29,723 nucleotides of DNA from IMG/VR virus record IMGVR_UViG_3300025151_000199, positions 1 through 29,723 of that record; one strand, 5' to 3'. The translations under genes were made by a program, and so were the position numbers. Positions 1 to 29,723 of this stretch are shown here, in pieces. The first letter of the stretch is position 1, and each line of letters opens with the position of its first letter. The notes beneath the pieces were generated by a model. That model was not told the origin of the DNA. It worked only from the letters and a program-made list of their open reading frames with translations, and did not search any database. Source of the stretch: a virus.

Positions 1-3000
1 CCCGCCATAGTCCATCGCTGTCTGCGTCTGCAAAAATTTTATCTCCTGGCATCTCCAGGCTGTCGTCCTTGGCCTTCCATATGCCATATCCTATGTTTGC
101 GTTGGCAACGTCCATAGAACTCACCCTTACGCTGACGAACTTGTATAGGATTCCATAACTGTCTGCCGTTGACCCGTCGAGTAGTCCAGGAATGAAACCT
201 AGGTTACCGTCAAAATCAAACACAACCGTCTTGTGGTCCGGTGTAGAACTTACTGTGAATACCTTATTGAGAGTATTTTCCTGGCTGTTCACAATAGCAA
301 ACTTATCAGGCAATGTTGTAGATGAACCTGCTGAAAGTCCATGTGAACCATCAAATATTATTTTCAACTGAGTAGAATTGTTAATTGATTCTAGACTGTC
401 AATGTTTACTCCTCCAAAAGTGAATCTAAAGACATCCCAGTCTAGATTTGATTTGTTGGCCACCCAGATCAAGTCACTTTGTGTGATGCTGTTTACATCT
501 AAATTTAGTAGATCCGACTCACTGAATAAAGTGTGTTGCACCTGTTCTACACGTGGGTAACCCGCTGTCTTGAACACCTGGGCGGAGTCTCTGCTGACTC
601 CTTGCTTAGTGTAATCTAACAGGTTGAAAGTTGTGGCCGCTGAATATTCCACTGGCTTTTTGTAAAAATCACTAACGTTGATTCGCAAACTCCTGTTGTA
701 TTCCAGATCGCTGTTTGAAGTGTCGTGTAATTCTATACTCTGCGGATTGGCAACCACTTTGTTGTCTTGCAAAGTGACCTGTACACTTTCCGTCAAATCT
801 GTGTTACCAAACGTGCCAGTCCTAATCATCCATTCTGGATACAAATCAAGGGCGATGTCTGAACCTTCGTACTTGGCCTTTGTAAGTCTATCTATGGCAT
901 TCTTTGTTCCTTTTTCTCTGATGTAACCTTGATAGAATTTGTACTGTGATATATCGTTAACGAAAAGGTTTTCTAAATAATCTCTGTTTTGGAAACCAAT
1001 CAATCTCTGTGCCGATTCCTGCTGTGACTCATCAAAATTGTTTGACTCAAGATTGTAGAAATCATTGAATTGTGAAATTTTGTAATCAAAGTTTGGAATC
1101 AACTGTGCGGCAGGTTTTTCCTGTTTGTACATCCAGTTGCTAAACTCGAAACTAGTGCCTGAACCATGATTGACCTTGGCCACGTAAAACTTACCTTGGT
1201 ACTCCACCGTGTCGCCAACTTTGTAATCAGTGTTTGCTGACCAATATGTTACCTGGGCAGAATCAAAAATAAATCCAGGAGCGTAGTAGTCCCCATTCCA
1301 GTTCCCGGTCTTCCATCCTACCAGTTTTAACCTTTGTTGTCTGAATCCTGTGAATGGTTCATAAATTATATCTGCGAACACTGTGCTGTTGTCAAATAGC
1401 AGTACGTGTTCTTTTTGAACTGTGGTCATTGATATGTTGTACAGACCGATGTCCGGTGACTTTAGATTAATGTCGAAAGTCTTTCCGATACGTTTAGTTG
1501 AAAGTTCACGCACATTTATTTTACGTCCACCAGCATCTAGTATGTTGTAATCACCTGCAATATTTTTCAGTTGTCCAACTATTGAATTGTTTGTATCAAG
1601 TTCTAGGCCATCTGCTCCCGGAGAAACAGTGATTGCTGAACCTGGTGCCCATTCCTGTGTTGTCCAGAATAAAAATTCTCTGACAGCGTTGTCCCAATTT
1701 AGAGTCTCTTTTAATTCTCGTGAGTACTTGTTGAATCTAAAACCTTGTGACTCTAACCAATTGCCATATCCAAAAAGGAAATCAGCAACTTCTTGTTTGG
1801 TATCAAACACGTAACCATAAGGGATAGTTTGAACAGTCTCTTGGAAATTTTTAAATTTTTCAACTTCCACGCCAGCGACATTTACCTTGCCACCAGATAT
1901 TCCTTTGAAAGGGTAATTGAATTTGAAGAATGGTTTGGCAGTTGAATATCCTAATATTTTAAAACCACCTGCCAGTGTGGACCCGTCTGGACCAACGTTC
2001 GTGTTCTTCTCGATCAACACGCCAGAATAATCAAAGCCGGCCACTGGATTTGAGGTCCTGAAAAGTATTTTATAGTTCTCATCTGGAATAAACTTAGAGC
2101 CAGAAGAAGATCCAGGTGACACTGAATCAGTCAATACCTTTAAATTATCCTTGTCAGAGAACCCTCCCAACTTGTAAGCCAGTTGCACTTGCAAGTTTTT
2201 CATTTTATCATAGTAGAACACTGTTGGATCTAAGTTCCTTGATGTAAGGTAATTCAATACAAATGGTTGATATCCTGCCGTTTGGTATCTTGTAGTGATG
2301 CCTGTCGTGTTATCAGTTTCAGTTTCTAAATGGTATTTCGCCGTGGCAAGTGTCATTCTTACACCAGTATCTTTGTATACTAAGTTGCCCGATAGATTCT
2401 TAGTCAATCTCGATGGGTCAAAGAAGTTTGTGAAAAACTGTGCAGGCCTTGTCAGTGCAAGTGTTTTGACCGCGGTGAACGGGTATGCTGAAGATCTCCT
2501 CCAAGCGGTCTCGGCCGGTGCTTGATCACCAAACTTCCAAGTGTTCATTCTTCCAGGTATGTCAAAACTGTCCACTAATCCTGTTGCTATTGGATCAAGT
2601 AGGTTTCCTGAAGCATCAACCGGAAGGTACGTTTTGATGTCTGGTTTGCCGTATCTGCCAGGTTCGGTAGCAATCGCTTCCCATAACACATCGTTGCCTG
2701 ACGTGTAAGGCGCCGTTCCGTAAGTGGCGTCCCAATCACTAGGCTTCTCAGAATGTCCCAGCATCTCCCATGGCCTTACATGTGGTGCATCGGTGTCGTA
2801 GAAATATTTGTAAATTCCTCTCCAATACCCTGGTAGTTTTTCTTGTAAAAGCCTGTCTGTGCTTCTTGAATAGTTGTATGTAAACGGTAGGCCGTCTGTG
2901 AAAACAGTGTTATTGATATACTGAACATTGTTTGCACCTGCCCATAGGTAAAAATCACTTCCCATGACATCGTTTATTTCCGTTCTTGTGTAATCTGTCG

Positions 3001-6000
3001 ATGTGAATGCTGACGGATCAACATCATGTATGTCTAATAATGTTGCATCATAAGTTGTCTTAAGATTGTTGTAAATTCTTTTTTCAAGTTCTAGGATAAG
3101 GTCATCACGCTCGTCACCAAACGTTTTAATTACTGATCCATCATGCTTACGAATGACCGCAGTGTCAGTTAGATATGTGTCGTCAGTAAATGTCTCTGGC
3201 TTAAATTTTGGATACATTCCTAATTTTGTAGGTGAAGGAGGCATATAACTGCCTGTAGTGTCTGGATAATCCTTGATCACTATCTTGTCTCCTTCTACTA
3301 ATGCCTTGCTTATTGTGACACTGTCATCTTCTGTGCTGAAGGTGTAGTCAGATCCTAGGATCAATTGCACATCGTTGTGATAGACGTAAACCGCACGGTT
3401 GCTCAAAGTCGTAATGTCATGCTGAGAATCTATAGCGTAATCTGTCTGAGAAGATCCTTGCACTGTGTATGATCTAGTAGACACGTTCTCGCCATGTCCA
3501 AGCATGTCCTCATAATAGAATGGAAATTTAGAAGTTCTGCCTTTGTTGATTGATAATATTATCTCATCAACTCTGTCGGCAACTACTCCTTCATAAGCCG
3601 TGCCCACTGCTTTAGTAAGGAAACTGTCATACCATTTTTGATATTCGCTGTTCACATAATCTATTGCTGTCATTAGGTTTGAATTTTGATCTACCAATCC
3701 AAAAATTGCAGGCATCAAAGATCCTTCATGCTGTAATATAGTTCCTCCTTTGAGTCTGGCATCTGGGTTGTCTCTAAGGTTACTGTTTCCGGGTATTACT
3801 CCTGTAAGGTCTTGATCTTTATCAAACATGTCTTTGACATGTCCTAATATTTGTCCAAAAGTAAATGTTCCAGATTGATCATTTGTAGCATTTATAGACA
3901 AGTTGTCTGCTATCTCGTAGATTCCTTTGCCGTCTACTTTGTCTGCCGAACTGTAACCTGCTATTCTTATCTGGTCATCTACTTTAAGTTCATCAACGAA
4001 TCTCACATATTTGTTAGTGGTTCCATCCACAAGTGTGTAGTCAGTGCCTAAGGTTTTTCTTATCCCGTTTACATTTACTGAAACCTTTAAATCTGACAAG
4101 TCTACTGAATTGGCAAAAAAATCAATGGGAAACAATCGTTTCTCTGTGTCTCCAACTATGTAGGTCCTTATTACCCTTTGCTCACTGTCATCTGTCCTTT
4201 CTATCCATGCACTTCGGTGATTGTCTGTTGATCTGCCTGTGGTGTAGTGTAAATGACCTGATGCTAAATTTTTTGTGATAGTTGAAGTACCAGACCTATA
4301 TGTGAATGTTCCTAATGTATGATCAGAATCAAATACCATGTCTCCAATGTTATTAATAGTGTTGTACTTGACTTTTATTCCAAGCACTGTATCTGTTGTT
4401 GCCGAGTCGCTTGTGGCATATGAAAAAACTTTTGCTCCTGTAAAATCTGAATTTGGGTAAACAGTTGTATCAGCAAACGATACATCGTTGTCATCAAACA
4501 TATTGAATAAAGGCTGTTGGTTAACTTTTGTCTTTTCTTGTGCTTTCTTGTATTCCTCTGTTGAACTATCATAGTAATAAGTGTTACCTTGATTGTTTGT
4601 ACCAAATTCTATGTATATGCTGTCATTTTCTGATGGCGTACCGTCAGAGGCTTCTGTTAGTGCTATAACCTGTGTGCTATCACCAGCAGTCACAAAATCC
4701 ACATCGTATACTTTGTTTTTGACCAAAGAGTCTGTGTCCGCCGTGAACACAACCCTCATTCCTGTTTCCAGAGTAACACCGTCTATTATGAAACCAGGCT
4801 GATTGATAACCGTACTAAAGACATCTGTTGTCACAGTATCTAAAAGTGTAACCGATTTCTTGGCAACAGTTCCGTGATTATATAATTGAACCCCGGAATC
4901 AAATTCTATGATAGGTCTTTTAGCACGATCCGTCTCATCTAGAACTGGTGTATAGCCGCTGAATTCCGCTGTCTGTTCAATCACTGACCTATGGAACCAT
5001 CTGTTGTACCTAGACCATGCATTCCTGTCAATGCTGTCCCTCTTTATTGTGATATAATCTGGCTTGTCAGGCAGATAGAATGCTTTGGCATACGGCCTTG
5101 AATCGTATCCAACAGTGTCATAAAGGATGGTTGTCTCTGTGGCATAACTGGCAGGAGTTATCAATTCATCTACATCTGTTAATGTAATAGATTCACCAAC
5201 TCCTTCAACGTAGTATTCTTTGTCTTTGTACCCCGCTGGTACTTTGTCATTTGTGAATTTGATTTTCATACCATTGGACAGGTTCAAAGTCCTAAGTGAA
5301 TAATTCCTTGCCCCTATGATATCATTGTCAGGATCAATCTGGTATGTGTCATCTACCGCTCTTATTTGTAGAATTCCGTATTGTGCATCGTGGTTACCAC
5401 ATTGATAGTAAAGTGTGTTAGGTGTTAGATCGTCATTAACGTATGTAGGCACAGTGAAAGTTACAGTGCCATAATCAGATCCATTGTTCGTCACTCCTGT
5501 TGAATATATTGTAGACGTGCTACCATCCGCCGCTATCTTGTTTTTGTAAGGCTCCGTCATTATCCAGAAAGGATGTCCTTTTGCATTTACTTTAAATTTG
5601 TATGTGTTACCTCTGTACAATGTCAGAATAGGGTTACGCTCGTTCTCTCTGTGTAGGAAGTTCCAAGCACGTTCAGAACTGCCATCCAATGGCCACGGTT
5701 CAACTTTATATTCTGCGACCGCTTGTGGACCTACTGAATCAATCTCTATGGCATTTGGACCTTGTGGCATCCAGTAGTATTCTCTGTAATTCACAAGTTT
5801 GTCATAGTCTATGGCTGGATTCCAAGCGTATGTTTTCTCTTTATTAAGTCTGTCATGATTGTTGACATTGCCGCCTAGATATTTTATTTGGTTAATGTAG
5901 TCATCATACGTTCCAGTAAATTTAACTTGGTCCTCTGGATTCACTGAAGTTGTGTCTTTGTCTGTGTAAGTGATCGCTGGCTCTAATTGATAAGCAAATC

Positions 6001-6250
6001 TATCGGCACTTGTTGCACCAATGTACCTGTCAGTGGCTATCCTTGTGGTTGCGTCTTGCTTACCTATGAAACCATCTAATCTTTCAAGAGATCCTTTTTG
6101 AACAAGTGGATCCAGTGTGCTAGATAAAAATCTATCATTGGTGTCAGTCCTGTAAAATGCAGGCAAGTGTTGGATCGTTCTTCGAATCTCAGTTTTGCCT
6201 TGCTTGACTACTTCGTTATTTGTAAGAGGACTTGTAGGTTTATCTGCCAT
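1..6250 (-). CDS. Giant virion structural protein, likely baseplate-associated (C-terminus outside window)
   Basis: The minus frame starts with ATG at 6250 (MADKPTSPL) and stays open to base 1, giving at least 2083 codons with no stop. The start overlaps the gp6 stop as TAATG, so the two are probably translationally coupled. The reading is rich in Asp, Thr, Tyr and Asn and in short beta-type repeats, as in phage appendage proteins. Around residues 215-292 there is a cupredoxin-like signature: GHPFWI with His226, then YYQCGNHDAQYG with Cys284, His287 and Gln290. The place after gp6 is where T4 has gp7 (1032 residues), and marine T4-like phages often carry very large structural proteins there. 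A gp7 or VrlC-like wedge/peripheral role is inferred from position only. At the window edge the chain reads FADADSDGLWR, a DxDxDG motif that could bind calcium. Confidence 0.85.
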   Translation of the reverse strand, partial: MADKPTSPLTNNEVVKQGKTEIRRTIQHLPAFYRTDTNDRFLSSTLDPLVQKGSLERLDGFIGKQDATTRIATDRYIGATSADRFAYQLEPAITYTDKDTTSVNPEDQVKFTGTYDDYINQIKYLGGNVNNHDRLNKEKTYAWNPAIDYDKLVNYREYYWMPQGPNAIEIDSVGPQAVAEYKVEPWPLDGSSERAWNFLHRENERNPILTLYRGNTYKFKVNAKGHPFWIMTEPYKNKIAADGSTSTIYSTGVTNNGSDYGTVTFTVPTYVNDDLTPNTLYYQCGNHDAQYGILQIRAVDDTYQIDPDNDIIGARNYSLRTLNLSNGMKIKFTNDKVPAGYKDKEYYVEGVGESITLTDVDELITPASYATETTILYDTVGYDSRPYAKAFYLPDKPDYITIKRDSIDRNAWSRYNRWFHRSVIEQTAEFSGYTPVLDETDRAKRPIIEFDSGVQLYNHGTVAKKSVTLLDTVTTDVFSTVINQPGFIIDGVTLETGMRVVFTADTDSLVKNKVYDVDFVTAGDSTQVIALTEASDGTPSENDSIYIEFGTNNQGNTYYYDSSTEEYKKAQEKTKVNQQPLFNMFDDNDVSFADTTVYPNSDFTGAKVFSYATSDSATTDTVLGIKVKYNTINNIGDMVFDSDHTLGTFTYRSGTSTITKNLASGHLHYTTGRSTDNHRSAWIERTDDSEQRVIRTYIVGDTEKRLFPIDFFANSVDLSDLKVSVNVNGIRKTLGTDYTLVDGTTNKYVRFVDELKVDDQIRIAGYSSADKVDGKGIYEIADNLSINATNDQSGTFTFGQILGHVKDMFDKDQDLTGVIPGNSNLRDNPDARLKGGTILQHEGSLMPAIFGLVDQNSNLMTAIDYVNSEYQKWYDSFLTKAVGTAYEGVVADRVDEIILSINKGRTSKFPFYYEDMLGHGENVSTRSYTVQGSSQTDYAIDSQHDITTLSNRAVYVYHNDVQLILGSDYTFSTEDDSVTISKALVEGDKIVIKDYPDTTGSYMPPSPTKLGMYPKFKPETFTDDTYLTDTAVIRKHDGSVIKTFGDERDDLILELEKRIYNNLKTTYDATLLDIHDVDPSAFTSTDYTRTEINDVMGSDFYLWAGANNVQYINNTVFTDGLPFTYNYSRSTDRLLQEKLPGYWRGIYKYFYDTDAPHVRPWEMLGHSEKPSDWDATYGTAPYTSGNDVLWEAIATEPGRYGKPDIKTYLPVDASGNLLDPIATGLVDSFDIPGRMNTWKFGDQAPAETAWRRSSAYPFTAVKTLALTRPAQFFTNFFDPSRLTKNLSGNLVYKDTGVRMTLATAKYHLETETDNTTGITTRYQTAGYQPFVLNYLTSRNLDPTVFYYDKMKNLQVQLAYKLGGFSDKDNLKVLTDSVSPGSSSGSKFIPDENYKILFRTSNPVAGFDYSGVLIEKNTNVGPDGSTLAGGFKILGYSTAKPFFKFNYPFKGISGGKVNVAGVEVEKFKNFQETVQTIPYGYVFDTKQEVADFLFGYGNWLESQGFRFNKYSRELKETLNWDNAVREFLFWTTQEWAPGSAITVSPGADGLELDTNNSIVGQLKNIAGDYNILDAGGRKINVRELSTKRIGKTFDINLKSPDIGLYNISMTTVQKEHVLLFDNSTVFADIIYEPFTGFRQQRLKLVGWKTGNWNGDYYAPGFIFDSAQVTYWSANTDYKVGDTVEYQGKFYVAKVNHGSGTSFEFSNWMYKQEKPAAQLIPNFDYKISQFNDFYNLESNNFDESQQESAQRLIGFQNRDYLENLFVNDISQYKFYQGYIREKGTKNAIDRLTKAKYEGSDIALDLYPEWMIRTGTFGNTDLTESVQVTLQDNKVVANPQSIELHDTSNSDLEYNRSLRINVSDFYKKPVEYSAATTFNLLDYTKQGVSRDSAQVFKTAGYPRVEQVQHTLFSESDLLNLDVNSITQSDLIWVANKSNLDWDVFRFTFGGVNIDSLESINNSTQLKIIFDGSHGLSAGSSTTLPDKFAIVNSQENTLNKVFTVSSTPDHKTVVFDFDGNLGFIPGLLDGSTADSYGILYKFVSVRVSSMDVANANIGYGIWKAKDDSLEMPGDKIFADADSDGLWR

Positions 6251-9200
6251 TAGTATCCTGCCCCACTACTGCCGGTGCTTGAACCGGAGCCTGCTGTAGT
6301 GGAACCTGACACTGCTGAACCTGTTGTCGTGTTTGATGTAGCGGTCGATGTACTAGATACTACCTCGCCTGAAGCGGTAAGTTGGTTGGCTCCAAGAGCA
6401 GATATTATCGATACATCATTAACGGTGGCCCCACTAATAAAAATTTCGTCTGCCGCTGAATTAATTTGGAACAAAGATCCAAATCCTTGTCCAGACTGAT
6501 TAGGCACGATTACTACAGTAAGTAAGTCAGGTGCCAAAGCGTTGTGTATGAAAGCGGCTAATTCTGTAAAGTAAAATGCGTCTCCAAAATCCCAGTTGTC
6601 CAGTGCAAAAAACTCATTGATAGCATTTATGACTCGTGTTTTAATGATTGCATCTGTTGTCTTGACGTTTGGGTTTTTAACAACTTTAAAAGTTGCTTGT
6701 AATTCTTCGTCGGCATTTGATCCGAAAAGTATCTTGTATTTCACAGGATGATATATTATTTGATCACTAAGTGATTTCAAAGGATTAAGTTTACCTGAAT
6801 AACTTATTCGCATCTGGTCACTTGTCGAAGGCGTTGGTTCTGTGCCTCCGTCCTGTAACCATATTCTGTACAAGTTATCATATGTTCTCTCTAACAGATA
6901 TACGTCTACTATATTAGATACACTAGGATCTATCCTTGTCTCTTGTCCTGCATGATGCTTGTATTGAAAATTAATTGACCCTCTACCCCTACGTGCAAGG
7001 TAGTCTGTGCTTGTGCTAAATGAGTTAGTTGTTGTGCTGTATGATTTGATGACATCTTCGTCCGCCGCGTAAAAATAAAACAATTGGCCATCTGTGTATG
7101 TGTTTAAATTAAGATCTATGTCAGATTCTTTCTCAGACACTACAAAATTACTTGCCGCATAGGGTCTGTATCTTTCTATTTTATCATACGAGCTGTACTT
7201 CTCAAAAAACACAAATTTAGTAGATTCGGATAAAGTAGGTTCAACGTAGATGTCAAATAACTCAGGATTGTCAACTACTCCATCGTCGTCATCGTCGAAA
7301 AATCCTACCTTGACTTTCCTGTTGTCCTGATATCCATCTGCTTCGGTCACAGTGTCTACCACTTGCCAATTTATAGGATATCCAATGCTGTTTCCTGTTG
7401 AAACAATACTGTTCGTCTTTAATATTTTTACAGTGTCTTTGACTGCTTTACCAGTTTTGTAATCGTAAATTTTTTCTTCGGCATCATAGTGAAACTTGTT
7501 TTGTGCCTCGGATTCAAAAATATAATCCAGCCTTCTATATGTTACAGTGTACGTGTTTCCGTCATTTGTGAACTTGAACCACCAACTTGCATCGAGGTTG
7601 GTGCTTGATGTGTCACCTGTGTTGGTGAGAGCAAAAATAGAACTGGTGCTTAAATTAGTGCCCGTTATAACTTTCCATGTTTCAGACGCATCATCGTAAC
7701 GTAGTCCAAATTCTTCATATCCTTCGATCCTGTCTATGATATCTTTTTCAAGGTCGGCACTAAAATTTATAGTGAAATTTGGTATCACTGCATTTACTAC
7801 TGCACCGTCCGGTATCACTGTGTTCAATGTCACAGGTCCTAGACCAGATTCTAAATTTCCTACTCCACCATTAGCACCGTCACCTTCTACTAGGCCAACC
7901 TTTGCCCATGCTCTATCTTCCGCGTTGTCAGTGCCTGAAGTAACTAAAGTGTTATTCAAGAATTCTCTCGTGTCAGGTGAAGTGAACTTGACCAACGCTC
8001 CTGGTTTGACAAACTTTAAATTTGATGATGCAAAATCACCCACAACCAAAGGTCCAGCACTTTTAAAATATCCTGTGTTGGTGTTGGTCGATGTGCTTGT
8101 GGAGTTCCATGTCGCTGTCAATGAACTCAAATCTTTCGTTGCGTATTTTTGATAATAGAATTGCCTTGCGTATGCATTTTTCAACTTGGCCTCAACATCT
8201 GTGTCTAGTGTCTGCTGAATCTGGCTTCTATTAGTAAATGTGAAAGTGAACTGCTGTGTTGATTCTTCTCTGTACAATATGCCGTCTTCTGCGAACACGC
8301 TGACATCGGAGTACGCACCAGTTGGATCAAGTATCTCCTTGGCTCTCGATATGCCTGATGCGGATCTGTTTACTGCTCTTACTTTAATAATTTCTTGTGA
8401 AGCGGAAAGTGGCATCACTTGATAGTCCTCCGCTGTTATCATTCTGTTCTGAGCGTAATAAACCTGTGGTGCTTTTGCCTTGATTGAGTCGTTGCTTTCT
8501 GTTGCGGCACTGTTGTACACAGATGCCTTCAATCCCATTGTCACCGTCAAAGTTTGCTGTGCACCATTGGCATCCGTGTAAGGGATGGCAATCTGTACGT
8601 TCTGCATGTCGTTTGGTTGTATGGCATACTTGGAATTGTCACTTACTCTGTAGTAAGATCTAAAATTTCCTAAAGGGATATCAGCAAAGTTACCATCGCC
8701 AAACACTAGGTCTATCGAGTCTTCGTTGTTTGTGACAACATTGTATAGTGTTCTAATGTTTTTAGATAGTGAATTGTAAATGGCATTGTTTCCTGACAGT
8801 GCTGGCACCTTTGTCCATTGCTGTAGTGGTAATCCAAACTCATCTAATTTGAAAAGCCATACATCGCTGTCATTTATATTTTCTACGCCTATGTTCTGCA
8901 CGTAATTTGTCGTGGCACTGTTCACAGAGAAGTCGTTAAACTGCATAGTACCTTGTTTGAACAGCATGAAAAATCCAGTGTTGTTAGAACTGTCACCAGT
9001 GCCGTCGGTCCTGTAAGCATATGTTAGTCCTGTTCCGTTTACTGGTTCTCTCTCGTATATGCTGTCTGAATCATTTATCGAACTTGGCACTATCTCGAAG
9101 TTCCTGTTGACTCCACCTATGGAAGCATTGAAATTGAAAATTGGTAGGTCTAATTGGTTTGAGGCAATCGTGTAGATTTCAGTGTTGATCCCACCTATGT

Positions 9201-9732
9201 CTCCAGACTCCCTTGGCGTACCAAATAACTGTCCTGTTTGATTGGCGGCATTTAAGATTGCTATAAACTGTTCACGATAGTTGGAGTTAGCACCGTCATT
9301 CCAAATCACATTTGTGTTTGCCAGGTTAGTTCCAGAACTGTCGTTGACATCTTCCGTTGTGGACACGGCATCAATCTTCAACAAGCCAGTTGCAGGTTTG
9401 TTACGTGTTGCATTGTAGTTGATTAGCCTTGCAAGACGCAAAATTGAGTTACGTCTCTCGGCTGTTTCTAAAAAATTCTCTCTTGCGTTGAGATCCACTC
9501 TGAACGAAAGTGCCTGTGCCATGTAGGCAATGAGGTCTATGAGGGCGACGTATTCCGAGCTCTCCACAAAGTCATTGAAATCGTCAGGATAATTCTCACG
9601 TAGATAAGCGACCATAGTCCTTCGCATGGTCTCGAAGTCGTATGATTTGAAATCTGCCTGTTGGAAGGCCTGGTAGATCTTTCTCCAATCTTCCGCTACA
9701 AGTAATCTGTTCTGTCTATCTGTTGTGGCCAT
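6250..9732 (-). CDS. gp6: Baseplate wedge protein gp6 (enlarged, 1160 residues)
   Basis: This protein forms the inner ring of the T4 baseplate wedge and joins wedges around the hub. The first ~120 residues are the recognisable gp6 signature of marine T4-like phages (DWRKIYQAFQQADFKSYDFE, then YPDDFNDF, SSEYVALIDLIAYMAQALSF and LARLINYNATRNKPA). It is 1160 residues against 660 in T4, so about 500 residues are additional. Residues 813-824 (DDDDDGVVDNPE) fit a complete EF-hand-type calcium loop, with Asp at positions 1, 3, 5 and 9, Gly at 6, Val at 8 and Glu at 12. The last ~45 residues are a Ser/Thr/Gly-rich low-complexity tail ending SSGAGY. A TATAAATA box ends 15 bases upstream of the ATG, and the ATG lies in the 3' arm of a 7-bp inverted repeat. 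No Shine-Dalgarno is visible. Confidence 0.93.
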   Translation of the reverse strand: MATTDRQNRLLVAEDWRKIYQAFQQADFKSYDFETMRRTMVAYLRENYPDDFNDFVESSEYVALIDLIAYMAQALSFRVDLNARENFLETAERRNSILRLARLINYNATRNKPATGLLKIDAVSTTEDVNDSSGTNLANTNVIWNDGANSNYREQFIAILNAANQTGQLFGTPRESGDIGGINTEIYTIASNQLDLPIFNFNASIGGVNRNFEIVPSSINDSDSIYEREPVNGTGLTYAYRTDGTGDSSNNTGFFMLFKQGTMQFNDFSVNSATTNYVQNIGVENINDSDVWLFKLDEFGLPLQQWTKVPALSGNNAIYNSLSKNIRTLYNVVTNNEDSIDLVFGDGNFADIPLGNFRSYYRVSDNSKYAIQPNDMQNVQIAIPYTDANGAQQTLTVTMGLKASVYNSAATESNDSIKAKAPQVYYAQNRMITAEDYQVMPLSASQEIIKVRAVNRSASGISRAKEILDPTGAYSDVSVFAEDGILYREESTQQFTFTFTNRSQIQQTLDTDVEAKLKNAYARQFYYQKYATKDLSSLTATWNSTSTSTNTNTGYFKSAGPLVVGDFASSNLKFVKPGALVKFTSPDTREFLNNTLVTSGTDNAEDRAWAKVGLVEGDGANGGVGNLESGLGPVTLNTVIPDGAVVNAVIPNFTINFSADLEKDIIDRIEGYEEFGLRYDDASETWKVITGTNLSTSSIFALTNTGDTSSTNLDASWWFKFTNDGNTYTVTYRRLDYIFESEAQNKFHYDAEEKIYDYKTGKAVKDTVKILKTNSIVSTGNSIGYPINWQVVDTVTEADGYQDNRKVKVGFFDDDDDGVVDNPELFDIYVEPTLSESTKFVFFEKYSSYDKIERYRPYAASNFVVSEKESDIDLNLNTYTDGQLFYFYAADEDVIKSYSTTTNSFSTSTDYLARRGRGSINFQYKHHAGQETRIDPSVSNIVDVYLLERTYDNLYRIWLQDGGTEPTPSTSDQMRISYSGKLNPLKSLSDQIIYHPVKYKILFGSNADEELQATFKVVKNPNVKTTDAIIKTRVINAINEFFALDNWDFGDAFYFTELAAFIHNALAPDLLTVVIVPNQSGQGFGSLFQINSAADEIFISGATVNDVSIISALGANQLTASGEVVSSTSTATSNTTTGSAVSGSTTAGSGSSTGSSGAGY

Positions 9733-9746
9733 TGTGTATACAATGG
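9729..9746 (-). promoter_or_regulatory. Inverted repeat containing the gp6 start codon
   Basis: On the minus strand CCATTGT, a four-base loop ATAC, then ACAATGG form a perfect 7-bp stem. The gp6 ATG (9732-9730) sits in the 3' arm. The repeat lies directly after the TATAAATA box, so a late transcript would start inside or just before it. It could limit initiation or mark an operator; neither is shown. Confidence 0.45.
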
Positions 9747-9754
9747 TATTTATA
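9747..9754 (-). promoter_or_regulatory. T4-type late promoter for gp6
   Basis: The minus strand reads TATAAATA, identical to the T4 late promoter consensus recognised by gp55-RNA polymerase. By analogy with T4, transcription would start about six bases downstream, leaving a leader of only about 10 bases before the gp6 ATG at 9732. Confidence 0.75.
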
Positions 9755-9774
9755 TGTTAGGAAATGTGCGTATA

Positions 9775-10188
9775 TTAAGATAGGCGTAGTAGGTTGTTCT
9801 CGTCGAAGCCAAAACGCAATTTTTCCGTTATGTTGAGAGGCACATAGGTGATCGTTGCCTGGATCGAAAGTCCATGTTCTGCTTCTTCCAACAGTATTTC
9901 GTCTGCTGATATCCTTGGATCTGCCGTGATATTGTTGGTCACATCCTCTGTGATCTGCTCTCTCAACAGTTCCGTCAGAGGTTCAAACAGTGCATCATAT
10001 ATGATAGTGCCAAATTCTGGGTTCTCAACCCTCTCGCCCTTACGTATGCTCAGTCTGTTTATGAGGTCTTGCTTGGCACACTCAAAATCATACAGTTTGA
10101 AGTTCTGTTGTTCCGCCCTGGACGAAAACCCTTTGAAGGTTATCTTGCCTGCCCCGGCTGTTCCTGATGTGTTTGATCCGTATGCCAT
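9775..10188 (-). CDS. gp25: Baseplate wedge protein gp25
   Basis: A 137-residue protein matching the T4 gp25 / GPW family, which starts sheath polymerisation and sits at the wedge-to-sheath junction. The family core is visible at about residues 22-75: FSSRAEQQNFKLYDFECAKQ, then LINRLSIRKGERVENPEFGT and IIYDALFEPLTELLREQI. Length is close to the T4 protein (132 residues). It lies 14 bases after gp5 and 42 bases before gp6, consistent with co-transcription. Upstream on the minus strand there is GTAAATA, only a partial match to TATAAATA, so I do not call a promoter. The ATG lies in CATATG. Confidence 0.93.
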   Translation of the reverse strand: MAYGSNTSGTAGAGKITFKGFSSRAEQQNFKLYDFECAKQDLINRLSIRKGERVENPEFGTIIYDALFEPLTELLREQITEDVTNNITADPRISADEILLEEAEHGLSIQATITYVPLNITEKLRFGFDENNLLRLS

Positions 10189-10202
10189 ATGCTATATTTA
10201 CT

Positions 10203-11957
10203 CTACGAAAAGAAACTTTTTACCTTGCTGATGGTATTCCTCACCGTGCTCTCCAACTGTGAAAAATTTGTTAGTTTATTTTTTATTACGCTTTCTATAT
10301 TTTTTGCCTGGTTTTTGAAATCTGTCAACTTGCTGACATTGAGTTTGATGCTGTCGTTAACTTTGACAACCTCACTAATTTTTTCCGCAACTGCTGTAAC
10401 ACTAGATTGGCTCAGCAAGTCGTTTTTAATTGATGCTAATTCATCAACTGTCATGTCTGGATTCTCTGATTTGACCTGATCGACTATTTTATTGATCAAA
10501 TCTCTCTTGAGTTGCGAACTGCTCTGCCTGTCATAGGGTTCATGGGTAACAAAATCAGTGACCGTGGTTCTGTTGGCCTTGGTCTTAGGCTTGCCTGATC
10601 TTTTGTCGATCGGCGTTTCGCTGTCGATGTCTGCTCTGGCGGCCGGGTTGTCTACTATGCCCACACTTGCGTGATCTGGTTTTAACCAACTAGGTCCCCA
10701 TCCTGAACTCGCTCCCTGTGAGTTGAAGTGTACCTGTGCGCCTGCAAGGTCAAAGTTTCCACCTGATCCGTGCAACTGTGTACCTGCTGAAAAAGATGAA
10801 AGCACAGAGCCTGCGTAACTCCTCAGCGTGCCTTGTGATGAATTACGTATGGAGTTCTTGGCCATCGTGTGAACGTTGGCCTCGGCGTTGAGTTGTACAT
10901 TCTGCTCTGCTGTGACATTGACATTGCCTTTTGCGTGGAAGTTTATGTTCCTGTCAGAGTGTATGTTGAAATCCTGTGCTGATCTTAGATTTATCGCCGC
11001 ATCAGAATACACACTTATCGTCCCGTCTTGGTCCATCTCCAGGAATGCTTTTCCTGAACCATTGGCCAGATACACCACACCCGCTGTATCGTGCATAAGC
11101 AATTGGTGTCCTGACGCTGTCTTCAATCTCGTCAGTTGGTTGGTGCCATCCGCGGCACCGTCGTCCATGACGAAACTGTGTCCTGGATTCCTGTCTGTCT
11201 GTACCGGTGCACCCTCTGGTCCTATGTTCCTTGCCCTTGAATCTGTACGTATCCTGCCCGGCGTGTTGATACCGAACACCTGGCTTGGTGTCTCCCTACG
11301 TGCTGAACTTGATGTCGTTCCCCTGATGTCGTCCTGTACCAGTCCTTGGTCCAGCAACTGGTCAGCGAGTACGTCATTGATAGGGAATTGTATGCTGTTG
11401 GCGAACGCGGCTGTCTGTGCCCCTTCGATCATCCTACGATTCTTCTCACCCACTGGCAAGAAATCCGTGCCGTAGTTGGTCTCTCCTGCTCTGTTCAAAT
11501 CCTGGGCATCTTGTTTTGATCTTACGTTGTCCTTGGAACTGCCGTAGCCTGGAACCTGTTGATTGGTCAGTGGCTGTTGCACACACCCTATCCAGAATGC
11601 GTTCTTCTTGGACTGCTCGCCCTTGGCGAATATCACCAACACCTCTGTGTCTATGTCCGGTGGCACAAACCACATGCCGTAACTGTGTTGCGTGGCTTTG
11701 TAGTCGTTGGGGTCTGACTTGGTGGTTGCCGCTATGCTCTTGGCACCGTAGAACGGTGAAAGATATCTACACCATATGGTGTCGTCGGGTCCGGGGTTCT
11801 CGGTCTGTGACAGTTCCGGAATGTTCACTCCCAGCCTGCCCTGTCGCAGTGGGTCATTGGTGTACTTGACCACTCCGATGTATGGGCCAGAGTCCTTGCC
11901 TGAGAACTTCTCATCGAAGCCCTTCATGTTGTCGTGTGTGTCTACGAATCCTACCAT
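10203..11957 (-). CDS. gp5: Baseplate central hub / spike protein gp5, lacking a lysozyme domain
   Basis: A 584-residue hub protein. The N-terminus (about residues 24-130) has the gp5/VgrG-type OB-fold pattern: GPYIGVVKYTNDPLRQGRLG, then WCRYLSPFYG, MWFVPPDIDTEVLVIFA and AFWIGCVQQP. A middle segment (about residues 270-390) has the short alternating repeats of a trimeric beta-helix (ISVYSDAAINLRSAQDFNIH, then SDRNINFHAKGNVNVTAEQ). The last ~100 residues are Ser/Lys/Asp-rich and look helical. T4 gp5 carries a T4-lysozyme domain between the OB fold and the helix; I see no Glu-Asp-Thr lysozyme signature in the intervening 130-270 region. It follows the 791-residue hub protein by 6 bases. Confidence 0.9.
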   Translation of the reverse strand: MVGFVDTHDNMKGFDEKFSGKDSGPYIGVVKYTNDPLRQGRLGVNIPELSQTENPGPDDTIWCRYLSPFYGAKSIAATTKSDPNDYKATQHSYGMWFVPPDIDTEVLVIFAKGEQSKKNAFWIGCVQQPLTNQQVPGYGSSKDNVRSKQDAQDLNRAGETNYGTDFLPVGEKNRRMIEGAQTAAFANSIQFPINDVLADQLLDQGLVQDDIRGTTSSSARRETPSQVFGINTPGRIRTDSRARNIGPEGAPVQTDRNPGHSFVMDDGAADGTNQLTRLKTASGHQLLMHDTAGVVYLANGSGKAFLEMDQDGTISVYSDAAINLRSAQDFNIHSDRNINFHAKGNVNVTAEQNVQLNAEANVHTMAKNSIRNSSQGTLRSYAGSVLSSFSAGTQLHGSGGNFDLAGAQVHFNSQGASSGWGPSWLKPDHASVGIVDNPAARADIDSETPIDKRSGKPKTKANRTTVTDFVTHEPYDRQSSSQLKRDLINKIVDQVKSENPDMTVDELASIKNDLLSQSSVTAVAEKISEVVKVNDSIKLNVSKLTDFKNQAKNIESVIKNKLTNFSQLESTVRNTISKVKSFFS

Positions 11958-11963
11958 TATTCT

Positions 11964-14339
11964 CTACTCTGCTAACGGATCAAGTGTTCCTAATTGTTCA
12001 ATGATCTCTCTTCGATTTTTTTCAATATTTTGTCTTTTAATTGCATCTTCCACAAATGTGTTGTTCCCTATGTTCTCTGAACTGTTGGCCGCCTTGGTAA
12101 ACCTGTTGGCCGCCTGATTTACTATGCCTGTGTCTGCTCCTCTGCCTTCTTGATTGTTTAGCCTCACACATGTCAGTGTCTGTAGGAACTGGCCATTGGA
12201 AATACTGCTTTCTATCTTGACTATCTGGTAAACGCCAGCAAAGAACAGGTTCTCTTCCGGTCTGTTGCTGTTCTTGTCAAAAGTAAGTCCGGTCTTGTCG
12301 TTGATGTCATCCGGCAACCTGTACACCAACTCCATCAATGGTGAGTACTGATCTACGTTGAACGATCCGTAGCCGGGATCATAGATGGTTCCTTCAGTAC
12401 GTGCCTTTGCCTGCTTGTTCAGAGGTATGAACTGGTCCTGGCATATGTAGGCGGGATCACCAAGTATGGTCATTTCGATCCTCATCATGTCCACGGTTGG
12501 ATTGGTGAGGTAATCATAGAAGTCCTGCTTACGTGCTTCAACACCTCTGTTGGGAGTCTCCTTGTTGACCACGCTCCTGCCTTTGACTATGCTCGGATAA
12601 CCACGAACCGCGGTTAGGTCCTTGGTGAATGGATTTTCCTTGCCGAACACCCTTGTGATTGCCCTGTCCACTACCTCGAACACACCGGATGAGGCCTTGC
12701 CCACCTCTATGGTGTTACGCATGTAGTATGCCGTCTTGTAGTTGATCCTTAGGTTCTGTATGTCTGTGTTGTCACCTGTGTACAGATAATTGTACTGCTT
12801 TTGCACTCCCTTTTTAACCGCCCCTGCTTTCATGAACACACCCGGTCTCATGAATTTGAGCACGTGTATCTTGTAGGGAATAACTTTGTAGGTGATAATC
12901 TTTCTGTGCATCTTGTTGATCTTGTCGAACTGATTGTAGTCGGTCTGCACCGAAGTCTTGATCTTGAACCAATCCACGTAGGGATTTTTTTCAAGCACTT
13001 TGTCAAGATTGTCGCCGCTCGCAAGTTTTTTAAGCGTGTCGTCGGAAGCGTCCTCCCTGGCGCCTATCACGCCCGAACGCCTCAACACAGTGGTCCAGAA
13101 ATCTGTTGCCAGGTCCTCGTATCCTTTTGTGCTTCGGACCATGTCCTCTATCAACTTGGTGACGCTGGTGAGGTTTGAAACCTGGGCCTCTGCCGGAAAT
13201 ATCTCTATTGAATCCCTATTATTCCCTCTAAGCGAAGGCGGTTTTTTAGTGTTTTGCACAGATTTGGGTGCTACGTATCCCTTGGAAATGGACAAAACTT
13301 GCCTGTCGAATTCGATCCGATACTCGTCCAGCACCTCCCTTACCTTGTGTTCTTCTTTCTCTTTGACTATCTGTTCATTGAGTTGTTTCTCCAGTTGCTC
13401 TCCCGCTTGTGCCAGGCTGTCGGCGTCTATGGTGATCTCACACCTTGGGAACTTGAATCTGTCATCGAACGCCAGGTCATTGATACGAACTGCTTGTACA
13501 TCGTATATGGCGCCACCCTCGTTGACGTCCAGGTCCACCCTGGTTATCAGTATGGGTATCTTACGCACGGTGCCGTACTGTGGCATGGGCATGCCTTTCT
13601 CATCGAAACCCTTGAATTCTATCGTCAGCAACATGGGAGCATCGAGGTGGTCCATGTAGTCGTTCAATCTTGCCGCGGCACGCATCTTCTCCACAAACGA
13701 GATGCCGAACGGCTCGTGCAGTTTGAAATCCATCTTGACAAAGTCGGCCAGTCCTCGCTCTTCGCTGGGACCTACAGTGGACAATAGATTCACTTCCTCG
13801 AAGAATATGTCCCTGCCGTCTTTGAGCACATCAATACTGATATCGTCCTTTAGTTTGTTTGCTTGTACAGTCCTCTCAGCCACACCGCCGTATTTGTCCA
13901 GGTCACCGGCCGCCGACGCATCTGCACTGGCCGGGAAACTTGAAATGTTTGGATTTCCTATGCCGGCGCTACGTGCTACGACGTCATGCACAGGATTTGT
14001 CAGGAAGGAATAATCCTGCAGTTCTTCTTCCCTGAGACCGCTGAGCGTGAAAAGTGTGTTGTATGAAGCGAACTTGTGCAGTATGTTCTCCTGTATGCCT
14101 TGGGATCTGGAAGACGTTGCATTGCTAGAGCCGGGATATCCATCATCGCTTGTGGCTGTGTCGACTGCACCGTTATCTTTTGATTCCTTTTCCTTGGAGA
14201 AAAATTTGCTGGTCCTTTGATTAAGGCCGTTTATAGCATTAGTAGTGTTTGTTATGTTTTCGTTGGACTTTACTGCTTCCTTGGCCACATTCTCGGCGCT
14301 CTGAATCACATTGTTTTTTAAGTTAGTTACTTTGGCCAT
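11964..14339 (-). CDS. Baseplate hub structural protein, possible gp27 counterpart
   Basis: I do not recognise a named family with certainty. The 791-residue protein has an Asn/Ser/Lys-rich N-terminus (about 110 residues, helical start MAKVTNLKNNVIQSAENVAK). A structured region at about residues 180-310 includes DGRDIFFEEVNLLSTVGPSE and VKMDFKLHEPFGISFVEKMR. It also contains ITRVDLDVNEGGAIYDVQAV, a pattern like the beta-rich gp27/hub modules that relate torsion to chain direction. A charged helical stretch (residues ~320-345) follows. It lies 1 base after gp53 and 6 bases before gp5, in a cluster with no other gp27 candidate. Since T4 gp27 is the direct partner of gp5, a hub adaptor role is a reasonable inference. 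T4 gp27 is only 391 residues, so the protein is either fused or much enlarged. Confidence 0.75.
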   Translation of the reverse strand: MAKVTNLKNNVIQSAENVAKEAVKSNENITNTTNAINGLNQRTSKFFSKEKESKDNGAVDTATSDDGYPGSSNATSSRSQGIQENILHKFASYNTLFTLSGLREEELQDYSFLTNPVHDVVARSAGIGNPNISSFPASADASAAGDLDKYGGVAERTVQANKLKDDISIDVLKDGRDIFFEEVNLLSTVGPSEERGLADFVKMDFKLHEPFGISFVEKMRAAARLNDYMDHLDAPMLLTIEFKGFDEKGMPMPQYGTVRKIPILITRVDLDVNEGGAIYDVQAVRINDLAFDDRFKFPRCEITIDADSLAQAGEQLEKQLNEQIVKEKEEHKVREVLDEYRIEFDRQVLSISKGYVAPKSVQNTKKPPSLRGNNRDSIEIFPAEAQVSNLTSVTKLIEDMVRSTKGYEDLATDFWTTVLRRSGVIGAREDASDDTLKKLASGDNLDKVLEKNPYVDWFKIKTSVQTDYNQFDKINKMHRKIITYKVIPYKIHVLKFMRPGVFMKAGAVKKGVQKQYNYLYTGDNTDIQNLRINYKTAYYMRNTIEVGKASSGVFEVVDRAITRVFGKENPFTKDLTAVRGYPSIVKGRSVVNKETPNRGVEARKQDFYDYLTNPTVDMMRIEMTILGDPAYICQDQFIPLNKQAKARTEGTIYDPGYGSFNVDQYSPLMELVYRLPDDINDKTGLTFDKNSNRPEENLFFAGVYQIVKIESSISNGQFLQTLTCVRLNNQEGRGADTGIVNQAANRFTKAANSSENIGNNTFVEDAIKRQNIEKNRREIIEQLGTLDPLAE

Positions 14340-14340
14340 C

Positions 14341-14640
14341 TTACACTCCTAGGTCACGTGAGATGTTTGCCGGTTTAGGCAACTGTATAGTCACTCCTGG
14401 TTTGAAATCGTAGATCGGGTCCTCTATCTGGTTTGGATTTCTCTGTGCAAACACCCACCATAGCCTAGGCGAACCATAAAGGTCATAGGCCAACAGGTCT
14501 GGCCTGTAGGCGTAAGTTCTCTCGATGGTGTAACTTTGGTCATCATCTTCTATGGCGAACCTCCTACGAACAAACTGTCCAAGACTCACGTTGTTCTGTG
14601 GCGTGTCAAAATAAGGTGATGTTTTTGAGTATCTGGCCAT
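14341..14640 (-). CDS. gp53: Baseplate wedge protein gp53
   Basis: A 99-residue protein matching the gp53 family, which bridges adjacent baseplate wedges. The LysM-like core is clear at about residues 33-85: YTIERTYAYRPDLLAYDLYG, then SPRLWWVFAQRNPNQIEDPI and DFKPGVTIQLP. T4 gp53 is about twice as long (196 residues); marine T4-like versions are often reduced to this core. The ATG overlaps the gp48 stop (TAATG at 14640), and the next gene starts one base after its stop, so gp48, gp53 and the hub gene should be one transcript with coupled translation. Confidence 0.9.
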   Translation of the reverse strand: MARYSKTSPYFDTPQNNVSLGQFVRRRFAIEDDDQSYTIERTYAYRPDLLAYDLYGSPRLWWVFAQRNPNQIEDPIYDFKPGVTIQLPKPANISRDLGV

Positions 14641-15476
14641 TAAATGAACCCTATTCCCTCACGTGTGCCCAGCGTGCCTCGGGCAAATTCCTTGAGACTG
14701 AATCTCTTGACTGTGTCCCTGCTGTAGACTGGTGTAACTAAAACTGAAATGTTTGAAAGTGTCGGAGCCCAAGTTGAGTCCTCGCCGTTGTAATTTGTGG
14801 ATGCATCTGAACGCCTTCCTATTACACCGTTGGTGGATATGTAGTCTATGCCAGAACGAAGTTCTACGTTGAAACTGTTTACCACAACCGGTACCTTGTC
14901 AAACATGTGTTTCCCATAACCAGAAAGGTGCAGTATCGGTGGAGGATTTCCTTTTAGTTCTCGCTCCTCACCAAAAAACATCTTGGTCACGGTTCTTAGA
15001 AATTTCACGGACGCCACCCAGTGCTTTGCGTCCTGTTGGTTCTGCACAGGAAATTCTCCAATTATGTTCAGTGAATCCACCTGTGAATTCTGATATGCCT
15101 GGAACGGATAGTTGCTGTGGGTCTGTGCAAGTGCGTTGTAGTTCGCTGAATGCTGTATTACCATGGACGGTGTCAGGGGCCAGAACATGCCTTTGCTTTG
15201 GGCCAGTGGCGCCAAGACATTGTTGTCACTGTATCGTCCGCCGGGGCCTTGTCCGCCACCAAACAGGTAATTGTCCACAGGAGAACCGATCGGCACTGTC
15301 AGTTTCACCCTCCAATCTGTCTCAGAACCTTTTGAGTTCCATAAGACACGTGTCTTGACCAAACGTGAATCCGTCTGCACTCCTGATCCGATCAGCCTGG
15401 CCACCGTCCTGTTTATTACGCCGCCCTCGGGGTCATTTGCAAAATCTTCTACTTTTTTAAATATGCCTGTTACCAT
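14640..15476 (-). CDS. gp48: Baseplate tail-tube cap protein gp48
   Basis: A 278-residue protein matching gp48 of marine T4-like phages, which sits on the hub and templates tail tube polymerisation. Recognisable stretches are WRVKLTVPIGSPVDNYLFGG, then MFWPLTPSMVIQHSANYNAL, NYPFQAYQNSQVDSLNIIGE and AKHWVASVKFLRTVTKMFFG. It is the first gene of the minus-strand baseplate operon, with a perfect TATAAATA box 49 bases upstream. The ATG lies at the centre of the palindrome TACCATGGTA. T4 has a second cap protein, gp54, which I do not find in this window. Confidence 0.9.
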   Translation of the reverse strand: MVTGIFKKVEDFANDPEGGVINRTVARLIGSGVQTDSRLVKTRVLWNSKGSETDWRVKLTVPIGSPVDNYLFGGGQGPGGRYSDNNVLAPLAQSKGMFWPLTPSMVIQHSANYNALAQTHSNYPFQAYQNSQVDSLNIIGEFPVQNQQDAKHWVASVKFLRTVTKMFFGEERELKGNPPPILHLSGYGKHMFDKVPVVVNSFNVELRSGIDYISTNGVIGRRSDASTNYNGEDSTWAPTLSNISVLVTPVYSRDTVKRFSLKEFARGTLGTREGIGFI

Positions 15477-15524
15477 GGTATCTTTTTGGTTGTGTTTCCT
15501 TACAAAATTTTGTATACTTTACTG

Positions 15525-15532
15525 TATTTATA
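15525..15532 (-). promoter_or_regulatory. T4-type late promoter for the baseplate operon
   Basis: A perfect TATAAATA on the minus strand, 49 bases upstream of the gp48 ATG. It would drive gp48, gp53, the hub protein, gp5 and gp25. It lies in the 146-base divergent gap before gp55, which otherwise shows only a short GGCC inverted repeat near 15580-15595. Confidence 0.75.
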
Positions 15533-15622
15533 GGCATTATTTTAGGCACACTTAATTCACCATACGACACGATTCAACAGGCCTGTTTGTGGCCATTCAC
15601 ACTAATATAAAGTAAAGGATTT

Positions 15623-16606
15623 ATGAAGAGAGTAAAGTACCTAAACAACCGAGATCTATTGGCCCAGATACACGCCAGCAAGAACACCTATTGTTCGTAT
15701 GTGACGCCAGAGGACGCACAGTATGACCTCATAGTACCCAACCTCAAGAAGATCAACGTGCGGACCATATCTGATGCAAAGAAGGCAAAGGCCAAGAGGC
15801 TGACACAGGAGGCGTGGGAGCAGGCCAAAGCGGCGGGCATCAAGAAAATAAAATTAGTTGACTACACAGTGTCTCCAAAAAAAATTGAAAAGACAGACCT
15901 TGTGTTCAGGGTTATGACTTTTGATCACATACCCATGGACAGCGAAAGAAAGAGAAATCCAAAACAGACTGCGGATCACCATTCGAAAGTGAACTTCCCT
16001 CCGTTCCAGCACTACAAGATAGACAAGAAGGGCAACCTGAAATGCGTGGGCAAGAGCCACTGGGTGGGCGGAATGAGTAACGGAAACTTCTCAGTGGATC
16101 ACGGAAAAATGACCAACCAACTGGCGATGATGTACATGAAGTTGTGTGAACGTTATGGAACGAGAGCAAACTGGAGAGGTTACACATACAACGACGAGAT
16201 GCAGTCACAGGCTCTAATGCAGTTGAGTCAAATTGGGTTACAGTTTGATGAATCAAAATCAGACAACCCATTCGCTTACTACACAGCGGCGATAACAAAC
16301 AGTTTCACAAGGATACTGAACATTGAAAAGAAAAACCAATCAATCAGAGATGACCTTTTAGAATTCAACGGAATGATGCCGAGTTTCACAAGGCAGAACG
16401 AGAATGATACCAGCACACCGTCATACAAGAAAAAAATGAAGACTGTGCATGGTGATGTACACGAGGTCAATAAAACCACGTTAGCAAAACTTAACAAAAC
16501 TTTGAAAAAGAAAGGCAAACTGGACGCGGAAGATTTTGATGGCATAAAATTCAAGAATAAGATAGACATGACAAACCACAAACCAATAGTAAAGAAGAAA
16601 TGGTAA
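15623..16606 (+). CDS. gp55: RNA polymerase sigma factor for late transcription, gp55-type, with N-terminal extension
   Basis: The protein replaces the host sigma factor so that RNA polymerase reads TATAAATA late promoters. The sigma core is at about residues 155-245: DHGKMTNQLAMMYMKLCERY, then ANWRGYTYNDEMQSQALMQL and SDNPFAYYTAAITNSFTRIL, followed by EKKNQSIRDD. These align with T4 gp55 (NWR-Y-Y-DEM and NPFAYFT). T4 gp55 is 185 residues; this protein is 327, with about 145 residues ahead of the core and about 75 lysine-rich residues behind it. The start is supported by AAAGG nine bases upstream. It heads a plus-strand run with gp47 three bases downstream. The C-terminus ends KKKW; I do not see an obvious clamp-binding peptide like that of T4. 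Confidence 0.87.
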   Translation: MKRVKYLNNRDLLAQIHASKNTYCSYVTPEDAQYDLIVPNLKKINVRTISDAKKAKAKRLTQEAWEQAKAAGIKKIKLVDYTVSPKKIEKTDLVFRVMTFDHIPMDSERKRNPKQTADHHSKVNFPPFQHYKIDKKGNLKCVGKSHWVGGMSNGNFSVDHGKMTNQLAMMYMKLCERYGTRANWRGYTYNDEMQSQALMQLSQIGLQFDESKSDNPFAYYTAAITNSFTRILNIEKKNQSIRDDLLEFNGMMPSFTRQNENDTSTPSYKKKMKTVHGDVHEVNKTTLAKLNKTLKKKGKLDAEDFDGIKFKNKIDMTNHKPIVKKKW

Positions 16607-16609
16607 CCG

Positions 16610-17632
16610 ATGGCATTTTTTAACAAAGTAGCATGTTTCACTGACATACACTTTGGTCTCAAAGGCAACAGCAGGATTCACAACGACGACTGTGAGGATT
16701 TTGTTGTCTGGTTCATCGAGCAGGCCAAGGCACATGGATGTGAAACCTGCATATTCTTAGGCGACTGGCATCACCACAGATCGGCAACAAATGTTTCCAC
16801 AATGAACTACACTGTGTCAAACATGGAGAGACTAGGAAAAGCGTTTGAAAAAGTTTATGTAATAATGGGCAATCACGATTTGTTCTACAGAGAAAAAAGA
16901 GAAATTAATTCAATGGAGTTCATTAGAAACATTCCTAACGTGCATATTGTAAATGAATGGATCGTGGAAGACGATGTGGCAATCATTCCATGGATTGTTG
17001 GAGACGAATGGAAAAAAATACAAAAAATGAAACAACAGTATGTGTTTGGACACTTTGAACTGCCTTATTTCAAAATGAATGCAATGGTGGACATGCCAGA
17101 TGTTGGCGGAATACAGACTGATCATTTTGCAGGCTGTGGACAAGTGTTCTCGGGACACTTCCACAAGAGACAGTACATGAAGAACGTGACATACATGGGC
17201 AACGCATTTCCACACAACTATGCAGACGCATGGGACGACGACCGAGGCATGATGATCATTGAAATGGGCAGTAAACCTAAATTTATAAACTGGCCTGACA
17301 TGCCGAGATACATCACAATAAAAATAAGTGAACTACTAGAAGATCCTGACAAATACCTTAAACCAAAAATGTACGTAAGAGTCACGCTTGACATCAAAAT
17401 AAGTTACGAAGAGGCCAACTTTGTTCGAGAAACATTCATAGACAAATATCAGTTGCGAGAACTACAGTTGATACCAGAACAGGTAGACAACGCACAGCAA
17501 CCACAAGTGGAAGTGCAAAAGTTTGACAGCGTAGATCAAATTGTTGTAAAACAGTTGCAAGGGGTGGATTCAGAGGTGTACGATAAAAATATATTAACAG
17601 CAATTTACAACGACCTAGATGTCACGAATTAG
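16610..17632 (+). CDS. gp47: Recombination endonuclease subunit gp47 (Mre11/SbcD-like)
   Basis: This is the metallophosphoesterase nuclease of the gp46/gp47 complex, which resects double-strand ends for recombination-dependent replication. All calcineurin-type metal motifs are visible: TDIHFG with D12 and H14, GDWHHH at 51-56, GNHD at 87-90, GHF at 147-149 and GHFH at 182-185. Length (340) matches T4 gp47 (339). It starts three bases after the gp55 stop and its 3' end overlaps the next small ORF by 14 bases, which indicates one transcript with coupled translation. Confidence 0.95.
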   Translation: MAFFNKVACFTDIHFGLKGNSRIHNDDCEDFVVWFIEQAKAHGCETCIFLGDWHHHRSATNVSTMNYTVSNMERLGKAFEKVYVIMGNHDLFYREKREINSMEFIRNIPNVHIVNEWIVEDDVAIIPWIVGDEWKKIQKMKQQYVFGHFELPYFKMNAMVDMPDVGGIQTDHFAGCGQVFSGHFHKRQYMKNVTYMGNAFPHNYADAWDDDRGMMIIEMGSKPKFINWPDMPRYITIKISELLEDPDKYLKPKMYVRVTLDIKISYEEANFVRETFIDKYQLRELQLIPEQVDNAQQPQVEVQKFDSVDQIVVKQLQGVDSEVYDKNILTAIYNDLDVTN

Positions 17633-17789
17633 TAAAAAGAAATTGATAAAAGTATTAAAAGGGGATCTAGAGCAACCTGTAACCAAACAATCACTATTGG
17701 ACCAACTCGCAAAACCTGTGACACAAGAAGAGTGGCTCAAAGGATACAGAGAATGGGTAGCAAAACACAAAAAACATGTTAACGATTAA
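17619..17789 (+). CDS. Small basic protein between gp47 and gp46 (56 residues), unknown function
   Basis: ATG at 17619 opens a 56-codon frame (MSRISKKKLIKVLKG at the start, KHKKHVND at the end) that stops at 17789. It overlaps gp47 by 14 bases and gp46 by exactly 14 bases, filling what would otherwise be a 143-base gap. The translation has Lys-rich ends around a middle segment (VTKQSLLDQLAKPVTQEEWL) that looks like a short helix-turn-helix of two amphipathic helices. T4 also has small ORFs between genes 46 and 47, so the position is precedented. No family is recognised. The double overlap is the main argument that it is real. Confidence 0.72.
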   Translation: MSRISKKKLIKVLKGDLEQPVTKQSLLDQLAKPVTQEEWLKGYREWVAKHKKHVND

Positions 17790-19551
17790 AGAACTTACTG
17801 TAAAAAACTTCATGAGCGTGGGTAACCAGGCCCAGGCCATAAACTTTGCCAACAAGAATCTGGTGTTGGTGATAGGTGAGAACATGGACCTAGGTGGCGA
17901 CGATGCCGGTGCTAGAAACGGTACTGGTAAGACTACAATTATCAATGCACTATCGTATGTGTTCTTTGGCGAAGCATTAACAAACATAAGAAGAGATAAT
18001 CTTGTAAACAAGACCAACGAAAAAGGAATGTTGGTTAGTGTTAAATTTGTAAAAAACAATATCGAGTACACCATAGAACGTGGGAGGAAACCACAGATAT
18101 TCAAGTTCTATGCAAACAACATCGAACAAAATTTAGAATCCAACGAAGCACAAGGCGAAAACAGAGAAACACAACAGGAAATTAACAAATTGATGGGCAT
18201 GACACATTCCATGTTCAAGAACATAATTGCACTCAACACATACACACAACCATTTCTATCAACTAAGGCAAACGAGCAAAGGGAAATCATTGAACAGTTG
18301 CTTGGTATAACTTTGCTTTCACAAAAAGCAGATCTGTTAAAAGAAAAACAAAAGGCAACCAAGACACAACTGACAGAAGAGAAAATGCGTATTGATCAAA
18401 TCGCTATATCAAACAAAAAAATAGAAGAATCGATAGAGAGTTTAAAGATCAGATCAAACGCATGGAACAAACAGAAGGAAGACGACATCGCCGGTTTCAA
18501 AGAAGCGATCCAAGAGCTAGAAAAAGTGGACAGTGAGATAGAGATAGAAAAACATAAGAAACTGCAGAAACACAACGAAATGCAGACTGCCCTAAGGAGC
18601 CTGGAAAAAGAGAAAGCGTACCATGAGGATTCGTTGACAAAAGCAGAAATCACTGTTTCCAAGACCAATGCGGATCTAGAATACGCCGAACAACAGAAAT
18701 GTCCAACGTGCGAACAGGAACTACACGACGACAAGCACACGCATCTCGTGGACAAACTGAAAGTTCAATTGACAGAATCAACAGACTACGTCACAAAATT
18801 AAAAAGCGATCTTGCAAAAATACAACAGGGCATAGATGAAGTGGGAGATCTCGGACAGATACCTGACACGTACTATGACACAATAGATGAAGCATACAAC
18901 CACAAAGGCTCGCTGAAAGATCTACAACGTCAGTTGTCACAATCGGAAAAGAAAGAAAACACGTACGAAGAACAGATCCAAGAACTGGAAAAATCCGCCA
19001 TACAAAAAGTAGATTATACCAAGGCAAACGATCTGGAAGACCTACACAGACACCAGGACTTCTTGTACAAACTTTTGACTGCGAAGGACTCGTTCATAAG
19101 GACAAGGATCATAGAACAGAACTTGACATACTTGAATCAAAGATTGGCATTCTTCTTAGGCAAAGTAAAATTACCACACACAGTTACTTTCCAACCAGAC
19201 CTAAGTGTGCGTATTGAGGAACTAGGCAGAGAACTTGACTTCGACAACTTGAGTAGGGGCGAGAGAAATAGATTGATATTAAGTTTAAGTTGGGCATTCA
19301 GAGATGTCTGGGAAAGCCTTTATCAACAGATCAACTTGTTGTTCATAGACGAGCTCATAGATGCCGGCATGGACATATCTGGCGTTGAGAGTTCTATGGC
19401 AGTGCTCAAAGATATGAGCAGGACACAGCAAAAGAACATATTTTTAATTTCTCACAAGGATGAATTAGTGGGCAGAGTGAACTCTGTACTGAAAGTTGTA
19501 AAAGAAAATGGATTTACAAATTACGCTAATGATGTTGAAATAGTTGTGTAA
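17776..19551 (+). CDS. gp46: Recombination endonuclease subunit gp46 (Rad50/SbcC-like ATPase)
   Basis: The ATPase partner of gp47. Residues 45-54 (GARNGTGKTT) form the Walker A loop. A long coiled coil spans about 185-300 and 315-420 around a zinc hook CPTC at 309-312. The ABC signature NLSRGERNRL is at 491-500, Walker B LLFIDE at 521-526, and the switch His is in FLISH at 556-560. Length (591) is close to T4 gp46 (560). The conserved GEN-D-GG loop before Walker A, as in other marine T4-like gp46, fixes the start. Its ATG lies in the palindrome AACATGTT and overlaps the preceding small ORF. It ends five bases before the convergent oxygenase-like gene. Confidence 0.95.
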   Translation: MLTIKELTVKNFMSVGNQAQAINFANKNLVLVIGENMDLGGDDAGARNGTGKTTIINALSYVFFGEALTNIRRDNLVNKTNEKGMLVSVKFVKNNIEYTIERGRKPQIFKFYANNIEQNLESNEAQGENRETQQEINKLMGMTHSMFKNIIALNTYTQPFLSTKANEQREIIEQLLGITLLSQKADLLKEKQKATKTQLTEEKMRIDQIAISNKKIEESIESLKIRSNAWNKQKEDDIAGFKEAIQELEKVDSEIEIEKHKKLQKHNEMQTALRSLEKEKAYHEDSLTKAEITVSKTNADLEYAEQQKCPTCEQELHDDKHTHLVDKLKVQLTESTDYVTKLKSDLAKIQQGIDEVGDLGQIPDTYYDTIDEAYNHKGSLKDLQRQLSQSEKKENTYEEQIQELEKSAIQKVDYTKANDLEDLHRHQDFLYKLLTAKDSFIRTRIIEQNLTYLNQRLAFFLGKVKLPHTVTFQPDLSVRIEELGRELDFDNLSRGERNRLILSLSWAFRDVWESLYQQINLLFIDELIDAGMDISGVESSMAVLKDMSRTQQKNIFLISHKDELVGRVNSVLKVVKENGFTNYANDVEIVV

Positions 19552-19556
19552 GGCTA

Positions 19557-20036
19557 TTATTTTATTCCAGTTACTTGTAAGATATATCTATCTTCACTTC
19601 CTAAATTAGCGGCCATGTGTTCAACACCTTTACCCCAACCGAAGTAACTACCTGCAGGTCCTACACAAACTTTATCCTCGATCCAAAGTTGGTGGCCTGC
19701 TTTTTGTTCATGCAAGAAAACAATAATTCTAATTATTTCATCTTGTTCTGTAATACCATTACGTGCTTTATATGTGTTATATCTGTCTGTATGATAAGGC
19801 AAAATTTGTCCTGGGGTCAGTTTATTAACTGCAACAACAACTTTGTTTAGTCCTAGGTCCTTTACAGCATCATAAAACTTAGCAGGTAGATTTTCAAAAC
19901 ACATATACACACCAACGTTATAGTTTTGTGTATCTACAGTTGCATTGAATTTTTCTTCGTGAACTTTATTAGTTACCCAAGTGAGATTCTTATAATCTGC
20001 TTCTGCCCATGTTACTGGAATTACACCTTGGATCAT
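19557..20036 (-). CDS. 2OG-Fe(II) oxygenase-like protein, downstream copy
   Basis: A 159-residue protein starting at ATG 20036; this start overlaps the upstream gene's stop as ATGA. A longer frame to 20117 exists but would lie inside the neighbour. It has the cupin-type iron-ligand layout of 2-oxoglutarate dioxygenases: LPYHTDRY with H82 and D84, and a distal His140 in VEHMAANLG, followed by EDRYILQVTG. The substrate is unknown; small phage members of this fold have been proposed to hydroxylate proteins or nucleotides. It is clearly homologous to the gene just upstream, so the pair arose by tandem duplication. Family assignment rests on the HxD...H pattern. Confidence 0.75.
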   Translation of the reverse strand: MIQGVIPVTWAEADYKNLTWVTNKVHEEKFNATVDTQNYNVGVYMCFENLPAKFYDAVKDLGLNKVVVAVNKLTPGQILPYHTDRYNTYKARNGITEQDEIIRIIVFLHEQKAGHQLWIEDKVCVGPAGSYFGWGKGVEHMAANLGSEDRYILQVTGIK

Positions 20037-20551
20037 TTTATAAAACCTGATACCTGCAATGTGTATTTGTCTTCCATGCCTGCATTGGCACCAAGATGCA
20101 AAATGTCTGTGTCCCAAATATAACCGTCACCAGCCAACCAGTGGGTAAACACTGCTTCATCATGTTGTACAAAATGTCCTACTTTCCAATCTTCTAACAT
20201 GATTAAGGCTCTTACAGGTTGTTCTTTTTTAGGAAATTTTTTCTTTAATTGAAAGAACGTATCTCTATGTAAAGGTACTACTTGTCCAGGAGGTTGTTTA
20301 ATACTGCTAATGGTTATAGCCTCCATTCCTAGTAGATCTCCTATCTCAGCAAAGTCCAATTCTTCTTCATTCCACCAACGTTGGTGAATTTTAGTGTTAT
20401 CCTTTGTATAGGTTTGAGGAAATCCTCCATACTGTTTGTGTATGTCATTAAGTTCATGTACCTGATGCTTAATACAAGATGATTCTGATGGATATTCACA
20501 ATCAACAAATTTAGAGCAATCGTATATGAATTTTACTTTTTGGTTATACAT
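20033..20551 (-). CDS. 2OG-Fe(II) oxygenase-like protein, upstream copy
   Basis: A 172-residue paralogue of the next gene. Matching blocks are KQPPGQVVPLHRDTF (H95, D97) against KLTPGQILPYHTDRY, then RALIMLEDWKVGHF against RIIVFLHEQKAGHQ, and LHLGANAGMEDKYTLQVSG (H152) against EHMAANLGSEDRYILQVTG. The first ~75 residues (with several Cys and a WWNEEELDFAEI stretch) have only partial counterpart in the other copy. No Shine-Dalgarno is visible before ATG 20551. A near-late box AATAAATA lies at 20592-20585 on the minus strand, 34 bases upstream. Confidence 0.75.
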   Translation of the reverse strand: MYNQKVKFIYDCSKFVDCEYPSESSCIKHQVHELNDIHKQYGGFPQTYTKDNTKIHQRWWNEEELDFAEIGDLLGMEAITISSIKQPPGQVVPLHRDTFFQLKKKFPKKEQPVRALIMLEDWKVGHFVQHDEAVFTHWLAGDGYIWDTDILHLGANAGMEDKYTLQVSGFIK

Positions 20552-20590
20552 TATCTAGTTTGAAAATTTTTTATTCAAGGAAAATATTTA

Positions 20591-20644
20591 TTGGTAAAAA
20601 AATGTCATGGAAATTTTTAATTTTTCCAATTTTTAATTTACCAA
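20591..20644. repeat. Nested AT-rich inverted repeats in a divergent intergenic gap
   Basis: TTGGTAAA (20591-20598) pairs with TTTACCAA (20637-20644), and inside it GGAAA (20609-20613) pairs with TTTCC (20623-20627). The repeats lie between the upstream oxygenase-like gene and the histone-like gene, in a 190-base gap with no ORF. They may be an operator or a hairpin in the oxygenase-gene leader. Confidence 0.5.
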
Positions 20645-20658
20645 AAATAAAATTTCTA

Positions 20659-20687
20659 TTGACAAACCACTTCTTAAGTGCTTTAAT
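20659..20687 (+). promoter_or_regulatory. Sigma70-type promoter for the histone-like gene
   Basis: TTGACA at 20659-20664 is a perfect -35. After a 17-base spacer, TTTAAT (20682-20687) matches five of six -10 positions. The predicted start near 20694 leaves a leader of about 48 bases carrying AAGGAAGGA before the ATG at 20742. The host-type consensus suggests early expression, in contrast to the TATAAATA boxes of the structural genes. Confidence 0.7.
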
Positions 20688-20741
20688 AACACTGACGTTA
20701 ATTAATGTTAATCGTACGATAATAAAGGAAGGACGTAAATT

Positions 20742-20936
20742 ATGTCAACTGAAACACATGATGCTATAATGACAGCGATTCAGACTTACTCAGAAGAGAA
20801 TGGTAAGTTTGTTGATAAGGGTGTTAAGGCTTCGGCTACTAGAGCCAGAAAAGCATTAGCAGAATTATCTAAACTGATCAAAGCAAGAAGAAAAGAGATT
20901 CAAGAAGTTAAGAACGCGGCTAAGACGGCGGCGTAA
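20742..20936 (+). CDS. Small histone-H1-like basic protein
   Basis: A 64-residue protein with a short acidic/polar N-terminus and a basic helical C-terminal half (KGVKASATRARKALAELSKL, then IKARRKEIQEVK, ending AAKTAA). The KG-KA--TRARKAL-E--KL pattern resembles the Hc1/H1-like nucleoid proteins of Chlamydia and Bacteroidetes, so DNA binding is a fair inference. It is a complete single-gene unit: sigma70-type promoter, good Shine-Dalgarno (AAGGAAGGA) and a strong terminator 26 bases after the stop. That suggests high early expression, fitting a DNA-coating or host-takeover role. Confidence 0.8.
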   Translation: MSTETHDAIMTAIQTYSEENGKFVDKGVKASATRARKALAELSKLIKARRKEIQEVKNAAKTAA

Positions 20937-20962
20937 TTACAATTGAATTGCAATTCAAACTG

Positions 20963-20993
20963 ACCCTCGGCTTTAACGAGTCGGGGGTTTTTT
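20963..20993 (+). terminator. Rho-independent terminator after the histone-like gene
   Basis: ACCCTCGGCT (20963-20972) pairs with AGTCGGGGGT (20979-20988) around a TTAACG loop, giving 10 bp with two G-T wobbles, followed by a run of six T at 20988-20993. The T run overlaps the stop codon of the convergent GIY-YIG gene. A 12-bp palindrome GAATTGCAATTC lies just before it at 20945-20956. Confidence 0.88.
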
Positions 20994-21405
20994 ATGATTT
21001 GAGAATTCCTTTGCCATGTACCCTAACACGGATATGGCCGTTGTAGTAATCGTTTGATTCTAACACTTTACGTGCAAACTGTTCACGTGCCTCAACATAT
21101 GACAGTTCTGCTTTAGATTTACAGTAGAAAAGTATTTGCCTCGTGAATTTGTCTTTACCAATCTTCAAAATATCTGCCGACAACTCGTCACTGCTTCCGT
21201 AATAATCTTGCCAATCGGAATCGACCTTGAAACGCCTTTTGTTCTTTCTGCCCTTCAGGGGAGGTCTGCTACGTTTGAACCTTGCAAGTTTTTTACCAAT
21301 GTACTTCCTGCCGTTAGTGGTATTCGTTATTTCATATACAAAACCAACACAGTCCTCTGGTAGCACTGTGATAGGTTTATTTAGATATGTCCAATTCTTA
21401 CTCAT
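20992..21405 (-). CDS. GIY-YIG-type nuclease family protein
   Basis: A 137-residue protein with the fold signature GFVYEITNTTNGRKYIGKK at about residues 21-39 (GFVYEI standing for GIY, then YIG at 35-37). A basic stretch KRSRPPLKGRKNKRRFK follows, then WQDYYGSSDEL (about 65-75). A lone GIY-YIG domain of this size with WxxYYGSS is common in marine T4-like phages. It could be a homing-type or DNA-processing nuclease; I see no separate DNA-binding domain. Its start overlaps the preceding gene by 8 bases, so it is the last gene of a three-gene minus-strand operon with the amidinotransferase-like gene. Confidence 0.75.
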   Translation of the reverse strand: MSKNWTYLNKPITVLPEDCVGFVYEITNTTNGRKYIGKKLARFKRSRPPLKGRKNKRRFKVDSDWQDYYGSSDELSADILKIGKDKFTRQILFYCKSKAELSYVEAREQFARKVLESNDYYNGHIRVRVHGKGILKS

Positions 21406-22321
21406 TGGGTCTGAACCTTCTGTAATGCTTATGAAACAACTTGTTAGGCTGTCTTAACGCCATTGGAAAATATTTTACATAATCAATAATTTCTTTGGTG
21501 TTTTCAAAGAAATTAGTTTGGTTGAAAAAAGGAATATCAAAGTAATGTTTTTCCAGGTCATACAGTAACATTGCTTCTCCCATTGCAGTAAGTTCGCCTA
21601 TCGCAACATTTTCTCCGTTTACGACAGATCCAAATAATACCTGTGCTTTATTGTATTCCATTAGTGACCTATTATGTTTAATAAAATTCTTATGTATTTC
21701 TTCGAAATCTAAGCATTTATTAAATCTTTCTGTGAACCATTTACACAAACTACCGTGGTCTATTATGTCCGCTATATCAATCAAATCCACTCCTGGATAA
21801 TTTTTAATCTTACTGTTTTCAGCAACCACAATATTTGCTTCCTCTTCTATCATCTTGTGCCAGAAGAACATTCTAAGAACGTGCCTTGGCACTTGCTTGT
21901 TTTCTTCAGATATCACTAATCCAAAAAGACTTTGTAAATCAACGATATCCTGTTGCAGGCGATCACTGGCCTGATGTCGCTTAACAAAATCAAAAAAGTT
22001 GTCTTGGCAATATTCTATACCACACCTACCGTACTGTCCAATATTGGTCCTACTGTAATATGCGTGTAGTATGTATTTGTAATGTTCCGGTTTCCAAACA
22101 CAACCAACCAAAACATTTTTAGATGTTTCCACTTCCTTCCAGAGTCCAGGTATTACCACGTCTATGGATTGCGTGGTGTCGTGATACTCCCTGGAGTGTG
22201 AAGCACCTGACTCAACAAAAGGTTCTGGTAGCATTTCTCCTGCAATATGGCAATCAATCAAGTATGCCATAAAATTGCCAAACGCCCCCGGTGTGTGTAA
22301 TACTAAAAAGTCTTTATCCAT
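21398..22321 (-). CDS. Unknown protein, possibly sulfotransferase-like
   Basis: A 307-residue protein that I cannot assign firmly. The N-terminus LVLHTPGAFGNFMAYLID has the look of the strand-loop-helix that binds the PAPS phosphate in sulfotransferases, and the second half (VDLIDIADIIDHGSLCKWF, then FEEIHKNFIKHNRSL) resembles phage and marine bacterial sulfotransferase-like proteins. The loop lacks a clear GxxxxGK or PKSGTT pattern. It overlaps the amidinotransferase-like gene upstream and the GIY-YIG gene downstream by 8 bases each, so it is translated with them. A role in modifying a guanidino or glycan product together with its neighbour is speculation from linkage. Confidence 0.6.
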   Translation of the reverse strand: MDKDFLVLHTPGAFGNFMAYLIDCHIAGEMLPEPFVESGASHSREYHDTTQSIDVVIPGLWKEVETSKNVLVGCVWKPEHYKYILHAYYSRTNIGQYGRCGIEYCQDNFFDFVKRHQASDRLQQDIVDLQSLFGLVISEENKQVPRHVLRMFFWHKMIEEEANIVVAENSKIKNYPGVDLIDIADIIDHGSLCKWFTERFNKCLDFEEIHKNFIKHNRSLMEYNKAQVLFGSVVNGENVAIGELTAMGEAMLLYDLEKHYFDIPFFNQTNFFENTKEIIDYVKYFPMALRQPNKLFHKHYRRFRPNE

Positions 22322-23327
22322 TGAAATAATCTACGCAACCTCCTGTCCTTCTTATATCTACTGTGATGCAATGTATTCCTCCGTCCCAAAAATGTCTAGT
22401 TGGGAAATCTACTACGTGGGGTGTTATTCCTAATTGCTCCATCTTTCTAAAACTCTGATCATGCTCTGCAATGCAAATGACATTGGACTCGTCTACCACA
22501 AGCATGTTGGCCTCAAACACCGTTTCCCTGCTGTCACCTACCCAGTCTTGTGCTTTCTGATTTACGTGCTGATTAAAGATGGGACTGTAATAATTGTTTT
22601 CACTAGTCCACCATCTTCCATTTACATTGTCATTCTCTTTGGTATCCAACCAAAAAACTTCCCAGCCGGGAGTAGACTTTTCGTACATAGACTTTTCTCC
22701 CCAGTGACTAGAAAAAATTTTGCCTTTCGCTATAGGACAAAAAACAGAATCCAGATGTCCTCCACTATCAGTTTTTATGACATCATAATCTACTTCCAAC
22801 ATCGCGACTGCTTGTTTTATCTTGTCGTGGTATTCAGAACTTTCAGACTGTTCAACAAAACCAGTGTCAACTATTAGGCGTTTGCCTAATCTTACTATGC
22901 CAGGAAATCCTAGCCAAGAGCGTGGATCTGGTCCTCTCTCCAAAATTTCAACCCTATCACCGTTATCCCTGTATTCATTTATTGCATCAGCAAAAGGTTC
23001 CACCTTGTATCCTTGTGGTATTATCCACAACTGCTCACCTATGGTCATTGCCCAGTCCCTCGGAGCAATTGGTGGTTTAATGAGGTTGCCAAAACTATCC
23101 AGGTAGTCCTCTTTGTTGTTGGTAAATCCGGGTGTCCTTACCTTTACTCCTAATTCCGTCAACTTGTTCTGTAAATTTTTCAATCCATACAAGGTCTGTT
23201 CTGTGATTCTAGAAAACGTGTCTTCGACCTGATTTGGTAAATCCTCGTAAAACTTGATTGGATACGTGCCTCCTATCCATGCCTCCTGCAGTGGCTGGAA
23301 ACCGGTAAAACTTTCAATTGATTTCAT
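22314..23327 (-). CDS. Glycine-amidinotransferase-like enzyme (pentein fold)
   Basis: A 337-residue member of the guanidino-group modifying (pentein) superfamily, closest by eye to arginine:glycine amidinotransferase. The nucleophile block is GGIHCITVDIRRTG with Cys320; the catalytic His is His191 in GGHLDSVFCP. EANMLVVDES (272-281) and LGITPHVVDFP are also family features, as is PRDW at 89-92. The usual Asp of the triad (FDAAD in AGAT) has no identical match; the segment around 138-156 (WLGFPGIVRLGKRLIVDTG) is in its place. The enzyme would move an amidino group from arginine to an amine or hydrolyse it; the acceptor cannot be read. It is the first gene of the minus-strand operon. The upstream 500 bases hold the putative structured RNA on the other strand. 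Confidence 0.85.
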   Translation of the reverse strand: MKSIESFTGFQPLQEAWIGGTYPIKFYEDLPNQVEDTFSRITEQTLYGLKNLQNKLTELGVKVRTPGFTNNKEDYLDSFGNLIKPPIAPRDWAMTIGEQLWIIPQGYKVEPFADAINEYRDNGDRVEILERGPDPRSWLGFPGIVRLGKRLIVDTGFVEQSESSEYHDKIKQAVAMLEVDYDVIKTDSGGHLDSVFCPIAKGKIFSSHWGEKSMYEKSTPGWEVFWLDTKENDNVNGRWWTSENNYYSPIFNQHVNQKAQDWVGDSRETVFEANMLVVDESNVICIAEHDQSFRKMEQLGITPHVVDFPTRHFWDGGIHCITVDIRRTGGCVDYFNG

Positions 23328-23352
23328 TTAATTTTATTTAAAGCCAAAAAGA

Positions 23353-23379
23353 TTGACCTGCAAATAAAACTAGTATAAA
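23353..23379 (+). promoter_or_regulatory. Candidate promoter for the structured RNA
   Basis: TTGACC (23353-23358) and TATAAA (23374-23379) are separated by 15 bases, two shorter than ideal. TATAAACA here also differs from the late consensus TATAAATA by one base. Either reading puts a start near 23386, just where the hairpins begin. Confidence 0.45.
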
Positions 23380-23381
23380 CA

Positions 23382-23810
23382 AGTGCGATAGGCACACTAC
23401 ATTCTTTAAAAATTTCAATCAGGCAAACATAGCATCGCAACCAGTGAGCAGGGAAATGCGGCTAACAAGCGACAGGTGAATCCCTTGATGCAAACAGCAA
23501 AAAATGATGAGGCTCTGAGAAACAGCAACCTCAGGTCTACTGTAGATTATCATACAAAGATGCAGTGGGCTCGCGTTGGATAGTATAAGTTAACGGGTAC
23601 AGCACAACCGCCCGGCGATAGCAACGATGTATGGTGACTGCGAACTCAGTACACGGGTTAAAGTCGATACTGCTAGAAATAGCAGTATTGTGACTGCTCA
23701 TCTAGTACAGCAGGACGCACATTGCGTAAATGCGTAAATTACTGTTCTCTGCGTAAATTAAAAAAAGGAAACGAGCGTAAGCGAAGTTTCAGATGACGTA
23801 AGTCATCTCC
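23382..23810 (+). ncRNA. Large structured non-coding RNA candidate, family not assigned
   Basis: About 430 bases without a plausible ORF but dense in hairpins. Visible stems: GTGC/GCAC (23383-23395); GCATC (23432-23436) with GATGC (23487-23491) enclosing AGGGA/TCCCT; TGAGG/CCTCA with an inner CTG/CAG (23508-23533); GTGACTG with CAGT-A-CAC (23634-23654). Next are a perfect 9-bp stem capped by GAAA (23667-23688) inside AGTC/GACT; CTGCT/AGCAG (23694-23713); a GAAAC/GTTTC stem with tandem G-A mismatches and a GTAA loop (23768-23790); and a perfect 7-bp stem capped by GTAA (23791-23808). GNRA loops appear only when read on the plus strand, which fixes the strand. The ends are guesses; no U-tract terminator follows, so it could be an independent RNA or a long 5' leader of the gene at 23832. 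Size and style recall phage-borne ornate RNAs such as GOLLD or ROOL, but I cannot match a family. Confidence 0.7.
23724..23759 (+). repeat. Three GCGTAAAT repeats in the structured RNA
   Basis: GCGTAAAT occurs at 23724-23731, 23732-23739 and 23751-23758; the last two copies continue with T. The first two are directly abutting. CGTAA also forms the loops of the two following hairpins (23776-23780 and 23797-23801). The unpaired-looking stretch could be a protein or antisense binding site. Confidence 0.6.
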
Positions 23811-23822
23811 TAGCATGAATTA

Positions 23823-23842
23823 AGTAGTTGCATGGAACTACT
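23823..23842 (+). promoter_or_regulatory. Hairpin with the start codon in its loop
   Basis: AGTAGTT (23823-23829) pairs perfectly with AACTACT (23836-23842) around the loop GCATGG, and the ATG of the downstream gene (23832-23834) is in that loop. No Shine-Dalgarno is visible upstream. Access to the start codon would depend on this hairpin and possibly on the RNA structure just before it. Confidence 0.55.
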
Positions 23843-24605
23843 CTTCGACCACACTTTCGGCAAACAGGAACAGCAGGATCTTGTCATATGCAGGCCCATG
23901 GCCATAGTGGACGAGGATGAGGAATCAGAGGCGATCGAGAGAGGTTGGCTCGCACTTGACCATCCCATAGGCAATCACCGTGAGGTGTTCTACCAATCAC
24001 GTAGCACAAGGATCGACATAGACAAATGGCGTCCTCGTTACAAATCGCACACGCACGACGGCAAAAAGATCGGCATGAAAGTGATCGACGCAAGTGAGAT
24101 GGTGAGGCTGTTGGGACTGCCGCACATATACAAGCAGTACATGGAGAGGAAAAAATTTGGCGCGGACTACGATCCGTTCGGACACTACCACCAGCGTGAT
24201 CAGTTCATGCTGTTCTACACCGGCACCGCGGACAACATCATAGGGTTCACCAAACAGAAACGATACCGGTACCAGGAAGACAACTACAGCACCATAGACA
24301 CGTATGACTCGCAGGACCTCGCCGGACTGGAGAGCGTGATACACGCCAACACTGTTCCCATATCAGACATCACGCTGGACATGGAGATCGAGTGGGCCAG
24401 CAACAACTACGTGAGATATTTCTACATGGGTTCCGGCTATGAGCATTCATCGGAATACAAGGCCAACTACAGGGGATTCGAGTGGTGGACTGGCACGGAA
24501 TGGAGCACCAACAAGAAACAGTACAAACGACTGTGTAGGAGGGACTCTAAACTTTCGGACTTTTCGGATCTCGGAAACCTTTCACTGATCTCAGATAATC
24601 TTTAG
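23832..24605 (+). CDS. Unknown protein with an arginyltransferase/GNAT-like C-terminal half
   Basis: A 257-residue protein. The N-terminus (MELLFDHTFGKQ, then AIERGWLALDHPIG and FYQSRSTRIDI) resembles conserved unknown proteins of marine T4-like phages, which supports ATG 23832 although no Shine-Dalgarno is present. The middle has FMLFYTGTADNIIGFTKQKRY, and residues ~188-225 (MEIEWASNNYVRYFYMGSG, then YEHSSEYKANYRGFEWWTG) recall the C-terminal catalytic half of arginyl-tRNA-protein transferases, a GNAT-fold family with a YLG-Y-I--S-KM-YK pattern. Transfer of an aminoacyl or acyl group is therefore possible but unproven. Its 3' end overlaps the convergent gene by 59 bases. Confidence 0.75.
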   Translation: MELLFDHTFGKQEQQDLVICRPMAIVDEDEESEAIERGWLALDHPIGNHREVFYQSRSTRIDIDKWRPRYKSHTHDGKKIGMKVIDASEMVRLLGLPHIYKQYMERKKFGADYDPFGHYHQRDQFMLFYTGTADNIIGFTKQKRYRYQEDNYSTIDTYDSQDLAGLESVIHANTVPISDITLDMEIEWASNNYVRYFYMGSGYEHSSEYKANYRGFEWWTGTEWSTNKKQYKRLCRRDSKLSDFSDLGNLSLISDNL

Positions 24606-25074
24606 ACCAATTTTTATAGTAAGGACCCGTCTCCAGCATCTTGGAAAATTTGTTGAGTTTTGACAACCGCTGTGCCAGGAACAGTATGTAATGGCCGTTG
24701 TTGAGTTTGACCTGCTTGACCTTCTCCTTTATGTCGGGATGATCCTCCAGCACCACGATGTCGCTGGGCATGAGTGCCTCGTTGAGCCTGTCCGCTATCT
24801 CCACTGTCTGTTCCGCCGTGTACTGGTCCGGTTCCGCAATGATCACCAGCACGTCTTTGTTGTCGAAATCGAAATCCCATATGTGTGTGAATATGGTGCC
24901 GAACTCGCCGATGCCATCCAGTTCCAGGAACTCCACCTTGCCGTCCACTATGGCCTTCTGGGCGTATGGACAGGGCGGTAGGTCACCGAACACCGGGTTG
25001 GGTCGGGTGACGAATTCCCTAATCCACTTCTGGATCGTCTGGGTCGGTGTCTGTTTTTTCTGTTGAGTCGTCAT
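24547..25074 (-). CDS. Conserved-looking phage protein of unknown function (175 residues)
   Basis: I do not recognise a named family. The protein opens with a polar tail (MTTQQKKQTPTQTIQKW), then FVTRPNPVFGDLPPCPYAQK, an alternating hydrophobic stretch DVLVIIAEPDQYTAEQTVEI, and a basic C-terminus (KDYLRSVKGFRDPKSPKV). The PNPVFGDLPPCPYA segment is a pattern I associate with uncharacterised marine T4-like phage proteins. The start overlaps the coiled-coil gene upstream by 56 bases and the stop lies inside the 3' end of the opposite-strand gene. No membrane segment or signal peptide is seen. Confidence 0.7.
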   Translation of the reverse strand: MTTQQKKQTPTQTIQKWIREFVTRPNPVFGDLPPCPYAQKAIVDGKVEFLELDGIGEFGTIFTHIWDFDFDNKDVLVIIAEPDQYTAEQTVEIADRLNEALMPSDIVVLEDHPDIKEKVKQVKLNNGHYILFLAQRLSKLNKFSKMLETGPYYKNWSKDYLRSVKGFRDPKSPKV

Positions 25075-25336
25075 GTATGCCCTTGATCTTCTGCAGTGCC
25101 TCGTCCAGCAACCTTGCTTTGGTCTCTAACTTGGCCTTGAGTTCCGCAATCTCCTTGTTCTGCTCACCTATCTTGTGTCCACACGAGTGGACGTCCTGTT
25201 CTCTGTGCTCCAGTTTGATCAACACCTGCTTCATCCGGCTCTCTTTGCTTTTGACTTTCGCCAGGGCATCGTCACGATCCTTTGTGATTTCTACGATTTC
25301 GGCTTTGAGTTCCTTGACTAGGTCTTTTTCGGACAT
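25019..25336 (-). CDS. Small coiled-coil protein of unknown function
   Basis: A 105-residue, highly charged protein that is almost entirely heptad-like helix from residue 3 to about 88 (VKELKAEIVEITKDRDDALA, then EIAELKAKLETKARLLDEAL), followed by an acidic tail (STEKTDTDPDDPEVD). A CGH motif interrupts the helix near residues 52-54. The ATG lies in the palindrome ACATATGT. The acidic tail is encoded in the 56-base overlap with the next gene. It is the third gene after gp26, so a scaffold or assembly role in tail building is possible by position only. Confidence 0.65.
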   Translation of the reverse strand: MSEKDLVKELKAEIVEITKDRDDALAKVKSKESRMKQVLIKLEHREQDVHSCGHKIGEQNKEIAELKAKLETKARLLDEALQKIKGIHDDSTEKTDTDPDDPEVD

Positions 25337-25388
25337 ATGTAAGTGTTAATTATCTGCATTTTTCGATACCATAATAGTATACTATATC

Positions 25389-25610
25389 TTAGAAGAAAGG
25401 TTGACCGCTTTTCTTGGTAGTTTCCAGGTTGTCTTTTACCAGTTGTGCAATGATCTCACGCTCCGTTGGACTCAGCGCCATGGCCTCAGAATATGAAAGT
25501 CCGCCCCTCATGTACCAACTGATCTTTACCAGCTCGTGCTTCAGGGACTTCTGGCCACTCTCCATGTCCTTCAATGTCTTGATGATGTCAGATTCCGTTT
25601 GTGAAAGCAA
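25389..25610 (-). CDS. gp51-like small hub-assembly protein / C-terminal part of a gp26 frameshift product
   Basis: A 73-codon frame in the -1 frame relative to gp26. As a separate gene it would start with TTG at 25610 two bases after the gp26 stop, with no Shine-Dalgarno. The frame remains open upstream through the poly-T end of gp26, where AAATTTT offers a -1 slip. The sequence (SWYMRGGLSYSEAMALSPTE, then REIIAQLVKDNLETTKKSG, ending QPFF) looks like small proteins encoded next to gp26 in marine T4-like phages and annotated gp51, and functionally like the T part of G/GT tail chaperones. I favour expression by frameshift. Confidence 0.7.
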   Translation of the reverse strand: MLSQTESDIIKTLKDMESGQKSLKHELVKISWYMRGGLSYSEAMALSPTEREIIAQLVKDNLETTKKSGQPFF

Positions 25611-25612
25611 GG

Positions 25613-26467
25613 TTATACGAAAAAATTTGATGTGTCGAAAGTTACGGGTACCTCGTATGTTGCCGGTGCACCCTTCTTGATCTGGTCTTCGGTGGCCTTC
25701 AGTTTAAGCGGCTTCACTGCACCCTGTCCACGCACCTTCTGGAGATTGTCTTCTATCTCCTTGATAAGAGTTGCGTTTGCGTTTTCCACAAATTCCTTTA
25801 TGTGCGTCGGGTCTGTGATCTCTGTGCCATCGGGCATTGTGATCTTCTCAATGTTTTTTAGAAGTATACTGGCATTGAGATCAGTCAGTGTCTTGAATGC
25901 TTCGTTGAATCTTGTTGCTTTTTCTTCATCTGAAAGTTGTGAGTCTTGGATTGCGCCATACATCTTCTGTTGTTGAAAAGTTTTCAATGAAGTCGTTGTC
26001 ATGTCCTTGTAGGTCAACGGTCGAATCGCAATCTTCAATCCGTCCTTTAGGAAGATATCGCTGTCTACTTTTGTCCCTCGCAACTCATCCAATATTGCAG
26101 GTAAATTTATTGAGTGTGAAACTTGTTCCTTTGCACCCGGCACGGTAAAATTTATGTCCATGGTCTCACCATATGTTGCTATCCTAATTGCAACCAGGAT
26201 GGTGTCTAGATCATAACTTCTGATTTGCCATGCGTCCTTTATATCAGGCACACAACTCTGAATGACGTCAACTACACCTTGTCCGTTCATTAATGCATCA
26301 GGTGTTTTGAACCTGATCTCATCCTTGGCAGTCATGGGCATCACACCCAGTTCACCGGTTTGCGATGGTGTTACCACGTGCGGAGGATATGCACCACCCG
26401 AAGGCAACGACACGTATATGCTTGGTTGTCTAAAATACTTGTTTAGTGGGTTTGTGTTTTCCGTCAT
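25613..26467 (-). CDS. gp26: Baseplate hub protein gp26-like (tail assembly)
   Basis: A 284-residue protein resembling the T4_baseplate (gp26) family of marine T4-like phages: FRQPSIYVSLPSGGAYPPHV, then ELGVMPMTAKDEIRFKTPDA, LMNGQGVVDVIQSCVPDIKD and LDTILVAIRIATYGETMDI. T4 gp26 is 208 residues. Its gene is preceded by a TATAAATA box 44 bases upstream on the minus strand. It ends SNFFV across a poly-T run that contains the slippery heptamer A AAT TTT. It is divergent from the tape measure gene, which its product may help assemble if it acts as a chaperone. Confidence 0.85.
   Translation of the reverse strand: MTENTNPLNKYFRQPSIYVSLPSGGAYPPHVVTPSQTGELGVMPMTAKDEIRFKTPDALMNGQGVVDVIQSCVPDIKDAWQIRSYDLDTILVAIRIATYGETMDINFTVPGAKEQVSHSINLPAILDELRGTKVDSDIFLKDGLKIAIRPLTYKDMTTTSLKTFQQQKMYGAIQDSQLSDEEKATRFNEAFKTLTDLNASILLKNIEKITMPDGTEITDPTHIKEFVENANATLIKEIEDNLQKVRGQGAVKPLKLKATEDQIKKGAPATYEVPVTFDTSNFFV
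25622..25628 (-). promoter_or_regulatory. Candidate -1 ribosomal frameshift site (AAATTTT)
   Basis: In the gp26 frame the minus strand reads TCA AAT TTT TTC GTA TAA, so A AAT TTT fits the X XXY YYZ rule. After a -1 slip the ribosome reads TTT CGT ATA ACC and enters the 73-codon downstream frame, giving a fusion of about 359 residues. The site lies three codons before the gp26 stop. Confidence 0.6.
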
Positions 26468-26477
26468 TTTTTTATTC

Positions 26478-26485
26478 TATAAATA
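26478..26485 (+). promoter_or_regulatory. T4-type late promoter for the tape measure gene
   Basis: A perfect TATAAATA on the plus strand, 63 bases before the ATG at 26549. Start expected near 26491 by analogy with T4. It faces a second TATAAATA on the other strand. Confidence 0.75.
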
Positions 26486-26510
26486 TACACTAAAAGCGTA
26501 TAGATGTCTA

Positions 26511-26518
26511 TATTTATA
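26511..26518 (-). promoter_or_regulatory. T4-type late promoter for gp26
   Basis: A perfect TATAAATA on the minus strand, 44 bases before the gp26 ATG at 26467. Start expected near 26505. The two boxes point toward each other, so the 5' ends of both transcripts would overlap by roughly 15 bases. Confidence 0.75.
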
Positions 26519-26548
26519 TGCGTATAAAAAGGTAAAAATTAAAGTCGT

Positions 26549-28672
26549 ATGGCAACATTAGAGCAGATTATCAAGGATCTACAGGAAATAGCAGACAGCG
26601 GTGGCGTAGGTGGTAATTCGGCGGCCAGGAGGAAAGCGGCCGAGGAATCCAAGAAAGCACTAGAGAATGCCAAGAAACAAAACAAGTTAGACAACGATCT
26701 AAACAAGAAAAAGATCGAAGAACTAAGGATCGCCCAAAAACTTGTTAAAGCAGATACCGAAACCTACAAATTAATCGAAAAAGAGATCAAGCAGACAGAA
26801 TCACAGATCAAACAAAATGAGAAAATACTTGAGGTCAGTAAAAAACTGGGAGACAGTTTTGTTGGAATAGGTAAAGCGGCATTTGAAGGACAAGGTTCAA
26901 TCAGTGCTTTCACTGATAACGTAAGAGGTCTCGGACTTCTAGGAAACAGGCTCGATGTAAACATTGAAACATTTAGACAACTTTCACAAACAGGTGCAAA
27001 CTTTGGACAGTCGATAGTCGAACTAAGAAATGCGGCGGCCAACGCGGCATTACCACTAGATGATTTTGCATCATTGGTTGCTAGTAATTCACAGAACCTG
27101 GCGGCACTGTTTGGTTCGACAACACAAGGAGCCCAAAGGATAGCGGAACTTGGACGTATCACAAGAGAAGTTGGTATAGATAGACTGGCACCATTAGGAT
27201 TCACAGTTGAAGAAATAAACGAAACACTATTATTAAATTTAGATGCACAAAGAAGGACAGGTGTTCTTAACCAATTGACAGATTCACAAAGAATCAACAG
27301 TGCAATAGCATTTGCCGAAGAGTTGGACAGGTTAGCAAAATTAACAGGACAACAAAGAGATGAATTAAGGGCGGCAATCGAATCTCAAAAAGCAAACGAA
27401 AGATTCCAAGCGGCACTGCAAGGACAAACAGAAGAAACTAGAAGAAGATTGCAAGGATTTGCGGCCACAGTTGAAGGGATATCTCCTCAATTAGCAGAAG
27501 GATTTCAAGACCTTATAGCCAACGCAGGTGTTCCAGTAACTGAATCAGCACTGGCTCTTGTACAAAACATTCCAGGGGCAAGAGATGTAGTCAATGATTT
27601 GATTTCAGGAGTTGTGTCAAGCGAACAAGCACTTATCAACATAAGGGATCTGTCTGCAGGTAGTATTGACAGATTTAGACAGGCAACCGTTACAGGACAA
27701 GTTGAATTTTTACAACTACAAGGAGGAATAATCGAACTTGGTAGAAGAGTTACAGATGCCGGCTCTGTGCTAGACGAACAGAATAAATCCGCAACTAGTC
27801 TTGTGCAGAACCTAACAACATTTGAACAGGCGACCAAAGTTCTCGCAAGCCAATTCCAACAGATTGAAACCGGACTCCTAAGAGCATTTGGACCAGCACT
27901 GGGAGGATTCGTAGGTGGCATTCAAACAGCATTCGGAAAAGGTGGCTCAATTGCGGTTGCACTCGGTGCCGCACCTGGATTGACAGCAGGATTGATAGTG
28001 GCAGGACTGGCAGGAAAATATCTATTCACAGAAGCAAAGGAAATTGCAATAATTGCCGCTGGTACGGCCTTGGGCCAAAAAGGAATGGTTACACAACTAG
28101 GTGGCATCAGAGGTGTCCTTGGCAAAGGTTTAGGTTTTGCAGGAAAGGGTCTAGGAGTTTTGGGCGGAGGAGCCGCGGTAATCGGTGGTGCCACTCAGGC
28201 AAGTACCGCAGAGACAACAGGAGGCAAAGCACTGGGCGTAGGGTCTAGTATACTAGGTGGTGCTTTGGCAGGTGCAAGTTTAGGGAAGATATTTGGATTG
28301 CCTGGATTGGCTGTAGGAGCAGGTATTGGTGGCCTCGTTGGATTGGCGGGACTAATGATGAACGACAATAAGAGAGCATTTGGCGGGCCGATGAATGCGG
28401 GAGAAACTTATCTAGTTGGCGAAAATGGACCTGAGATTGTTACCTCTGGAACCTCAAGCACCGTCACTGCAAACAAAGATCTCAAAGACACATTTGACAC
28501 AGAGGCATTGGAAACAAAGATGTCCAGCATGATCACAGAACTGAACAGTGCAAATAAGACTTTAACGAATATGGTAAATGGCGTAAATACGCTTGTTGCA
28601 GTCGAAAGCAGGGCCTTGAAAGCAGTTGAGAAAACAGCACGTAAAGATGTCAATCAAATAGGTATTGTTTAG
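26549..28672 (+). CDS. Tail tape measure protein
   Basis: A 707-residue protein with tape-measure layout. Residues ~20-110 are a charged coiled coil. Residues ~110-465 are mostly helical (LRNAAANAALPLDDFASLVA, then TGQQRDELRAAIESQKANER). Residues ~465-600 are glycine/alanine-rich hydrophobic segments (VALGAAPGLTAGLIVAGLAG, then SSILGGALAGASLGKIFGLP). Residues 612-631 (GGPMNAGETYLVGENGPEIV) are the G-GE-YLVGE-GPE motif common near tape measure C-termini. T4 gp29 is 590 residues, so the tail may be somewhat longer, at about 1.5 angstrom per residue. It follows its own late promoter and precedes the portal by 35 bases. Confidence 0.85.
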   Translation: MATLEQIIKDLQEIADSGGVGGNSAARRKAAEESKKALENAKKQNKLDNDLNKKKIEELRIAQKLVKADTETYKLIEKEIKQTESQIKQNEKILEVSKKLGDSFVGIGKAAFEGQGSISAFTDNVRGLGLLGNRLDVNIETFRQLSQTGANFGQSIVELRNAAANAALPLDDFASLVASNSQNLAALFGSTTQGAQRIAELGRITREVGIDRLAPLGFTVEEINETLLLNLDAQRRTGVLNQLTDSQRINSAIAFAEELDRLAKLTGQQRDELRAAIESQKANERFQAALQGQTEETRRRLQGFAATVEGISPQLAEGFQDLIANAGVPVTESALALVQNIPGARDVVNDLISGVVSSEQALINIRDLSAGSIDRFRQATVTGQVEFLQLQGGIIELGRRVTDAGSVLDEQNKSATSLVQNLTTFEQATKVLASQFQQIETGLLRAFGPALGGFVGGIQTAFGKGGSIAVALGAAPGLTAGLIVAGLAGKYLFTEAKEIAIIAAGTALGQKGMVTQLGGIRGVLGKGLGFAGKGLGVLGGGAAVIGGATQASTAETTGGKALGVGSSILGGALAGASLGKIFGLPGLAVGAGIGGLVGLAGLMMNDNKRAFGGPMNAGETYLVGENGPEIVTSGTSSTVTANKDLKDTFDTEALETKMSSMITELNSANKTLTNMVNGVNTLVAVESRALKAVEKTARKDVNQIGIV

Positions 28673-28707
28673 GTTGCTTAAATGAACAAAAAAGTGTAAT
28701 ATAAAGC

Positions 28708-29723
28708 ATGGCTTGGAAAAAATATTTTAAAGACGCTAACCTTTCTCCAATATCTGGTGAGAAGGTACCAAACTTCGCAAAGAGGAACTACAGTTCTTAC
28801 TTGCCAGACGTGTACACAGGACACCCCAACAGGATACAGAGATACTTCCAGTATGACCAGATGGATTCAGATAGTGAGATCAACGCGGCACTGGACATCC
28901 TTGCAGAATTTTCAACACAGAAAAACACAGAAAATGAAACTCCATTCGATCTTGTGTTCAAAGACGAAACAACAGAGCATGAAGTGAAACTTCTCAAGAA
29001 GGCTTTACAGCAATGGACAAAATCAAATAAGTTTAACAAAAGAATTTTCAGAATATTTAGAAACGCACTGAAATACGGAGACTGTTTCTTCGTAAGAGAT
29101 CCTGAAACACAGAAATGGTTGTACATCGACAACGCAAAAGTTGACAGGATTGTTGTAAACGAATCAGAAGGCAAAAAACCCGAACAGTATGTGATCAGAG
29201 ACATCAACCCTAACCTACAGAGATTAAGTGCAACACAGATCACACCGAACCAAACATACGGTGGTGGTGGAACAACAGGTGGAGGCACAGCGGCTTATGG
29301 TTCAAGTTATGCAAACGCAGGTGCAACGAACAATATGTCAGGCTTCGCTGGCGGAAACGCTGGTGGCAGATTCTACAAAACAATGAATGCGTACAACATA
29401 AACGCAGAACATGTAATTCATATGTCGATGTCAGACGGATTGGACAACTTATTCCCGTTTGGACAGTCAGTGCTAGAACAAGTTTTCAAAGTCTACAAAC
29501 AGAAAGAATTATTAGAAGACGCAATCATAATTTACAGGGTACAGAGAGCACCTGAAAGAAGAGTATTCTACATTGACGTGGGTAACATGCCTACACACTT
29601 GGCGATGCAGTTCGTTGAGAGAGTCAAGAACGAGATCAACCAAAGAAGAATTCCAAGTGCATCAGGTGGAGCAAACTTCATTGATGCAACATACAACCCA
29701 ATGTCCATAAACGAAGATTACTT
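28708..29723 (+). CDS. gp20: Portal vertex protein gp20 (C-terminus outside window)
   Basis: The frame opens at ATG 28708 (MAWKKYFKDANLSPISGEKV) and is open to the edge, 338 codons. It is a clear gp20: HPNRIQRYFQYDQMDSDSEI, then RNALKYGDCFFVRDPETQ and YRVQRAPERRVFYIDVGNMP, and SASGGANFIDATYNPMSINE. gp20 forms the dodecameric portal through which DNA is packaged. Residues ~185-220 are a Gly/Asn/Thr/Ser-rich insertion (GGGGTTGGGTAAYGSSYANA and following). No Shine-Dalgarno is visible; the ATG sits between AAGC and GCTT. It lies 35 bases after the tape measure gene, with which it is probably co-transcribed. Confidence 0.95.
   Translation, partial: MAWKKYFKDANLSPISGEKVPNFAKRNYSSYLPDVYTGHPNRIQRYFQYDQMDSDSEINAALDILAEFSTQKNTENETPFDLVFKDETTEHEVKLLKKALQQWTKSNKFNKRIFRIFRNALKYGDCFFVRDPETQKWLYIDNAKVDRIVVNESEGKKPEQYVIRDINPNLQRLSATQITPNQTYGGGGTTGGGTAAYGSSYANAGATNNMSGFAGGNAGGRFYKTMNAYNINAEHVIHMSMSDGLDNLFPFGQSVLEQVFKVYKQKELLEDAIIIYRVQRAPERRVFYIDVGNMPTHLAMQFVERVKNEINQRRIPSASGGANFIDATYNPMSINEDY

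Follow-up and report, generated by a model that had tools for sequence, protein, structure and literature searches.

Does the interval between a leftward ORF at 23327 and an ORF at 23832, in which no gene is found, encode a functional RNA, and if so of what kind? The window (the whole stretch of DNA that we analysed, 29,723 nt of IMG/VR virus record IMGVR_UViG_3300025151_000199) contains within this interval only one spurious 54-aa ORF, on the minus strand. Plus-strand ORFs are no longer than those in shuffles and indels are not multiples of three, thus the interval is judged not to be protein-coding. Genes for tRNA were not identified in the 29.7-kb window. A sequence-only reading had described 23382-23810 as gene-free, with three named GNRA stems and with GNRA loops on the plus strand alone. 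The interval is indeed gene-free and all three stems are present; GNRA hairpins with stems of at least 5 bp number two on the plus strand and zero on the minus (shuffled mean 0.11, P 0.008), so the strand claim holds in the window. The folding energy z is -2.9 for the plus and -2.1 for the minus strand. On its own this is modest evidence, and the case therefore rests on relatives. With these in hand, we conclude that the plus strand at about 23383-23808 is a gene for a non-coding RNA, and that selection acts on the fold of this RNA (both ends of the gene are approximate; the transcription start site and the 3' end were not measured).

At least 190 homologous loci were identified in marine phages. 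ORF 23832, used as a probe, recovered 80 marine viral loci, most with a non-coding stretch directly upstream (75-95% identity), and the nhmmer matches upstream of relatives of this ORF have E values of 1e-12 to 1e-119. The most conserved word, GGGTACAGCACAACCGCCC, occurs exactly in at least 120 viral contigs, as well as in four contigs from metagenome-assembled genomes, and every contig with the exact word, very diverged ones included, has a match to the RNA profile around it. Metagenome-assembled genome contigs that carry the RNA (L287-L290, assigned to Marinimicrobia, Pacearchaeota, Betaproteobacteria and Pelagibacter) appear to be mis-binned phage contigs. A pattern leaving out the clade of the window recovered 25 contigs from the diverged clades C and D. 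The baseplate hub gene, used as a probe, gave 75 new loci. Model R1 matches 50 of these; only three of the 25 without a match (L323, L348 and L369) extend at least 2 kb beyond the hub. One of these, L369, has on the reverse strand at about 5600-6300 a stretch whose first ~60 nt (CAGGCAAAACA..GGUUGGCGGGCCAG..ACCGCUGUGGAAAAA) are in common with clade D (L184/L212) and whose body is different, implying that modules are exchanged. Model R1 matches once in the window (211 bits, E 5e-57) and once in each of ten long contigs of up to 328 kb. Across a large group of marine phages, the RNA is almost always present at a single locus. Homologues in isolate phages were not found by blastn with the window or diverged members as queries.

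Covariation was assessed for all column pairs of 85 non-redundant homologues, with the null simulated per column on their tree; the test is purpose-written and R-scape-like, and is not R-scape itself. Of these pairs, 24 reach E <=0.05, and about 20 of the 24 are nearly always Watson-Crick. Structure counts were taken on a core alignment of 40 sequences, in which the marine model (57 pairs) has 94.2% of cells paired and two-sided changes in 37 of its 57 pairs. Two-sided cells number 359, versus 96 in shuffles, and slid control models pair 33-44% of cells. The covarying pairs support a multibranched fold in which two pseudoknots surround a single core. No family of Rfam 15 matches in any clade, and a scan of the window at the gathering score or at E up to 10 gives only one chance match. 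The initial proposal of a large structured RNA of no known family therefore held, on the basis of homologues, covariation and the absence of an Rfam match. Of the checks suggested with it, the Rfam scan gave no family match, and the homologues collected showed covariation in the R-scape-like test.

The 5' domain (23432-23491, plus strand) is closed by GCATC (23432-23436) with GATGC (23487-23491), around an inner helix of 23450-23453 with 23481-23484, and has two-sided changes. Relatives replace GCATC/GATGC by GCGTC/GACGC, and the GGG/CCC helix by AAGG/TCCT, AGTG/TCAC or ACGG/TCCG; pairs 23451/23484 and 23452/23483 covary at E 0. The nesting of GCATC/GATGC and CCC/GGG, part of the sequence-only reading, is thereby confirmed by compensatory replacements. 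A hairpin at 23509-23532 (plus strand) bears a conserved AGAAA(A/C)AG loop, with 100% of cells paired and two-sided changes in 5/6 pairs. CUG/CAG was rejected as its inner stem, as covariation prefers 23516-17/23526-27. A long hairpin at 23535-23570 (plus strand), which bears the kissing loop, has two-sided changes in 12/13 pairs, the top covarying ones being 23541/23564 and 23543/23562. Also rejected was TGAGCA (23445-23450) with TGCTCA (23695-23700) as a third long-range helix, pairing being lost when either side changes.

The first pseudoknot joins the kissing loop at 23550-23556 to its partner at 23628-23634 (both plus strand), with 98.6% of cells paired and two-sided changes in 6/7 pairs; the partner is placed by covariation as well as by the structure counts. 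This helix surfaced unpredicted in the unbiased scan (23551/23633 and 23555/23629, E 0), and the diverged clades keep it with other words (CUACAUAU/AUAUGUAG, UCUGUAACA/UGUUACAGA, CCUUUAU/AUAAAGG, CCGUUAU/AUAACGG and CUUGAA/UUCAAG). Single-sequence shuffle tests of the kissing helix are not significant for most sequences individually, thus the claim rests on covariation. The second pseudoknot involves an invariant CGUUG (23574-23578, plus strand), of which GUUG (23575-23578) pairs with CAAC (23605-23608) in the near-invariant loop ACAGCACAACC. It does not vary except in L021, where both sides changed in a compensatory G-C to U-A replacement. The loop belongs to the core hairpin (23594-23614, plus strand), whose GGGUACAGCACAACCGCCC (23595-23613) is nearly invariant in all clades, the exact 19-mer being present in at least 120 viral contigs, and whose closing pair 23594/23614 covaries at E 0. 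The order of elements (kissing hairpin, CGUUG, hairpin with loop ACAGNNCAACC, kissing partner) is met in marine clades A-D and also in the RaK2-like phages discussed below.

Towards the 3' end are several further plus-strand hairpins. A small one at 23615-23622, supported by covariation and by the structure counts, has a tetraloop that alternates between GNRA-like and UNCG types (GAUA, UACG, GAAA, GAGA). A hairpin of variable sequence at 23643-23659 has weaker support (76% of cells paired, two-sided changes in 4/5 pairs). The long hairpin at 23662-23695, with a UG bulge and a GAAA loop at 23676-23679, is the 9-bp stem recognized at the outset and has 93% of cells paired; in relatives its loop is GAAA, UAAC, GUGA, CAUC or others. 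The two hairpins at the 3' end (23768-23808) have GUAA loops: the first (23768-23790) contains the G-A mismatches as an internal loop, and the second (23791-23808) is the 7-bp GTAA stem. In the covariation test pair 23796/23803 reaches E 0 and pair 23771/23787 only E 0.28. There is no U-tract behind these, so they are not a canonical terminator. GNRA loops are thus present in the window but are not conserved and are incidental, and the description of the RNA as GNRA-rich, as a defining feature, failed. The loop words at 23648 and 23704 covary (AGUACA to ACCACA in both), yet are not complementary; possibly both dock to one partner.

The closest portal proteins are those of jumbo T4-like phages (Phosso, Atu_ph07, Serratia BF and others; 47-48% identity), and it was through synteny only that RaK2-like isolates were reached. 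The genes of Serratia phage BF follow the same order (sigma factor, gp47, gp46, endonuclease VII, gap, hub, structural gene, portal). Its syntenic gap, of 803 bp, is conserved: 31 isolate records have it at 68-100% identity. RaK2-like carriers include Serratia BF, Pectobacterium CBB, Cronobacter GAP32 and E. coli Sharanji. There are about five copies per RaK2-like genome (the syntenic one and about four paralogues), those of BF each lying in a gap of 645-803 bp, and IMG/VR contains more RaK2-like copies. Aligned orthologues and paralogues share a kissing-loop hairpin, ACCGUUG, a hairpin with loop ACAG/ACCG..CAACC, and a kissing partner. In the RaK2-like model 96.1% of cells are paired, with two-sided changes in 29/37 pairs. 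The kissing helix, which takes several forms, is 99.3% paired, and the GUUG pseudoknot is 100% paired through the variants GUUGC/GCAAC, GUUAC/GUAAC, GUUGU/ACAAC and GUCAU/AUGAC. No Rfam family matches the RaK2-like RNA at the gathering score. Annotated small minus-strand ORFs over the RNA in phages Kaldavass, 7t3 and PHA46 (L387, L391 and L398) are probably spurious.

A homologue in Agrobacterium phage Atu_ph07 was considered and rejected, as the syntenic gap contains unannotated ORFs and has no core; these ORFs (L382:6892-7880) are small and membrane-protein-like. The gap of Sinorhizobium phage Phosso has no core motif, Rfam match or match to the models of this class. This gap (L381:8127-9140, record 229759-230772) is a syntenic, non-coding stretch of ~1 kb with a fold z of -5.8, and may hold a different large structured RNA.

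Are the marine and RaK2-like RNAs homologous? The motif CGUUG-N18-26-ACAGNNCAACC occurs across marine and most RaK2-like loci, and in 25 kb of the BF syntenic locus (L385) it is found once, within the gap at the syntenic place (0.00 expected; because both groups had been compared before the core motif was defined, this figure flatters the result). With a slightly looser motif, every long marine contig tested has one copy and a RaK2-like genome has three or four, all on one strand; its reversed control gives zero in 11 genomes. Model R1 does not match the BF RNA. The top marine match of model R2 (L204) is in register and not significant (E 0.56), and R2 leaves the window RNA unmatched. There being no significant cross-match between the covariance models, homology rests on place, order, topology and motif. 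The alternative, that the RaK2-like RNA is unrelated and the likeness arose by convergence, draws on this lack of any significant cross-match by covariance models or blastn. Against it, the syntenic gap, the order of the four elements and the two crossing helices are all shared, and the loop ACAGNNCAACC is common to both groups at a similar 20-24 nt from CGUUG. We regard convergence as very improbable, and consider with high confidence that the RaK2-like RNA is the same class at the same place.

Could the RNA instead be a cis-acting leader or attenuator, lying in the 5' untranslated part of the next gene's mRNA and controlling its expression? In the window ORF 23832 begins 24 nt past the last hairpin. 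This ORF (23832-24605) is related to arginyl-tRNA-protein transferases (Pfam ATE_C, 2e-7 for a clade-B relative), and relatives of it were not found in isolate phages. Favoring a leader, the ATE-like gene is next on the same strand in 56 unselected loci, and four BF copies lie upstream of co-oriented genes, e.g., one for an ADP-ribosylglycohydrolase. However, the following gene is not conserved. Among the unselected loci the ATE-like gene is downstream and reversed in 12 and upstream and reversed in four (16 in all), and of the 72 loci whose downstream sequence is long enough to tell, 23 lack it. In other loci the RNA is followed by an aminotransferase-like, sulfotransferase-like or glutamate-synthase-like gene, or by one on the opposite strand. 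The gene after the syntenic RaK2 copy is convergent with it, and a separate TTAAGTA box lies between the RNA and ORF 23832. Lacking, therefore, is the constant co-oriented partner gene expected of a cis-regulatory leader, and we consider this explanation unlikely.

The genes that are constant are the flanking core genes. In loci found by motif alone, gp46 is upstream on the same strand in 95/95 and the baseplate hub is downstream on the opposite strand in 81/81, where seen. Thus the RNA holds one place and strand, in a single copy per long marine T4-like contig, whichever gene comes next. Two parts of the sequence-only reading did not survive. The data do not support a long leader for ORF 23832, because many loci with the RNA lack this ORF, have another gene in its stead or carry it in a different orientation; and the term accessory region does not suit the fixed position between gp46 and the hub. 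The stand-alone reading is qualified in the RaK2-like phages: of the five BF copies, four are followed by a gene in the same orientation and could therefore have a cis role.

A candidate promoter precedes the RNA at 23340-23379 (plus strand). It is conserved, and comprises the block AAAGCCAAAAAGATTGACC (23340-23358), TTGACC at 23353 and TATAAA at 23374. The first 19 nt are 100% identical in many loci, and TTGAC with a TATA-type hexamer (a loose pattern, with main spacings of 15 and 19) was identified in 121/153 loci. A strict sigma-70 scan called no promoter ahead of the window RNA, thus this remains a candidate only. TTAA(A/G)TA occurs only three times in the window, and two of these bracket the RNA, 13-15 nt before the flanking start codons: TTAAGTA (23820-23826, plus strand) ahead of ORF 23832 and TTAAATA (23341-23335, minus strand) ahead of ORF 23327. 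These are possible late-promoter boxes of the flanking genes, of untested function; they are late-promoter-like, yet at this distance hardly any leader would remain. In almost all of 15 RaK2-like copies inspected, a TGRRAC-like box and then TATAAT precede the structured part. This arrangement resembles a TGAAACG/TATA class of promoters reported from CBB and GAP32 (PMC5259590); non-coding RNA is not mentioned in the text of that paper. The syntenic BF copy has a terminator-like hairpin behind it.

A further alternative is that the RNA is the remnant of a mobile self-splicing intron or homing element travelling with a GIY-YIG segE gene. A segE-like GIY-YIG gene adjoins the RNA in 120 loci, nearly all marine loci, and the module exchange seen in L369 relative to L184/L212 is compatible with mobility. 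Set against this, no clade has an Rfam match to group I, group II or HEARO, no split gene surrounds the RNA, place and strand are fixed over large divergence, and the annotated BF copies have no adjoining segE. We consider this origin highly improbable. The 5' end is GUGCG-like and had suggested a group II intron, an idea likewise rejected for want of an Rfam match. The segE-like gene of the window is at 20992-21405, and more than 500 stretches of viral contigs encode it.

The best explanation of the whole is, in our judgment, a stand-alone structured RNA of a new class, which we hold to be likely. We infer that it would form a transcription unit by itself, active at an early or middle stage of infection (a transcript has yet to be seen), with a putative promoter that is sigma-70-like in marine phages and of the TGAAACG/TATA class in RaK2-like phages. 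It is predicted to act in trans via a rigid fold, for which direct evidence is lacking. Most probably it would bind and occupy a host or phage protein or ribonucleoprotein, the partner being unknown, or may self-assemble as do GOLLD, ROOL and OLE.

Self-assembly in its strong form is an RNA-only homo-oligomer (rings or cages), in which the kissing helix, or part of it, is intermolecular and paralogues within a genome differ in their kissing words so as to avoid mixing. In support, the covarying kissing loop of ROOL proved intermolecular (PMC12286853), and kissing words of the BF copies differ (AUUGUAU, GUCGAAU, UUCAUGU, CUGAAU). However, covariation cannot separate intra- from intermolecular pairing, and the short, unvarying distance between loop and partner is what an ordinary intramolecular pseudoknot would have. 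Moreover, the marine form, at ~430 nt, is below the size of GOLLD or ROOL, and two BF copies (L385 and L401) share AUUGUAU, so not all differ. We consider a homo-oligomer unlikely. The same doubt attaches to a bolder reading, in which the ~5 paralogues, with partly orthogonal kissing words, each build their own homo-oligomer particle and the marine RNA is the single ancestral copy. The RNA probably pays for itself, because phage genomes rarely give 650-800 bp per copy to non-coding sequence.

Searches of the open-access literature found no report of this RNA; an earlier report in subscription papers or preprints is possible. The class appears to have escaped annotation, although it is also present in cultured jumbo phages that infect E. 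coli, Salmonella, Serratia, Erwinia, Cronobacter and Xanthomonas. One carrier is a phage of E. coli K-12, which makes the role of ornate phage RNAs directly testable.

Several known systems provide the closest parallels. Jumbo phages also carry group II introns (PMC12350094, which does not mention RaK2-like phages), and there too several structurally related large RNAs occur per genome. Here, in contrast, there is no Rfam group II match, split gene or adjoining reverse transcriptase gene. OLE is likewise a large folded RNA, in its case an RNA dimer; the RNA described here does not match it in Rfam. OLE is a bacterial RNA, whereas the present one is from phages. The likeness to GOLLD, shown by cryo-EM to form a nanocage (PMC12286853), is that of a large, multibranched and pseudoknotted phage non-coding RNA with marine members. 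GOLLD differs in its length (~800 nt, versus ~430-600 here) and core motif, its Rfam model is unmatched, and it is often near tRNA islands, unlike the window RNA, which has no tRNA near it. ROOL, also a cryo-EM nanocage (PMC12286853), is similarly a phage-borne ornate RNA with a covarying kissing loop. Its Rfam model is also unmatched, there are ~5 paralogues in RaK2-like genomes here, and its frequent (not strict) proximity to tRNA genes is not met in the window. The class of RNA is new, and we do not claim novelty for its mode of action. Although its function is unknown, we conclude that the RNA is likely GOLLD/ROOL-like in mode and structurally unrelated to both.

Follow-up and report, generated by a model that had tools for sequence, protein, structure and literature searches.

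In phage lambda, where slippage on GGGAAAG underlies the gpG/gpGT pair of tail-assembly chaperones, the chaperone genes point in the same direction as the tape measure gene. The corresponding proteins of T4-like phages, gp26 and gp51, were already recast as tail-assembly chaperones in 2022 by Vladimirov, Gautam and Davidson (Virology 566:9-15), and the assignment is thus not new. Two other papers describe that study: PMC10885494 relates that, in place of frameshifting, a short gene and a fused long gene are present in some T4-like phages, and PMC12846349 credits it with the slippery polyT sequences of T4-like TAC-N genes, so that a frameshifted chaperone of this kind is, on these accounts, already known. 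T4 itself has two paralogous genes of the PF12322 family, one for a short form and the other for a long form that carries a C-terminal domain, and no frameshift; its gp51 is required for assembly and absent from the virion (PMC3004832). The chaperones of another phage group, the Vandenendeviridae/Andersonviridae (phage Adele; PMC12846349), have a conserved T-run slip site (GTTTTT), and their -1 frame is open in every case.

We analysed a 29.7-kb virus record (29,723 nucleotides in all, hereafter the window) with T4-like structural and late genes, in which the PF12322 family and the combination of a short form with a long, C-terminally extended form recur, but in which a single gene with T_TTT_TTC takes the place of the two T4 paralogues. 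The probable tape measure gene is divergent here, whereas it is co-directional in lambda and lies downstream of the chaperone gene in the Adele-type phages, and the marine clade to which the window belongs differs from the T4-like system at large both in this divergence and in a second heptamer, A_AAT_TTT, that is frozen as well. At this locus we establish sequence, frame, conservation, homology and synteny, and what we add to earlier work is very strong conservation of the arrangement in the marine lineage and in jumbo phages. Judged from sequence, gp26 and the ORF in the -1 frame very probably form one gene that would encode a short and a long tail-assembly chaperone by -1 frameshifting. The features are as follows.

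25613-26467, minus strand: gp26-like predicted short chaperone form (TAC-N or 'G'), PF12322, 284 aa
25619-25628, minus strand: slippery decamer AAATTTTTTC, A_AAT_TTT (25628-25622) overlapping T_TTT_TTC (25625-25619)
25613-25615, minus strand: 0-frame TAA stop, one sense codon past the slippery heptamer
25389-25625, minus strand: predicted C-terminal domain in the -1 frame (TAC-C or 'T'), with 76 residues beyond FF and then the stop
26549-28672, plus strand: probable tape measure protein of 707 aa, encoded by the divergent neighbour (phrog_5062, 2.2e-5; phrog_1538, 1.7e-4)
26511-26518, minus strand: TATAAATA, -10 element of a T4-type late promoter for gp26, in 42/54 marine homologues
26478-26485, plus strand: TATAAATA, -10 element of a T4-type late promoter for the tape measure gene, in 49/54 marine homologues

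The gp26 ORF matches PF12322 (E 1.2e-13; 51.8 bits, above the curated cut-off of 24.5 bits) and phrog_150 (E 2.4e-17). It ends in ...FDTSNFFV*, the final codons being TCA AAT TTT TTC GTA TAA, and the two heptamers, A_AAT_TTT and T_TTT_TTC (TTTTTTC, 25625-25619), overlap at its 3' end; across the main genes of the window (~9,200 codons), TTTTTTC occurs in frame just twice, this site included. The small ORF (25389-25610, minus strand; 73 aa) begins with TTG and lies in the -1 frame relative to gp26, and this frame is open for 88 nt upstream and 224 nt downstream of the gp26 stop. A -1 shift gives a 359-residue product, and the fusion is identical whether the slip is placed on A_AAT_TTT or on T_TTT_TTC. 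The original prediction had placed this gp26 ending here, followed by a TTG-initiated 73-codon ORF exactly in the -1 frame and open through the site, with a fusion of about 359 residues, and each of these points was confirmed. For the window's phage, the predicted tryptic peptides are GAPATYEVPVTFDTSNFFV, from the C-terminus of the short form, and, from the fusion, GAPATYEVPVTFDTSNFFR and next to it ITLLSQTESDIIK.

Scanning IMG/VR gave 78 loci encoding gp26 relatives, and relatives were also present in a further 62 phage records. The marine set comprises 71 sequences with the junction, the window included, of which 58 are distinct; CAAATTTTTTC is invariant throughout (58/58 distinct, 71/71 in all) and is followed in all 71 by one sense codon, the 0-frame stop and the same -1 ORF. 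At a protein identity of about 29-34%, all 12 jumbo T4-like phages (PA5oct, Phosso, Vibrio 2.275.O, XbC2, BF, CBB, GAP32, Atu_ph07, Munch, PBECO4, XaC1 and Kaldavass) have TTTTTTC once in frame, together with a -1 ORF that spans 70-77 codons. The bases preceding their T-run are variable and the 0-frame stop shifts from 1 to 11 codons past the site while the slippery site stays put; since these surroundings vary and TTTTTTC does not, T_TTT_TTC is the fixed element. A_AAT_TTT, which had been predicted as the slippery heptamer, is present in the window and frozen in the marine clade, but outside this clade and a few relatives only T_TTT_TTC is kept. We therefore rejected A_AAT_TTT, which is not universal among homologues, as the main slip site, and the conservation proposed as a check on the prediction holds for the -1 frame and for TTTTTTC but not for that heptamer.

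Selection at the junction is apparent at the level of codons. When 51 complete, distinct marine sequences were aligned by codon, 54 columns of gp26 combined an invariant residue with a degenerate codon, and only three of these (3/54) were codon-invariant, namely AAT, TTT and TTC of the slippery site (the chance that three random columns would be exactly the slippery codons is 1/24,804); elsewhere in gp26, third positions differ in about 53-64% of pairs. The -1 ORF shows coding-type substitution from its first codons (0.26/0.15/0.44 at positions 1/2/3) and a mean column identity of 77%, compared to 69% for gp26, and the T-domain residues R, L, L and S directly past the slip are invariant, such that protein-level constraint on the -1 frame begins right after the slip site. 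No conserved 3' stimulatory RNA structure was detected by RNAalifold (mean single-sequence z +0.3), and neither a conserved 3' stem-loop nor any other frameshift stimulator was found. A TCT codon located 10 codons past the slippery site (about 25590-25595, minus strand), which forms TCTGA, is also codon-invariant in the marine clade, and no RNA structure was found at this position.

We considered whether the small ORF could be a separate gene, translated through termination coupling at the stop of gp26 or through reinitiation there. An ATG overlaps or closely follows the stop in Phosso, Atu_ph07, PBECO4 and P-SSM2, and annotators call distinct genes in those relatives, but PA5oct lacks ATG, GTG and TTG in its whole -1 ORF (73 codons), 13 of the 58 distinct marine sequences have none of them within the first 12 codons, and the start positions that do occur wander among marine sequences without being conserved. 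As the residues straight past the slip are conserved and as separate translation leaves the codon invariance of AAT TTT TTC unexplained, we regard a separate gene as very unlikely. The original prediction had also pointed to the missing Shine-Dalgarno sequence, which is correct for the small ORF (a Shine-Dalgarno-like sequence precedes 0/102 candidate small-ORF starts in homologues) but of little weight, because the sequence upstream of the gp26 start is only A-rich and offers no obvious one either; we dropped this argument.

Slippage of RNA polymerase on the T6 run would instead generate mixed mRNAs, so that the fusion would arise in transcription and not on the ribosome. That the conserved element is a homopolymer, extended to 8 T in HTVC008M and 7 T in phiM12, fits this explanation; however, with respect to the 0 frame the run sits precisely as T_TTT_TTN, the adjoining A_AAT is frozen as well in the marine clade, and known relatives of the tail-assembly chaperone gene class use ribosomal slippage. 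Six Ts are also short for slippage by bacterial RNA polymerase, and we consider this explanation less likely still than a separate gene. Nothing beyond the metagenomic origin of the record speaks for a chance overlap, a pseudogene or a sequencing error, and this explanation has next to no probability: the frame break and the site (T_TTT_TTC with a -1 ORF) recur in over 80 other sequences, drawn both from isolate genomes and from assembled metagenomes, and the conservation in isolate genomes refutes this reading.

PF12322 is found once each in P-SSM2, S-PM2, HTVC008M, KVP40, phiW-14, Vi01, phiM12 and RM378, and twice in T4. TTTTTTC (P-SSM2, S-PM2, KVP40 and phiW-14) or TTTTTTT (HTVC008M and phiM12) occupies the same place in six of these phages, in each of which the -1 frame encodes the T domain, and the annotations of P-SSM2 and S-PM2 list the small ORF as a separate gp51. 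Neither Salmonella phage Vi01 nor Rhodothermus phage RM378 has a standard -1 signal. In Vi01, where a match to phrog_634 is weak, a short -1 ORF lies past the PF12322 gene, whose end (GAA ATT TTC ATT TAA) contains no canonical heptamer; the RM378 gene ends TCC TTT TTT TGG AAT AAG TTA TGA and the T-like ORF is in the +1 (or -2) frame, possibly reflecting a different frameshift type.

In T4, the site is broken (TTC TTT) in gp26 (208 aa; PF12322, 8.8e-64), and gp51 (249 aa; PF12322, 3.9e-52), encoded divergently from gp26, bears a C-terminal extension. On its sequence, T4 gp51 is a gp26 paralogue with a fused C-terminal extension, and only this extension resembles the small ORF: the two align over a motif S/T..E..M.P.ER, although profile comparison is weak, hhalign against the T4-like/cyanophage T domain assigning the marine set a probability of 23% (weak) and the jumbo set one of 82%. 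T4, the textbook phage, would then be the exception in encoding its short and long forms by separate genes, and gp51, long puzzling as a hub assembly protein, would acquire a testable role. The same reading would correct a recurrent mis-annotation in marine, cyanophage and jumbo T4-like genomes, in which a gp26 'baseplate hub' gene and a small hypothetical or 'gp51' ORF would be one frameshifted chaperone gene.

The assignment as a G/GT-type (TAC-N/TAC-NC) pair is supported by the conservation of site and frame, the start-less small ORF in a relative and the protein-level constraint on the -1 frame, as well as by the same arrangement in six named T4-like phages, the T4 paralogue pair and the tape-measure-like neighbour. 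The recasting of gp26/gp51 in the original prediction thus finds support, except that the small ORF does not correspond to the whole of T4 gp51 and that the idea dates from 2022. Most ribosomes would stop at TAA and yield the short form (TAC-N, 284 aa), while a minority would slip back one base on T_TTT_TTC, with Phe tRNAs presumably re-pairing on TTT TTT, and in the marine clade possibly also on the overlapping A_AAT_TTT; having bypassed the stop, these ribosomes would produce the long form (TAC-NC, 359 aa) by adding a helical domain of ~76 residues. On the model of lambda gpG/gpGT, both forms would coat and fold the divergently encoded tape measure protein before the tube polymerises. We infer the slip itself, the ratio of short to long form and the chaperone function from these features. 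The wider proposal, that the compact signal AAATTTTTTC frozen in the marine clade acts without RNA structure and that frameshifting is ancestral in the gp26 family, T4 having abandoned it when a duplication gave rise to gp26 and gp51, is in our judgement evenly poised. With its start-less small ORF and frozen codons, the family provides a clean comparative set for frameshifting without an obvious RNA stimulator.

Structure predictions were made for gp26 and the T domain as two separate parts, with a pLDDT of 86 for gp26 and of 77 for the all-helical T domain. A Foldseek search of BFVD with the gp26 model recovered predicted models of the Arthrobacter phage Molivia 'tail assembly chaperone' (E 0.027, prob 1.00), ranking below many T4-like baseplate hub proteins. 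The PDB yielded no trustworthy fold match to gp26 and no solved chaperone, a PDB sequence search with the gp26 profile retrieved one chance match only, and the T-domain model had no structural match in BFVD.

The divergent neighbour that adjoins gp26, in place of a downstream gene, is probably the tape measure protein, as originally predicted: besides its own PHROG matches, 8/20 homologues match the tape measure family phrog_167 (best 5.6e-14), its C-terminal region contains a YLVGENGPEIV motif, and a large divergent ORF occupies its place in most relatives. The window also encodes a T4-type late sigma factor (15623-16606), and the bidirectional TATAAATA elements would link the expression of chaperone and tape measure protein. 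In the intergenic region (26468-26548), TATAAATA is present on both strands, and both sides are kept in 42/54 marine homologues. At the other end of the window, positions 2-6250 (minus strand) encode a protein of at least 2083 aa, perhaps an adhesin or a tail fibre, that contains a carbohydrate-binding module (CBM_5_12).
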